53,246 nt of DNA from contig JACRDL010000009.1 of NCBI GenBank assembly GCA_016218625.1, positions 1-53,246 of the forward strand, written 5' to 3'. The position numbers were made by a program, and so were the translations under genes. How positions within the stretch are numbered: position 1 is the first letter of the stretch; every line of letters begins with the position of its first letter. Below, in pieces: positions 1 through 53,246 of the stretch. Under the pieces are notes generated by a model that was not told the DNA's origin, made no database searches, and was given only the letters and a program-made list of their open reading frames with translations. This stretch comes from Elusimicrobiota bacterium (lineage in GTDB: Bacteria; Elusimicrobiota; UBA8919).

Positions 1-36
1 TAAAAAATATAAAAATGAAATAGAGGAGCTATTAAA

Positions 37-1164
37 ATGAAAATTTTAATTAATGGAAAGAGTGAAAAAATAAAAGATGGATTAACGATTGAAAAATTAT
101 TAGAATTAAAAAAAATCAGGAAAGAAATCGTGACAATTGAATTAAACAACGAAATTATTCAGAAGGAAAAATACGCAATTACTATTTTAAAGGATGGGGA
201 TATTTTAGAGTTTATTTATTATATGGGCGGCGGAAGCGGGGATATAATTTATAGAAATATTCTTGAATTAATCGGAAATACTCCGCTGGTAAAATTAAAC
301 AGCATTGTGCCTGATGATTCTGCAGTAATATTTGCAAAAGTGGAATTTTTCAATCCCGGCGGCTCGGTAAAAGACAGAATCTGTTTGTCAATGATTGAAG
401 ATGCAGAGAAAAAAGGGTTATTAAAACCGCCAGGAACAATCATAGAACCAACCAGCGGTAATACAGGTATAGGGCTTGCGATAATTTCCGCCGTCAAAGG
501 GTATAAATGCATATTAACGATGCCGGAATCAATGTCGTTAGAACGGATTTACATATTGAAATCGTTCGGTGCTGAAATTGTTTTAACACCGGCTGCCGAC
601 GGTATGCAGGGTGCGATAAAAAAAGCGGAAAAACTCCATAGAAAAATACCGAATAGTTTTATCCCCCAGCAGTTTAATAATCCCGCGAATCCTGAGATAC
701 ATCGGAAGACAACTGCACAGGAAATTTGGAGAGCGACTGACGGTAAATTGGATGCATTTGTTGCAGGCGTCGGAACCGGCGGAACCATTACCGGTGTCGG
801 CGAAGAGCTTAAAAGTAAAAATCCGAATATAAAAATTATTGCTGTTGAGCCGGAAACATCGGCGGTATTATCGGGTAAAAAACCGGGTCCGCATAAAATT
901 CAAGGCATCGGTGCCGGATTTATTCCCAAAGTATTAAATAAAGAAATAATTGATGAGATAATAACCGTCGCGGATGATGATGCATTCAAAACGGCAAAAT
1001 CGGTTGCTCAAAAAGAAGGGCTGTTTGTCGGTATCTCGTCGGGTGCCGCGGTTTGGGCATCATTAAAAATTGCGGCAAGATTAGGCAAAGAAAAGCGGGT
1101 TGTTACAATTTTACCCGATACAGGCGAAAGATATTTTAGTATTGAACAATACTTCAAAGGATAG
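37..1164 (+). CDS. ThiS-like sulfur carrier fused to PLP-dependent cysteine synthase
   Basis: Residues 1-66 read as a ThiS/MoaD-type beta-grasp sulfur carrier that ends in the usual glycine tail (MGGGSGD, residues 63-69). Residues 70-375 are a full cysteine synthase of the CysK/CysM family: PLP lysine in GGSVKDR (K112), substrate loop TSGNTG, phosphate loop GVGTGGT and a GISSGAA motif. The family makes cysteine from O-acetylserine or O-phosphoserine and a sulfur donor. The start has a good ribosome site (GAGGAG, positions 23-28). It is the first gene of a sulfur-relay cluster and ends 2 bp before a TusA-like gene. The fusion is odd because a carrier needs a free C-terminal Gly-Gly to be thiocarboxylated; here it must be cut, or the domain has another role. 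An internal ATG at 223 could in principle start a separate synthase, but no good ribosome site precedes it. Confidence 0.9.
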   Translation: MKILINGKSEKIKDGLTIEKLLELKKIRKEIVTIELNNEIIQKEKYAITILKDGDILEFIYYMGGGSGDIIYRNILELIGNTPLVKLNSIVPDDSAVIFAKVEFFNPGGSVKDRICLSMIEDAEKKGLLKPPGTIIEPTSGNTGIGLAIISAVKGYKCILTMPESMSLERIYILKSFGAEIVLTPAADGMQGAIKKAEKLHRKIPNSFIPQQFNNPANPEIHRKTTAQEIWRATDGKLDAFVAGVGTGGTITGVGEELKSKNPNIKIIAVEPETSAVLSGKKPGPHKIQGIGAGFIPKVLNKEIIDEIITVADDDAFKTAKSVAQKEGLFVGISSGAAVWASLKIAARLGKEKRVVTILPDTGERYFSIEQYFKG

Positions 1165-1166
1165 AT

Positions 1167-1415
1167 ATGACACGCTCCAATTCTGCGAAATTAAAGATTG
1201 TAAAAAAATTAGATTTGACGGGTGTTATATGTCCGATGAATTTCATCAAAACAAAACTTGCACTTGAAGAACTTAAAAATGGACAAATTTTAGAAGTTGT
1301 CCTTGACGATGGTGAAGCAATCAGAAATGTTCCCAGAAGTGTTAAAGAAGAAGGACACCAAATTATTAAAGTTAAAAATTTAGGCAAAACATTTAAGATT
1401 TTAATTAAAAAATGA
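1167..1415 (+). CDS. TusA/SirA-family sulfur carrier
   Basis: 82 residues with the TusA hallmark near the N-terminus: LDLTGVICPMN, with Cys22-Pro23 as the likely persulfide-bearing cysteine, followed by the typical strand and helix (LEVVLDDGEA). TusA-like proteins accept sulfane sulfur from a cysteine desulfurase or rhodanese and hand it on. Lying 2 bp behind the carrier-synthase fusion, it is well placed to deliver sulfur to the ThiS/MoaD-type carriers of this cluster; that link is inferred. TusA paralogs can also act in tRNA thiolation or sulfur oxidation, which the sequence does not exclude. Confidence 0.85.
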   Translation: MTRSNSAKLKIVKKLDLTGVICPMNFIKTKLALEELKNGQILEVVLDDGEAIRNVPRSVKEEGHQIIKVKNLGKTFKILIKK

Positions 1416-1419
1416 AATT

Positions 1420-1600
1420 CGCTCGCAAGCAAATTTTCCAGACACGCCACCACCACCAATGTATTGGTGTGGGGGCACGCTCAGCCGACCACCCTGTCGG
1501 CTTCGCTCTAATCGTCGTCCCTAAAGGGACTTCCTTTGGTCGCTCTTGGAAAGAAAAGTCGCTCCTCAAGGGTCTGGATAAATTTCTTGCTTCACTCTGC
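1420..1600. repeat. composite palindromic repeat, family A, copy 1
   Basis: The ends are imperfect inverted repeats (AAGCAAATTTTCCAGAC on the left against GTCTGGATAAATTTCTTGC on the right). Inside are smaller hairpins: CACCAAT/ATTGGTG, AGCCGAC/GTCGGCT and GTCCCT/AGGGAC. A central block (CTCAGCCGACC, CCTGTCGGCTTCGCTC) recurs nearly unchanged in the copy at 3119-3239. An open frame through it (1412-1606) is repeat-derived and not called as a gene. Confidence 0.85.
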
Positions 1601-1619
1601 GATTAAAAGGTGAGAAAAA

Positions 1620-2852
1620 ATGTCATATGTAAAATCATTAAAATGTCGTGAATGCGGTAGAACATATCCTAAAAAACCGATATATGTCTGTGAGTGGTGC
1701 TTTGGACCTCTGGAAGTCGTCTATGATTACAAAAGAATAAAAAAAGTTTTGACAAGAGAGAAAATTAGTTCCCGCGAAAAAAATCTCTGGCGGTATAAAG
1801 AACTTTTACCGATAGATAAAGAACCGATGGTAGGACTTAACAGCGGTTTCACACCGTTTTTTGAAGCAAAAAATCTGTCAAAAGTGCTTGGTGCGAAAAA
1901 AATTTTTATCAAAGACGATTCTGTAAACCATCCTACGCTTTCATTTAAAGACAGAGTTGTTGCAGTTGCACTCTCAAAGGCAAAAGAATTCGGTTTTAAG
2001 ACGGTTGCCTGTGCATCAACAGGTAATCTCGCGAATTCTGTTAGTTCTCATTCAAAACAAGCGGGTTTCAATTGCTATGTATTTATTCCGGCTAATCTTG
2101 AAAAATCCAAAATTGTATCTTCTCTAATTTACGGGGTGAACCTCATCGCGGTTGACGGTAATTATGATGATGTTAACCGTCTCTGTGGTGAAATTGCATC
2201 AAAATATAAATGGGCTTTTGTTAATGTAAACTTAAGACCTTACTATGCCGAAGGTTCAAAGACATATGGATTTGAAATTGTGGAACAACTTGGTTGGCGT
2301 GTACCAAAACACATAATTGTTCCCGCTGCTTCCGGCTCACTTCTTACAAAAATTTACAAAGGGATAAAAGAGTTTAAACAGTTGGGTCTGATAAAAAAAT
2401 CCGATACGAAATTTCATATTGCACAAGCAGACGGCTGTTCGCCGATTGTTTCCGCATTAAAGCAAAATTGTGATATTATAAAACCGGTTAAACCGAATAC
2501 AATTGCAAAATCTTTGGCAATCGGTAATCCTGCCGACGGTTTTTATGTGATTGATATTGTCAAAAAAACCGGCGGATTTGGCGAGGTTGCAACTGACGAA
2601 GAAATTGTTGAAGGAATAAAATTGCTGGCTGAAACGGAGGGCATTTTTACTGAAACAGCGGGAGGTGTAACGGTCGCTGTCTGTAAAAAACTTGTTGAAA
2701 GTAAAAAAATTTCTAAAGACGAAGAAATTGTAATTTGTATTACAGGTAATGGCCTGAAAACACAGGAAGCGGTTGAAAATAAAATAGGCCGACCGATAAA
2801 AATAAAACCCAACATAAAATCATTTGAAGAGGAGGTGCGAGTATGGTTGTGA
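1620..2852 (+). CDS. thrC: threonine synthase
   Basis: 410 residues. An N-terminal zinc ribbon (Cys9, Cys12, Cys24, Cys27) is followed by a fold-type II PLP enzyme with the lysine in PTLSFKDR (K110), the STGNLANS loop and ASGSLLTK. This matches the ribbon-bearing class of threonine synthases, which convert O-phosphohomoserine to threonine. The next gene, a MoaD-like carrier, overlaps its 3' end by 10 bp, so the two are translationally coupled. O-phosphohomoserine is also a possible acceptor for a sulfur group on the way to homocysteine. The carrier neighbourhood therefore leaves open that this paralog makes or feeds a thiol product, but the sequence alone supports threonine synthase. Confidence 0.9.
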   Translation: MSYVKSLKCRECGRTYPKKPIYVCEWCFGPLEVVYDYKRIKKVLTREKISSREKNLWRYKELLPIDKEPMVGLNSGFTPFFEAKNLSKVLGAKKIFIKDDSVNHPTLSFKDRVVAVALSKAKEFGFKTVACASTGNLANSVSSHSKQAGFNCYVFIPANLEKSKIVSSLIYGVNLIAVDGNYDDVNRLCGEIASKYKWAFVNVNLRPYYAEGSKTYGFEIVEQLGWRVPKHIIVPAASGSLLTKIYKGIKEFKQLGLIKKSDTKFHIAQADGCSPIVSALKQNCDIIKPVKPNTIAKSLAIGNPADGFYVIDIVKKTGGFGEVATDEEIVEGIKLLAETEGIFTETAGGVTVAVCKKLVESKKISKDEEIVICITGNGLKTQEAVENKIGRPIKIKPNIKSFEEEVRVWL

Positions 2853-3118
2853 AAATAAGAATTCCAACACCACTGCAGAAATTGACCGACGGCAAATCGG
2901 AGGTAGAGAGTTCGGGAAAAACGGTAATTCAGTTAATTGATGAACTGGAAAAAAAATATTCCGGAATCAAGGAGCGGCTTTGTGATGAAAAGGGGAACAT
3001 CAGGAGATTTATCAATATCTTTGTTAATGAAAAAGACATAAGATTTTTAAAGGGACAGAAAACGAAACTCAAAAATGGCGATGAAATTTCAATAATACCC
3101 GCTATTGCAGGAGGATGA
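2843..3118 (+). CDS. MoaD/ThiS-family sulfur carrier protein
   Basis: 91 residues ending in AIAGG with a free Gly-Gly C-terminus, the signature of a carrier that is adenylated and thiocarboxylated. The body has the beta-grasp pattern (VVKIRIPTPLQKL at the start, LKNGDEISIIPAIAGG at the end). A strong ribosome site GGAGGTG (2830-2836) lies inside the end of thrC and the genes overlap by 10 bp. The MoeB/ThiF-like activator is encoded about 145 bp downstream, across a palindromic repeat. It could serve amino-acid synthesis, molybdopterin, tungstopterin or thiamine; the context favours sulfur amino acids. Confidence 0.88.
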   Translation: MVVKIRIPTPLQKLTDGKSEVESSGKTVIQLIDELEKKYSGIKERLCDEKGNIRRFINIFVNEKDIRFLKGQKTKLKNGDEISIIPAIAGG

Positions 3119-3239
3119 CGCTCGGCAGTAAATTTTTTCAGACACGCTCAGCCGACCGCCCTGTCGGCTTCGCTCTAATCGTCGCTCCTGAAAGCGAAGT
3201 CGCTCCTCAAGGGTCTGAATAAAATTTCTGCCTCGCTCA
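3119..3239. repeat. composite palindromic repeat, family A, copy 2
   Basis: Starts right after the preceding stop codon. The arms GGCAGTAAATTTTTTCAGAC and GTCTGAATAAAATTTCTGCC are complementary but differ in sequence from the arms of copy 1, so each copy keeps its own pairing. The middle shares the CAGCCGACC...CTGTCGGCTTCGCTCTAATCG block with copy 1. Confidence 0.85.
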
Positions 3240-3263
3240 TGATGAAAAAAAGGAGGATATAAC

Positions 3264-4067
3264 ATGTTAAAGTTGACTGATGAACAGATTGAAAGGTATT
3301 CCCGTCAGATAATTCTTTCGGAAATAGGGGGAAAGGGTCAGGAAAAATTGCTGAAATCAAAAGTGCTTGTTATTGGCTGCGGAGGATTAGGTTCACCCTG
3401 TGCATATTATCTTGCTGCCGCGGGTGTCGGAAAAATCGGGCTTGTTGACAGCGATAAAGTTGAACTTAACAATCTTCAAAGACAGATAATTCATTCAACA
3501 AAAAATGTCGGCATTCCAAAAGTTGACTCAGCAAAGGAAAAACTTTTACAACTCAATACGGATATTAAAATTGTAACCCATAGTTTGCGGCTTACTTCAA
3601 AAAACATCTTGAATATTATCAAAGATTATGACGTGATAGTTGACGGAAGTGATAATTTTCCGACGAGGTATCTTGTCAACGATGCCTGTGTCTTGGCAAA
3701 AAAACCGCTTGTCCACGCGGGAATTTTAAAATTTGACGGTCAAGCGACGACGATTGTTCCCGGAAAAGGACCGTGTTATAGATGCCTATTTCCGTCGCCG
3801 CCTCCTCCGGGCAGCGTGCCATCCTGTCAGGAAGCAGGTATATTGGGGGTTGTAGCAGGTATTCTTGGACTTGTTCAGGCGACCGAGACACTGAAATATA
3901 TTTTGCAATGCGGGGAATTGCTCGTCGGTAAATTACTCATTTTTAATGCATTAAGCATGAGTTTTAGAACTCTCACTATAAAAAGAGATAAAAAATGTCC
4001 GGTATGCGGTAATAATCCGACAATCAAAAAACTTATTGATTACGAACAGTTTTGTAAGTTGAGATGA
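3264..4067 (+). CDS. MoeB/ThiF/HesA-family sulfur-carrier adenylyltransferase
   Basis: 267 residues. The nucleotide-binding loop GCGGLGSP starts at residue 38, followed by the E1-like motifs DSDKVELNNLQRQ and DGSDNFPTRYL. A structural zinc site is formed by Cys171/Cys174 and Cys245/Cys248, and Cys188 in PSCQEAG sits where MoeB-type enzymes keep a cysteine. There is no C-terminal rhodanese domain. The family adenylates the Gly-Gly end of small carriers so that a sulfur donor can convert it to a thiocarboxylate. The start follows AAGGAGG. It is the only activating enzyme in the cluster, so it may serve both carriers; which one it uses cannot be read from sequence. Confidence 0.9.
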   Translation: MLKLTDEQIERYSRQIILSEIGGKGQEKLLKSKVLVIGCGGLGSPCAYYLAAAGVGKIGLVDSDKVELNNLQRQIIHSTKNVGIPKVDSAKEKLLQLNTDIKIVTHSLRLTSKNILNIIKDYDVIVDGSDNFPTRYLVNDACVLAKKPLVHAGILKFDGQATTIVPGKGPCYRCLFPSPPPPGSVPSCQEAGILGVVAGILGLVQATETLKYILQCGELLVGKLLIFNALSMSFRTLTIKRDKKCPVCGNNPTIKKLIDYEQFCKLR

Positions 4068-4124
4068 TTATAATGATTTAACTGAAAAAATTATTAAAAT
4101 CATTCAAAAAGGAGGTGGATTAAT

Positions 4125-4379
4125 ATGCCAAAAAAGAAGTTAGTTAAAAAAATAGTAAAGTTAGTTTTTCCGCAAGAATTGATTAAAGAGCCAGTGACTT
4201 TTAGGATGGCAAAAAAATACGATATAATGCCCAATGTTCGTCGTGCAAAAGTCACTAAAACAATTGGTGAATCAATTCTTGAATTAGAAGGTGAAGAGAA
4301 TAACATTGAAAAGGGTATAAGGTATTTAAAAAAACTCGGAGTAGATGTCAAACCTATAGAAGGAGACATTGTGGATTAG
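4125..4379 (+). CDS. NIL-domain protein
   Basis: 84 residues preceded by a very strong ribosome site (AAGGAGGTGG). The protein has the pattern of the NIL domain, a ferredoxin-like small module also found at the C-terminus of methionine ABC transporters and in proteins linked to homocysteine synthesis: LVFPQELIKEPVT at the N-terminus, SILELEGEE in the middle and GIRYLKKLGVDVKP near the end. No metal-binding cysteines are present. In this setting it is a candidate regulator or assembly factor for a sulfur amino-acid route. A 15-codon stretch matching its C-terminus recurs at 5064-5111. Confidence 0.8.
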   Translation: MPKKKLVKKIVKLVFPQELIKEPVTFRMAKKYDIMPNVRRAKVTKTIGESILELEGEENNIEKGIRYLKKLGVDVKPIEGDIVD

Positions 4380-4413
4380 ATACTATCAAAATATAGGTTT
4401 ATAATTTTATATT

Positions 4414-5064
4414 ATGGAAATAAATTCAAGAGATAAATGTATTCTTATGTTTTCCGGGGGCAGAGATTCCACAATATCTGCGGTGCGCCTTTCCAAAATA
4501 TTTACACATTTGACATTAGTAACAGTTACATCTGAACATTTAGTTGGTATTGAGCAAGTTTATCAAAGGGTCATTCAGATTAAAAAGTATTTACCAAAGG
4601 GAACAGAATGGTTACAAGTTTTTCAGCCAAAATTTTCGATGACGGAAACCATTAACAATGCCACCTGTCTTCCATGTCAGAGTGCATATATCAGTGTCGG
4701 AATTATTCTGGCACAAAAATTTCAGATATCGAATCTTGCTATGGGTTATTCCGGGTATCAGAATTCATGGCCGGAACAAACCCCATATGCAACAACGCGA
4801 TTAAAAAAACTGATGGAAGATATCGGGCTTCGTTTTCATTTACCGGTATATGATATTCAAAAAAAAGAAGATGCAATTAATGAACTTGTACGATTAGGAC
4901 TGGAACCTGAATCTTACGAGCAAAAATGTCTCAAGCAAACCTCTAATATTGAACTTGAAGAAGATATATTGCGCTCGGAAATTGACCGATGGATAAACTG
5001 TATAACTGAAATTATCAAGTCAAAAGATAATGTCACCGCAGTGAACCCCATAAAACTGGACTAA
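4414..5064 (+). CDS. PP-loop ATPase (adenine nucleotide alpha hydrolase superfamily), substrate unknown
   Basis: 216 residues with the ATP-binding PP-loop FSGGRDST (residues 13-20). Cysteines follow in TCLPCQ and KCLKQ, reminiscent of the metal or sulfur-handling cysteines in QueC, MnmA and TtuA-like enzymes, but the arrangement is not diagnostic for any one of them. PP-loop enzymes activate a carbonyl or carboxyl with ATP and often insert sulfur or nitrogen. It is the last intact gene of the sulfur-carrier cluster. There is no clear ribosome site. The frame ends beside the remnant of a NIL domain, so a longer ancestral protein is possible. Confidence 0.75.
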   Translation: MEINSRDKCILMFSGGRDSTISAVRLSKIFTHLTLVTVTSEHLVGIEQVYQRVIQIKKYLPKGTEWLQVFQPKFSMTETINNATCLPCQSAYISVGIILAQKFQISNLAMGYSGYQNSWPEQTPYATTRLKKLMEDIGLRFHLPVYDIQKKEDAINELVRLGLEPESYEQKCLKQTSNIELEEDILRSEIDRWINCITEIIKSKDNVTAVNPIKLD

Positions 5065-5111
5065 AACTTGGTGTAAGATTTGAACCGCTTATTGGTGATA
5101 TTTTAGAATAA
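5064..5111 (+). pseudogene. C-terminal remnant of a second NIL domain
   Basis: In the +2 frame relative to the PP-loop gene, starting on that gene's stop codon, the DNA reads KLGVRFEPLIGDILE and a stop. This aligns with the end of the NIL protein at 4125-4379 (KLGVDVKPIEGDIVD). Upstream in the same frame there is a stop at 5028, so only a tail survives. It could be a deleted NIL gene, or the end of a PP-loop-NIL fusion split by a frameshift. Confidence 0.55.
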
Positions 5112-5133
5112 CTATTAACAGTAAATTTTTTGC

Positions 5134-5162
5134 TTGACAATATAATTGCAGATTGGTATAAT
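5134..5162 (+). promoter_or_regulatory. sigma-70 type promoter of the thi4 unit
   Basis: TTGACA at 5134-5139 and TATAAT at 5157-5162 with a 17-bp spacer: both boxes match consensus. The TPP riboswitch starts about 8-10 bases downstream, as expected for its transcript. Confidence 0.88.
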
Positions 5163-5169
5163 TAAAACA

Positions 5170-5278
5170 ACAAGGGAGGTCGTGTGCGGCCTGAGAGTTC
5201 CGTGAAGCAAACGGAAGACCTTATCCCGAAAGAAGTCGGGATGTAACCTGATCTGGATAATACCAGCGGAGGGAGGTG
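5170..5278 (+). promoter_or_regulatory. TPP riboswitch (THI element)
   Basis: Contains the conserved THI-box segments in order: a GGGAGGTC helix strand, GGCCTGAGAG, an extra arm (TTCCGT/ACGGAA), a second arm (ATCCCG/CGGGAT) and the invariant core ACCTGATCTGGATAATACC followed by AGCGGAGGGA. It binds thiamine pyrophosphate in the nascent RNA. The intrinsic terminator right after it indicates control at transcription, and the thiazole synthase gene downstream is a standard target. Confidence 0.95.
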
Positions 5279-5294
5279 GTGATTAGTCATTTTT

Positions 5295-5328
5295 AATCCT
5301 ATGCTTCTGGTGTAGGATTTTTATTTTT
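5295..5328 (+). terminator. intrinsic terminator of the TPP riboswitch
   Basis: AATCCTA (5295-5301) pairs with TAGGATT (5313-5319), followed by a T-rich tract to 5328. It lies about 17 bases after the riboswitch core and 115 bases before the gene, so it is probably the ligand-controlled off switch. Confidence 0.75.
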
Positions 5329-5333
5329 AATAG

Positions 5334-5430
5334 CATCGGAATTTGAAAGGCGCCACAGAATTACACAGAAAAAAGCACAGAAATAACTTCTGTGAAATTC
5401 TGTGACATTCTGTGGTTTATCTTGACAGAG
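5334..5430. repeat. CACAGA palindromic repeat, copy upstream of thi4
   Basis: Arms CCACAGAATTACACAGAA and TTCTGTGACATTCTGTGG (outermost pairs 5353-5415). The whole segment, including flanks ATCGGAATTT and TATCTTGA, matches the copy at 38374-38470, so the element is about 97 bp. It stands between the terminator and the ribosome site of the next gene. Confidence 0.85.
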
Positions 5431-5443
5431 GGAGGAAAAAAGT

Positions 5444-6220
5444 ATGAAATTTCAGCAAGTAAGAGAATCGCAGATTACCCGTGCAATAACGGGCGAGTTT
5501 AATAAATGGTTTCAGGAATACATTGTTTCGGATGTTGTTATCGTCGGAGGCGGTCCAAGCGGGCTTATTGCCGCATATGACCTTTGCCGACAAGGTGTTA
5601 AAACATTGATTGTTGAAAGCAACAACTACATCGGTGGCGGTTTCTGGATTGGCGGATATTTGATGAACACCCTCACATTTCGCGCACCGTCGCAGGAAAT
5701 ACTTGACGAGTTGCACATCCCGTATAAGAAAGTAGATAGTGGACTGTTTACAGCCGACGGTCCGCATGCATGTTCGCGGTTGATTCTTGCCGCTTGTGAA
5801 TCTGGCGCCCGTATTCTTAATATGACGAAGTTTGACGATGTTGTATTAAAAAACAATAGAGTTTGCGGTGCGGTAATCAATTGGACTCCAGTTGCAGCAT
5901 TACCTCGTGCCATAACCTGCGTTGACCCCGTTGCGATAGAGTCCGATGTTGTTGTTGACGCTACCGGTCACGATGCGCATATTTGCAAGTCACTTCAAAA
6001 AAGGGGCTTATTGACGATGAAGGATTTCGGGTATATGAATGTCGGGGAATCCGAGGATATGGTTGTTGAAAAAACAGGCGAGATATTTCCTGGACTTTTT
6101 GTATGTGGAATGAGTGTATCAACGGTATTTGGTATTCCGAGGATGGGTCCAACATTCGGAGGAATGCTTTATTCCGGCAGAAAAGTTGCGGAGGAAATTA
6201 TTAAGACACTTAAAAAATAA
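5444..6220 (+). CDS. thi4: thiazole synthase Thi4 family, with active-site cysteine
   Basis: 258 residues. FAD/NAD-type dinucleotide fold VIVGGGPSGL (residues 33-41), GGGFWIGG, the internal block CVDPVAIES, DATGHDA and a C-terminal GPTFGGM segment match Thi4, which builds the thiazole of thiamine from NAD and glycine. In the yeast enzyme a cysteine in this position gives its own sulfur, while archaeal sulfide-dependent enzymes have histidine. Here ITCVDP carries cysteine (Cys159). It may therefore be a single-turnover enzyme, or a sulfur-relay enzyme fed by the neighbours. The start has GAGGGAGG at 5429-5435. Expression is under the TPP riboswitch. No other thiamine gene is in the window. Confidence 0.9.
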   Translation: MKFQQVRESQITRAITGEFNKWFQEYIVSDVVIVGGGPSGLIAAYDLCRQGVKTLIVESNNYIGGGFWIGGYLMNTLTFRAPSQEILDELHIPYKKVDSGLFTADGPHACSRLILAACESGARILNMTKFDDVVLKNNRVCGAVINWTPVAALPRAITCVDPVAIESDVVVDATGHDAHICKSLQKRGLLTMKDFGYMNVGESEDMVVEKTGEIFPGLFVCGMSVSTVFGIPRMGPTFGGMLYSGRKVAEEIIKTLKK

Positions 6221-6261
6221 GTTACCAAAAAAGTTCCTGTCTCTGTGTAATAGTTGCTTAA

Positions 6262-6296
6262 ACCTATTTTTTGTCCCGTAAAACGGGATAAAAAAC
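6262..6296. terminator. bidirectional-type hairpin between thi4 and bioB
   Basis: ATTTTTTGTCCCG and CGGGATAAAAAAC enclose a TAAAA loop, giving a GC stem flanked by A and T runs. It can end transcription of thi4 on this strand and would also work from the other side. The rest of the 190-bp gap shows no gene. Confidence 0.6.
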
Positions 6297-6412
6297 ATCC
6301 TACGGCCAGCCCATCGTGACGGACTGGATTAACCCCGCCCACACAAACTACACATGATAATCGGTGGTCTTTTTTTATTGGGTAGTTGAAAAAAATCAAT
6401 TAATATTATAAA

Positions 6413-7348
6413 ATGTATAAAATAATGGAAAAAATTAACAAATCCGAAATAAATTTATTGCTGGACCTGCCATTACCAGAAATAATATCCCATGCTAACG
6501 AAGTGAGAAAAAAAAGAGTGGGTAATAATCTGGAATTATGCAGTATAATGAATGCTAAGTCAGGACTTTGTAGTGAGGATTGTAAATTCTGCGCTCAATC
6601 ATCTCGGCATTCCACCAACATACCTGTATATCCTCTTAAAAAGAAAAGCGAAATTATAGAAGTAGCGTATAACGCGAAAAAAAATGGTGCAAAAAAATTT
6701 GGAATTGTTACAAGTGGCGATTGTTTAAACGAGAAAGAGTTGGATTTAATTTCAGAATCAATATATGAGATAAAAGATAGGGTTGGTATAGACGTTTGTG
6801 CTTCATTAGGTGCATTAAAAAAACAGGAATTATCTGTATTAAAAAAAGCCGGTCTTATCCGTTACCATCACAACATAGAAACTTCACCGCGTTTTTATTC
6901 TGAAATTGTTTCTACACATACTTTTGAAGAAAGAATAGCCACTATTTATACGGCTAAAGAAGTTGGACTTGAAGTATGTAGCGGTGGAATAATTGGTATG
7001 GGTGAAACATGGCAGGATCGTCTTGATATGGCGGTAATATTGAAAAAACTGGAAGTAGATTCTGTCCCGATTAATCTTTTGGTCCCTATTAAAGGAACAC
7101 CATTGGAATCAATAAACCCGATATCCTGTGTTGATGCCATAAGAACACTTTGCGTTTTCAGAATTATATTAGAAGATAAAATTATAAAAATTGCTGCTGG
7201 TAGGGAAACAATCTTAAAAGATTTTCAGGCAATGGCTTTTATGGCCGGGGCAAATGGAATGCTTGTTGGCGGGTACTTGACTATCAAAGGAAGAGATATA
7301 TCCGAGGATTGGAATCTTATTAAAGAAATAGAAAATATATATGTTTGA
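6413..7348 (+). CDS. bioB: biotin synthase
   Basis: 311 residues. Radical-SAM cluster motif C53-x3-C57-x2-C60 in GLCSEDCKFCAQSS, then the biotin synthase motifs HNIETSPRF, GGIIGMGE and PINLLVPIKGTP, and the AAGRE segment near the C-terminus. It inserts sulfur into dethiobiotin, the last step of biotin synthesis. It heads the bio operon and overlaps bioF by 8 bp. Neither ATG (6413 or 6425) has a ribosome site. A weak promoter (TTGAAA 6386, TATAAA 6407, 15-bp spacer) would favour 6425 with a very short leader. Confidence 0.95.
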   Translation: MYKIMEKINKSEINLLLDLPLPEIISHANEVRKKRVGNNLELCSIMNAKSGLCSEDCKFCAQSSRHSTNIPVYPLKKKSEIIEVAYNAKKNGAKKFGIVTSGDCLNEKELDLISESIYEIKDRVGIDVCASLGALKKQELSVLKKAGLIRYHHNIETSPRFYSEIVSTHTFEERIATIYTAKEVGLEVCSGGIIGMGETWQDRLDMAVILKKLEVDSVPINLLVPIKGTPLESINPISCVDAIRTLCVFRIILEDKIIKIAAGRETILKDFQAMAFMAGANGMLVGGYLTIKGRDISEDWNLIKEIENIYV

Positions 7349-8498
7349 TTTTAAAGAATTTTTGGAAGAAAAAAAAAAGAATAATCTGTTCAGGATATTG
7401 CGTTCGGCGAATTTTAGAAGAGAAGGTAAGATTTATTTTAGGAATAAAGAGTATTTTGATTTTTCGTCAAACGATTATTTGGGTCTGGCTGACCATCCCA
7501 AACTCAAAGAAGCATCAAAAAGAGCAGCAGAGGAGTTTGGTACCGGTGCTTCCGCTTCCCGACTTTTAAGCGGCAGTTTAGAAATTCATCACCAGTTAGA
7601 AGATAAAATAGCGTCATTTAAGGGAAAGGAAAGTGCTTTGGTTTTTAACTCTGGCTATCAGGCAAACATTGGGATAATAAGTTCTCTTTTTACAAAAGGT
7701 GATGTTATTTTTTCAGACAGATTAAATCATGCAAGTATTGTAGATGGTATACTTTTATCCGGAGCCAAGTTCTTTCGTTTTCAACATAATGACTTAAATT
7801 ATCTTGAGTGCTTACTAAAAAAAGAAAGAGGCAAATTTAAAAATTGTTTAATAATTACAGAAACGATTTTCAGTATGGATGGCGATAGACCTTTTCTAAA
7901 ACAAATGGTTGAATTAAAAGAAAAATATGGCTGTCAGATGATGGTAGACGAAGCACACGCTACTGGAATTTTTGGAAAAAATGGAAGTGGGGTGGTGGAA
8001 GAAGAGGGATTAACAAATAAAGTTGAATTAATCATAGGAACATTCGGGAAAGCACTCGGAAGTTTTGGGGCATATCTGGCATGTTCAAAAAATATTACAG
8101 AATATCTAATAAATACTTGCCGAAGTTTTATCTATTCTACAGCACTTCCGCCGTCGATAATATCTGCAAACATAACTGGTTTGGAGTTGATAAAAGAGGA
8201 ACCGTTCAGAAGAAAAATACTTTTGGAAAATGCCGGTTATTTTCGCGATGAAATTAAAAAAATTGGATTTGATACGCGGGGTTCTTCGCAAATAATTCCA
8301 TTAATTCTCGGTGAGATTTCCAAAACAGTAAAATTCAGTAATGAACTCCAAGATAATGGATATTGGGTTTTACCAATAAGACCGCCTACAGTTCCTGCTG
8401 GAGAATCGCGATTGAGATTTTCCTTAACCTATTATCATAGTAAAGAGATATTGCAAAAATTAATTGAAAATATAAGAGAATTATGTTTAAGTTCATAA
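7341..8498 (+). CDS. bioF: 8-amino-7-oxononanoate synthase
   Basis: 385 residues, typical length for this alpha-oxoamine synthase. Motifs SSNDYLGLADHPKL, GTGASASRLLSG, DEAHATGIFG and the PLP lysine in GTFGKALGS are present. It condenses pimeloyl-ACP or pimeloyl-CoA with alanine. It overlaps bioB by 8 bp and the next gene by 16 bp. Confidence 0.95.
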   Translation: MFDFKEFLEEKKKNNLFRILRSANFRREGKIYFRNKEYFDFSSNDYLGLADHPKLKEASKRAAEEFGTGASASRLLSGSLEIHHQLEDKIASFKGKESALVFNSGYQANIGIISSLFTKGDVIFSDRLNHASIVDGILLSGAKFFRFQHNDLNYLECLLKKERGKFKNCLIITETIFSMDGDRPFLKQMVELKEKYGCQMMVDEAHATGIFGKNGSGVVEEEGLTNKVELIIGTFGKALGSFGAYLACSKNITEYLINTCRSFIYSTALPPSIISANITGLELIKEEPFRRKILLENAGYFRDEIKKIGFDTRGSSQIIPLILGEISKTVKFSNELQDNGYWVLPIRPPTVPAGESRLRFSLTYYHSKEILQKLIENIRELCLSS

Positions 8499-9172
8499 AT
8501 AGAAAAGAAGAAAAGTCCATTGTTTTGATTCCCGGATGGGCTTTTGATTTTAGAATTTTTGCCACAATGGATTTAAAATATAATTATTTTTTTTATTCCA
8601 GTAAAAATAAGTCAATAACATGTTTTGAAGATGAACTTAAAAATCTATTAAACGAGTATAACCTTGATAAAATATCGATTCTTGGTTGGTCTCAAGGGGC
8701 ATTTTTAAGTTGCGACTTTGCTTATAAAAATCCTGAAATAATAGATGAACTGATTTTAGTTGGTATAAAAATAAAATATGAAAAGGAAATTTTAGAAGAT
8801 ATTAAAAAATATATTATAAAGAACAAAATCGCATATCTTTATAAGTTTTACGCAGAGTGTTTCTGTAAAGACGATGAGAAGTATTTTACGTGGTTTAGAA
8901 AAAACTTATTAAGCGATTATCTGCAAAACATGGAAACGGAAGATTTGATCGACGGATTGGACCGGCTTTCTTATTCCGAGATAAACCCCAAATCCTTGAA
9001 CGATATAAAAGAAATAAAAATAGTTCATGGCGAAAAAGATAAAATATCTGCATTGGATGAAGCCATTGCCTTAAAAAATGATCTTCCCCAATCAAAACTT
9101 GTTGTTTTTAATGATACTGGGCATCTTCCGTTTTTAAAAGGAAATTTTAAGGAATTATTATATGATTTATAA
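8483..9172 (+). CDS. BioH/BioG-like alpha/beta hydrolase (pimeloyl-ACP methyl ester esterase)
   Basis: 229 residues. Oxyanion region LIPGWAFD, nucleophile elbow GWSQG (Ser70), acid in HGEKD (Asp186) and histidine in DTGHLPF (His214) complete a catalytic triad. Between bioF and bioC it most likely removes the methyl group from pimeloyl-ACP methyl ester at the end of the BioC route. It resembles BioH/BioG functionally, but this class is replaced by unrelated hydrolases in different bacteria, so the exact family name is left open. Confidence 0.82.
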   Translation: MFKFINRKEEKSIVLIPGWAFDFRIFATMDLKYNYFFYSSKNKSITCFEDELKNLLNEYNLDKISILGWSQGAFLSCDFAYKNPEIIDELILVGIKIKYEKEILEDIKKYIIKNKIAYLYKFYAECFCKDDEKYFTWFRKNLLSDYLQNMETEDLIDGLDRLSYSEINPKSLNDIKEIKIVHGEKDKISALDEAIALKNDLPQSKLVVFNDTGHLPFLKGNFKELLYDL

Positions 9173-9929
9173 GGAAACAATTAGAGGAAATTTTTCCAAA
9201 CATGCCGAGCATTACGATAATTATTGTTCGGTGCAAAATCATTCAGCGAAAAGGCTAATTTCAAAAATTAAAAAAGACGGACTTAAAAAAATTTTGGATA
9301 TTGGTTGTGGAACAGGAAATTATACTCGTCTTCTGAGAGAAAAATTTCCGGAGGCTGATATAAAAGCAATTGATATATCTTCTGATATGATACAGATTGC
9401 AAAAAGTAAACTAACCGGTAGTAAAATGGAATTTATTGTGGCGGATGCTGAAACTAAAAAATTTGACGGGAAGTTTGATATGATTACATCTAATGCAAGT
9501 TTTCAGTGGTTTTTGAATTTGGAGAAAACTTTGACAAAATATAAGGAATTGCTTGAAAGGGATAGCGTTATTATTTTCTCCGTATTCGGTCCCGAAACGT
9601 TTTGCGAGTTAAACGTTTCTTTAAAAGAATTGCTCAAAAAAGATACAAGTTTAACTTCTTGCGGCTTCGTCAAAAAAGAAATGTTAAAAGAGATTTTAGA
9701 AAAGCAGTTTGGAGATGTTTTTGTTGAAGAGGAAATTTTTCAAGAAGAATATAATTCATTATTGCAACTGTTAAATAAAATAAGATATACAGGGACAAAG
9801 GGAAGTGGTATTTCCGTCGGCAATTTTTGGACTCATAAAAGAATAAATGAACTGGAAGAAATATATAATGAAAAATTTGGTAATTTAGTGGCAACCTACC
9901 AGATTTTCTATTGTCAAGGAATTGCGTAA
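9162..9929 (+). CDS. bioC: malonyl-ACP O-methyltransferase
   Basis: 255 residues with SAM motif I ILDIGCGTGNYT, AIDISSDMI, and the BioC-type stretch ITSNASFQWF and VFGPETFCEL. It methylates malonyl-ACP so that fatty-acid synthesis can build the pimeloyl chain. It overlaps the preceding hydrolase gene by 11 bp. The C-terminus includes the usual IRYTGTKGSG region. Confidence 0.93.
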   Translation: MIYKETIRGNFSKHAEHYDNYCSVQNHSAKRLISKIKKDGLKKILDIGCGTGNYTRLLREKFPEADIKAIDISSDMIQIAKSKLTGSKMEFIVADAETKKFDGKFDMITSNASFQWFLNLEKTLTKYKELLERDSVIIFSVFGPETFCELNVSLKELLKKDTSLTSCGFVKKEMLKEILEKQFGDVFVEEEIFQEEYNSLLQLLNKIRYTGTKGSGISVGNFWTHKRINELEEIYNEKFGNLVATYQIFYCQGIA

Positions 9930-9935
9930 AAAAAC

Positions 9936-10634
9936 ATGAAAGCAATTTTTGTTACAGGAACCGATACAAATGTAGGTAAAACGGTCGTCAGCGGGTTACT
10001 TGCTAGATGTTTTTTAGATAGAGGTTATCGGGTTATTACTCAGAAATGGATACAGACAGGTAGCAACCTTTTTCCTGTGGATATTGAAATGCACCTAAGA
10101 TTTATGATGAGGGGTAGAGAATATATAAAAGATTATTCTGCCCTTGTAACCCCTTATATTTTCAAGTTTGCCGCTTCACCGCACCTATCCTCAGATATGG
10201 AAAAAAGGAAAATTGATGTCGGTAGGATAAAGAAAAGTTTTAATATTTTATTAAAGAAGTTCGATTTTGTAATTGTTGAAGGAACGGGAGGGGTTTTGGT
10301 GCCTTATAATAAGAAAAGATTTATAATAGATATAGCCGAAGAATTGAATCTGCCGGTTTTGGTTGTGGCGGCAAATAAATTAGGTGCTATAAATCATACA
10401 CTATTAACCATAGAAGCAATAAAAAAAAGGAATATGAATATATTGGGGATCGTATTTAATAATCTAAATAAAAACGAGAATAAAATTGTTTTACGAGATA
10501 ACCCCCGAATAATAAGTAAATTGGCAAAAGAAGAAGTGTTGGGGATACTGCCATGGCAAAAAGACACAAGGTTGCTATATAAGGCATTTGTTCCGATATC
10601 CAGCAGGATTTTTCGCAAGTTGGCGAGGAAATAA
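9936..10634 (+). CDS. bioD: dethiobiotin synthetase
   Basis: 232 residues. P-loop FVTGTDTNVGKTVVS at the N-terminus, QKWIQTGS, and VEGTGGVLVP typical of BioD. It closes the ureido ring using CO2 and ATP. It starts 6 bp after bioC and is followed 4 bp later by bioA. Confidence 0.93.
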   Translation: MKAIFVTGTDTNVGKTVVSGLLARCFLDRGYRVITQKWIQTGSNLFPVDIEMHLRFMMRGREYIKDYSALVTPYIFKFAASPHLSSDMEKRKIDVGRIKKSFNILLKKFDFVIVEGTGGVLVPYNKKRFIIDIAEELNLPVLVVAANKLGAINHTLLTIEAIKKRNMNILGIVFNNLNKNENKIVLRDNPRIISKLAKEEVLGILPWQKDTRLLYKAFVPISSRIFRKLARK

Positions 10635-10638
10635 TAGC

Positions 10639-11988
10639 ATGAATAACTGGTTAAAAAAAGATTTAAAATATATATGGCACCCTTATACACAAATGAAAGA
10701 TTGCGAATCTACTCCACCCATTTTAATTGAGAGAGCAAAGGGAATGAAACTCTATGATAATAAAGGAAATATTTTTTTTGACACGATTTCAAGTTGGTGG
10801 TGTAATGTTCACGGGCATAACCATCATAAGATAAAATCAGCAATTAAAAAACAATTGAATTCTTTAGACCATATAATGTTTGCCGGTTTTACACATAAAC
10901 CTGCTATTTTATTGGCAGAGAAGTTAATTTCTATTACACCACGATGCCTAAACAAAATATTCTTTTCAGACAATGGTTCTACTGCTGTTGAAACAGCATT
11001 GAAGATCAGTTTCCAATATTGGCAGAATATACGAAAATATGAAAAAAAGAAATTTATCTCATTAGATTATGGTTATCACGGGGATACAATCGGTGCTATG
11101 AGTGTGAGCGGCGTGGACTTGTTTAATGAGATATTTTCATCTTTATTTTTTTCATCTTTTAAGGTGCCATCTCCGTATTGTTATCGTTGTCCCGTTGGTA
11201 AAAAAAGAGATGCGTGTGAAATTGATTGCATTCAGCCGTTAGAAGAACTGCTGCGAGAAAAAAAACAAGAAATCGCTGCTATTGTTATAGAACCGTTATT
11301 ACTTGCCGCCGGCGGTATGATTGTTTATCCCAAAGAGTACTTGGAAAAAGTTGCAATTTTGGCAAAGAAACACGATGTTCATTTAATTATAGACGAAATA
11401 GCTACGGGTTTTGGCAGAACGGGAAAAATGTTTGCTATTGAATATGTTAATATCCAGCCCGATTTTTTATGTCTTTCAAAAGGTATAACTTCCGGCACTT
11501 TGCCTCTTGCGGTAACCTTAACTACCGATGAGGTTTATAATACGTTTTATGATGACTATAATAAAAAAAAGATGTTTTACCACGGTCATACCTACACTGC
11601 AAATCCACTCTCCTGTGCCGCCGCTTTGGCATCACTTGAAATTTTTGAAGAAGAAAAAACAATAGATAAAATCAAAAATCTAATTCCGGTTTTTCACAAA
11701 GGAATGGAAAAATTTAGGTCGTTACCTTCTATAGGAGATGTGCGATATATCGGTATGGTTGGTGCGATAGAATTAGTCAAAGATAAAAAAACAAAAATAC
11801 CGTTTACTTTTGAAGAAAGAATTGGGATGAAAGTTTATAAAGAAGGACTTAAAAACGGATTAATCTTGCGTCCACTCGGTAATATTATCTATCTTTATTT
11901 GCCATTATGCATAAAAAAGAATGAAATGTCTGCTGTTATAGAAAAAACTTTTAATATAATAGTTCATCTCAATTATTTGAAAAATTAA
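10639..11988 (+). CDS. bioA: adenosylmethionine--8-amino-7-oxononanoate aminotransferase
   Basis: 449 residues. The N-terminal motif IWHPYTQMKD, FFDTISSWWCNVHGH, IDEIATGFGRTGK and the PLP lysine in CLSKGITSG identify BioA. The frame is open back to 10588, but the ATG at 10639 begins the conserved N-terminus and clears bioD. It is the last gene of a complete bio operon B-F-H-C-D-A, so biotin can be made from malonyl-ACP. Confidence 0.95.
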   Translation: MNNWLKKDLKYIWHPYTQMKDCESTPPILIERAKGMKLYDNKGNIFFDTISSWWCNVHGHNHHKIKSAIKKQLNSLDHIMFAGFTHKPAILLAEKLISITPRCLNKIFFSDNGSTAVETALKISFQYWQNIRKYEKKKFISLDYGYHGDTIGAMSVSGVDLFNEIFSSLFFSSFKVPSPYCYRCPVGKKRDACEIDCIQPLEELLREKKQEIAAIVIEPLLLAAGGMIVYPKEYLEKVAILAKKHDVHLIIDEIATGFGRTGKMFAIEYVNIQPDFLCLSKGITSGTLPLAVTLTTDEVYNTFYDDYNKKKMFYHGHTYTANPLSCAAALASLEIFEEEKTIDKIKNLIPVFHKGMEKFRSLPSIGDVRYIGMVGAIELVKDKKTKIPFTFEERIGMKVYKEGLKNGLILRPLGNIIYLYLPLCIKKNEMSAVIEKTFNIIVHLNYLKN

Positions 11989-11997
11989 AAGGATTTC

Positions 11998-12081
11998 CAC
12001 ATCTATAAAGATTATACCGAGATTCCATTTGTCCCGATGTCGCCGAGAATCGTTCGTGCCGGAATAAAAGTGATTTTTTAG
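11998..12081 (+). pseudogene. possible C-terminal tail of a TonB-dependent receptor
   Basis: The frame reads YTEIPFVPMSPRIVRAGIKV and ends IF-stop, which looks like the last beta-strand of a TonB-dependent outer-membrane receptor (a Pro-rich turn, an Arg-Ala-Gly strand, terminal Phe). No start or upstream domain is present; bioA ends 10 bp before. It is best read as the relic of a deleted receptor gene. Being only 27 codons, it could be chance. Confidence 0.4.
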
Positions 12082-12152
12082 AATTCATACGGTAAAAACT
12101 GCGACAAGTCCGCACCTCGAAAATAAAAAATTCCAAAAAACAAAAATAGGAC

Positions 12153-12181
12153 TTGACAAATTTCAGATTTGATATTATACT
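12153..12181 (+). promoter_or_regulatory. sigma-70 type promoter of the metal-efflux operon
   Basis: TTGACA at 12153-12158 and TATACT at 12176-12181 with a 17-bp spacer. The operator-like G tract starts at the -10 box, so a bound repressor would block polymerase. Confidence 0.88.
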
Positions 12182-12202
12182 ATGGGGGGGTAGGGTATAG
12201 GG
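12176..12202. promoter_or_regulatory. CsoR/RcnR-type operator
   Basis: TACTATGGGGGGGTAGGGTA: a run of seven G flanked by AT-rich half sites ending in GGGTATA, the layout of operators bound by CsoR/RcnR/FrmR repressors. It overlaps the -10 box and transcription start of the repressor gene, implying autoregulation and metal-dependent derepression of the operon. Confidence 0.7.
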
Positions 12203-12210
12203 AGGCAGGT

Positions 12211-12486
12211 ATGCAAAAAATGGGACATTTCGAGCAAATTGAATTCTTGAGGAAAATTGAAGGACAGATCAAGGGTGTTCAAAAAATGATTGAAGAGGGT
12301 AGATACTGCATTGATATTCTTGTGCAACTTCACTCAATCGTTGGTGCGATAACAAAGGTTGAATATAATATTTTTAGAAAACACATTGAAGGATGTGTGG
12401 TTTCGGCACTGAAAGGTAGGTCGGAAAGAGAAAAACAAAAAAAGATTGGTGAGGTAATTGACCTAATTGAAAGATTTAGAAAATGA
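12211..12486 (+). CDS. CsoR/RcnR-family metal-sensing repressor
   Basis: 91 residues, all-helical DUF156 type: EGQIKGVQKMIEEGRYCIDIL then FRKHIEGCV. The metal ligands form a Cys33-His58-Cys62 set, the Cu(I) pattern of CsoR rather than the Cys-His-His of RcnR. The start at 12211 has GGGAGG 5 bp upstream; the longer frame from 12169 would run through the promoter. The CusCBA-like genes that follow support copper or silver sensing. Confidence 0.9.
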   Translation: MQKMGHFEQIEFLRKIEGQIKGVQKMIEEGRYCIDILVQLHSIVGAITKVEYNIFRKHIEGCVVSALKGRSEREKQKKIGEVIDLIERFRK

Positions 12487-12558
12487 TGAAGAAATATTTT
12501 TTTAATAAATAGACGTTGTTAAGAGTTTAATTAATCGTCGGTAAAATTAGGGGGTAAA

Positions 12559-13011
12559 ATGAAGAAGATTGTTGTTTTTGTCAGTATGTTGTTGGCGGGG
12601 TGTCTGCTGGTTAACCGGGTGTCAGCTTCGTCGTGTCACGGAGGTAGCGGTGGTGGATATAGTGAAGATAGCGGGTATAGTGGACACGAAGAAAAATTAA
12701 TAGGAAAATCAGAAGGAAAAAAGATTGATATAAAAGAATCTTTTTATTCTACAATTTATACATGTCCGATGCATCCGGAAATGCAACAGGAAAAATCTGG
12801 TAAATGTCCAAAATGCGGTATGAAACTTGAAAAGAAAAGAGTGTTGATGACTTATACCTGTCCAGAAAGGGATTGTATGTTTCATAGAGCAACAATGGAT
12901 AAATGTCCTAAACATAATAAGGAATTAATTAAGACTGAAATGAATTATCATTGTCCAAAATGCGGAGAACAGGTTAATCCGGAAGATTTGAAACTGAAAC
13001 CTGTAAAATAA
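12559..13011 (+). CDS. exported heavy-metal-binding-domain protein
   Basis: 150 residues. N-terminal signal (KKIVVFVSMLLAG) with Cys15 in a possible lipobox LAGC, or cleavage after SAS. A His/Gly/Ser-rich stretch follows, then a heavy-metal-binding domain YTCPMHPEM...GKCPKCGM (residues 68-88) and two more Cys-rich modules (TCPERDC..H, HCPKCG). Probably a periplasmic or outer-membrane-anchored metal chaperone for the RND pump; a CusF gene is absent here. Confidence 0.8.
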   Translation: MKKIVVFVSMLLAGCLLVNRVSASSCHGGSGGGYSEDSGYSGHEEKLIGKSEGKKIDIKESFYSTIYTCPMHPEMQQEKSGKCPKCGMKLEKKRVLMTYTCPERDCMFHRATMDKCPKHNKELIKTEMNYHCPKCGEQVNPEDLKLKPVK

Positions 13012-13051
13012 TAGGTTGTAGATTGGAGCAATTTTTGGTAAAATTCTAATT

Positions 13052-14314
13052 ATGAAATATCTATTAATCCTAAGTTGCTTATTTTTAGTTAATACTCTGT
13101 CTTTTGCTCAGGAAAAAATTCTTACATTAGAAGAAGTAGTTAAACAAGCAAGAGAAAACAATCCTGAAATTATTGCAATGCGGAAAAAATGGGATGCGGC
13201 GAAATCAAGAATCTGGCAGGAAAAAACATGGGAAAACCCGCAACTTTTTATTGACTGGCAAAAAATTCCGAAAAACGATTTTGACTTGAATAATGCCGAA
13301 GAAAAAATGTTTGGTATAAGTCAGATGGTGCCTTTTCCCGGCAAACTTTCAATTAAAGGAAAAATTGCAAAATACAATGCCGAAATAGCAGAAATTGATT
13401 ACAAAAATACCGAACTTAAAGTGCTGTCAGATTTAAAATCGGCTTACGCAATGTATTTTTATATAAATAAGTCCATAGAAACATATAAACAGATTTCTGA
13501 TTATATGCAGAATTTCAGCAAGGTTGCAGAATCAAAATATGTAGTCGGAAAGGCAAGTCAGGGCGATGTTTTGCGTACACAGGTAGAGGCGGTAAAGATG
13601 TCAAATATGGTTATTACAATGGAGCAGGAAAAAGAAACGGTTAAGGCAGAGTTGAATTCGTTAATCGGAAAAAATGCCGATGAAATTATAGGCGAGCCGG
13701 AAGAGTTATCGCCAAAATATATAAAGAATAATTGGGATGAAATAAAAAAGTTGGTTATTTCCAACAATCCTGAAATCAGGCAGCAAAATGCATCGGTCTC
13801 AAAAAATAAATGGTTAAAAAAAATGGCTTATACTGAATTCCTACCCGACTTTGATTTAACTTACCGCAGAAGAAAAATGGAAATGGGAAATGATAGCCAG
13901 GATTTTATGCTTGGTTTTACCGTACCTTTATGGTTCTGGAAACCGGCATTAGGCGTTAAAGAAATGTCGGATGAATTAAAAATGGCGGAATCAGAGAGTA
14001 AAAACACAGAACTGATGGCTGTATATGAGGCAAAAGAGTTTTTTGTAAAACTGAAAACAGCTGGTCGGTTTATAGAACTTTATCGCACAAGCGTGCTGCC
14101 GCCGGCAGAGCAATCATTAAAAGTAACCGAGTCGGCTTATCGTTCGGATAAAGAGGATTTTTTAAATTTGCTTGACAGTGTTCGAACTTTACTGGATTTT
14201 CGGCTTGAGTATTACAAATATATTGCACAGTATCATCAAAATCTGGCTATGCTCGAAAAAATAACGGGAGTTGAATTATCTGGCGGAGTTCTTCCCGAAG
14301 GAGAAACAAAATGA
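13052..14314 (+). CDS. TolC-family outer-membrane efflux protein (CusC/CzcC-like)
   Basis: 420 residues with a signal peptide (ILSCLFLVNTLSFAQ) and the long helical OEP pattern, including LEEVVKQARENNPEI, a MVPFPGKL turn and SKYVVGKASQGDVLR. It forms the outer-membrane duct. Its stop overlaps the start of the adaptor gene by 4 bp, and it is the first of the three pump components. Confidence 0.88.
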   Translation: MKYLLILSCLFLVNTLSFAQEKILTLEEVVKQARENNPEIIAMRKKWDAAKSRIWQEKTWENPQLFIDWQKIPKNDFDLNNAEEKMFGISQMVPFPGKLSIKGKIAKYNAEIAEIDYKNTELKVLSDLKSAYAMYFYINKSIETYKQISDYMQNFSKVAESKYVVGKASQGDVLRTQVEAVKMSNMVITMEQEKETVKAELNSLIGKNADEIIGEPEELSPKYIKNNWDEIKKLVISNNPEIRQQNASVSKNKWLKKMAYTEFLPDFDLTYRRRKMEMGNDSQDFMLGFTVPLWFWKPALGVKEMSDELKMAESESKNTELMAVYEAKEFFVKLKTAGRFIELYRTSVLPPAEQSLKVTESAYRSDKEDFLNLLDSVRTLLDFRLEYYKYIAQYHQNLAMLEKITGVELSGGVLPEGETK

Positions 14315-15561
14315 AATTAAAAATTTTTCTTGCAGGTTTGGTTTTTATTATAGCGACGGGTTGTACTAAAAAAGAAGAAATGTCGGTTCGCAAAGTTATA
14401 ATTACCGAGATTGGCAAGCAGAATGTTTGTCCCGTGACAAAAAATAAGTTTACGGTCACAGGCGAGACAAGGGCGATTGATTATAAAGGGCAGACATATT
14501 ATTTCTGTTGTCCCGGATGTGATTCTGAATTTATTAAAGAACCTGATAAATATATAGGTCAGAAACAAGAAACAAGAAGCCAGAAGCAAGAAGTAAAAAG
14601 TCACACGAGCCACGAAGAGCGAGCCACGAACAACGAGATTCTCTACTGGACATGTTCAATGCATCCGCAGGTCCGCTCTGACAAACCCGGGAAATGTCCT
14701 ATATGTGCTATGACGCTCATACCTATATATAAAGGCGAGGAAGACAAAACTATTGTTGATGAAAACACAAAAAAAATTACGGGATTGAAAAGTCAGAAAG
14801 CGACAAAGATGCATCTTACAAAAATAATCCGTCTGCCCGGCCGGGTGGCATCCGATAATGAACTCTATTTGGCTCAGCAGGAATATATTTTAAGTTATAA
14901 AAATAGGAATAAAGAACTGCTGGAGGCATCAAAGTTCCGACTGTCCTTGCTCGGTTATAATGAAAAAGATATATACGAACTTCAGAAGATGGATGAACCG
15001 GATAAAAGTTTAATCTATCCCGGTAAAAATATCTGGGTATATGCAGAGATATATGAATATGATACGGGTTTAATAAAGCCGGGATTATCCGTTGATGCGA
15101 TTTTCTCCGCATATCCGAATGTAAATTTTAAGGGAGTTGTCCGATTTATAGAGCCAACATTAAATCAACAAACCCGTTCTGCCAAAGCCAGGGTTTTCGT
15201 TGAAGACCCCGCTCGGCTTCTTAAACTTGAAATGTATGCTGTCATTGAAATAAAAATAAATCCGGGAAAGGTCTTGAGCATACCTGAGAATGCCCTCATT
15301 GATACCGGCACCCGCAAACTTGTATATCTTGATTTGGGAAACGGCAGGTATAAACCGCAGGAAGTAAAAACAGGTTTTTCGGGAGAAGGTTATGTGGAGA
15401 TTGTAAGCGGAATGAAAGAGGGCGATGCGGTTGTAACGGACGGTAATTTTATGCTGGATTCTCAATCAACATTGACCGGCGGGCAGTCGTTGTTATATGG
15501 CGGTGCAGAAGAAGTGAAATCCGAAAAAGAAAAACCCAAAAAAGTTAAGCATAAGCATTAA
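14311..15561 (+). CDS. RND periplasmic adaptor (CusB-like) with YHS and heavy-metal-binding domains
   Basis: 416 residues. Lipoprotein signal with Cys18 (ATGC), a YHS/TRASH-like module (Cys40, Cys66, Cys67, Cys70), a low-complexity linker at residues 84-108, a heavy-metal-binding domain (YWTCSMHP...GKCPICAM) and then a membrane-fusion protein body with VWVYAEIYEYD-like barrel and LSIPENALI. The DNA of the linker (about 14565-14640) is built of short repeated units (AGAAGC, CACGA) like other in-frame repeats here. Two extra metal-binding modules suggest it takes metal directly from periplasmic donors. Confidence 0.88.
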   Translation: MKLKIFLAGLVFIIATGCTKKEEMSVRKVIITEIGKQNVCPVTKNKFTVTGETRAIDYKGQTYYFCCPGCDSEFIKEPDKYIGQKQETRSQKQEVKSHTSHEERATNNEILYWTCSMHPQVRSDKPGKCPICAMTLIPIYKGEEDKTIVDENTKKITGLKSQKATKMHLTKIIRLPGRVASDNELYLAQQEYILSYKNRNKELLEASKFRLSLLGYNEKDIYELQKMDEPDKSLIYPGKNIWVYAEIYEYDTGLIKPGLSVDAIFSAYPNVNFKGVVRFIEPTLNQQTRSAKARVFVEDPARLLKLEMYAVIEIKINPGKVLSIPENALIDTGTRKLVYLDLGNGRYKPQEVKTGFSGEGYVEIVSGMKEGDAVVTDGNFMLDSQSTLTGGQSLLYGGAEEVKSEKEKPKKVKHKH

Positions 15562-15582
15562 TTATAAAAACGAAAAGACAAT

Positions 15583-15776
15583 TAACCACAGATGGACACA
15601 GATAAGACACAGCAAAGCAGTGCTGCTACGCTGCATACCGCGGAAAAATCCCCGATAGAACCATTCGGGGACAGGCTCCAGAACAGAGACACGGAAAAAT
15701 TTCAGTGCTTCCGTAATTCAGTGCTTCAGTGGTAAATGTTTTTAATCTGTGTTCATCAGTGTTAATCTGTGGTTAC
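15583..15776. repeat. nested palindromic repeat upstream of cusA
   Basis: Outer arms AACCACAGATGGACACAGAT and the complement ATCTGTG...TTAATCTGTGGTT; inner arms GACACGGAAAAAT and ATTCAGTGCTTCAGTGG; a small hairpin CCCCGATAG/TTCGGGG. It fills the gap between adaptor and pump genes and creates a false upstream extension of the pump frame. Confidence 0.85.
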
Positions 15777-15797
15777 AGGACTTTTTCAGTTAGCCAT

Positions 15798-18700
15798 ATG
15801 ATAAACAAACTTATTGATTGGTGTCTTAAAAATAGATTTATAGTTTTAGTTCTTACGGGAATGGTTATTATATGGGGATTCTATGCCATAAACCGCGTGC
15901 CCGTTGATGCTATTCCGGATATCGGGGAAAACCAGCAGATAATTTTTGTTGACTGGCCCGGCAGGGATGCGAAAACAATAGAAGACCAGATAACGTATCC
16001 GCTTACAACACGGCTTTTTGGGTTGCCCGGTGTAAAAACAATCCGCGCTTCATCCGCTTTCGGTTTTTCAATGGTGTATGTTATTTTTCACGATTGGGTG
16101 GATTTCTACTGGTGTCGTTCAAGGATTTTGGAAAAATTACAACAGGCGCAGGAATTCCTTCCTGCCGGTGTTACGCCTGTTCTCGGACCTGATGCCACAG
16201 GGCTCGGGCAGGTTCTTTGGTATACAATTGAAGGCGACGGATACAATTTACAGGAATTAAGGTCTTTACAGGACTGGTATATCAGGTATCAATTAAATTC
16301 AGTTGAAGGTGTTTCCGAAGTTGCATCCGTCGGCGGTTTTGTAAAACAATACCAGATTGATGTTGACCCGAATAAACTTTTAATTTATGGAGTAAAATTA
16401 GGCGATCTATTTAATGCCGTCCGAAATTCCAACATTGATGTCGGTGCAAAAGTTGTTGAGAAGGGCGGGCTGGAGTTTATAATCCGCGGCGTCGGGTTTA
16501 TCAAAAAAATTGAGGATATAAAAAATATAGCGGTCGGTTCACATAACGGCACGCCTGTTCTTGTCAAAAATATCGCCACCGTCCAGTTAGGTCCTGAATT
16601 CCGCCGCGGTGTGTTGGATAAAGCCGGTAAAGAAGTTGTCGGCGGGGTTGTGATTGTCAGATATAAGGAAAATCCATTAGCAGTTATAACAAGAGTAAAA
16701 CAGCGGATTAAAGAACTGGAGTTAGGTCTGCCGCAAGGGGTAAAAATCGCTCCTTTCTATGATAGGACAGGACTTATAAAAAGGACAATAAATACTTTAA
16801 GAGATACATTGATTTTACAGATTATAATTACCGTTATTATTGTGTTTATATGCTTACGACATTTTATGTCAAGCGTAATTATTTCCGTTGCTTTGCCGAT
16901 TGCTGTGCTTATGTCTTTTATTGTTATGTATTATTTAAAAGTTGATTCAAATATAATGTCATTAAGCGGTATTGCCATTGCTATCGGGACACTTGTAGAT
17001 ATGGGTATAATAATGACAGAAAATGCATATCGTCATCTTGTTTTAGAAAAAGAAAAAATACTATCCGGTATAAAAACGCGTTTGCAAGTAATTTTTGAAG
17101 CGGCAAAAGAAGTTGGTTCCACGGTCATCACAGCGATTCTGACTACGGTTGTTTCTTTCATACCCGTCTTTGCATTAGAATCTCAGGAAGGCAAATTATT
17201 CAATCCGCTTGCCTATACAAAAACCTTTGCATTACTTGCGTCTGTTTTTATTGCACTCACTCTGACGCCTGTTTTATGCTTTTATTTACTTCGTAGAAAT
17301 CTTATCCCTGTTGAAGAAAATCCTTTTGGTAAAGGGTTAGTTAGATATTATGAAAAAATTCTGCGATGGATTCTTGCGCATCGTCTGAAATTTCTGGCAA
17401 TTCCCACGGTTATTTTAATAATATCATTGTTTGTCGCTACAAAAATAGGCCGTGAATTTATGCCTCCGTTTGATGAGGGCTCTATACTTTTTATGCCTGT
17501 TACTTCACCGGCTGTATCTCTTACGGAAGCGCAGAGGGTAATACAGATTCAGGATAAAATCATAAAATCATTTCCGGAGATAGAATCGGTCGTCGGCAAA
17601 GTCGGTCGTGCTGAAACAGCCACAGACCCCGCACCGATAGAGATGTTTGAGACGATAATAAATCTGAAACCGAAAAAATTATGGCGGAAGGGTGTTACAA
17701 AAGAAAAACTTATACACGAAATGGACGCCGCATTAAAAATTCCTGGCGTTTCAAATATCTGGACGCAGCCGATTATTAACCGCGTAGATATGCTCGCCAC
17801 CGGCATAAGAACTCCCGTCGGAGTAAAAATTTTCGGTGATGACTTAAAAAAACTTGAACAGCTCGCCGACGAAATAAAAGGTATCGTTCAGCAGGTTAAA
17901 GGTGCCGAGGACCTGTATGCCGAAAGAATTACGGGAAAACCGTATTTAGAAATTATTCCTAACCGTGAGCAAATTTCAAGATATAATTTAACTATTAGAG
18001 AGGTTATGGATGTTGTGGAAATGGCAATCGGCGGCGAGAATTTAACGACAACCGTTGAAGGCAGAGAAAGATATCCCGTCCGTGTCAGATACCTTCGTGA
18101 ACTCCGCGATAGCCCTGAAAAAATCCGTCGTGTTCTTGTTCCGACACCTTTCAGGGCACAGGTGCCTTTAGGACAAATAGCAGAAATAAAACTTGTTGAA
18201 GGTCCGGCGATGATAAATTCGGAAAACGGGCTACTTCGTGCTTATGTTTTAATGAATGTCAGGGGCCGTGATATGGTTGGGTTCGTGGAAGAAGCAAGTA
18301 GGTTAGTAGCAAAAAAAATGGCAGGAAAACTTCCGCCTGGATATTTTATCCAGTGGTCGGGGCAGTTTGAAAATCAAGTCCGCGCCAGAAAAAAATTATC
18401 CGTTCTCGTCCCGATAAGTTTGTTCATCAACTACATTATCATCTTTATGTGCTTCAAGTCCCATCGCAATTCACTTATAATTTTCACTGCTATACCTGTG
18501 ACACTATGCGGCGGTATTTTGCTGCTTGCAATTTATGGCTATAACTTCAGTGTTGCTGTCTGGGTAGGGTTTATTGCACTTTTTGGTGTAGCAGTAGATG
18601 ATGGTGTGCTTATAACAACTTATCTTGAACAGGTGTTCGGTGAAAGAAAACCAAAAACAAAGGATGAGGTTATTGAAGCAACGGTTTATGCTGGTAAAGC

Positions 18701-18908
18701 AAGAATAAGACCGGCATTTATGACAACCATTACAACTATTCTCGCTCTCTTACCGATATTTCTTTTTAGTGGAACAGGTATAGAAGTTATGCGACCAATG
18801 GCGATACCTTCCTTCGGCGGTATGATAATTGAAATGATAACATGGTTTATCGTGCCAACACTTTACTCATGGTTTGAAGAAAGAAAGTTAAAAAAAATAA
18901 CGGTCTAA
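15798..18908 (+). CDS. cusA: heavy-metal RND efflux pump (CusA/CzcA family)
   Basis: 1036 residues, usual length. The N-terminus INKLIDWCLKNRF, PDIGENQQIIFVDWPGR and the TM4 proton-relay motif GTLVDMGIIMTEN place it in the heavy-metal RND group, and DMLATGIRTPVGVKIFGDD is typical of Cu/Ag pumps. The frame is open from 15729, but the first 23 codons come from a palindromic repeat, so ATG 15798 is chosen. With the OEP and adaptor it exports Cu(I)/Ag(I) from periplasm to outside; zinc/cobalt transport cannot be fully excluded. Confidence 0.93.
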   Translation: MINKLIDWCLKNRFIVLVLTGMVIIWGFYAINRVPVDAIPDIGENQQIIFVDWPGRDAKTIEDQITYPLTTRLFGLPGVKTIRASSAFGFSMVYVIFHDWVDFYWCRSRILEKLQQAQEFLPAGVTPVLGPDATGLGQVLWYTIEGDGYNLQELRSLQDWYIRYQLNSVEGVSEVASVGGFVKQYQIDVDPNKLLIYGVKLGDLFNAVRNSNIDVGAKVVEKGGLEFIIRGVGFIKKIEDIKNIAVGSHNGTPVLVKNIATVQLGPEFRRGVLDKAGKEVVGGVVIVRYKENPLAVITRVKQRIKELELGLPQGVKIAPFYDRTGLIKRTINTLRDTLILQIIITVIIVFICLRHFMSSVIISVALPIAVLMSFIVMYYLKVDSNIMSLSGIAIAIGTLVDMGIIMTENAYRHLVLEKEKILSGIKTRLQVIFEAAKEVGSTVITAILTTVVSFIPVFALESQEGKLFNPLAYTKTFALLASVFIALTLTPVLCFYLLRRNLIPVEENPFGKGLVRYYEKILRWILAHRLKFLAIPTVILIISLFVATKIGREFMPPFDEGSILFMPVTSPAVSLTEAQRVIQIQDKIIKSFPEIESVVGKVGRAETATDPAPIEMFETIINLKPKKLWRKGVTKEKLIHEMDAALKIPGVSNIWTQPIINRVDMLATGIRTPVGVKIFGDDLKKLEQLADEIKGIVQQVKGAEDLYAERITGKPYLEIIPNREQISRYNLTIREVMDVVEMAIGGENLTTTVEGRERYPVRVRYLRELRDSPEKIRRVLVPTPFRAQVPLGQIAEIKLVEGPAMINSENGLLRAYVLMNVRGRDMVGFVEEASRLVAKKMAGKLPPGYFIQWSGQFENQVRARKKLSVLVPISLFINYIIIFMCFKSHRNSLIIFTAIPVTLCGGILLLAIYGYNFSVAVWVGFIALFGVAVDDGVLITTYLEQVFGERKPKTKDEVIEATVYAGKARIRPAFMTTITTILALLPIFLFSGTGIEVMRPMAIPSFGGMIIEMITWFIVPTLYSWFEERKLKKITV

Positions 18909-18954
18909 CTCGTGATATAACTTGTCAGGAAAAAACATACCTTGAAAAAATAAC

Positions 18955-18982
18955 TTGATTTTACTTCTTAAAAAAGTATAAT
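18955..18982 (+). promoter_or_regulatory. promoter of the glycosyltransferase gene
   Basis: TTGATT (18955-18960), 16-bp spacer, TATAAT (18977-18982). The GTG start codon is only 10 bp after the -10 box, so the mRNA would be leaderless or nearly so. Confidence 0.7.
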
Positions 18983-18991
18983 ATCTAAATT

Positions 18992-19963
18992 GTGAAGATT
19001 TTGATAATACGGTTAAGCTCTATCGGCGACATTGTTCTTGCGACGCCTCTATTAAGATGCCTACGGAAAAAATATCCGTCGGCACAGATTGATTTTATTA
19101 TTAAAAAAAAATACTCGGAAATTCTTTCGGCGAACCCATATATTTCCAATTTAATTCTGTTTGATGGTGATTTATTAAAGTTTGCAAAAAAAATAAGAAA
19201 TGAAAAATATGATTTTATTCTGGATATTCATAATAATTCCAGGAGTTTTCTTTTGACTTTGTTTTCCGGTGCAAAAATTTTAAAATATAAAAATTATATG
19301 TTTAAGAAATTTTTGCTTACAGAGTTCGGATTGAATTTTTACAAAGAGAAAGTTCCGGTTTTTCAAAGATATCTGAAAACGGCAGAATCTCTCGGCGTTT
19401 CATATGATAATAAAGGACTTGATTTCGTTATTGATAAAAATGCAGAAAACAAATTTGAGCAAATCCGCAGAGATCAATGCATAGGAATTTGTCCGGTTGC
19501 CGTTTGGAAAACAAAGAGATGGCATAAAGAAAAATTTATAGAACTTGCAAAAAAAATTATAGAAAGATATAATTACAACATACTGATTTTCGGCGGTAAA
19601 GACGATTTTGAATATTGCGAAGATATAAAAAAACAAATCGGTAATAAATCAGAAAATCTCTCTGGGCTATCACTACAAGAATCCGCAGTTGCACTAAAAA
19701 AATGTAAGTATTTGCTTACAAATGATACGGGACTTATGCATATTGCCGAGGCATTAAAAATTCCGACAATTTCAATTTTCGGTTCGACCGCAGAGGAATT
19801 CGGGTTTTATCCGCAATCGGAAAAATCAAAAATTATTTCTAAAAATTATTTTTGCAAACCATGTTCCACAAAGGGTTCCGGCAAATGTCCCGTCGGTGAT
19901 TTCAGATGTATGACAGGAATATCTGTTGAGGAGGTTTTTACTTTCTGTGCTGCTTGTTTATAA
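18992..19963 (+). CDS. glycosyltransferase family 9 (heptosyltransferase-like)
   Basis: 323 residues. N-terminus ILIIRLSSIGDIVLATPLLR, GICPVAVWKTKRWHKE and the NDTGLMHIAEAL motif are typical of ADP-heptose:LPS heptosyltransferases. It probably adds a core sugar to lipid A-Kdo on the inner-membrane face. GTG start directly downstream of a promoter. It overlaps waaA, which fits a joint LPS-core role. Confidence 0.88.
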   Translation: MKILIIRLSSIGDIVLATPLLRCLRKKYPSAQIDFIIKKKYSEILSANPYISNLILFDGDLLKFAKKIRNEKYDFILDIHNNSRSFLLTLFSGAKILKYKNYMFKKFLLTEFGLNFYKEKVPVFQRYLKTAESLGVSYDNKGLDFVIDKNAENKFEQIRRDQCIGICPVAVWKTKRWHKEKFIELAKKIIERYNYNILIFGGKDDFEYCEDIKKQIGNKSENLSGLSLQESAVALKKCKYLLTNDTGLMHIAEALKIPTISIFGSTAEEFGFYPQSEKSKIISKNYFCKPCSTKGSGKCPVGDFRCMTGISVEEVFTFCAACL

Positions 19964-21236
19964 CATACTAGTCGGGTTTGCATTTGTGTTCGTTATGCCG
20001 TATTTTATCTGGCGGTATAAACTTGCTGCTTTTGATAAAATGGCTCTCGGCATAAAACAGCGTCTGGGGTTTTATGATATTGAAAAGGGAAAAGATATTT
20101 TAATTCATGCTTCATCTGTCGGCGAGTTGAAAACCATAACGATGTTTATTGAAAAATTGAAAAAAATGTTTCCTGGAAAAAAAATTCTTATATTAACAAT
20201 GACACCATATGGTTATAAATATGTTCTTGACAAAAAAATTGCCGATAAGGTTGTTTTTGCTCCGATTGATGTTCCATTTTGCGTTGAAAAATTATTTTTA
20301 AGGGTTATACCGGAGATGCTTATTCTTGTTGAGAGCGAACTTTGGCCGAATCTGATTTTTTCAGTCGCAAGGAAGGGTGCAAAAATTGTCTCAATTAATG
20401 CAAGGATGTCTGATAAAAGTTTTCGCAGATATTTGTTCGTAAAAGAGTTTATGGCGGAAATTCTGAAAAATATAGATTTTATTTGTGCCCGTGAGGAATC
20501 CGACAGAAATAAATTTATTGCTTTGGGATATGATGAAAAAAAGGTGATAAAAACCGGTAATATGAAATATGATAAAATTGAAACCGTTTCTACAAAAAGA
20601 AGTATAACAAACAAGGATTTCGGTTTTACCGATACCGATTTGATTTTTGTAGCAGGCAGCACCAGAGAGCAGGAAGAAGAAATAGTAATAAATGTTTATA
20701 AAAAATTGGCAGAGGAGTTTTCAAACTTAAAACTGACAATTGCGCCTCGTTATCCGGAAAGGTGCCAAGATGTAGAAAAAATTTTACAAAAAGAAAACAT
20801 ATCGTTTATCCGCAAATCCCAACTCCCCACTCCCCACTCCCTACTTCCCGCTTCCCGCTGCCTTTTGCTTGACACCATCGGAGAACTTACCGATGCCTAT
20901 TCAATAGGAACCATTACTTTCGTCGGCGGGAGTTTGTTTGACGGTGCCGGCGGGCATAATATGTTAGAGCCGGCGGAACTTGGCAAGACAGTTATCTTCG
21001 GTAAATTTGTCAAAAATTTTCAAGAGTCGGCTGAATTATTGATTTTACAAAAAGCAGCATTTCAGGTAAGCGATGAAAAAGAGTTTTGTAATTCCGCCCG
21101 CAGATTACTAATTGATGCAAAATTAAGAGATGAAATGGGAAAACGGGCAAAGGAAGTTGTCGTCAGCCGTCGCGGTGCAACCGATAAGAGCCTAAAAATC
21201 ATTTCGGAGATAATAAAAGATGATGCAAACAGATAA
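19947..21236 (+). CDS. waaA: 3-deoxy-D-manno-octulosonic acid transferase
   Basis: N-terminal membrane anchor (VYNILVGFAFVFVMPY), then HASSVGEL, VESELWPNL, KTGNMKYD and a C-terminal domain with VGGSLFDGAGGHNMLEPA, all typical of WaaA/KdtA, which attaches Kdo to lipid IVA. The start is uncertain: AGGAGG at 19929-19934 would serve the GTG at 19947, while the frame is open from TTG 19926. Residues coded at 20819-20863 come from a tandem repeat, and the final codons (DDANR) from a palindromic repeat. Confidence 0.92.
   Translation: MLLVYNILVGFAFVFVMPYFIWRYKLAAFDKMALGIKQRLGFYDIEKGKDILIHASSVGELKTITMFIEKLKKMFPGKKILILTMTPYGYKYVLDKKIADKVVFAPIDVPFCVEKLFLRVIPEMLILVESELWPNLIFSVARKGAKIVSINARMSDKSFRRYLFVKEFMAEILKNIDFICAREESDRNKFIALGYDEKKVIKTGNMKYDKIETVSTKRSITNKDFGFTDTDLIFVAGSTREQEEEIVINVYKKLAEEFSNLKLTIAPRYPERCQDVEKILQKENISFIRKSQLPTPHSLLPASRCLLLDTIGELTDAYSIGTITFVGGSLFDGAGGHNMLEPAELGKTVIFGKFVKNFQESAELLILQKAAFQVSDEKEFCNSARRLLIDAKLRDEMGKRAKEVVVSRRGATDKSLKIISEIIKDDANR
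20819..20863 (+). repeat. in-frame tandem repeat inside waaA
   Basis: Units like CTCCCCA and CTACTTCCCG repeat and end in CCCGCTG. They code QLPTPHSLLPASRC, a low-complexity insert between the two lobes of the enzyme that preserves the frame. Confidence 0.7.
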
Positions 21237-21299
21237 AGGACTGATGTAGACAGATTAAAAATCTGTTTGAATCTGGCAGTTATCCGTTTGAATCGTTGT
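21225..21299. repeat. palindromic repeat of the AAACGGAT/AAACAGAT family
   Basis: GATGCAAACAGATAAAGGACTGATGTAGACAGATT folds back on AATCTGTTTGAATCTGG...TCCGTTTGAATCG. It supplies the last codons of waaA and fills the gap before the next gene. Related to 30874-31058. Confidence 0.8.
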
Positions 21300-21309
21300 T
21301 AAGGAAAAA

Positions 21310-22338
21310 ATGCTTAAATTATCAACGGCCATAGGCAGTATGCCTCACAATGACAGGAAAAAAGCAATTGAGATTATTATGAAAAATCTTGCTATCCCTA
21401 TTTGGCCGCAACTTCCTAAAATAAGTTTCAGGGAAAGTATGTATGCACAGTATTCTGAGGGTTTCCCCTGCCTTGAAGTTTCTGAAAAAAACCAAAAAAT
21501 ATTTTTTGATACCAATGGCGATGTGCTTCTATCATTGGAAAAATTCTATGAAAAAATTATTGCTGACGATTTAGAGTATTTTAAGATTTCACAAGATTAT
21601 GCTGCTGGTTTGTATGAATTTATTTCTCAACTTTCCACTTTCCACTTCCCACTTCCCGCTGTTAAAGGGCAGATTACAGGACCAATTACCTTCGGTTTGA
21701 AGGTAACCGATAAAAATAACCGTTCCATATTCTATAACGAGCAATTCACCGATGTCGTGGTTAAAACGCTGACGATGAAAGCCAGATGGCAAATACGGCA
21801 ATTAAAAATTAAAAATGAAAAATTAAAAATTATTATGTTTATTGATGAACCGTATCTGTCTGCTTTTGGCAGCGCTTTTACGCAGGTTTCCCGTGAAGAA
21901 GTAATAAAATATCTTAACGAGGTTTCTGACGGTATTCACAAAGAACATTCACTGTCAGGGGTTCACTGCTGCGGAAATACCGACTGGTCGGTTTTAATGG
22001 ATACGAACATTGACATTATTTCCTTTGATGCTTACAGTTTTTTTGACGGATTAATTCTCTATCCCGAAAAACTGAATAAATTTTTCGAAAGAGGCGGAGT
22101 GTTAGCTTGGGGAATTGTGCCGAGTTCCGAACTAATAAATTCTGAAACGGTGGAATCATTGGCGGAAAATTTCACGGACAAAGTTCAACAACTTATTAAA
22201 AAGGGCATCACCGCCGAAGCGGTTAAAAATAGGTATATAATAACTCCATCCTGCGGCGTTGGCTCTCTATCGGAAGAACTTGCGGAAAAAATTATTGTGA
22301 TGACAAAAGATGTAGCGGAAAGTTTATTAAAAACATAG
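21310..22338 (+). CDS. MetE-like / uroporphyrinogen decarboxylase-superfamily methyltransferase
   Basis: 342 residues, one barrel domain related to the C-terminal half of cobalamin-independent methionine synthase. GVHCCGNTDW and TPSCGVGSLS carry the likely zinc ligands; MFIDEPYLS is the third conserved block. With no N-terminal half, it may take a methyl group from a corrinoid protein or folate rather than polyglutamyl-folate. It sits before a CooC gene, which suggests a link to acetyl-CoA-pathway methyl transfer or to methionine synthesis in an anaerobe. Two short low-complexity inserts (21630-21660, 21800-21836) are repeat-derived. Confidence 0.72.
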   Translation: MLKLSTAIGSMPHNDRKKAIEIIMKNLAIPIWPQLPKISFRESMYAQYSEGFPCLEVSEKNQKIFFDTNGDVLLSLEKFYEKIIADDLEYFKISQDYAAGLYEFISQLSTFHFPLPAVKGQITGPITFGLKVTDKNNRSIFYNEQFTDVVVKTLTMKARWQIRQLKIKNEKLKIIMFIDEPYLSAFGSAFTQVSREEVIKYLNEVSDGIHKEHSLSGVHCCGNTDWSVLMDTNIDIISFDAYSFFDGLILYPEKLNKFFERGGVLAWGIVPSSELINSETVESLAENFTDKVQQLIKKGITAEAVKNRYIITPSCGVGSLSEELAEKIIVMTKDVAESLLKT

Positions 22339-22356
22339 GAAATTATAAAAGACATA

Positions 22357-22431
22357 CCACGGAGACACGGAAGGACGGAAACACAGAAAAAATTTTTAAT
22401 TCCGTGCTTCCATAATTCAGTGCTTCAGTGG
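22357..22431. repeat. CACGGA/CACAGA palindromic repeat
   Basis: CCACGGAGACACGGAAGGACGG on the left is complementary to TTCCGTGCTTCC...TTCAGTGCTTCAGTGG on the right. Same family as the inner part of 15583-15776. Confidence 0.8.
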
Positions 22432-22469
22432 TAAGGTTTTGACATTACCGAAGTTTTCTTGGAAAAAAT

Positions 22470-23228
22470 ATGATTATAGCGGTCTCCGGCAAAGGCGGAG
22501 TCGGAAAATCCACGATTTCGTCTTTGATTATAAAACAATTGGTTGAGAGTAAGAAATTCCCTGTTCTTGCGGTGGATGCCGACCCCAATAGTAATCTCGG
22601 ATATTATCTGGGTATTGATTGTCCCGCAGGAATAGCCGTTTCCGATTTGCGAGAGGATGAATTCAAAAAAAATCCGGCGGGAATTTCAAAAGTTGACTGG
22701 CTTAATATAAAAATGCAGGAGTGTATTTTTGAGACGGCCAAAGATTTTGATTTGCTCGTCATGGGGCGTCCCGAAGGTCCCGGTTGTTATTGCGCCGTCA
22801 ACAATCTTTTGAGGGATTTTTTGAAAAAAATCAGCCGGCAGTATCCGTTTGTCGTTATTGATAATGAAGCGGGTATGGAGCATCTCTCCCGTCGGACCAA
22901 TAATGAAATTGATGTGTTGTTTATAGTCGTCGAGCCGACAAATATAAGTTTTTTGGCTGCAGAAAATATAAAAAAAACAGCCCAACAACTGCCGATAAAA
23001 ATCAAAAAAAAATACATAGTTGTAAATAAATACCAGAACGAAAAAGTCAAAAACATTGAAGGTCTTGATATGATCGGTTATATTCGTTATAATAAAAATG
23101 TTTCCGACAATTTTGACCCTGTTAGAGATACCGTGTCACGGTGTGACATCTCTAACAGGGTTGATGCGGATAATTCCGAAATTAAGAATGATATTCAAAA
23201 GATTTTATTGAAATCGGGAATTTTATGA
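22470..23228 (+). CDS. cooC: CooC-type nickel-insertion ATPase (CO dehydrogenase maturation)
   Basis: 252 residues. Deviant Walker A AVSGKGGVGKST at the N-terminus, DADPNSNLGYYLG and the family marker GRPEGPGCYCAVNN with the CxC cysteines that bind nickel, then IDNEAGMEHLSRR. CooC/AcsF proteins load nickel into CO dehydrogenase or acetyl-CoA synthase. The target enzyme is not in the window. A palindrome of 14-bp arms lies in frame near the 3' end (23116-23161), adding a surface loop. Confidence 0.9.
   Translation: MIIAVSGKGGVGKSTISSLIIKQLVESKKFPVLAVDADPNSNLGYYLGIDCPAGIAVSDLREDEFKKNPAGISKVDWLNIKMQECIFETAKDFDLLVMGRPEGPGCYCAVNNLLRDFLKKISRQYPFVVIDNEAGMEHLSRRTNNEIDVLFIVVEPTNISFLAAENIKKTAQQLPIKIKKKYIVVNKYQNEKVKNIEGLDMIGYIRYNKNVSDNFDPVRDTVSRCDISNRVDADNSEIKNDIQKILLKSGIL
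23116..23161. repeat. in-frame palindrome inside cooC
   Basis: Perfect 14-bp arms ACCCTGTTAGAGAT and ATCTCTAACAGGGT with an inner hairpin GTCAC/GTGAC. It codes DPVRDTVSRCDISNRVDAD in the frame of cooC and resembles the coded segment at 49686-49729. Confidence 0.85.
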
Positions 23229-23965
23229 GAAATATTTTTATCATTTTTTTATTGCTGATTTTGGCATTGACTGGCTGGTGGGCAAATAAAAACACCGATT
23301 ATCCGTATCCTGCTCCGGTGGATATTGTTACGGAAAAAACAAAGCCAATTGATTTTGTGGGATTTCTATTCGGAATGAGAAGAATAATTGCCGATGTTAT
23401 GTGGGTTCAGACATTACAGTATTATGGAGGCGGCGGTTGGGAAGATAAAGTCAGCGAGGAAAAATATCGGAAATACGAACATGACGAAAAAAGAAAAGGC
23501 GAATATGGAAGATATAAATATCTTCTGGCTATGTGCCGAAGATGCGTTCGCCTTGACCCGTATTTCAAATATGTTTATGCTTTCGGCGGCGCCTCGCTTG
23601 CTTGGAATCTGACCCGGTATGATGAGGGCTTGGAACTCTTAAATGAAGGAATAGAACATAACCCGCAGTTCTATCCGTTCCATTTGTATGCAGCCGCTAT
23701 TATCTATATGAGAGAGGGAAAAGCTGTGGATATGATGAACAAACTTGAACAGGCGGTAAAATATCCCGATTGTCCGTTTGAGGTTAAACTTATCCTTGGC
23801 AATATATATACCAAATACGGCAGGTATGAAGATGCTGCAAACATTTGGGTTGATATTTATTATACGGCGAAACTTGAAGTGAGATCAAAAGGGGCGAAAC
23901 AAAAACTGGAAAAACTTATTGCCGAAAAAAAGTTATCCGAAAAATTCCTGGAAAAAATAAAATAG
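23225..23965 (+). CDS. membrane-anchored TPR-like protein, function unknown
   Basis: 246 residues. One N-terminal membrane segment (IFIIFLLLILALTGWW), a conserved-looking stretch FLFGMRRIIADVMWVQTLQYYG, then helical pairs that look like TPR repeats (ALAWNLTRYDEGLELLNEGIE, ILGNIYTKYGRYEDAANIW). The start ATGA overlaps the cooC stop, so they are co-translated. I do not recognise the specific family. Confidence 0.75.
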   Translation: MRNIFIIFLLLILALTGWWANKNTDYPYPAPVDIVTEKTKPIDFVGFLFGMRRIIADVMWVQTLQYYGGGGWEDKVSEEKYRKYEHDEKRKGEYGRYKYLLAMCRRCVRLDPYFKYVYAFGGASLAWNLTRYDEGLELLNEGIEHNPQFYPFHLYAAAIIYMREGKAVDMMNKLEQAVKYPDCPFEVKLILGNIYTKYGRYEDAANIWVDIYYTAKLEVRSKGAKQKLEKLIAEKKLSEKFLEKIK

Positions 23966-23993
23966 TTGACATTTTTAATTAAAATAGTAAAAT
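23966..23993 (+). promoter_or_regulatory. promoter of tRNA-Lys
   Basis: TTGACA at 23966-23971, 16-bp spacer, TAAAAT at 23988-23993, ten bases before the tRNA. Confidence 0.8.
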
Positions 23994-24003
23994 AAAAAAA
24001 CAA

Positions 24004-24076
24004 GGGCCCGTAGCTCAGCTGGTAGAGCACTTGACTTTTAATCAAGTGGTCGTGCGTTCGAATCGCACCGGGCTCA
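24004..24076 (+). tRNA. tRNA-Lys (anticodon TTT)
   Basis: 73 bases. Acceptor stem GGGCCCG/CGGGCTC (one G-T pair), D arm GCTC..GAGC, anticodon arm CTTGA-CTTTTAA-TCAAG, T arm GTGCG-TTCGAAT-CGCAC, discriminator A. CCA is not encoded; T residues follow. Confidence 0.97.
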
Positions 24077-24120
24077 TTTTAGTTTCATATAACAAATGTT
24101 ATATGTTTCCGACGAGCATA

Positions 24121-25101
24121 ATGTCAAAAAAGTCCACTATCAAATCACTTAATCTCGCCTGCCAAGAAGCATTAAAAATTCCGTTAGATATTGAAAAAGA
24201 TAAATTTGCAATTCTATCTGACCAGCATTTCGGTGATGGAAACCCGCAAAGTGACGATTTTTTAATAAACAGAGGTATCTATATTTCTGCGTTGAAGTAT
24301 TACTTTGAAAATGATTTTACGCTCATAGAAATCGGCGATGTTGAAGAACTCTGGGAATGCGATTTTGAGAAGATAAATTCCTTTTACTCTGATATTTACA
24401 TTCTTGAAAAAAAGTTTTTTGACAGCGGTCGGTTCTACCGAATTTTCGGCAATCACGATATTTTCTGGAAAAATGAAAAATATCTCAAAAAGTTTCTGCC
24501 GGATTACACCGTTTATGAATCAATTCTATTAGGCGGCAAAATTTTTATTACGCACGGCCATCAGGGCGAGTTTATATCGGATAGGTTATGGAAAATAAGC
24601 CGTTGGTTTGTAAGAAACATCTGGAAAAATATTCAGAGAATTTTGCACATACCTTCAAACGATGCGGTAAAAAATTTCAAGGTTCGTGATATAAAAGAGC
24701 AACTTTTTTACAACTGGGCAAAAGAGAGAAAACTTCTGACCGTATTCGGACATACCCACAGGGCCTTTTTTGAATCGCTTTCCAAGATAGACCGGCTGCG
24801 TTTGAAACTCAAGGAAAAATCGGTATCCGACGAAGAAAGAAGGTTAATAGAAAACCAAATCAATCAATCAATAAGAGACAACAGAAACGGGACGAGAGAA
24901 ACTATTCTTGAAGAAACGCCTGTACCCTGCTATTTCAACGATGGTTGCTGCTGTTACAAAAACGGCATTACCGCCATCGAGATTGAAAGCGGGATTATCC
25001 GTCTGGTAAAGTGGCAAAGCAAAAGCAATGAAAAAACAGTTTTTGAGGAGACAGAACTGTCCCCGCTACTAAAAAAGATTTCTGATATAAAAAGTGTTTG
25101 A
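24121..25101 (+). CDS. metallophosphoesterase (calcineurin-like)
   Basis: 326 residues with the five phosphoesterase motifs: LSDQHFGDG, GDVEELWE, GNHD, THGHQGEF and GHTH, with no signal peptide. The two-metal site is complete. Substrate unknown; relatives hydrolyse UDP-diacylglucosamine or nucleotides. The frame is open back into the tRNA (24031), which is not credible; ATG 24121 or 24103 is the real start. Confidence 0.85.
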   Translation: MSKKSTIKSLNLACQEALKIPLDIEKDKFAILSDQHFGDGNPQSDDFLINRGIYISALKYYFENDFTLIEIGDVEELWECDFEKINSFYSDIYILEKKFFDSGRFYRIFGNHDIFWKNEKYLKKFLPDYTVYESILLGGKIFITHGHQGEFISDRLWKISRWFVRNIWKNIQRILHIPSNDAVKNFKVRDIKEQLFYNWAKERKLLTVFGHTHRAFFESLSKIDRLRLKLKEKSVSDEERRLIENQINQSIRDNRNGTRETILEETPVPCYFNDGCCCYKNGITAIEIESGIIRLVKWQSKSNEKTVFEETELSPLLKKISDIKSV

Positions 25102-25172
25102 CAATATTTAAATTCCTCATCTCAAAGGAAGCAAAGTTTCAGTTTGCAAATACAAAAGGTGGGGATTTTTAT

Positions 25173-25201
25173 TTGTGTTTTTTTGGATTTTTTGATATAA
25201 T
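25173..25201 (+). promoter_or_regulatory. promoter of the tilS-hpt-ftsH unit
   Basis: TTGTGT (25173-25178), 17-bp spacer, TATAAT (25196-25201). The tilS ATG is 9 bases after the -10 box, so again a near-leaderless message. Confidence 0.65.
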
Positions 25202-25210
25202 TTATTTATT

Positions 25211-26200
25211 ATGTTTCAGAAAATAAAAAGATTTATTGATAAGTATAAAATGCTTCGAAAAAATGACAGGGTGCTTGTCGGACTTTCCGGTGGACCTGAT
25301 TCCGTTTTTTTAATTGTTTTGCTGAAAAAGTTTGAGCATCTTTACAAAATAAAAATTTCTGTTTGCCATATTGACCATCAATATCGCAAAGAAAGTTGGA
25401 AAGATGCGCAATTCGTAAAAAGATTTTGCGATAATTTGGCTGTTCCGGTTGAAATAGAAAAAATTAAATTAAAAAGATTTTCAGAAAGCAAAGCGAGAGA
25501 CCTGCGATATAAAATTTTTTACGAAGTTGCAAAGAAATTCGGATGTAATAAAATTGCAACCGCTCATACACTCAACGATAACGCCGAGACCGTTTTGATG
25601 TGGATTGCCCGCGGCTGTGGGATAAAAGGGCTTAAAGGGATTCCGCCGGTTCGCGGAAAAATAATTAGACCGATTCTGTGTGTTTCTAAAAATGAAATTA
25701 TTTCATATCTAAAAAGAAACAAAATAAAACACTGTACCGATAACACAAATTTTTCAGAAAAATTTACAAGAAACAAAATCCGCCTGAATATAATTCCTCA
25801 ATTTGAAGAAATAAATCCGAAAGCGGTTCGGCATATTTTTGAGCTTTCCGAGAAATTGAGAAACAGAAAAATTATTGACATCCCCGCAAAAAAATGCTAT
25901 AATAATTTCCTGTTGAAAGAAAAAACTGTTTTTTTTGATGCAGTAAAAATTGACATCAAAAAAATTAAAATAAGAAAGTGGCTTTTCGGCGACAAAATGG
26001 TTCCTTTCGGAATGGATAAATCCAAAAAGTTGCAGGATATTTTTACTGATGAAAAAATTCCGAAAAACATAAGAAAAAAAATCCCTGTTATTTGCGAGGG
26101 AAAAAAAATTATCTGGGTTGCCGGTGTGAAGCGGTCTAACGACGCTAATATAACTGACAACACCGAAGAAATTCTTAAAATGGAATTAAAAAATGCATAA
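25211..26200 (+). CDS. tilS: tRNA(Ile)-lysidine synthase
   Basis: 329 residues, compact. PP-loop GLSGGPDSVFL, HIDHQYRKES, ATAHTLNDNAETVLM and GIPPVRGKIIRP match TilS. A short C-terminal domain with KKLQDIFTDEKIPKNIR is present. It makes lysidine at position 34 of the AUA-reading tRNA-Ile. It overlaps hpt by 8 bp, as in many bacteria. Confidence 0.93.
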   Translation: MFQKIKRFIDKYKMLRKNDRVLVGLSGGPDSVFLIVLLKKFEHLYKIKISVCHIDHQYRKESWKDAQFVKRFCDNLAVPVEIEKIKLKRFSESKARDLRYKIFYEVAKKFGCNKIATAHTLNDNAETVLMWIARGCGIKGLKGIPPVRGKIIRPILCVSKNEIISYLKRNKIKHCTDNTNFSEKFTRNKIRLNIIPQFEEINPKAVRHIFELSEKLRNRKIIDIPAKKCYNNFLLKEKTVFFDAVKIDIKKIKIRKWLFGDKMVPFGMDKSKKLQDIFTDEKIPKNIRKKIPVICEGKKIIWVAGVKRSNDANITDNTEEILKMELKNA

Positions 26201-26732
26201 CGATATTTCAGAAATAATATTTACTGATGAGCGGATACAAAAAAGAGTAAAAGAACTTGCCCAAGATATATCAAATGACTACGAGGGCAAACAAATTACG
26301 CTTGTATCAATACTAAAAGGCGCAACTATTTTTTTAGCCGATTTGATGAAAAATCTTTCAATTCCTTTGAGCATTGATTTTATGGCTGTCTCGTCTTACA
26401 AAAACACCCAGTCAAGCGGCGTTGTTCGTATGCTTTTGGACTTACGCGAAACGCCTGAAAACAAAAATCTTCTTATCGTTGAAGACATTATTGACACGGG
26501 TCTTACGGTGGATTATCTCTGTGAAAATTTAAAAACGCGAAATCCAAAATCGCTGAAGATATGCTCGCTTCTTTATAAACCGGCAAGACGAATTAAGGAA
26601 ATAAAAATTGATTATCTGGGTTTTGAAGTGCCCGACAAATTCGTCGTCGGATACGGTATGGACTATAACGAAATTTATAGGAATCTTCCGTACATCGGTG
26701 TCCTTAAACCGGAAGTATATAGAAGAAAATAA
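26193..26732 (+). CDS. hpt: hypoxanthine-guanine phosphoribosyltransferase
   Basis: 179 residues. VSILKGATIFLADL, the PRPP loop IVEDIIDTGLTVDYL and DFMAVSSYKNTQSSG identify Hpt, which salvages hypoxanthine and guanine. Conserved tilS-hpt-ftsH order. A purine permease gene at 48052 could supply its substrate. Confidence 0.93.
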   Translation: MHNDISEIIFTDERIQKRVKELAQDISNDYEGKQITLVSILKGATIFLADLMKNLSIPLSIDFMAVSSYKNTQSSGVVRMLLDLRETPENKNLLIVEDIIDTGLTVDYLCENLKTRNPKSLKICSLLYKPARRIKEIKIDYLGFEVPDKFVVGYGMDYNEIYRNLPYIGVLKPEVYRRK

Positions 26733-26750
26733 TATAGAGAGGAAAGTTAA

Positions 26751-28562
26751 ATGAACAAACAGTTAAAAAATGTAGCACTATGGATGTTGATAATCGTGGG
26801 TTTTATTTATCTATGGCAGATTTCGTCAGAAAAAGCAAAAGAGGTTGAACTTACCTATTCGGAGTTCAAGCAGTTTGTAAAAGAAAAAAAGGTTTCAGAT
26901 ATAGTTATTTCACCCGATTTGATTTCAGGTGCTTTAGAAAAAGATGGTAAAAGTTTTAAGTTTAAGGCGGTTCCTGTTGCAGACAACAAACTTGTGGAAG
27001 ATTTAGAAAACAATCAGATAAAATACAAGGGACAGAAAAACCGCGGGTGGTTTATTGAACTTCTCTTAAGTATTGTGCCATGGATATTAATTGCGGCTAT
27101 ATGGTATTTTCTGTTTTTCCGCGGTGCCTCAATGGGCGGCAAACAGATTTTTTCATTTGGAAGGAGTAAAGCCCGCCTTCAGTCGGACAAAAAAACCAAA
27201 ACAACATTTGCCGATGTCGCGGGTGTGGAAGAATCAAAAGAAGAGTTAAAAGAGATAATACAGTTTTTGAAGGACCCCGCTAAATTTCAGAAATTAGGCG
27301 GAAAAATTCCCAAAGGTGTCTTGCTGGTGGGACCTGCTGGCACGGGAAAAACACTCCTTGCGAAAGCGGTCGCAGGTGAGGCAGGGGTTCCGTTTTTTTC
27401 GTCAAGCGGCTCCGAATTCGTCGAAATGTTCGTAGGTGTGGGTGCTTCCCGTGTTCGTGATCTGTTTGATATGGGAAGAAAAAATGCCCCCTGCGTTTTA
27501 TTTATTGATGAAATTGATGCCGTCGGTCGTCACAGAGGAGCAGGTTATGGCGGCGGCCACGACGAACGGGAGCAGACGCTTAATCAATTACTGGTAGAAA
27601 TGGACGGGTTTGAAACAAAAGAGGGTGTTATAATCCTTGCCGCTACAAACCGTCCTGATGTTCTTGATTCCGCACTTCTCCGTTCGGGAAGGTTTGACAG
27701 ACACATTGTTGTCCCGGTTCCGGATATAAAAGGCAGAGAAGAAATTTTACGGGTCCACGCAAAAAATGTAAAATTTTCTCCGTCGGCGGACTTATCCGTT
27801 ATTGCAAAAAGAACGCCCGGTTTTGTAGGTGCGGATTTGGCTAATTTGATAAACGAAGCGGCACTTTTGGCTGCCCGCCGCGATAAAGAGGTCGTTGAAA
27901 TGCCGGAACTTGAAGAAGCGATTGATAGAGTCCAGGCGGGTCCCGAACGGCGTTCCAGAAAAATTTCCGAAAAAGAAAAAAAGATTATAGCATACCATGA
28001 ATCTGGACACGCACTTGTTGCAAAACTTATGCCGAATACGGAGCCGGTTCATAAAATTTCTATAATTCCGAGAGGTATGGCATTGGGTTATACGATTCAA
28101 CTTCCTACTGAGGATAAATATCTGATAACCAAATCGGAGATAATTGCCAAACTGACGGTCTTGCTCGGTGGCCGCGCTGCCGAAAAAATTATTTTTAACG
28201 AAATAACAACAGGTGCGGAAAATGATTTGAAAGTTGCAACATCCATGGTCCAGAATATGATTTGTCTTTACGGTATGTCTGATAAATTGGGTAATGTATC
28301 ATTGCGAAAAAGGGAAGAAGAGGTGTTTTTGGGACGGGATATATTCGCCCATGAAAAACTTTATTCCGAAAAAACGGCACAGCAGATTGATGATGAAACA
28401 AAAAAAATAATTGACGAGGCATTCATTAAAGCGACTGAATTGATAAAAAACAACATTGAAAAACTGAATCGTCTTGCCGAAAAACTTGTTGAAAAAGAAA
28501 TCCTGGAAGGCGATGAACTTGCAAAATTGTTAAACGGTGACACGGAACAGACACGGAAGTAA
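26751..28562 (+). CDS. ftsH: ATP-dependent zinc metalloprotease FtsH
   Basis: 603 residues. Two membrane segments ([32 protein letters not shown]) flank a periplasmic part; AAA module with [22 protein letters not shown] and the second-region arginines; protease site HESGH. Inner-membrane quality-control protease. The last residues DTEQTRK come from a palindromic repeat that begins inside the gene. RBS GAGAGGAAAG. Confidence 0.96.
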
Positions 28563-28632
28563 GGAACACAGAACAGACACAGAACAGTTCCGAGTCAGTT
28601 CTGTGTATAAGTTCCGAGTCGGTTCAGTGTAT
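28543..28632. repeat. CACAGA/CACGGA palindromic repeat at the ftsH-folE junction
   Basis: GACACGGAACAGACACGGA, AACACAGAACAGACACAGAAC and the complement GTTCCGAGTCAGTTCTGTGT. It reaches into ftsH and ends 4 bp before folE. Confidence 0.8.
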
Positions 28633-28636
28633 TCAA

Positions 28637-29200
28637 ATGAACAAAAAACAAATTGAAAAATCAGTAAAAGAGATACTTCTTGCGATCGGCGAAAATCCTG
28701 AAAGGGAAGGACTTAAAAAAACGCCTGAAAGGGTTGCAAGAATGTATGAAGAAATTTTTTCCGGGATGCAGAAAAATCCCGAAAAGGAACTTGAGGTTTA
28801 TTATACCGACGAGGAACACGAAGAAATAGTCCTTGTAAAAGATATTAGTTTTTATTCCGTCTGCGAACACCACCTGCTTCCCTTTTTCGGAAAAGTTCAC
28901 ATAGGATATATTCCCAAAAAAGATAAACTATTGGGCATTTCAAAAATTGCACGGCTTGTTGATGTTATATCTTGTCGGCTACAATTACAGGAGCGAATAA
29001 CAAAACAACTTGCGGATATTATTATGAAAAAAATTTCGCCTTACGGGGTAATGGTTGTAATTGAAGCGGAACATCTCTGTATGACGATGCGCGGCGTAAA
29101 AAAACCGGAAGCAAAAATAGTAACATCCGCCATAAGGGGAATTTTCTCAAAAGATGTCAAAGCAAGAGCGGAAGCACTTTCGTTGATTAAAGGCATCTGA
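28637..29200 (+). CDS. folE: GTP cyclohydrolase I
   Basis: 187 residues. Zinc and catalytic motifs [20 protein letters not shown] and [12 protein letters not shown], with the [11 protein letters not shown]-terminal helix. First step of folate synthesis from GTP. Followed 4 bp later by folP. Confidence 0.95.
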
Positions 29201-29204
29201 TAAT

Positions 29205-30005
29205 ATGGTCAAAATAGTCGGAATTCTTAATGTTACGCCGGATTCGTTTTCAGACGGTGGAAAATTTTTAAATACAAACGATGCATTAAAACATGCCCAA
29301 AAACTTATAATGGATGGCGCGGATATAATTGATGTCGGCGGTGAATCATCAAGGCCCGGATGTCTTGTTGTTCCGGAAGATGAAGAAATAAAGCGGGTTG
29401 TTCCGGTTATAAAAGAAATTAAAAAAAAATTTCCGGAAATTCCCGTTTCGGTTGACACATATAAGCCGAAAGTTGCATTAAATGCCATTGATTCAGGCGC
29501 GGAAATAGTTAACGATATTTATGGCTTGAGATGGAGCGGCGGAAGTATGGCGGATGTCATCGCCGAAAAAAAAGTAACGGTTATAATTATGCATATGAAA
29601 GGAACGCCGCAGGATATGCAGAAAAATCCCCAATATAAGGATGTTGTTTCGGAGATTTACAAATTTTTTAAAGAGCGGTTAAAATTCGCAAAATCAAAGG
29701 GAATAAAAGAAAACAAAATTATTCTTGACCCCGGAATTGGTTTCGGTAAAACGTTACAACATAATTTAGAAATACTCAATAAACTCAATAAACTCAATAA
29801 ACTTAAATTACCAATTATGGTAGGTCCATCAAGAAAATCATTTATCGGCGCTCTGTTAAATACAGATGTTTCTCAACGGCTTGAAGGCACAATTGCTGCC
29901 TCTATAATTTCTGTTCTAAATGGGGCTGATTATTTAAGAGTTCACGATGTTTTATCGATCAAAAGAGCAATAACCGTTTTTGAGGCAATAAAAGATGCTG
30001 ACTGA
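29205..30005 (+). CDS. folP: dihydropteroate synthase
   Basis: 266 residues. ILNVTPDSFSDGG, DVGGESSRPG, IILDPGIGFGK and GPSRKSF are the standard DHPS motifs. A 9-bp tandem (AATAAACTC, 29778-29806) codes NKLNKLNKL within the gene. Overlaps cdaA by 11 bp. Confidence 0.95.
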   Translation: MVKIVGILNVTPDSFSDGGKFLNTNDALKHAQKLIMDGADIIDVGGESSRPGCLVVPEDEEIKRVVPVIKEIKKKFPEIPVSVDTYKPKVALNAIDSGAEIVNDIYGLRWSGGSMADVIAEKKVTVIIMHMKGTPQDMQKNPQYKDVVSEIYKFFKERLKFAKSKGIKENKIILDPGIGFGKTLQHNLEILNKLNKLNKLKLPIMVGPSRKSFIGALLNTDVSQRLEGTIAASIISVLNGADYLRVHDVLSIKRAITVFEAIKDAD

Positions 30006-30786
30006 AATTCTAATAAATATAATTGATATTCTGCTTTTATCCTATATTTTTTACCGTTTAATAGTTCTTATTAAGGGAACCCGTGCCGTTCAGGTGTTTC
30101 TGGGAATTATTGTTCTGGGACTTATAACGGCGGTGTCAATTTATCTTAAACTTGAGACAACATCATGGCTACTTAAAAATTTCTGGTCGGCAGGACTTGT
30201 TATCTTAGTGGTTGTATTTCAGCCGGATATCCGTTCGGCGCTCGCCCAACTCGGCAGCGGAGAACTAACCCATTTGTTTATAAAAGAAGAAATTGTCGCC
30301 ATAAAAGAAATCGTTTCCGCCGTGAAAGAATCTTCGCATAAAAAAATCGGAATGCTTATCGTTATTGAACAGCAGACAGGACTAAAAGATATTATTGAAA
30401 AAGGGATAAAAATCAACGCTGACATATCGCATGAACTTTTAATTTCAATTTTTAATCCCCGAACGCCTCTTCACGACGGTGCGATTGTGATATCGGGTTC
30501 AAAAATTGTAGCGGCGGCATGCGTTCTTCCTTCAACCGAAAATCCGGCAATATCGAAATTTCTTGGGATGCGTCATCGTGCGGCCATCGGCATAACTGAG
30601 GTTTCAGACGCCTTTGTAATTATTGTTTCCGAAGAGACCGGAAGTATTTCAATTTCTCATAACGGTAAACTTGAAAAAGACATTGAGATAAATAATCTTG
30701 AACAACTCTTGTTTAATATATGGAACAAACAGGAAAAACATTTTTTTAAGAGGAGAACAAGCGACAGTGAAAATCGACTGGCTTAA
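29995..30786 (+). CDS. cdaA: diadenylate cyclase CdaA
   Basis: 263 residues. Three N-terminal membrane helices (residues about 5-80) then a DAC domain with HDGAIVISG and GMRHRAAIG catalytic motifs. Makes c-di-AMP at the membrane. In many bacteria cdaA is followed by cdaR and glmM; here the cdaR position holds only a 32-codon stub before glmM. Confidence 0.94.
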   Translation: MLTEILINIIDILLLSYIFYRLIVLIKGTRAVQVFLGIIVLGLITAVSIYLKLETTSWLLKNFWSAGLVILVVVFQPDIRSALAQLGSGELTHLFIKEEIVAIKEIVSAVKESSHKKIGMLIVIEQQTGLKDIIEKGIKINADISHELLISIFNPRTPLHDGAIVISGSKIVAAACVLPSTENPAISKFLGMRHRAAIGITEVSDAFVIIVSEETGSISISHNGKLEKDIEINNLEQLLFNIWNKQEKHFFKRRTSDSENRLA

Positions 30787-30865
30787 AAAAAACTTGGACA
30801 TAAAAATTCTCTCCGTCTTACTTGCGGTGCTGTTGTGGTTTATAAAACAGAAACTTGGCAAATAA
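30767..30865 (+). CDS. CdaR-like membrane-anchor stub
   Basis: GTG start, 32 codons: VKIDWLKKNLDIKILSVLLA then VLLWFIKQKLGK. This matches the short cytoplasmic piece and single membrane helix at the N-terminus of CdaR/YbbR proteins (the LKILSLLLAxxLWF pattern). The YbbR domains are missing; a palindromic repeat follows. Ribosome site AGAGGAG 11 bp before the GTG; overlaps cdaA by 20 bp. Either a degraded cdaR or a real micro-protein that still touches CdaA. Confidence 0.6.
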   Translation: MKIDWLKKNLDIKILSVLLAVLLWFIKQKLGK

Positions 30866-30873
30866 AAAATGAG

Positions 30874-31058
30874 ACGATGCAAACAGATAAAAGACCGATT
30901 CAGACAGATGAGAAACACGGATGAAAACGGATGGAGTCACGGATTCAGAAAAAGACGACGCAAACGGATAAAAGCGCGGATGTAAACGGATTTTTATCTG
31001 TCTGAATCTGCGCCATTATCCGTCTGAATCGTAGTTATAATCCGTTTGAATCGTTGTT
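30874..31058. repeat. nested palindromic repeats of the AAACGGAT family
   Basis: GATGCAAACAGATAAAAGACCG, GATGTAAACGGATTTTTATC, ATTATCCGTCTGAATCG and TAATCCGTTTGAATCG pair with each other as nested arms. The segment fills the gap between the cdaR stub and glmM. No gene seen. Confidence 0.85.
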
Positions 31059-31061
31059 AAT

Positions 31062-32393
31062 ATGAAAAAACTTTTTGGTACCGACGGTATTAGAGGCATT
31101 GCAGGCAAGTATCCTCTTGAACCAGATTTCATAAAAAAAATAGGTTCTGCCGCTGCGGTAATAATTAACGATTCCTCAAAAAAAGAATTTATTTTAGGGT
31201 GTGATACCCGGGAATCATCCTCATGGATTTCAAAAGCATTGTGCGACGGTATAATGGCTGCGAGTGTTGATGTTTTTGATTGCGGGGTTGTTCCTACCCC
31301 TGCTGTTGCTTATATCACAACAATAAGGGACTCATCAGCCGGCTGCGTTATTTCAGCGTCTCATAATTCAGCAGAGTTTAACGGCATAAAATTTTTTTCA
31401 AATGAAGGAATTAAAATCTCAGACGACAACGAACTTGAAATTGAAAAACTTGTTTTAAGCAAAAATTTTAATAAAAGTGAGAAACCCGTAGGTAAATATA
31501 GTGTTTGCGATAATTATGCGGATGATATATATACGAAATTTTTATACTCAACACTCCCAAAAAATTTTGATTTAAGCGGATTAAAAATTGTCCTTGATTG
31601 CGCCAACGGTGCAAACTATAAAATTGCGTCTGAGGTTTTTTCAAATCTTTCGGCGGAAATAATAGCATTATCCGTTTCACCCGACGGTAAAAATATAAAC
31701 AAAAATTGCGGTTCGTTACATCTTAAAAATTTAGAACATTCCGTCGTTGAAAATAATGCCGACTTCGGAATTGCCTTTGACGGCGACGGCGACAGATGTA
31801 TTTTTGTGGATGAAACCGGCGATGTTCGGGACGGTGATTATCTAATCGCGATTGCCGCCGATGAACTTAATAAAAACGGAGAACTTAAGAATAATTCCGT
31901 GGTCGCTACGGTTATGGCAAATTTCGGATTTTACAAAGCGATGGAGCGTGACGGTATAAAAGTGTTAGAGAGTGCCGTCGGCGACAAATATGTACATAGT
32001 GAAATGATTAAAAACGATATAATTTTAGGCGGTGAGCAGTCGGGACATATAATTTTCAGAAATTTTTTAAATACAGGCGACGGGCTTTTGACAGCGATTC
32101 AAATTTCAGCCATAATAAAAAAAAGTAAAAAATCATTATCTGAATTATCAAAAATCATAAAAAAATATCCTCAAATTTTATTAAATGTAAGGGTTGAAAA
32201 AAAGATTCCTATTGTCGAGAATAAAAAACTGTCCGATGTAATAAAATCTGTTGAGAAAAAGCTCAACAGTAACGGCAGAGTGCTTGTGAGATATTCCGGT
32301 ACAGAACCGCTTTTAAGAATTATGGTTGAAGGTCCCGACGATAAAACAATAAACCGATACGCACAAGAAATTGCCTCTATCATTAATTTTTAA
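31062..32393 (+). CDS. glmM: phosphoglucosamine mutase
   Basis: 443 residues. FGTDGIRGIAG, the phosphoserine loop ISASHNSAEFNGIKFF, the metal loop DGDGDRCIFVD and RYSGTEPLLRI. Converts glucosamine-6-P to glucosamine-1-P for peptidoglycan and LPS. Linked to cdaA as in the classic cdaA-cdaR-glmM set. Confidence 0.96.
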   Translation: MKKLFGTDGIRGIAGKYPLEPDFIKKIGSAAAVIINDSSKKEFILGCDTRESSSWISKALCDGIMAASVDVFDCGVVPTPAVAYITTIRDSSAGCVISASHNSAEFNGIKFFSNEGIKISDDNELEIEKLVLSKNFNKSEKPVGKYSVCDNYADDIYTKFLYSTLPKNFDLSGLKIVLDCANGANYKIASEVFSNLSAEIIALSVSPDGKNINKNCGSLHLKNLEHSVVENNADFGIAFDGDGDRCIFVDETGDVRDGDYLIAIAADELNKNGELKNNSVVATVMANFGFYKAMERDGIKVLESAVGDKYVHSEMIKNDIILGGEQSGHIIFRNFLNTGDGLLTAIQISAIIKKSKKSLSELSKIIKKYPQILLNVRVEKKIPIVENKKLSDVIKSVEKKLNSNGRVLVRYSGTEPLLRIMVEGPDDKTINRYAQEIASIINF

Positions 32394-32404
32394 TTGTTTT
32401 TACT

Positions 32405-33124
32405 ATGGTAAAACTTGGCGTTAATATTGACCATATCGCATCAATAAGAAATTTAAGAAAGGGTGTTTTTCCAGATCCGGTTTTTGCAGCGAAAATTGCC
32501 GAAGATGCCGGAGCCGATGGAATTACCGTGCATCTTCGCGAGGACAGAAGACATATAAATGATGGTGATGTAAAAAATCTTAAAAGGATTATAAAAACAA
32601 AACTGAACCTTGAAATGTCCGTATCTGCCGACATAGTTGCTTTTGCAAAAAAAATAGTTCCTGATTATGTCTGCCTTGTTCCAGAAAAAAGACAGGAACT
32701 CACGACCGAAGGCGGACTTGATATTATATCTAATAAAAAAAAAATTGAAGAAGTCGTTAGCGAACTTAAAAATAAAAAAATTGTTGTAAGTATTTTTATT
32801 GACCCCGATTTTGAACAGATAAACATTGCAAAAAAAATAGGTGCGGATTTTGTTGAACTTCACACCGGAAATTATGCTGATGCTAAAAATAAGATTATTA
32901 GGAAAAAAGAACTTGCGAAAATTCAAAAAGCGTCTGAATATGTTTTGCAACTTGATTTAGGGCTTAATGCAGGGCACGGACTTGATTATGAAAATGTTCA
33001 GGGTATTGCCAAAATTAGAGGGATGAATGAACTCAACATAGGTTATTCAATAATCTGCCGTGCTGTTTTTGTCGGGTTTTTTCAGGCGGTAAAAGAGATG
33101 AAAGAAAAAATTAAAAATAAATGA
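32405..33124 (+). CDS. pdxJ: pyridoxine 5'-phosphate synthase
   Basis: 239 residues. GVNIDHIASIRNLRKG, GITVHLREDRRHI, ELHTGNYA and GLNAGHGLDYEN are PdxJ hallmarks. Closes the pyridine ring of vitamin B6. PLP is used by several enzymes encoded here. Confidence 0.96.
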   Translation: MVKLGVNIDHIASIRNLRKGVFPDPVFAAKIAEDAGADGITVHLREDRRHINDGDVKNLKRIIKTKLNLEMSVSADIVAFAKKIVPDYVCLVPEKRQELTTEGGLDIISNKKKIEEVVSELKNKKIVVSIFIDPDFEQINIAKKIGADFVELHTGNYADAKNKIIRKKELAKIQKASEYVLQLDLGLNAGHGLDYENVQGIAKIRGMNELNIGYSIICRAVFVGFFQAVKEMKEKIKNK

Positions 33125-33423
33125 AAAAACTGATTCTTATTTTGATTGTTGTTTTAGTCGGTCTATATTTTGCAACTGATTATTTCAAAAAGCAGTCAAA
33201 AATATCCCAAAAGATTACGCAAACGATAAAGACACCGACGGACAAAGCATCCGAAATTGTAAGAACTGAAAATTTAAGAATTTTGGAAAATGCCGTCAAA
33301 AGATACAAATATGAAAAAGGAAAATTTCCGGAAACGCTTGATGAAATGGTATCTTCAGGATATATTGACAGAATTCCGGAAGGCAACTGGGAGTATGATA
33401 TAACAACGGGAGAGGTGAGATAG
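33121..33423 (+). CDS. small membrane-anchored protein with pseudopilin-like C-terminus
   Basis: 100 residues, overlapping pdxJ by 4 bp. N-terminal membrane segment ILILIVVLVGLYFA; C-terminal part LRILENAVKRYKYEKGKFPETLDEM with YIDRIP..NWEYD resembles the soluble domain of type II secretion major pseudopilins (GspG). It lacks a type III prepilin cleavage motif. Function unknown. Confidence 0.65.
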   Translation: MKKLILILIVVLVGLYFATDYFKKQSKISQKITQTIKTPTDKASEIVRTENLRILENAVKRYKYEKGKFPETLDEMVSSGYIDRIPEGNWEYDITTGEVR

Positions 33424-33509
33424 GGACAATTACAGAAGGAAAAAGGAAGATGGAAGATTAAAGTCGTTAATTTGCAATTTTCCTTTTGCAATTTGTAATT
33501 GATTTTATC

Positions 33510-35159
33510 ATGTGCGGAATTGTCGGCTATATCGGAAATAAAACGGCGGCGGATGTTATTTTAAACGGACTTAACCGGCTTGAATACCGCGGATATGATT
33601 CTTCCGGTATCGCAACTATTGAAAACAAAAGCATAAAAATTTCCCGCGCTGTCGGAAAAATTAAAAATCTTTATTCGGCAGTTCAAACGGAAAAATTTTC
33701 GGGAACAGTCGGGGTAGGGCATATCAGATGGGCTACACATGGCAAACCCTCCGAGGAAAATGCCCATCCGCATACCGACTGCTCCGGAAAAATCGTCATT
33801 GTCCATAACGGAATTATTGAAAATTATAGGCAGTTAAAAAAGGAACTAATATCTTCAGGTCATAAATTTCGCTCGGAAACTGACACGGAGGTTATAGTCC
33901 ATCTTATAGAAAAGTATTACAGCGGCGATATTTTGTCGGCGGTGAAAACCGCAGTGAAATATCTCAAAGGCGCATATGCCCTCGGTGTGATTTCGCAGGA
34001 CAATCCGGATGTTCTGATAGGTGTCCGTTATGATGCTCCGCTGGTAGTGGGCGTGGGCGAAAAGGAATTTTTTATCGCATCCGATATCCCGGCCCTTCTT
34101 CCATATACAAAAAAATTTATCTATCTTTCCGACGGCGACATCGTGGAACTAAAAAAGGATTCTTGTAAAATTTTTGACATATCTGACAACATTACCGAGA
34201 GAAAAATCAATACTATCGAGTGGGATTCTCTTATGGCGGAAAAATCCGGCTATAAACATTTTATGTTGAAAGAAATAATGGAGCAGCCGCAGACAATTGA
34301 AGATACCTTCCGCGGCCGTCTTGCCGTTGAAGATATAAACGAATTTTTCGGCGAGATAAATATAAATCCGCAAACAATACGGGATATAAATAAAATTTCA
34401 ATTGTCGCCTGCGGGACATCATATCATGCCGGTTTAATCGGAAAATTTCTGTTTGAATCACTTTCCGGAATATCTTGCGAGACAGACATCGGTTCGGAGT
34501 TCAGATACCGGGATTTGATTATTGACGACAAAACGTTGATAATTGCAATAAGTCAGTCGGGCGAAACAGCCGATACAATCGCTCCGTTGAGAGAAGCAAA
34601 AAAGCACGGTGCAAAAACACTATCAATATGCAATGTGATGGGTTCAACCATTACCCGCGAGTCATCCAGCACTTTCTATACAAGATGCGGTCCGGAAATA
34701 GGGGTCGCTTCCACAAAAGCATTTACCGGACAACTTACCGCACTGCATCTTTTGGCGCTTTATTTCGGAATTGTAAGAGGAAAAATCACAAAGGACTTGG
34801 CATCTAAATTTATTGACTCACTTATTCAAATTCCGCATGAAATCTCCGAAATTTTAAAAAAAGAAAATGAGATAAAATCAATCGCAAAAAAGTTTTTCAA
34901 AAAATCACATTTTCTATATTTGGGTCGCGGACTGAACTTTCCTATTGCGTTAGAAGGTGCGTTGAAACTGAAAGAAATTTCATATATTCATGCGGAGGGC
35001 TATGCCTCGGGAGAGATGAAACACGGACCGATTGCGCTTATAGACGAGAATATGCCGGTTGTATGCATCGCGACTATCGGCAGGGTCTACGAAAAAATTC
35101 TTTCAAATATAGAAGAAGTAAAAGCCCGCGAGGGAATTGTTATAGCGGTTGCCACATAA
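33510..35159 (+). CDS. glmS: glutamine--fructose-6-phosphate aminotransferase, ended by an in-frame TAA
   Basis: N-terminal glutaminase starts MCGIVGYIG (Cys as residue 2 before Met removal), ATG at 33510. Two SIS isomerase domains follow (CGTSYHAGL, SQSGETADT, GRGLNFPIALEGALKLKEI). At codon 550 (35157-35159) TAA replaces what should be a sense codon in IAVATxVDEL. The reading frame then continues for 59 codons that match the GlmS C-terminus. Read through, the protein would be 609 residues long, the normal size. Makes glucosamine-6-P, the substrate for GlmM. Confidence 0.85.
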   Translation: MCGIVGYIGNKTAADVILNGLNRLEYRGYDSSGIATIENKSIKISRAVGKIKNLYSAVQTEKFSGTVGVGHIRWATHGKPSEENAHPHTDCSGKIVIVHNGIIENYRQLKKELISSGHKFRSETDTEVIVHLIEKYYSGDILSAVKTAVKYLKGAYALGVISQDNPDVLIGVRYDAPLVVGVGEKEFFIASDIPALLPYTKKFIYLSDGDIVELKKDSCKIFDISDNITERKINTIEWDSLMAEKSGYKHFMLKEIMEQPQTIEDTFRGRLAVEDINEFFGEININPQTIRDINKISIVACGTSYHAGLIGKFLFESLSGISCETDIGSEFRYRDLIIDDKTLIIAISQSGETADTIAPLREAKKHGAKTLSICNVMGSTITRESSSTFYTRCGPEIGVASTKAFTGQLTALHLLALYFGIVRGKITKDLASKFIDSLIQIPHEISEILKKENEIKSIAKKFFKKSHFLYLGRGLNFPIALEGALKLKEISYIHAEGYASGEMKHGPIALIDENMPVVCIATIGRVYEKILSNIEEVKAREGIVIAVAT

Positions 35160-35339
<180 letters not shown>

Positions 35340-35363
35340 AAAACGCAATTTTTTAAAAAAGTA

Positions 35364-35392
35364 CTTGACAAAATGCAATTTTTTAGGTATAA
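35364..35392 (+). promoter_or_regulatory. promoter of the Tad/Flp pilin cluster
   Basis: TTGACA 35364-35369, 17-bp spacer, TATAAA 35387-35392. The first pilin ATG is at 35403, a very short leader. Confidence 0.75.
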
Positions 35393-35402
35393 ATATAATG
35401 GG

Positions 35403-35573
35403 ATGATAGGGCTGATAAAAAATCTTGTTAAATCTGAAACTGCTGCTGCAGATACCGAGTATTCTCTGCTCATTCTTTTACTTGTTGCTTCAATATTAGC
35501 ATTAAGAGTTTTTTCAACCGTGCTGAATGCTGTTTTGGTTAAAGCCGCTGTAAGGATAACAGGCGTTGTATAA
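35403..35573 (+). CDS. Flp/Tad-type pilin-like peptide 1
   Basis: 56 residues: short basic leader, then AAADTEYSLLILLLVASILA. The Glu-Tyr pair at +5/+6 after a small residue is the class IVb prepilin motif, followed by a hydrophobic helix. The frame is open 10 codons further upstream, but that part lies in the promoter. Confidence 0.75.
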   Translation: MIGLIKNLVKSETAAADTEYSLLILLLVASILALRVFSTVLNAVLVKAAVRITGVV

Positions 35574-35749
35574 TGAAGATTACAAATTATAAATTACGAA
35601 TTACGAATAAAGGTCAGTCAATGACGGAATATCTGCTTGTTGCTTTTTTGATTTCGTTTGCGGTTTTTCAAGCGGTTAATACATTCGGAAAAGCACTCAA
35701 TGTTGCTTTTTTACAGGCAATAAATAATATTGCCGTCAACATAAAATGA
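35573..35749 (+). CDS. Flp/Tad-type pilin-like peptide 2
   Basis: 58 residues; start ATG overlaps the preceding stop (TAATG). Leader MKITNYKLRITNK is coded by a repetitive AATTACGAATTACG stretch. Cleavage site NKG|QSMTEY, then a hydrophobic helix LLVAFLISFAVFQAV. Confidence 0.8.
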   Translation: MKITNYKLRITNKGQSMTEYLLVAFLISFAVFQAVNTFGKALNVAFLQAINNIAVNIK

Positions 35750-35759
35750 GGTAAATAAA

Positions 35760-35945
35760 ATGAAAACGATCCGTTTTAAAAAAGGTCAAGGGATGACTGA
35801 GTATGTATTGATGATTTTTCTTATTGCTTTTCTCGCATATATTGCTGTTGAAACATTCGGTAAAAAAATAAGATACGGATTTCTTTCCGCCGGGAACAAG
35901 GTTTCTGGAATTTGCAATGCCGAAACACCGGGGATTTATAAATAA
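35760..35945 (+). CDS. Flp/Tad-type pilin-like peptide 3
   Basis: 61 residues; leader ends KKG|QGMTEY, hydrophobic helix VLMIFLIAFLAYIAV, and a C-terminal part with one cysteine (GICNAE). RBS GAGG at 35748-35751. Confidence 0.85.
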   Translation: MKTIRFKKGQGMTEYVLMIFLIAFLAYIAVETFGKKIRYGFLSAGNKVSGICNAETPGIYK

Positions 35946-36011
35946 TTTTTAAGAATATATCTAATCAAAATGAAGTTCATTTAATTTGTATGAAAGGGGG
36001 GTGAAAAAAAG

Positions 36012-36182
36012 ATGTTAAAACGGTTATTGAAGAACGAGAGAGCGCAGGGAATGACAGAATATGTTCTGGTTGTATTTCTTATTGCTCTTCTCGCATTTGT
36101 GGCGGTACAGTTGTTCGGCGGCAAAGTGAAAAATGCGTTTAATAAAGCCGGAACAAAACTTGACCAGGCAACGAAGAAGTAA
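36012..36182 (+). CDS. Flp/Tad-type pilin-like peptide 4
   Basis: 56 residues with the strongest ribosome site of the set (AAGGGGGGTG). Leader MLKRLLKNERA, cleavage A|QGMTEY, helix VLVVFLIALLAFVAVQLFG and a basic tail (KVKNAFNKAGTKLDQATKK). Best match to a structural Flp pilin and the likely main subunit. Confidence 0.85.
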   Translation: MLKRLLKNERAQGMTEYVLVVFLIALLAFVAVQLFGGKVKNAFNKAGTKLDQATKK

Positions 36183-36300
36183 TATAATTAGGTTTTTTTA
36201 ATGTACGGAGATTCGCTTTCTGTGTAATATACGCAATGGCGAATTTCTGCACAGGTTTTGCTTATCTGAAAAAGTATAAGAAATTTTTTTATTTCTGTTT

Positions 36301-36468
36301 ATGAACTATTTCAATAAGAAAGGTCAAGCAATGACCGAGTATGTATTGGTTCTTATGCTATGCGTCATAACCGCATGGGTAGGAACCAATTTTTTTCAGA
36401 GACGATTGAAAAATGTCTACAGCGGTGCATCCCGTACCCGTGCAGGTGTTCAAGGAATGTATCCGTAA
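36301..36468 (+). CDS. Flp/Tad-type pilin-like peptide 5
   Basis: 55 residues; leader MNYFNKKG|QAMTEY, helix VLVLMLCVITAWVGTNFF, then an Arg-rich tail. The 118-bp gap before it holds no other gene. Confidence 0.8.
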   Translation: MNYFNKKGQAMTEYVLVLMLCVITAWVGTNFFQRRLKNVYSGASRTRAGVQGMYP

Positions 36469-36497
36469 AAAGGCAAGTTAAAAGTTAAAGGTTAAAA

Positions 36498-36992
36498 GTG
36501 AGAAGTAAAAAACTAAAAATTATTACTCGCTACTCGCTACTCACTACTCGCTCAAAAGGTCAGACACTTATTGAGTTTGTTCTGATTGCTATTATTTCGA
36601 TTGCGCTTATTTTCGGAGTAATGGACCTTGCGCGGCTTTCATGGACGATGTTTCATCTACACGGCGCCGCATTTGCCGCCGCCAGAGCGGAAGCAGTCAG
36701 AAAAAGCGGATTTACGGCGGCAAACTATGTTACGATGAGAACGCTCGGCGGACACTGCCTTGTTTCTGTAAATAAATCGCATGAAGTACCGTCGCATAAT
36801 CCACCGTGGACAGTTCCTGGAGTCGCATTAAAGAAAGATGATGTAAGAATTTACGCTATTAACGCAACTGTTACATATTTATATAGACCGCTTTTTGCAG
36901 CCGGAGCATTTAAAACAGGTGTTATACCATTAAAGGTTTCGTCACGAATGCAGACGGAAATCCCGAATCCGATACCGCAATCAAGAAATTAA
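36498..36992 (+). CDS. TadE-like pseudopilin
   Basis: 164 residues. SKG|QTLIEFVLIAIISIALIF is the TadE-type prepilin motif, followed by DLARLSW and AARAEA. The leader (MRSKKLKIITRYSLLTTRSK) is coded by tandem CTACTCG units. Minor pilin of the Tad system. Confidence 0.82.
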   Translation: MRSKKLKIITRYSLLTTRSKGQTLIEFVLIAIISIALIFGVMDLARLSWTMFHLHGAAFAAARAEAVRKSGFTAANYVTMRTLGGHCLVSVNKSHEVPSHNPPWTVPGVALKKDDVRIYAINATVTYLYRPLFAAGAFKTGVIPLKVSSRMQTEIPNPIPQSRN

Positions 36993-36994
36993 AA

Positions 36995-37867
36995 ATGAAA
37001 AAATTACTTTTTACTCACTACTCGCTACTCGCAACTCGCTCAAAGGGACAAATTCTTCCGCTTGTTGCTCTGACGGTGCTGGTGCTTTCTATGTTTTCGT
37101 TTCTTGTTTGGAATCTCGGTATGCTTGAATTTAACCGTCAGAAAATGCAGACCGCCGCCGATGCCGCCGCAATATCCGCCTTAAGATGCCGCGCAGCTTT
37201 TTACAATGCGATGGGAATTTTACATGATACAATGCATCTTGATACCATATGGATGGGGCATAATATAAAAAAAGGTGTTATGGAAAAAAACCAGATTCCG
37301 TTATATGAAGCAAATCTTACAGCGCTTAAAAAACTGAATTGGGGTGCTGGCGGTGGGTCCGCATTAACAGCAGGAAGTGCCGCAAAATTAAATGGTGCTG
37401 ATAAACCTTACGGTTTCGGAGGGTTTGTTAAGGGTGGTAAAGGAACAGGACTTAAAGGCAGAAAGATGACATTTTATTCAGGTAATGTTAAGGTTATATA
37501 TCCAGTACCGCCTTTTATACTGGTACTTCCGCCATATAAAAAAAAGACATATAATCCTGCTTATTATTGCAGAACCTGGGAAGATAAATACAGAAAAGCC
37601 CAGCCGAAACAGGAGTTTATGTGGACGGTGAAAAAAAAGAATCAGACCTTTGCAACATCTTTGATTGGGTTAAAAAAACCTGCAGAGGCACGGGCAGTTG
37701 CACAGGCGAAAATTTACTTAAATGTGAGAGGAAATGCTATCGGACACAACGGCGGTTTCCCGAGAAATAAAAAAGAAGGACTATGGGGTTGGGGTCCAGA
37801 ACCATATGCCGGTTATCCGCAGTTTGATGCACGGCTTGTGCCTGTTCGCGGAGTAATGCTACATTAA
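36995..37867 (+). CDS. TadG-like protein with N-terminal Tad domain
   Basis: 290 residues. KGQILPLVALTVLVLSMFSFLVW followed by MQTAADAAAISALR is the TadG N-terminal pattern (putative Flp pilus-assembly). The rest is basic and Gly-rich with no known motif. The leader (LLFTHYSLLATRSK) comes from the same tandem repeat family as its neighbour. Confidence 0.8.
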   Translation: MKKLLFTHYSLLATRSKGQILPLVALTVLVLSMFSFLVWNLGMLEFNRQKMQTAADAAAISALRCRAAFYNAMGILHDTMHLDTIWMGHNIKKGVMEKNQIPLYEANLTALKKLNWGAGGGSALTAGSAAKLNGADKPYGFGGFVKGGKGTGLKGRKMTFYSGNVKVIYPVPPFILVLPPYKKKTYNPAYYCRTWEDKYRKAQPKQEFMWTVKKKNQTFATSLIGLKKPAEARAVAQAKIYLNVRGNAIGHNGGFPRNKKEGLWGWGPEPYAGYPQFDARLVPVRGVMLH

Positions 37868-37869
37868 AA

Positions 37870-38373
37870 ATGAAACCACAGATTACACAGATAAAAAACA
37901 TAGATTACACAGATGTCATTGCGAGGGCGAAGCCCGTGGCAATCTTGAGATTGCTTCGTTTCACTCGCAATGACAAAAAAGGTCAGGCGTTTGCAGAGTT
38001 TATTATCGCACTAATTGTGCTTCCGTTGTTTATCACAGGTACAATTACAATTGCGAGAATGTTTATTGTTAATATGCGGCTTCATCAGGCGGCAAGACAC
38101 GGTGCGTTTCTGATGGCGACGCAACGGGTTACAAAAACTAATATGCTGGACGAAGTAAAAAAATACTTTAGTGCGGGGTATCCTAAATTTGAGACATCAA
38201 AAATCAAAATTGTACATAAAAGCAAACGGGTCGGCTTGATAAAAGGTGACGAAGTAACCGTTAGTTATACGATGAAGGTTTTTGATTTAAGCCGTCTTTC
38301 GTTCTGGAAGGGCACACCGAAAATAGAAAAAAGATTCACACAATCTGCCGTTTGCGGCAGGGCTGCTTTTTAG
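37870..38373 (+). CDS. second TadE-like pseudopilin
   Basis: 167 residues with KKG|QAFAEFIIALIVLPLF and then RMFIVNMRLHQAARHGA. The leader is unusually long (about 38 residues) because two palindromic repeats, including GTCATTGCGAG, lie inside it and keep the frame. Confidence 0.82.
   Translation: MKPQITQIKNIDYTDVIARAKPVAILRLLRFTRNDKKGQAFAEFIIALIVLPLFITGTITIARMFIVNMRLHQAARHGAFLMATQRVTKTNMLDEVKKYFSAGYPKFETSKIKIVHKSKRVGLIKGDEVTVSYTMKVFDLSRLSFWKGTPKIEKRFTQSAVCGRAAF
37914..37975. repeat. GTCATTGCGAG palindromic element inside a prepilin leader
   Basis: Perfect 12-bp arms TGTCATTGCGAG (37914-37925) and CTCGCAATGACA (37964-37975) with an inner GCAATCT/AGATTGC pair. A CACAGATTACACAG segment precedes it at 37874-37913. 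Coded in frame by the pseudopilin gene. Confidence 0.9.
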
Positions 38374-38470
38374 AGTATCGGAATTTCAAAGGCGCCACAG
38401 AAAGACACAGAAAAAAACACAGAAATAACTTCAGTGTAATTCTGTGAAATTCTGTGGCTAATATCTTGAT
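38374..38470. repeat. CACAGA palindromic repeat, copy after the Tad cluster
   Basis: Arms CCACAGAAAGACACAG and CTGTGAAATTCTGTGG (38395-38457), same flanks as 5334-5430. Confidence 0.85.
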
Positions 38471-38858
38471 GAAAATCAGCGAAATCTTTTTAATTGTTTT
38501 TATTATGACACTTTTTATAGGTGTCTATTTTTTTGTGCAGAAAAAAATTATAAATCCCCCGGAGAAAAAAATTGAAACTGTTATTCAGCTGAAAGTTGAT
38601 GTTATGGAACAGCAGATGGGGTATTATGAAAAAAATGCGGACAAGCTAACTGCACGGGAAGAGAAAAAAATCAAAAAAATGCAGAAGGAAATTGACGCCG
38701 CAAAACCCTACATTAAACAGGCAGAGGACTACTACCAAAAAGAATACGGATACATATTAAAACTCCCACTGAAACAGCAGGAAAAAGAAATGAAAAAACT
38801 TGTTGAAAAAAAACGAAAAGAAACAGAAAAATACAAAAAGTACTTGCCGAGCCATTAA
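38469..38858 (+). CDS. membrane-anchored coiled-coil protein, function unknown
   Basis: 129 residues: N-terminal membrane segment IFLIVFIMTLFIGVYFFV, then a long charged helix (EEKKIKKMQKEIDAAK and EKEMKKLVEKKRKETEKYKK). GTG 38454 lies in the repeat; ATG 38469 is preferred. Its place between the Tad genes and the sensor genes does not define a role. Confidence 0.7.
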   Translation: MKISEIFLIVFIMTLFIGVYFFVQKKIINPPEKKIETVIQLKVDVMEQQMGYYEKNADKLTAREEKKIKKMQKEIDAAKPYIKQAEDYYQKEYGYILKLPLKQQEKEMKKLVEKKRKETEKYKKYLPSH

Positions 38859-38879
38859 TTAAAATCCATAAATTTTTGC

Positions 38880-38907
38880 TTGACTTTTATTATTTTTTTT
38901 ATATGAT
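38880..38907 (+). promoter_or_regulatory. promoter upstream of the HAMP protein gene
   Basis: TTGACT (38880-38885), 16-bp spacer, TATGAT (38902-38907). The transcript would begin with the TTAATCC palindrome at 38918-38996. Confidence 0.6.
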
Positions 38908-38917
38908 ATTTACAGTT

Positions 38918-38996
38918 TCAGGATTAAGGATTAAGTCGCTTCGCTTTAAGAATTAAGTTTTTGCTTAATCCTTACAACTTATTACTTAATCCTGAC
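38918..38996. repeat. TTAATCC palindromic repeat, copy 1
   Basis: TCAGGATTAAGGATTAAG...AATTAAG pairs with CTTAATCCTTAC...CTTAATCCTGA. It lies in the 5' leader of the HAMP gene and makes a false upstream extension of its frame. Confidence 0.85.
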
Positions 38997-39011
38997 ATTA
39001 ATGGGGGTTTT

Positions 39012-39593
39012 ATGGATGATAAACCGAAATACAAAAGGAGAATTGTAATTATCAAAAGGGCGCTGCAGTTTAAGTATATTGCTGTTGTTCTTATTGCTAT
39101 GGTTCTGGTCGCTTTTACCGTCGGATGGGATGTCTATTATACCGTAGGTCGCGCAATTATGGAATTAGAAGCCCCGGGTTTATATCCGATTATGGTTAAA
39201 ATCAACAATCTTATGCTCGGAAAACTTGCGGTTCTTCTGGTAATTGTCTTCATAATTGCCATTTTTGTTTCGCATAAGTTTGCAGGTCCCATATTTAAGT
39301 TTGAGCGTTCCTGCGATACGGTTGCCGAAGGTGACCTGACTTACAGGGTGCATTTAAGAAGCGGCGACGAACTTATTGAACTTCAGAATAAATTTAACGG
39401 AATGGTTTCGGAAATTCAGAAAAAAGTTTCAGCAGATTATGAATCGGCAAAAATCACAGGAGTTAAACTTTCGGCAATTTCCGCAAGGCTTTCACAGAAA
39501 AATGTATCGCCCGCTGAACTTTCCGAAATTTTGGGGCAGATTGACGGATTAATCGCCCAATTGAATAAAATATCGTCGGGCTTTAAGATTTAG
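39012..39593 (+). CDS. membrane protein with HAMP domain and no output domain
   Basis: 193 residues. Two membrane helices (YIAVVLIAMVLVAF; LGKLAVLLVIVFIIAIFV) flank a short external loop; a HAMP segment (KFERSCDTVAEGDLTYRV..DELIELQNKFN) follows and the protein ends in a short helix. The 150-bp gap to the next gene is a repeat. ATG 39012 has GGGGG upstream. May signal to the GAF-HD-GYP protein next door. Confidence 0.8.
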   Translation: MDDKPKYKRRIVIIKRALQFKYIAVVLIAMVLVAFTVGWDVYYTVGRAIMELEAPGLYPIMVKINNLMLGKLAVLLVIVFIIAIFVSHKFAGPIFKFERSCDTVAEGDLTYRVHLRSGDELIELQNKFNGMVSEIQKKVSADYESAKITGVKLSAISARLSQKNVSPAELSEILGQIDGLIAQLNKISSGFKI

Positions 39594-39597
39594 ATTA

Positions 39598-39735
39598 AAC
39601 CAGGATTAAGGATTACTTTCAGGATTAAGAATTAAGTTATAAGGATTAAGAAAAGACAAAAAAAACTTAATCCTTAAAGCGAAGCGACTTAATCCTTACT
39701 ACTGTTCACTTACGACGTATCACTTAATCCTGCCA
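39598..39735. repeat. TTAATCC palindromic repeat, copy 2 (nested)
   Basis: CAGGATTAAGGATTAC..AGGATTAAGAATTAAG..AAGGATTAAG folds back onto CTTAATCCTTAAAGCGAAGCG..CTTAATCCTTAC..CACTTAATCCTG. No gene in it. Confidence 0.85.
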
Positions 39736-39743
39736 TTACAATT

Positions 39744-41021
39744 ATGTATCTTGAATTATTTCTTATATCATTGTCGGTTTTAATAGGGATTTATTTTTTC
39801 AACAGATACAAATCCCAGTTAAAACAGTTGTTTAATATAAAAAAGGAAATGGGTGATGTAAAAGAGAAGTATGTAAACAGTGTTGCTGCCGTCGATAATC
39901 TCATCAACATGCTTATAGAACTTCACAACTTCGGACTGAAATACTCGCCGAGTCATAACAAGCAAACCCTTTCCAAAATGATAGTTGATTACGCGGTAAA
40001 GGTCTTAAAAACCAGTATCGGTTCTTTAATGTTGATTGATGAAACAACAAATGAACTTGTAATTGTCGCCGCGAGAGGACTTGCAAAAGATGTTATGGAC
40101 ACAACGCGGCTTAAAATCGGCGAAGGTATAGCAGGACTTGTCGCTCGCGACGGGAATCCAATTTTTGTTGAAAATATAGAAACCGACCCGAGATTTTTCA
40201 AGGCGGAAAATGTTAAGTATCCGTCAAAATCGTTCATATCCGTTCCTCTCAAAATAAGAAATAAGGTTATAGGTGTCTTGAATGTCAACAGGGAAAAAGA
40301 AGGTGAAAAATTTGTTGAAAGAGATTTGCGGCTTTTGCAACTTCTCGCGGGTCAGGCGGCTATTACAATTGAAAACATTGAACTTTACCAGAATCTTCAG
40401 CGGCTTTACCTTGAGACGATGCAAACACTTGCAAAAGCAATTGACGCAAAAGATGCCTATACAAGAGAACACGCCGACCGTGCAGGATATTATGCGAAAC
40501 TTGTTGCCGAGGAACTGCATCTTCCAAAGACAATGGTAAAACATATTGAGTATGCTGCAATGATGCACGATGTGGGAAAAATAGGAATCAAAGAGGAGAT
40601 TTTACTGAAGGCGTCTAAACTTACCAATGCGGAAAGGGATGAAATAAGAAAACATCCTTTGATTGGTGAAAAAATAATCGCTCCCATTGAGTTTTTGGCG
40701 CCCATTGCACCTTTGATTCTTTATCATCACGAATGGTTTGACGGTACGGGTTACGGCGAGGGTTTGTTAGGCGAGGAAATTCCGATAGGTGCGAGAATCG
40801 TTGCGGTTATTGATTCATATGATGCGATGACATCGGACAGACCATATAGAAAAGCGTTATCTGATGAGATTGCAATTGATGAACTGAAAAGAGGTTCAGG
40901 GACGCAGTTTGACCCGAAAATTGTAAATGCTTTTTTGAAGGTTTTGGAGAATGAAAAAAATAAAAACGGTGAAAAAAAGACGGATAAGAATCAGGATTCA
41001 GCGGCTTCAAAATCCGACTGA
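39744..41021 (+). CDS. GAF-HD-GYP phosphodiesterase-like protein
   Basis: 425 residues: N-terminal membrane segment (LFLISLSVLIGIYFF), coiled-coil, GAF domain about 70-212, HD-GYP domain about 225-400. The HD pair is His275-Asp276 in MMHDVGKIG, and the HHEWFDGTGYGEGL segment carries GYG where the family has GYP. All other metal ligands look intact. The family hydrolyses cyclic-di-GMP; the GYP change may alter partner binding. It may be the output of the HAMP protein encoded just before. Confidence 0.88.
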   Translation: MYLELFLISLSVLIGIYFFNRYKSQLKQLFNIKKEMGDVKEKYVNSVAAVDNLINMLIELHNFGLKYSPSHNKQTLSKMIVDYAVKVLKTSIGSLMLIDETTNELVIVAARGLAKDVMDTTRLKIGEGIAGLVARDGNPIFVENIETDPRFFKAENVKYPSKSFISVPLKIRNKVIGVLNVNREKEGEKFVERDLRLLQLLAGQAAITIENIELYQNLQRLYLETMQTLAKAIDAKDAYTREHADRAGYYAKLVAEELHLPKTMVKHIEYAAMMHDVGKIGIKEEILLKASKLTNAERDEIRKHPLIGEKIIAPIEFLAPIAPLILYHHEWFDGTGYGEGLLGEEIPIGARIVAVIDSYDAMTSDRPYRKALSDEIAIDELKRGSGTQFDPKIVNAFLKVLENEKNKNGEKKTDKNQDSAASKSD

Positions 41022-41033
41022 AAATAAATTTTT

Positions 41034-41714
41034 ATGAGCGGGGTTCTTTATGTTGTTGCAACACCGATAGGTAATCTCAAAGATATTACATTAAGGGCAT
41101 TAGAAACGCTTAAAGTGGTTGATTTAATTGCCTGCGAAGATACCCGTCGGACAAAAATTTTGCTCATGCATTATGACATAGCAAAACCGCAGATAAGTTT
41201 TTACTCGCAAAACCAGTTCAGAAAAATACCCTATCTGATAGATGAGTTGAAAAAAGGAAAAAATGTTGCACTTGTTTCGGATGCGGGAACTCCGGGTATT
41301 TCAGACCCCGGATTTTTTCTTGTAAAAAACGCAATTGAGCAGGGTTTAAAGGTTGAAACCATTCCCGGTGTTTCTGCGGTTGTTACGGCACTTTCGGCCA
41401 GCGGATTGGCAACCGACGGATTTGTATTTTTGGGATTTCTGCCGAGAAAAAAAGGCAAAATTAGAAAAGTTTTACAAAAAGTTGCAGGACTTGAAAAGAC
41501 AATAATTTTTTACGAGTCACCGTACCGACTAAAAAAAACACTGAAAATAATTACAGAAATTTTTCCGCCGGCTACCGATATTGTTGTTTGTCGCGAACTT
41601 ACGAAAAAATTTGAGGAGTTTATCCGCGGAAATACCTCGGATATAATTGAAAAACTTCCTGAAAAAATTTTGGGTGAAATTACAGTTTTAATTTCTGTAA
41701 AGAACAAAGGATAA
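41034..41714 (+). CDS. rsmI: 16S rRNA 2'-O-ribose C1402 methyltransferase
   Basis: 226 residues, shorter than usual by the C-terminal part. VATPIGNLKDITLRALETLK, CEDTRRTKILL, SDAGTPGISDPGF and PGVSAVVTALSASG are the RsmI motifs (tetrapyrrole-methylase fold). Confidence 0.93.
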   Translation: MSGVLYVVATPIGNLKDITLRALETLKVVDLIACEDTRRTKILLMHYDIAKPQISFYSQNQFRKIPYLIDELKKGKNVALVSDAGTPGISDPGFFLVKNAIEQGLKVETIPGVSAVVTALSASGLATDGFVFLGFLPRKKGKIRKVLQKVAGLEKTIIFYESPYRLKKTLKIITEIFPPATDIVVCRELTKKFEEFIRGNTSDIIEKLPEKILGEITVLISVKNKG

Positions 41715-41774
41715 GCCGCAGAAGGACACAGAACTTCACTGAATTTTTCTGTGCACTTCTGTGATATTCTGTGG
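41714..41774. repeat. CACAGA palindromic repeat before argC
   Basis: CCGCAGAAGGACACAGAA pairs with TTCTGTGATATTCTGTGG. The distal arm abuts the argC start and makes an in-frame GTG extension. Confidence 0.8.
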
Positions 41775-41788
41775 CAAAAAAAAAGAAA

Positions 41789-42802
41789 ATGATAAATGTT
41801 GCTATTGTCGGTGCAAAAGGTTATGCAGGAGAGGAACTCATAAAGATTCTTCTGAAACATTCGGGAGTAAAAATTACTTCTTTATCAGGCAGAATGGATG
41901 GGAAACCGAAGCATATATGCGAAATGTATCCATATTTAAAGGGTAATCTTGATATGTTTTGCGAGGATATTGATGAGAAAAAAATTGTCGAAAATGCAGA
42001 TATTATTTTTACCGCCCTGCCGCATATGGTTTCAATGGAAATTGTTTCAAAGTTTATATCTTTGGGTAAAAAAGTAATTGATTTAAGCGCTGATTTCCGT
42101 CTGAAAAACCCTGATATTTATGAAAAATGGTACGGAGTAAAACATGTAAATCCCGGACTTTTGGAAAAAGCGGTTTATGGACTCCCTGAACTTTATAGAA
42201 AAAAAATAAAAAAAGCAAAACTGATTGCAAATCCCGGTTGTTATCCTACGAGCATAATTTTGGGTTGTTATCCCGCGATTAAAGAAAAAATTGCCAAGAA
42301 AAAAGAAATAATTATTGATTCAAAAAGCGGATATTCAGGCGGCGGCAGGGAGTTTGCCAAAAATTACAAAGAACCGAATTGTTACGCATATCAAATCGGA
42401 GGAATTCACAGACATATTCCGGAAATTGAGCAGGAACTGAAATGTCAGATAACTTTCATTCCGCACATAATTCCGCAAGAGAGGGGAATGCTTTCAACTA
42501 TTTATTTGCAATTAAAAAAAGATATTTTCCCACGGGGACTTCCTGCGGTCGCTTTGGAGGATGTTGTTGCGGTTTACAAAAAATATTACGAGAACGAACC
42601 GTTTGTCAGAATAGTAGAAACAGCGATGACAAAAAATGTTGTCAATACAAATTATTGTGATATAGCGATAAATATTGACGGAAAAACAAATAATTTAATC
42701 ATCACATCCGCCATAGACAATCTTGTCAAAGGCGCCGCAGGTCAGGCCGTCCAAAACATGAATATAATGTTCGGCATTGACGAAAAAGAAGGTTTAATAT
42801 GA
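41789..42802 (+). CDS. argC: N-acetyl-gamma-glutamyl-phosphate reductase
   Basis: 337 residues. VAIVGAKGYAGEEL, active cysteine in NPGCYPTS, and HIPEIEQEL, IPHIIPQERGM. Third step of arginine synthesis. GTG 41771 would add six codons from the repeat; ATG 41789 is preferred. argJ follows. Confidence 0.94.
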   Translation: MINVAIVGAKGYAGEELIKILLKHSGVKITSLSGRMDGKPKHICEMYPYLKGNLDMFCEDIDEKKIVENADIIFTALPHMVSMEIVSKFISLGKKVIDLSADFRLKNPDIYEKWYGVKHVNPGLLEKAVYGLPELYRKKIKKAKLIANPGCYPTSIILGCYPAIKEKIAKKKEIIIDSKSGYSGGGREFAKNYKEPNCYAYQIGGIHRHIPEIEQELKCQITFIPHIIPQERGMLSTIYLQLKKDIFPRGLPAVALEDVVAVYKKYYENEPFVRIVETAMTKNVVNTNYCDIAINIDGKTNNLIITSAIDNLVKGAAGQAVQNMNIMFGIDEKEGLI

Positions 42803-42901
42803 ACCCCGCTCCTACTAAATTGTTGTTTGAGAAAATCTGCTTATTGAAAATATCAAATTCTAATTTTGTCAATTTTACTGGTTTTGCAGGAGGGGCGGGG
42901 T
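42803..42901. repeat. inverted repeat between argC and argJ
   Basis: ACCCCGCTCCTAC right after argC is complementary to GCAGGAGGGGCGGGGT, which contains the ribosome site (AGGAGG, 42888-42893) and start of argJ. Its folding could hide the argJ start. Confidence 0.65.
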
Positions 42902-44081
42902 GAATTTTCCGAAAGGTTTTTTTGCTAACGGGTTGCATTGCGGGATAAAAAAAAACGGGAAAAAAGACCTGTCTATTTTTTATTCCGAAAAACCATCTGT
43001 TGCGGCCGGCGTATTCACGAAAAATATTTTTAAGGCGGCGCCCGTGATTATTTCACAAAAAAATATAAAAAATAAAATACATTGTATTGTGGCTAATTCT
43101 GGTTGTGCTAATGCTTGCACGGGTGAAAGGGGAATTGGTGATGTAAAAAAAATATGCGAGTTGACTGCGGATAAATTAAATGTAAAACCAGAAAATATTT
43201 TGGTTGCTTCAACCGGTGTGATTGGTCAGTATCTACCGATGGAAAAAATTGAAAACGGCATTAGGAAATTGTGTTTATATATTCCACCAACTAACCGACC
43301 GAAATCTGCTGTTGAAGGCATTATGACCACAGACACATTTCCCAAGGTTGTTTCTTCTACCTTCTACCTTCTACCTTCTACCCGCTGTACTATTTGGGCT
43401 TGTGCAAAAGGTTCCGGAATGATTGAGCCGAATTTGGCGACAATGCTTTCTTTCATTTTGACAGACGCGCAAATTACAAAAGAAGCATTAAGCCGTGCCT
43501 TGAAAATTGCGACTGAAAAAAGTTTTAATTGTCTGACTGTTGACGGAGATACATCAACTAATGACACAGTTTTTGTTCTTGCTAACGGAGCTGCAAAAAA
43601 TAAACTTATATCTGACGGTAAAAACTTTCAATTATTTTGCGATAAGTTAACTGCTGTTTGTATTGAACTTACAAAAATGCTTGCCAGTGACGGTGAGGGT
43701 GCGACAAAACTAATTGCCATAAATGTTAGAGACGCTAAAAATATCTGTGATGCAAAAAAAATTGCAAAAACGGTGGCAAATTCTCCGCTTGTTAAGACGG
43801 CTATTTTTGGAAATGACGCAAATTGGGGTCGCATAGTTGCTGCAATCGGAAGAAGTGAAGTAATGGTTGATTCAAAAAAAGTTGATGTTTCTTTCAGTAA
43901 TCTCTGTGTCTTCAAAAAAGGTTGCCCTGTTAGTTTTTCGGAAAAAATTGCAAGAAAAATTATATTACAAAAGGTTGTCTCTATAAATATAAACTTGAAT
44001 AGCGGAAAAGAGTATGCAACCGTTTATACATGCGATTTCAGCGACGGTTACATAAAAGTCAACGCTTCATATAGAACATGA
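42900..44081 (+). CDS. argJ: bifunctional ornithine acetyltransferase / N-acetylglutamate synthase
   Basis: 393 residues, GTG start. FPKGFFANGLHCGIKK, TGVIGQYLP and the autocleavage site PNLATMLSF (Thr nucleophile) are typical. It recycles the acetyl group in arginine synthesis. Residues STFYLLPSTRC just ahead of AKGSGMIEPN are coded by a tandem repeat (43352-43387), so the usual segment before the cleavage site has been replaced or lengthened. Confidence 0.94.
   Translation: MNFPKGFFANGLHCGIKKNGKKDLSIFYSEKPSVAAGVFTKNIFKAAPVIISQKNIKNKIHCIVANSGCANACTGERGIGDVKKICELTADKLNVKPENILVASTGVIGQYLPMEKIENGIRKLCLYIPPTNRPKSAVEGIMTTDTFPKVVSSTFYLLPSTRCTIWACAKGSGMIEPNLATMLSFILTDAQITKEALSRALKIATEKSFNCLTVDGDTSTNDTVFVLANGAAKNKLISDGKNFQLFCDKLTAVCIELTKMLASDGEGATKLIAINVRDAKNICDAKKIAKTVANSPLVKTAIFGNDANWGRIVAAIGRSEVMVDSKKVDVSFSNLCVFKKGCPVSFSEKIARKIILQKVVSININLNSGKEYATVYTCDFSDGYIKVNASYRT
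43352..43387 (+). repeat. in-frame tandem repeat inside argJ
   Basis: Four copies of CTTCTAC or CTTCTACC ending in CCCGCTG, the same ending as the insert in waaA and the MetE-like gene. Confidence 0.75.
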
Positions 44082-44701
44082 AAACATATAAACTGAAAAA
44101 AATAGATAAAAAGGCGATAAAAGAAATTGCACTGGATTTGAAAAATGGAAAAATTGCGATTTATCCGACGGATACTATCTACGGTATCGGAACTAATGCG
44201 TTTTGTTTTGAAAGTGTAAAGAAAATTTATAAATTGAAAGGCCGCACCGATAAAAAACCGCTGCCTGTTCTCGTTGATGACATTTCAAAAATTAAAAAAA
44301 TTGTAAGAAAAATTCCGACAGGAGCGTTGCAATTGGCAAAAAAATTTTGGCCGGGACCGCTTACGTTTGTATTTGAAACAAATGAACTCGGCTGTATGCT
44401 TACCGGGGGCAAAAAAAATATAGCAGTAAGAATTCCAGATAACAAAGTTTTACTTTCAATTATAAAAGAAATGACCTATCCGCTTATAGGTACAAGTGCC
44501 AATGTTTCCGGAAAAAAAAACTGCAGATGTCTTTCGGATTTAGATAAAAAAATTCTTAAAAATGTTGATATGATTATAGATGGTGGTGTTGTAAAATTGG
44601 GGAAACCGTCAACCGTTTTGGATGTCAGTAAATTCCCATATATTGTGTTAAGAGAAGGTTGCATATCAAAAAAAGAAATAGAAAAATTCATGAAAATATA
44701 G
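44078..44701 (+). CDS. tsaC: L-threonylcarbamoyladenylate synthase (Sua5/TsaC)
   Basis: 207 residues. KIAIYPTDTIYGIGTNAF, KLKGRTDKKPLPVL, WPGPLTFVF, IAVRIPDN and SANVSGK are Sua5/TsaC motifs. First step of t6A in ANN-reading tRNAs. Overlaps argJ by 4 bp. Confidence 0.94.
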   Translation: MKTYKLKKIDKKAIKEIALDLKNGKIAIYPTDTIYGIGTNAFCFESVKKIYKLKGRTDKKPLPVLVDDISKIKKIVRKIPTGALQLAKKFWPGPLTFVFETNELGCMLTGGKKNIAVRIPDNKVLLSIIKEMTYPLIGTSANVSGKKNCRCLSDLDKKILKNVDMIIDGGVVKLGKPSTVLDVSKFPYIVLREGCISKKEIEKFMKI

Positions 44702-44710
44702 GAGATATAG

Positions 44711-45955
44711 ATGCATCTGAAAAAAACGGATTGCGAAATTTGGGAAGTGATACAAAACGAAACGAAGCGACAGTCGGAAAATCTTGAACTGATTGCATCT
44801 GAAAATTTTACATCGGAGGCAGTTTTAGAGGCGCAGGGCTCTGTCTTAACGAATAAATACGCCGAGGGTTACATCGGAAAAAGATATTACGGCGGATGCC
44901 AATTTGTGGATGTGGCGGAAAAACTTGCCATAGAGCGTGCAAAAAAACTTTTTAATTGTGAGCATGTAAATGTTCAACCGCACTCGGGTACACAGGCGAA
45001 CATGGCAGTTTATTTTGCGGTACTTGACATCGGGGATACAATTATGGGAATGCATCTTTCACACGGTGGTCATCTTTCACATGGTCATCCCATGAATTTC
45101 TCGGGAAAATATTTTAAGACGGTGCCGATAGGGGTATCAAAGAAAACCGGACTTATTGATTACAGGGAAGCAAAACGCCTTGCCATAACACATAAACCGA
45201 AACTGATTGTTGCGGGAACTTCCGCATATTCAAGAGTTATTGATTGGCGAAAGTTTAGGAGTATCTGCGATGATGTTGGTGCTTATCTTATGGCTGATAT
45301 CGCACATTATGCAGGTCTAATCGCGGCGGGATTATATCCTTCGCCCGTGCCGTTTGCTGATTTTGTGACGACAACGACTCATAAGACATTAAGGGGCCCT
45401 CGTGGCGGAATGATTATGTGTAAAGCGAAATATGCATCCGTTATAGATAGAACCGTTTTTCCGGGAACGCAAGGCGGACCGTTGATGCATGTGATTGCAG
45501 CAAAAGCAGTCGCTTTTGGTGAAGCACTAAAACCCGAATTTAAAAAATATCAGTTTCAAATTTTGAAAAATGCAAGAAAACTTTCCGAGGCATTACAAAA
45601 AAATGGTTTCAAAATTGTATCAGGCGGTACGGATTCACATCTTTTACTTATTGATTTAAGTCCTAAAAAACTTACCGGCTTTGAAGTTGAAAAAGTTCTT
45701 GATAAAGCAGGAATTACCGTCAATAAAAATTCAATCCCTTACGACACCCAAAAACCATTTATCACATCGGGAATACGGCTCGGAACACCTGCCGTTACAA
45801 CCCGTGGAATGAAAGAAAATGAAATGCAATTGATATCTGATTTTATCAGCGATGCGGTAAAATACAGAGATAGCGAATCATCGTTGAAAAAAATAAAAGA
45901 AAAAGTAAAATCACTTTGTAAAAAATTCCCGTTGTATAAAAACAGATTGAAATGA
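44711..45955 (+). CDS. glyA: serine hydroxymethyltransferase
   Basis: 414 residues. [26 protein letters not shown] and the PLP lysine in [14 protein letters not shown]. Makes glycine and methylene-tetrahydrofolate from serine. RBS AGGAGATAG. Confidence 0.97.
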
Positions 45956-47001
45956 ATTATATTTATTTGACTGCCTTTGCCGTTGCACTATTTGTTTCTT
46001 TTGCAACGACTCCTATTGCCAAATGGCTTGCAAAAAAGTTTGATGTCACAGATAAACCCGACGGCAGAAAAATTCACTCAATGATTATGCCGCGATGGGG
46101 AGGAATATCCATATTTCTCGGTTTTATAACCGGCATTGTATGCCTGTATTTTTTTCAGCGGTTTCAAACATTGCTTGCATTCCGTCATAAAGTATTTGTT
46201 AAGGGTGAACTTGAAGGTATTCTTTCAATTGACAAACAACTTACCGGAATTCTTATCGGCGGAGCCGTTGTTTTTATTCTCGGTCTTTTTGACGATAAAA
46301 AAAGCGTGCCGCCGGTTGTGAAATTTTTAATTCAGATAATAGTGGCGTTGTCCGTCATAAGTTACGGCGTTAATATATCCGGATTGAATCTTCCGTTTTT
46401 CAAAAGTTACTTCAATTTCCCGCTTTTGTTAAGCCAAATAATTACCGTTTTCTGGCTTATCGGTTTTATGAATACCATAAATCTTATTGACGGTCTTGAC
46501 GGTCTTGCGGCGGGTGTTGTTGCGATTGCAGCATCAACATTTTTGATTGTTGCAATTTTACAGAGCGACACGAAAATCATTCTTTTTTCAAAACAGTTAA
46601 AACTTGCGGCAATTCTGTGTGCCGCCCTTGCCGGCGCATGTATCGGTTTTTTATATCATAATTTTCATCCCGCAAAAATTTTTATGGGTGATAGCGGCAG
46701 TCAATTTTTGGGTTTTATGCTCGGTGCAATAAGCGTTATAGGAACCTTGAAAACAACTGCTATGGTTGCGCTTTTTATTCCAATAACGGTTGTAGCGCTT
46801 CCCGTTTTAGATGTAGCATTTTCAATTTTAAGAAGGGTAAGAAGTAAAAAAAATATAATGACGGCTGACAAAGAGCATTTTCATCATCGTCTTTTGAATA
46901 TCGGTTGGACGCATAAGGAAATAGTGCTTTTGATATATGTGATAACTTTTATTTTGTCGTTTTGCGCAATTTTGCTTACTGTCTTCAACGGAAAAGTTTA
47001 A
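45952..47001 (+). CDS. WecA/TagO/MraY-family phospho-sugar transferase
   Basis: 349 residues, polytopic. [48 protein letters not shown] and the [11 protein letters not shown] loop fit an undecaprenyl-phosphate GlcNAc-1-phosphate transferase (WecA/TagO) better than MraY. Starts surface polysaccharide synthesis. Overlaps glyA by 4 bp. Confidence 0.88.
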
Positions 47002-47002
47002 T

Positions 47003-47095
47003 AAAACAGAATTAAGTGATAAGTTGTAAGGATTAAGAAGAAACTTAATACTTAAAGGGAGCGAAGCGACCGACTTAATCCTTAATACTGAATAG
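47003..47095. repeat. TTAATCC palindromic repeat, copy 3
   Basis: AATTAAGTGATAAG, TAAGGATTAAG pair with CTTAATCCTTAATACTG; internal AGCGAAGCG. Fills the gap before the next small gene. Confidence 0.75.
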
Positions 47096-47104
47096 GGAGT
47101 TTTT

Positions 47105-47476
47105 ATGGAAAAAAATCCGAAATTGGATGAATTGTCATTGGATGAGATTAACGCTGTTTTGACACACAAATGGTTTTTATCACAACAGGCCCGCCAGGAT
47201 GTCGGAATTGATTTTGCCTTAGACGACTGGTTTCAAAATCATTCAAAAAAATGGCGTGATGAGAAAATGAAAGCCGATTTTGAAGCGCAAAAAGCCGAAA
47301 TTGAAAAACACAAGTGGTTTCTCTCTCAAAAACTTGGTTATGATGTCGGAAGGCAGCAGGCGGCGCTTGATTGGATAAAATCCGGATATGCGGAGGCGTG
47401 GCGGAACAAATCGGGACCCTATTGCGAAAAAAAAGATAATAAAATAGAAGCGGACAAACCCGCTTCTAACCATTAA
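47105..47476 (+). CDS. small protein with an internally duplicated motif, function unknown
   Basis: 123 residues. Two copies of one motif 48 residues apart: HKWFLSQ (21-27; 69-75), DVG (32-34; 80-82), DW (41-42; 89-90), WR (50-51; 99-100). No signal or membrane segment, highly charged. RBS AGGGAG. I do not recognise a named family with certainty. Confidence 0.75.
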   Translation: MEKNPKLDELSLDEINAVLTHKWFLSQQARQDVGIDFALDDWFQNHSKKWRDEKMKADFEAQKAEIEKHKWFLSQKLGYDVGRQQAALDWIKSGYAEAWRNKSGPYCEKKDNKIEADKPASNH

Positions 47477-47484
47477 AATGAAAG

Positions 47485-47600
47485 GTCGCTCACAAGCAAA
47501 TTTTTTTGAGACGCTCGTCTGCCACTCGCTCTGCAATTTGCTCCTGGAACAAAGAAGTCGCAAATTGAGGCTCTTCAAAAATTTCTTGCTCGCTTCTGAT
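47485..47600. repeat. composite palindromic repeat, family A, copy 3
   Basis: Arms GCTCACAAGCAAATTTTTTTGAGACGC and the complement GCTCTTCAAAAATTTCTTGCTCGC; inner GCAATTTGC/GCAAATTG. Third member of the family at 1420 and 3119, with its own inner sequence. Confidence 0.8.
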
Positions 47601-47614
47601 AATAATGTAGAAAT

Positions 47615-48052
47615 ATGAAATACACAGTCGGCAATATCGGCAAAGCAATAGTTGCAAAAATAGAAAACGGTGATGATCTGATAGGGTGTCTTACAAAAAT
47701 TACACTGAAAGAAAATATTAAATCCGGAATCGTTTTTGTTATCGGTGCAATTCATAAAAACAAAGCTGTCTGCGGTCCGATTAAATCTGTAATTCCTGCA
47801 AAACCTTTTTGGCAGAATTTTCCGGGTCCATCTGAAATCGTAGGTATTGGAACTATTTTCCAAAAGAATTATCAGCCGAAAATTCATCTACATTCGGCAA
47901 TCGGAAGGGGAAAAATTACCCGTGTGGGCTGTTTAAGAAATAAAATGGGAGTGTTTTTGATAGTTGAAGCGGTCATACTTGAAATTAAAAATGTCAATGC
48001 TAAAAGAATGTTTGATAAAAAATTCGCTTTGTCTTTATTAGAGGTTTTGTAA
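47615..48052 (+). CDS. PPC/DUF296-domain protein
   Basis: 145 residues, one PPC (DUF296) domain: VAKIENGDDLIGCL, PSEIVGIGTIF, IHLHSAIGRG and VEAVILEI. The His-rich strand may bind metal. Function of bacterial members unknown. Its stop overlaps the permease start. Confidence 0.82.
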   Translation: MKYTVGNIGKAIVAKIENGDDLIGCLTKITLKENIKSGIVFVIGAIHKNKAVCGPIKSVIPAKPFWQNFPGPSEIVGIGTIFQKNYQPKIHLHSAIGRGKITRVGCLRNKMGVFLIVEAVILEIKNVNAKRMFDKKFALSLLEVL

Positions 48053-49338
48053 TGTCAGATATAAAAACTGAAATCATTGCCGGAACGACAACATTTATAA
48101 CAATGGCTTACATAATTTTCGTCAACCCCGCGATACTTTCTGCAGCAGGTGTGCCATTTGAAGCAGTAGTACTTGCAACCTGTATCGGTAGTGGTTTGAT
48201 GACTATTTTTATGGGGCTTTATTCAAATTATCCGTTTGCACTTGCGCCGGGAATGGGGCTTAACGCTGTCGTTGCATTCACACTTTGCGGCCAGATGGGA
48301 CTTTCATATTCAGTCGCAATGGGAATGATTGTTATTGAAGGATTGATGGTAACGATTTTCGTTCTCACAAGAACACGAGAAGCAATAATGGATGCGATTC
48401 CTAAACCCATAAAACTTGCCATCGGAGTTGGTATCGGAATTTTCATCGCTTTTATCGGACTTTCACAGGGCGGAATTATTGAAAAAAATCCAGCAACGCT
48501 TGTTTCACTCGGAAACCTGAAAACAGATTATGCTCTGACGGCAATAATCGGGCTAATGCTTACAAGTGTTCTTCTCGCTTTCAGGCTGAAAGCATCAATT
48601 TTTATCGGGATAATTTTAACTGCAATTGTCGGATTTTTGTTCGGCGTTGTTTCGCTTCCACAAAAAATATTCTCATTTCCGACTGACTTTTCAGTAATGT
48701 TCAAGCCGGATATTGCCGGAGCATTAAAACTGTCGCTTATTCCTATGATATTTGCACTTTTTATGACTGATTTTTTTGATACGATGGGAACGGTCATCGG
48801 TGTTTCGGAAGAAGGCGGTTTTTTGGATAAAGATGGAAAGTTACCACGGCTGAAAAATGTTTTATTGGTTGACTCTCTCGCTGCTGTCTGCGGCGGACTT
48901 TCAGGCTCTTCGTCAATTACAACATACATTGAATCTGCTGCCGGCGTTGCCGAGGGCGGAAAAACAGGAAAAACATCCGTTGTAACTGGAACACTATTTT
49001 TGATTTCAATTTTTTTAATTCCAATTGTCTGCGTTATCGGCGGCGGTTACAAAATTGCAGAAGGCATCTACAAATATCCGGTGACCGCGCCTGCATTGAT
49101 TATTGTCGGATTTTTAATGATGTCATCTATAAAAGGTATTGATTTCAAAAAAACAGAAGAAGGAATACCTGCATTTCTAACGATTATCGGGATGCCTTTG
49201 ACATACAACATCTCACATGGTATCGGCTTCGGATTCGTCTCCTACACACTGATTAAACTTTTTACCGGCAAAGCCAAAGAACTCCATCCTCTTATTTATA
49301 TTGTCTCTCTTTTATTTATCATAAACTTTACCCTGTAA
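48052..49338 (+). CDS. NCS2-family purine permease
   Basis: 428 residues, about 12 membrane helices. FITMAYIIFVNPAILSAAG, APGMGLNAVVAFT, DFFDTMGTVIGVSEEGG and GLSGSSSITTYIESAAGV are signatures of the guanine/hypoxanthine (AzgA/PbuG-like) branch. Likely imports purines used by Hpt. Confidence 0.93.
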   Translation: MSDIKTEIIAGTTTFITMAYIIFVNPAILSAAGVPFEAVVLATCIGSGLMTIFMGLYSNYPFALAPGMGLNAVVAFTLCGQMGLSYSVAMGMIVIEGLMVTIFVLTRTREAIMDAIPKPIKLAIGVGIGIFIAFIGLSQGGIIEKNPATLVSLGNLKTDYALTAIIGLMLTSVLLAFRLKASIFIGIILTAIVGFLFGVVSLPQKIFSFPTDFSVMFKPDIAGALKLSLIPMIFALFMTDFFDTMGTVIGVSEEGGFLDKDGKLPRLKNVLLVDSLAAVCGGLSGSSSITTYIESAAGVAEGGKTGKTSVVTGTLFLISIFLIPIVCVIGGGYKIAEGIYKYPVTAPALIIVGFLMMSSIKGIDFKKTEEGIPAFLTIIGMPLTYNISHGIGFGFVSYTLIKLFTGKAKELHPLIYIVSLLFIINFTL

Positions 49339-49347
49339 AAATTTTTT

Positions 49348-49377
49348 TTGATAATGACACCAAATTTGTGTTATACT
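49348..49377 (+). promoter_or_regulatory. promoter of the esterase transcript
   Basis: TTGATA (49348-49353), 18-bp spacer, TATACT (49372-49377). The start codon is 236 bp downstream, so the mRNA has a long leader. Confidence 0.65.
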
Positions 49378-49383
49378 ATTTTT

Positions 49384-49612
49384 GAGAAAATGGGATTGTT
49401 CACAATAACCTAATAATAAAAACAAGTGAACCGATTCAACTCCGTTGCAATGTTCTCGGACAATAAATACTTAAAATCAAGAATAATAAAGAGTAATGGA
49501 AATAGTGGCCGCACATCAGATAACAGGGGCATTGCGGTTTAGTTTCACTTCGTCCAAACTACCTGCAGCGAGTCAGTGGGGACTGGCTGAGTTTAGATAG
49601 GAAGGTCAAATT
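49384..49612 (+). other. unexplained long leader with hairpin structure
   Basis: No gene seen in any frame. At 49530-49566 GGTTTAGTTT and AAACTACC flank a 10-base loop, and a second arm AGTC/GACT lies at 49571-49583. The GC-richer block 49507-49600 (CCGCACATCAGATAACAGGG) differs in base use from its surroundings. Could be a structured mRNA leader, a small RNA or an attC-like recombination site; none is proven. Confidence 0.35.
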
Positions 49613-50878
49613 TTGATTGGTCCGAAAATCTACGAAAAAGTAATTGTTTTTTTATTATTCTGCAATATGGGGTGGGCAGAAATGGTTAATCCCATTAGAA
49701 ATCTCAAATCTAATGAGGAACGAGTTAATTCCAAAAAATATTTACATAATTCCGACGGTATGTCTAACGGGGTAAATATTCAATTTACTGTAAAAGTTCC
49801 AAGTTATACTGTCAAGGACGATTCTGTTTTTATATCAGGGAATATTCCTGAATTTGGTAATTGGGATCCCGGAAAAATCAAATTAGACAAGGCGGGTGAT
49901 TTTACTTATCAGAAAAAATTTTCTCTGCCGAAAGATATAAAAACAGAATTCAAATTCACCCGTGGAAACTGGGAAATGGTTGAGAAAGGAAAAGATGGGG
50001 AGGAATTGTCAAATAGAGAAATGACAATCGTGAAGGACGAAAAAATTGAATTCACCATTCTAAATTGGGCTGATAATATAAAAATTGAGAAGAAACATAC
50101 TTTAACGGGGAATATAAAATTTCACGAGAATTTTCATTCCAAAAAATTAAATAACAAAAGGAGTATTATCGTTTATCTTCCACCGGATTATGAAAAAAAT
50201 ATAAAAAAGATATACCCAGTTCTTTATATGCACGATGGCCAGAATATATTTGATTCTGCAACTTCTTTTACAGGTATTGAGTGGGCGGTTGATGAAACGG
50301 TTGAAAAACTGATTTCAGAGAGTAAAATTAAAGAGATTATCATTGTCGGGATTTACAATAATTCTGACAGAGTAAAAGAATATACCCCTTACCCTGATAA
50401 AAAACATGGCGGAGGTGATGCCGATAAATATGCTGATTTCATAATAAATGACTTAAAACCGTTTATTGACAAAACATACAGAACACTCCAAGACAGAAAC
50501 AATACCGCAATTATGGGTTCGTCCCTCGGCGGGATTGTATCACTTTATATTATATGGAAATACCCTGAAATATTCTCAATGAGCGGTGTTGTCTCCCCTG
50601 CTCTATGGTGGGCTGATTACAAGATTTTTGACGAGATAAAAAAATCACCGAAGAAAAAGATTAAGATATATTTTGATATGGGAACGAAAGAAGGAGATAC
50701 TATGGAGAGTTTCAATTCAGCAATTTCTGATGTAAGAAAACTCCATGATATTTTAATTAAGCAGGGCTTTGTTTTGGGAAAAGATTTGGAATATTTTGAG
50801 GATGAAGGTGCTGTTCACAACGAATCTGCTTGGGCAAAAAGAGTTCATAAACCACTCCTCTTCTTCTTCGGCAAGTAA
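49613..50878 (+). CDS. secreted esterase with N-terminal CBM20-like domain
   Basis: 421 residues, TTG start with AGGAAGG upstream. Signal peptide (VIVFLLFCNMGWA), a short repeat-derived stretch, a starch-binding-like domain (FISGNIPEFGNWDPGKIKLD, about 60-155), then an esterase-D/enterochelin-esterase type hydrolase with SIIVYLPPDYE, HDGQNIFD and nucleophile GSSLGG, plus a late His in EDEGAVHNES. Extracytoplasmic; substrate unknown. Confidence 0.87.
   Translation: MIGPKIYEKVIVFLLFCNMGWAEMVNPIRNLKSNEERVNSKKYLHNSDGMSNGVNIQFTVKVPSYTVKDDSVFISGNIPEFGNWDPGKIKLDKAGDFTYQKKFSLPKDIKTEFKFTRGNWEMVEKGKDGEELSNREMTIVKDEKIEFTILNWADNIKIEKKHTLTGNIKFHENFHSKKLNNKRSIIVYLPPDYEKNIKKIYPVLYMHDGQNIFDSATSFTGIEWAVDETVEKLISESKIKEIIIVGIYNNSDRVKEYTPYPDKKHGGGDADKYADFIINDLKPFIDKTYRTLQDRNNTAIMGSSLGGIVSLYIIWKYPEIFSMSGVVSPALWWADYKIFDEIKKSPKKKIKIYFDMGTKEGDTMESFNSAISDVRKLHDILIKQGFVLGKDLEYFEDEGAVHNESAWAKRVHKPLLFFFGK
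49686..49729. repeat. in-frame palindrome inside the esterase gene
   Basis: TTAATCCCATTAGA on the left pairs imperfectly with TCTAATGAGGAACGAGTTAA. It codes NPIRNLKSNEERVN, just after the signal peptide. Compare the palindrome in cooC. Confidence 0.65.
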
Positions 50879-50924
50879 AATTCTATTGGGAAATGACACC
50901 CAGACATTTTCAACGCTCTCTATG

Positions 50925-50956
50925 AAAAGCGGTTTTTTGAAAAAAACGCTTTTTTT
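50925..50956 (+). terminator. intrinsic terminator after the esterase gene
   Basis: AAAAGCGGTTTTTT and AAAAAACGCTTTTTTT form a stem with a T tract at the 3' side. Lies 47 bp after the stop codon. Confidence 0.8.
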
Positions 50957-50957
50957 A

Positions 50958-50986
50958 TTGCAATTTTTTTAATTGTTTTGTATAAT
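50958..50986 (+). promoter_or_regulatory. promoter of hisG-gltX
   Basis: TTGCAA (50958-50963), 17-bp spacer, TATAAT (50981-50986), 27 bp before the hisG start. Confidence 0.7.
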
Positions 50987-51013
50987 AAAACTGTCAGAAA
51001 TTTGGAGGCAAAA

Positions 51014-51886
51014 ATGAACAAGTTAAAATTAGGATTGCCGAAAGGAAGTTTACAGGAATCAACATTTGAACTTTTTAAGAAAGCGGGGATAAAAATTTAT
51101 ACATCCGACCGTTCATATTTTCCGTCATCTGACGACGAGGAACTTGAAATTATGCTTGTTCGTTCTCAGGAGATGGCAAAATATGTTGAGGACGGCGTTT
51201 TTGATTGCGGAATTACTGGCTACGATTGGATAAGTGAATCGGGTGCGGATGTAAAAGAAATTTGCGAACTTCTGTATGCAAAAAGTGGTTTTCGTCCGGT
51301 AAGATGGGTTCTTGCAGTACCAAATAATTCAAAGATTAAAAGATTGAAAGATTTAGCAGGAAAAAGAATTGCGACGGAACTTGTAAATGTCGTTAAAAAA
51401 TATCTGTTAAAAAACAAAGTGAAATCCGAGATTGAGTTTTCATGGGGTGCTACCGAAGCAAAAGTTCCCGTGCTTGTTGATGCAATTGTTGAATTAACGG
51501 AAACAGGTTCGTCTTTGAGAGCGAACAATCTTAAAATCATAGATGAAATTTTAACATCCACGACGCGGCTTATCGCGAATAAAAATTCCGTCAAAAACAA
51601 CTGGAAGAAAAAAAAGATTGAAAATCTGGCAATACTCTTAAAAGGCGCACTTGAAGCGTCAGGGATGGTCGGGCTCAAAATGAATCTTAAAGAGGGAAAT
51701 CTTGCTAAAATTATGAATGTACTTCCGGCACTTAAAAGACCGACGATTTCACAACTTACAATTCCCGGCTGGATGGCGATTGAAGTTATCATAGAAGAAA
51801 AAACTGTCAAAAAAATTATACCGGAATTAAAGCGCGCCGGAGCTGAAGGAATTATTGAATATCCGCTTAACAAGGTGATTTACTGA
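51014..51886 (+). CDS. hisG: ATP phosphoribosyltransferase, long form
   Basis: 290 residues. [34 protein letters not shown] and [14 protein letters not shown] identify HisG; the C-terminal 75 residues ([32 protein letters not shown]) form the regulatory domain of the long, HisZ-independent form, which binds histidine. ATG 51014 has GGAGG at 51003-51007. No other his gene is near. Confidence 0.95.
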
Positions 51887-53246
51887 TGGTTAGAGTTAGA
51901 TTTGCTCCGTCGCCTACGGGTTTTTTACATATCGGTGGTTTAAGAACCGCCTTATATAATTATTTATTTGCCAGGCATAACGGTGGTAAGTTTTTAATCC
52001 GCATAGAGGATACGGACAGAACCCGTTATGTGGAAGGTGCGATTGAAAAACTTTTTGAGATATTGAAATGGTGCGGTCTTGATTGCGATGAAGAGCCAGT
52101 TATTCAGTCGCAGCGGCTTGATATTTATAAAAAATATGCAAACGAACTTTTAGAAAAAGATTTAGCATATAGATGTTTTTGCACATCGGAGCGGCTTGAA
52201 GAGATGAGGAAGTTGCAAATTACCAAAAAACGACCGCCGAAATACGACGGCTTATGCCTTAAACTCTCAAAAGATGATTCCGAAAAACTCTCCAAAGAAA
52301 AACCTTTTACGGTAAGAATGAAAATGCCGCAGGATGAGATTAAATTCACTGATATTATCCGAGGCGAAATAAAATTTCACGGCTCTTTAATTGACGACCA
52401 GATTATATTAAAATCTGACGGCTATCCTACATATCATCTTGCAAATGTTGTGGACGACCATTTGATGAAAATAAGTCATGTTATCAGAGGCGAGGAGTGG
52501 CTTTCTTCTACCCCGAAACACATAATTTTATATAGATATTTCGGCTGGGCGCCGCCGCAATTTGCACATCTTCCTCTATTGTTAAATCCCGATAAATCCA
52601 AATTAAGTAAGAGGCAGGGCGATGTTGCGGTAGAAGATTATCAGGATAAAGGTTACCTGCCGGAGGCATTGTTAAATTATGTTGCGCTTCTTGGCTGGTC
52701 AACAGAGGATAGCCAGCAGATTTTTACAAGAGATGAACTTGTGAAAAAATTCTCGCTTGAAAGATGCGGAAAATCCGGCGCAATTTTTGATACCCAGAAA
52801 CTTTTGTGGATGAACGGCGAATACATAAGAAAAATGCCGGTTGAGGAACTTACACGACGGTCAATTCCGTTTTTGCAAAAAGTGGGATTTGACATAAATG
52901 ATTTTGAATTTTTGGAAAAGTGCATTTTGTTGGAGCATGACAAAATAAAACTTTTATCCGATGTTCCGCATCTTATTGACTTTTTTCTGAAAAATGATAT
53001 TATTTACGACGATAAAGCAGTAAATAAAGTTCTTAAAAAAGACGGCATAAATAAAATACTTACGGACATTGCCGACATTTATTCAAAAATAGAAAATTTT
53101 ACTGCGAAGGCAATTGAAATAGAGACAAGAAAATACGCCGAAGTTAATTCACTGAAAACATCCCAAATTTTTCATCCCGTGAGGGTTGCGGTTTCGGGAA
53201 GAACAGAAGGACCTTCGCTTTTTGAGATGATTGAACTTATCGGAAA
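51886..53246 (+). CDS. gltX: glutamyl-tRNA synthetase (3' end outside the window)
   Basis: 453 codons to the window edge. Class I signature FAPSPTGFLHIGG, IEDTDRTR, GEEWLSSTPKH and KLSKRQGD (KMSKS-type) in order. Start ATG overlaps the hisG stop. Whether it charges only tRNA-Glu or also tRNA-Gln cannot be judged here. The coding sequence runs off the window. Confidence 0.95.
   Translation, partial: MVRVRFAPSPTGFLHIGGLRTALYNYLFARHNGGKFLIRIEDTDRTRYVEGAIEKLFEILKWCGLDCDEEPVIQSQRLDIYKKYANELLEKDLAYRCFCTSERLEEMRKLQITKKRPPKYDGLCLKLSKDDSEKLSKEKPFTVRMKMPQDEIKFTDIIRGEIKFHGSLIDDQIILKSDGYPTYHLANVVDDHLMKISHVIRGEEWLSSTPKHIILYRYFGWAPPQFAHLPLLLNPDKSKLSKRQGDVAVEDYQDKGYLPEALLNYVALLGWSTEDSQQIFTRDELVKKFSLERCGKSGAIFDTQKLLWMNGEYIRKMPVEELTRRSIPFLQKVGFDINDFEFLEKCILLEHDKIKLLSDVPHLIDFFLKNDIIYDDKAVNKVLKKDGINKILTDIADIYSKIENFTAKAIEIETRKYAEVNSLKTSQIFHPVRVAVSGRTEGPSLFEMIELIG

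Follow-up and report, generated by a model that had tools for sequence, protein, structure and literature searches.

Seven-base tandem arrays in Tad prepilin leaders and conserved enzymes of an Elusimicrobiota family

Why should the leaders of pilin genes be built from repeat DNA, and does their removal from the mature protein make them a special refuge for it? The question is raised by a Tad pilin cluster at 35403-38373 of a 53,246-nt stretch of an Elusimicrobiota genome (contig JACRDL010000009.1; hereafter, the window). The initial annotation had described four prepilin leaders coded by repeats that stop just before the cleavage motif, and had proposed that such leaders, because they are removed, form a natural safe site for the spread of elements.

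Repeat-coded N-termini in the Tad cluster

The cluster consists of five small Flp-like prepilins (starts at 35403, 35573, 35760, 36012 and 36301), followed by TadE1 (36498), a TadG-like protein (36995) and TadE2 (37870). The genes are listed below (slash, predicted cleavage point), with assignments made from the sequence except where a Pfam match is given.

35403..35573, +: Flp1-like prepilin, A/AADTEY, repeat-free leader
35573..35749, +: Flp2 prepilin, leader MKITNYKLRITNKG/QSMTEY (Pfam Flp_Fap 5.4e-5, below cut-off)
35760..35945, +: Flp3 prepilin, short repeat-free leader, MKTIRFKKG/QGMTEY
36012..36182, +: Flp4 prepilin, repeat-free leader (Flp_Fap 1.1e-5)
36301..36468, +: Flp5 prepilin, short repeat-free leader
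36498..36992, +: TadE1 minor prepilin, GTG start, leader VRSKKLKIITRYSLLTTRSKG/QTLIEF (Pfam TadE 9.5e-7)
36995..37867, +: TadG-like protein, N-terminal tail MKKLLFTHYSLLATRSKG, without Glu at +5 (Pfam Tad 8e-10)
37870..38373, +: TadE2 minor prepilin, 38-aa leader, against 7 aa in the relatives G002 and G008 (Pfam TadE 8.9e-7)

Direct reading bore out that the N-termini of Flp2, TadE1, the TadG-like protein and TadE2 are coded by repeats, which are 7-base arrays in the first three genes and a 22-bp repeat plus a palindrome in TadE2:

35579..35608, +: 7-base array ATTACAA ATTATAA ATTACGA ATTACGA (ATTACRA, AATTACG family), Flp2 leader
36475..36522, +: AAGTTAA-type 7-base array, which provides the AAAGG and GTG start of TadE1
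36524..36552, +: TACTCGC x4 array, TadE1 leader
37012..37040, +: TACTCGC x4 array, N-terminal tail of the TadG-like protein
37873..37914, +: 22-bp repeat ACACAGATTACACAGAT / AAAACACAGATTACACAGATAA x1.9, TadE2 leader
37915..37974, +: 60-bp palindromic element GTCATTGCGAG...CTCGCAATGAC, TadE2 leader

The repeats indeed end just ahead of the cleavage motif, 3-6 bases (3 in Flp2) short of the codon for the Gly with which the predicted leader ends (at 35612 in Flp2, 36558 in TadE1, 37046 in the TadG-like gene and 37981 in TadE2). The TACTCGC arrays of TadE1 and the TadG-like gene are 82% alike over 50 bases including flanks, and a search of 1.81 Mb gave 101 copies of GTCATTGCGAG and none of its reversed control. 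The leaders of the four sister pilins (35403, 35760, 36012 and 36301) are free of repeats.

The count of four prepilins stood only in part. In known pilins the leader is 6-26 aa long, remains cytoplasmic and is cut off (PMC4471445, PMC10191384), and class III prepilins are defined by a hydrophilic leader up to Gly/Ala, followed by a stretch of ~20 hydrophobic residues that has Glu at +5 (PMC4471445). Flp2, TadE1 (predicted leader, 21 aa) and TadE2 (38 aa) are canonical class III prepilins by this definition. The TadG-like protein reads G/QILPLV and falls outside it for lack of the Glu at +5, and TadG is a membrane sub-complex protein not listed as a pilin (PMC10191384); the set is therefore better described as three prepilins and one membrane-anchored tail, which, judging by its motif, is probably not cleaved. 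A single A24 peptidase was found in the host genome, which is 86% complete.

The repeats also appear to be translated. No ATG, GTG or TTG codon lies between the array and the Gly codon in Flp2, TadE1 or the TadG-like gene, so that translation must begin upstream of the array if the motif is made at all, and in Flp2 the ATG at 35573 is the sole in-frame start. The TadG-like N-terminus reads MKKL-[LFTHYSLLATR]-SKG in the host and MKKL-KNK-SKG in G002, and the matching MKKL start context places the array after the start codon, as a net gain over the MKKLKNKSKG of G002. The start of TadE2 is less certain, because its palindromic element contains in-frame GTG and TTG codons, with GAGGG upstream of the GTG; these features could be taken to mean that the starts were misread and that the arrays are intergenic, with translation beginning beyond them, but the other three genes, which offer no start codon after the repeats, make this extremely unlikely.

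Leader plasticity among relatives

Cluster genes were compared with those of G002, of the same genus as the host, and of G003 and G006, of the same family; G008 was compared as well. Between the host and G002, G003 and G006 the mature pilin parts are conserved and the leaders are divergent. The TadE1 leader unit is TACTCGC in the host, AATTACG in G002 and TATTCGC in G006, with no repeat in G003 and G008, and the TadE2 leader, which holds the palindromic element in the host, contains CCCTGTT x4 in G006 and a pair of ...GGCGGGCAGG-like inserts in G003, and in G002 is just MMRKKKG. The TadG gene of G003 carries the GTCATTGCGAG element, and in Flp4 and Flp5 of G003 and Flp2 of G002, inserts ending in GGCGG[GA]CA duplicate the Gly-Gln of the cleavage motif. 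A Y1 transposase gene also lies inside the G003 tad cluster. A scan for TadE2 across named genomes returned two records only, both from Elusimicrobia (UBA4817 and ADurb.Bin231).

Some repeat was present in 12 of 33 tad-cluster leaders read by hand in five genomes, with a median leader length of ~20 aa in those with a repeat and ~10 aa in those without, and all array-bearing prepilin leaders listed have a net positive charge. Leader lengths and repeats thus vary or vanish among relatives, as the initial annotation would have it, and the leaders of repeat-free relatives, rather than being conserved, are short and unrelated in sequence. Since leader repeats were gained, lost or changed while the mature part was kept, the leader is a site where repeats have repeatedly landed or been rewritten. 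Type IVa prepilin leaders are alike in this respect, with arrays found in the host (G000; MKTKNLKTTSDFRLPTYG/FTLIEL), G002 and G006 (MKNEKWKVKKSITRYSLPVTRYG/FTLIEV, plus leaders with 8-base arrays).

This plasticity, the frequency of repeats in tad-cluster leaders and their presence in type IVa leaders all speak for the reading that prepilin leaders, because they are removed, are a preferred safe harbour in which repeats settle above elsewhere. The array-bearing TadG tail, which probably stays uncleaved, speaks against it, and the wider distribution of arrays allows the reading to be weighed.

Seven-base arrays across the sampled genomes

Array statistics rest on sampled stretches of 449, 196, 418 and 180 kb from four genomes of the family (1.24 Mb), in which we found 45, 34, 20 and 33 period-7 arrays, respectively. 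These 132 arrays, as against 0 in Markov controls, fit the STRR-like pattern of dispersed tandem 7-base units in several copies. In the 449 kb of the host, an order-4 Markov control likewise gave 0, and periods 4, 5, 6, 9 and 11 gave 0-3 arrays, so that chance does not account for the arrays. Each of the four genomes is dominated by periods 7 and 8, with period 10 in addition in G000, and the units include AAGTAGT, AAGTCCG, AAGTGGG, AACTCTG, ACTCGCT and AATTACG. The G000 stretches were picked from contigs holding GTCATTGCGAG, which biases the GTCATTGCGAG count and should leave the count of 7-base arrays unaffected; those of G002 and G006 came partly from contigs with type IV pilin genes. In the sample, 33 of the 44 places of the GTCATTGCGAG-type palindromic element are intergenic, and the TadE2 copy is in frame.

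In the four-genome sample, array density was 0.38 per kb in intergenic DNA and 0.21 per kb within the first 35 codons, against 0.055 per kb over the remainder of genes (excess of the first 35 codons over the remainder, p = 4e-7), although genes were called with a simple hexamer scorer that missed, e.g., the TadE1 and TadE2 leaders of G006 and may have misplaced some arrays as N-terminal or intergenic. G003 had far fewer arrays at N-termini (just 1/20). Strict arrays were present in 4/29 prepilin-like, 14/281 other membrane or signal-bearing and 11/832 soluble N-termini. Prepilin leaders therefore exceed soluble N-termini (p = 0.001), in favour of a safe harbour, but are not clearly above other signal and membrane N-termini (p = 0.075), and in the relatives alone prepilins did not differ significantly from all other genes (p = 0.087). 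The enrichment in the first 35 codons is general, Sec signal peptides included, and the majority of in-gene arrays lie outside leaders, in conserved enzymes, where the array peptide is never removed. We thus retain from the safe-site proposal that leaders are plastic and accept repeats, and consider it unlikely that their removal makes them a preferred harbour; removal may help the repeats, yet it is not required.

Among scorable in-gene arrays, 58/61 are free of stops on the gene's strand, while 29/50 intergenic arrays have stops on both strands, and the length of gene-internal arrays is held tightly at 28-35 bp. Neither 7 nor 8 shares a factor with 3, so an array with no stop on its sense strand encodes one and the same repeating peptide in all three frames: three successive 7-base units pass through every frame and yield one seven-residue repeating peptide, and openness depends on the strand alone. 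The peptides differ by place, with a median hydrophobicity of 0.81 for N-terminal and -0.27 for internal arrays (p = 5e-5); arrays make the hydrophobic core of apparent signal peptides (e.g., MKKKLFLIFILLITYYLSLITAVNADS), and gene interiors hold peptides of the KSEVRSP type.

We therefore favour, as the probable explanation, that short 7- and 8-base arrays and palindromic elements burden the genomes of this family and persist where the protein tolerates them, leaders being one tolerant site among many. Arrays of ~28-35 bp, with ~4 units of 7 (also 8) bases, would spread in these genomes alongside palindromic elements, stay wherever a protein tolerates a short stretch, and be sifted by selection according to their orientation, their frame and the chemistry of the encoded peptide. 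All that a prepilin leader would require is a net positive charge and a terminal K/R/S-G, features that arrays either provide or do not disturb, and, as a type III signal peptide that is cytoplasmic and cut off, it would be cheaper to carry an array in, without being the cause of the pattern. The stop-free strand and the place-dependent peptide chemistry are then what we would expect as the residue of selection against harmful insertions.

Same-site arrays in enzymes and known repeat systems

In the host and its relatives, in-frame arrays interrupt IspG, PurH, PheT, HypF, a HypE-like protein, Ddl, a GltD-like protein, KdtA and GatB (Pfam), as well as ArgJ. In-frame arrays in the window include:

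14561..14601, +: 7-base array in frame in the gene at 14311-15558
20813..20859, +: 7-base array in frame in a KdtA-like gene
21630..21657, +: 7-base array in frame in the gene at 21310-22335
21800..21832, +: AATTAAA array in frame in the gene at 21310-22335
43354..43382, +: CTTCTAC x4 array in frame in ArgJ (42900-44081), with other units at the same site in relatives

Arrays in such genes bear on two further explanations. The arrays could be contingency loci, in which gain or loss of one unit shifts the frame by one base and so turns expression of pilins and further genes on or off; heptamers close to the 5' end of a pilus gene are a classical arrangement for such phase variation. This is very unlikely, since the same arrays occur in IspG, PheT, GatB and PurH, enzymes whose silencing ought to be lethal or costly, comprise ~4 units only, often imperfect, and have units that relatives do not conserve. 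They could also be regulatory DNA or RNA, i.e., binding sites near the start codon whose coding is incidental, as was proposed for the TAACTGA arrays just upstream of start codons in Beggiatoaceae (PMC4679880), and the enrichment near gene starts would agree with this. Many arrays nevertheless lie deep within genes, and because units differ between orthologous genes, recognition of one common site is hardly possible; we regard a regulatory role as highly improbable.

The oddest feature is that orthologues often share an array in position and length without sharing its unit. In 43 of 64 orthologue comparisons (many pairs counted both ways) an array was also present at that site in the second genome, the lengths usually differing by 0-2 aa, and different units occupy the same site in ArgJ, IspG, GatB and Ddl and in the HypE-like, MoeA-like and GltD-like genes. 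The ArgJ array, for example, has the units CTTCTAC, AAAAATT, TTCTTAA, TTCTCAG, CATCTGC and AGAGTTC in six genomes of the family, and is missing in two other genomes and in the few alignable genomes outside the family. By alignment, its site is an indel-tolerant stretch, in which the Streptomyces ornithine acetyltransferase is ~5 residues shorter; a structure of ArgJ predicted with AlphaFold from four aligned sequences had a mean pLDDT of 32.7, too poor for placing the array. In a test for drift from a single ancestral unit, units sharing a site proved hardly more alike than those from different sites (2.71 against 3.09 differences on average, p = 0.06), a result compatible with both drift and replacement.

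Array positions are often old, being shared between genera, and the units themselves change fast, probably through copying of units within the array or through replacement. Several arrays are composed of two contiguous blocks of variant units (e.g., CTTACCA CTTACCA CTTACCG CTTACCG), the structure to be expected from copying of unit variants along an array. Same-site turnover may be read in two ways, as drift with fast homogenisation or as exchange of whole arrays. Orthologues with and without an array are nearly equal in length at many internal sites (0-2 aa apart), which would be odd if arrays were simply inserted. A possible but doubtful extension is that some process rewrites in-frame 7-base arrays at fixed sites, exchanging the unit even within a genus while length and periodicity are kept. 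If so, the route would be unit-wise copying without net length change or array exchange, and leaders and enzyme loops would be places where the genome keeps swapping coding sequence for fresh repeat peptide. The same-site, different-unit pattern makes the origin and homogenisation of short in-gene arrays directly testable with close relatives, and the arrays offer a natural catalogue of protein sites that tolerate ~ten foreign residues.

Two elements of this picture are already established. Rickettsia palindromic elements (RPE) place repeat DNA in frame within unrelated metabolic genes, where they are kept if tolerated, as described in a paper (PMC10969869) that cites Ogata 2000 and 2002. The likeness to our arrays, drawn from that description, lies in the in-frame position within unrelated genes; RPE, however, are ~150-bp palindromes of defined families, whereas the host elements are mainly ~30-bp arrays of 7- and 8-base units with many sequences, among which only the GTCATTGCGAG element (TadE2) is palindromic. 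The TAACTGA direct repeats of Beggiatoaceae, cyanobacteria and Bacteroidetes (2-6 copies) encode, like the host arrays, one repeating peptide on the open strand, and their author proposed tolerance at protein ends (PMC4679880). In contrast to the dozens of units in the host, most of whose in-gene arrays lie within conserved enzymes, TAACTGA is one invariant unit that lies mainly between genes, 24 of its sets touching ORFs (PMC4679880), and it was not among the units found in the sampled genomes. Tandem heptamers, mostly in ~four copies, are also known from Calothrix and, as G-rich GGGAATC/GGGGAYT, from Xanthomonas and Nostoc (PMC4692102); these lie mostly between genes and are under-represented in coding regions, and the host units are not G-tract as a class.

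In the literature on in-frame 7-base arrays in conserved proteins we found no closer parallel than these systems. The novelty lies in the scale on which arrays occur within conserved enzymes and signal peptides, in the diversity of their units, in their presence in prepilin leaders and in the turnover of units at one site. Together these features widen the notion of selfish DNA in coding genes, known from Rickettsia palindromes, to very short tandem arrays, which exploit the arithmetic of 7 against 3 and so remain open in all frames. The dispersed palindromes with terminal inverted GTCATTGCGAG in these genomes, for their part, resemble elements of the REP / RAYT type.

Inserts and a transposase gene in tad clusters of related genomes

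A further type of insert, ending in ..GGCGG[GA]CA.., was observed in the leaders of Flp4, Flp5 and TadE2 in the sampled stretch of a genome of the same family (L022, genome G003) and in that of Flp2 in a stretch from the same genus (L021, genome G002). The insert duplicates the Gly-Gln of the prepilin cleavage motif, so that in some leaders cleavage could occur at any of two or three Gly|Gln positions. The G003 tad cluster also contains, between Flp2 and Flp4, a gene for a Y1 (IS200-like) transposase (L022:10786-11244, minus strand), a type linked with REP elements.

Arrays of period 8 and period 10

Period-8 arrays, such as AAGTGAGT, behave in the same way as the period-7 arrays (L042, L049 and L052 of the source genome, G000; L148 and L155 of G006, from the same family), and in the G000 and G006 stretches they encode signal-peptide-like segments, for example LTHLLTYSLTH. 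In G003 (stretches L118-L137), 8-base arrays of the AACCCTAT type are numerous between genes, and arrays are very scarce at gene starts.

Arrays of period 10 (AAATTCTGTG), found at window positions 5388-5414 and 38430-38456 and in further stretches, are nearly all intergenic (12/13 in the G000 sample); reading this unit in frame gives rise to stop codons. An intergenic 96-bp repeat pair (5325-5420 and 38367-38462; copies 88% identical) contains CACAGAA repeats.

An interrupted glmS-like frame

The glmS-like reading frame at 33486-35159 of the window has an in-frame stop approximately 60 codons short of the homologous protein's end, which may represent a sequencing error, a pseudogene or readthrough. 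The rest of the frame aligns with the intact G002 protein.
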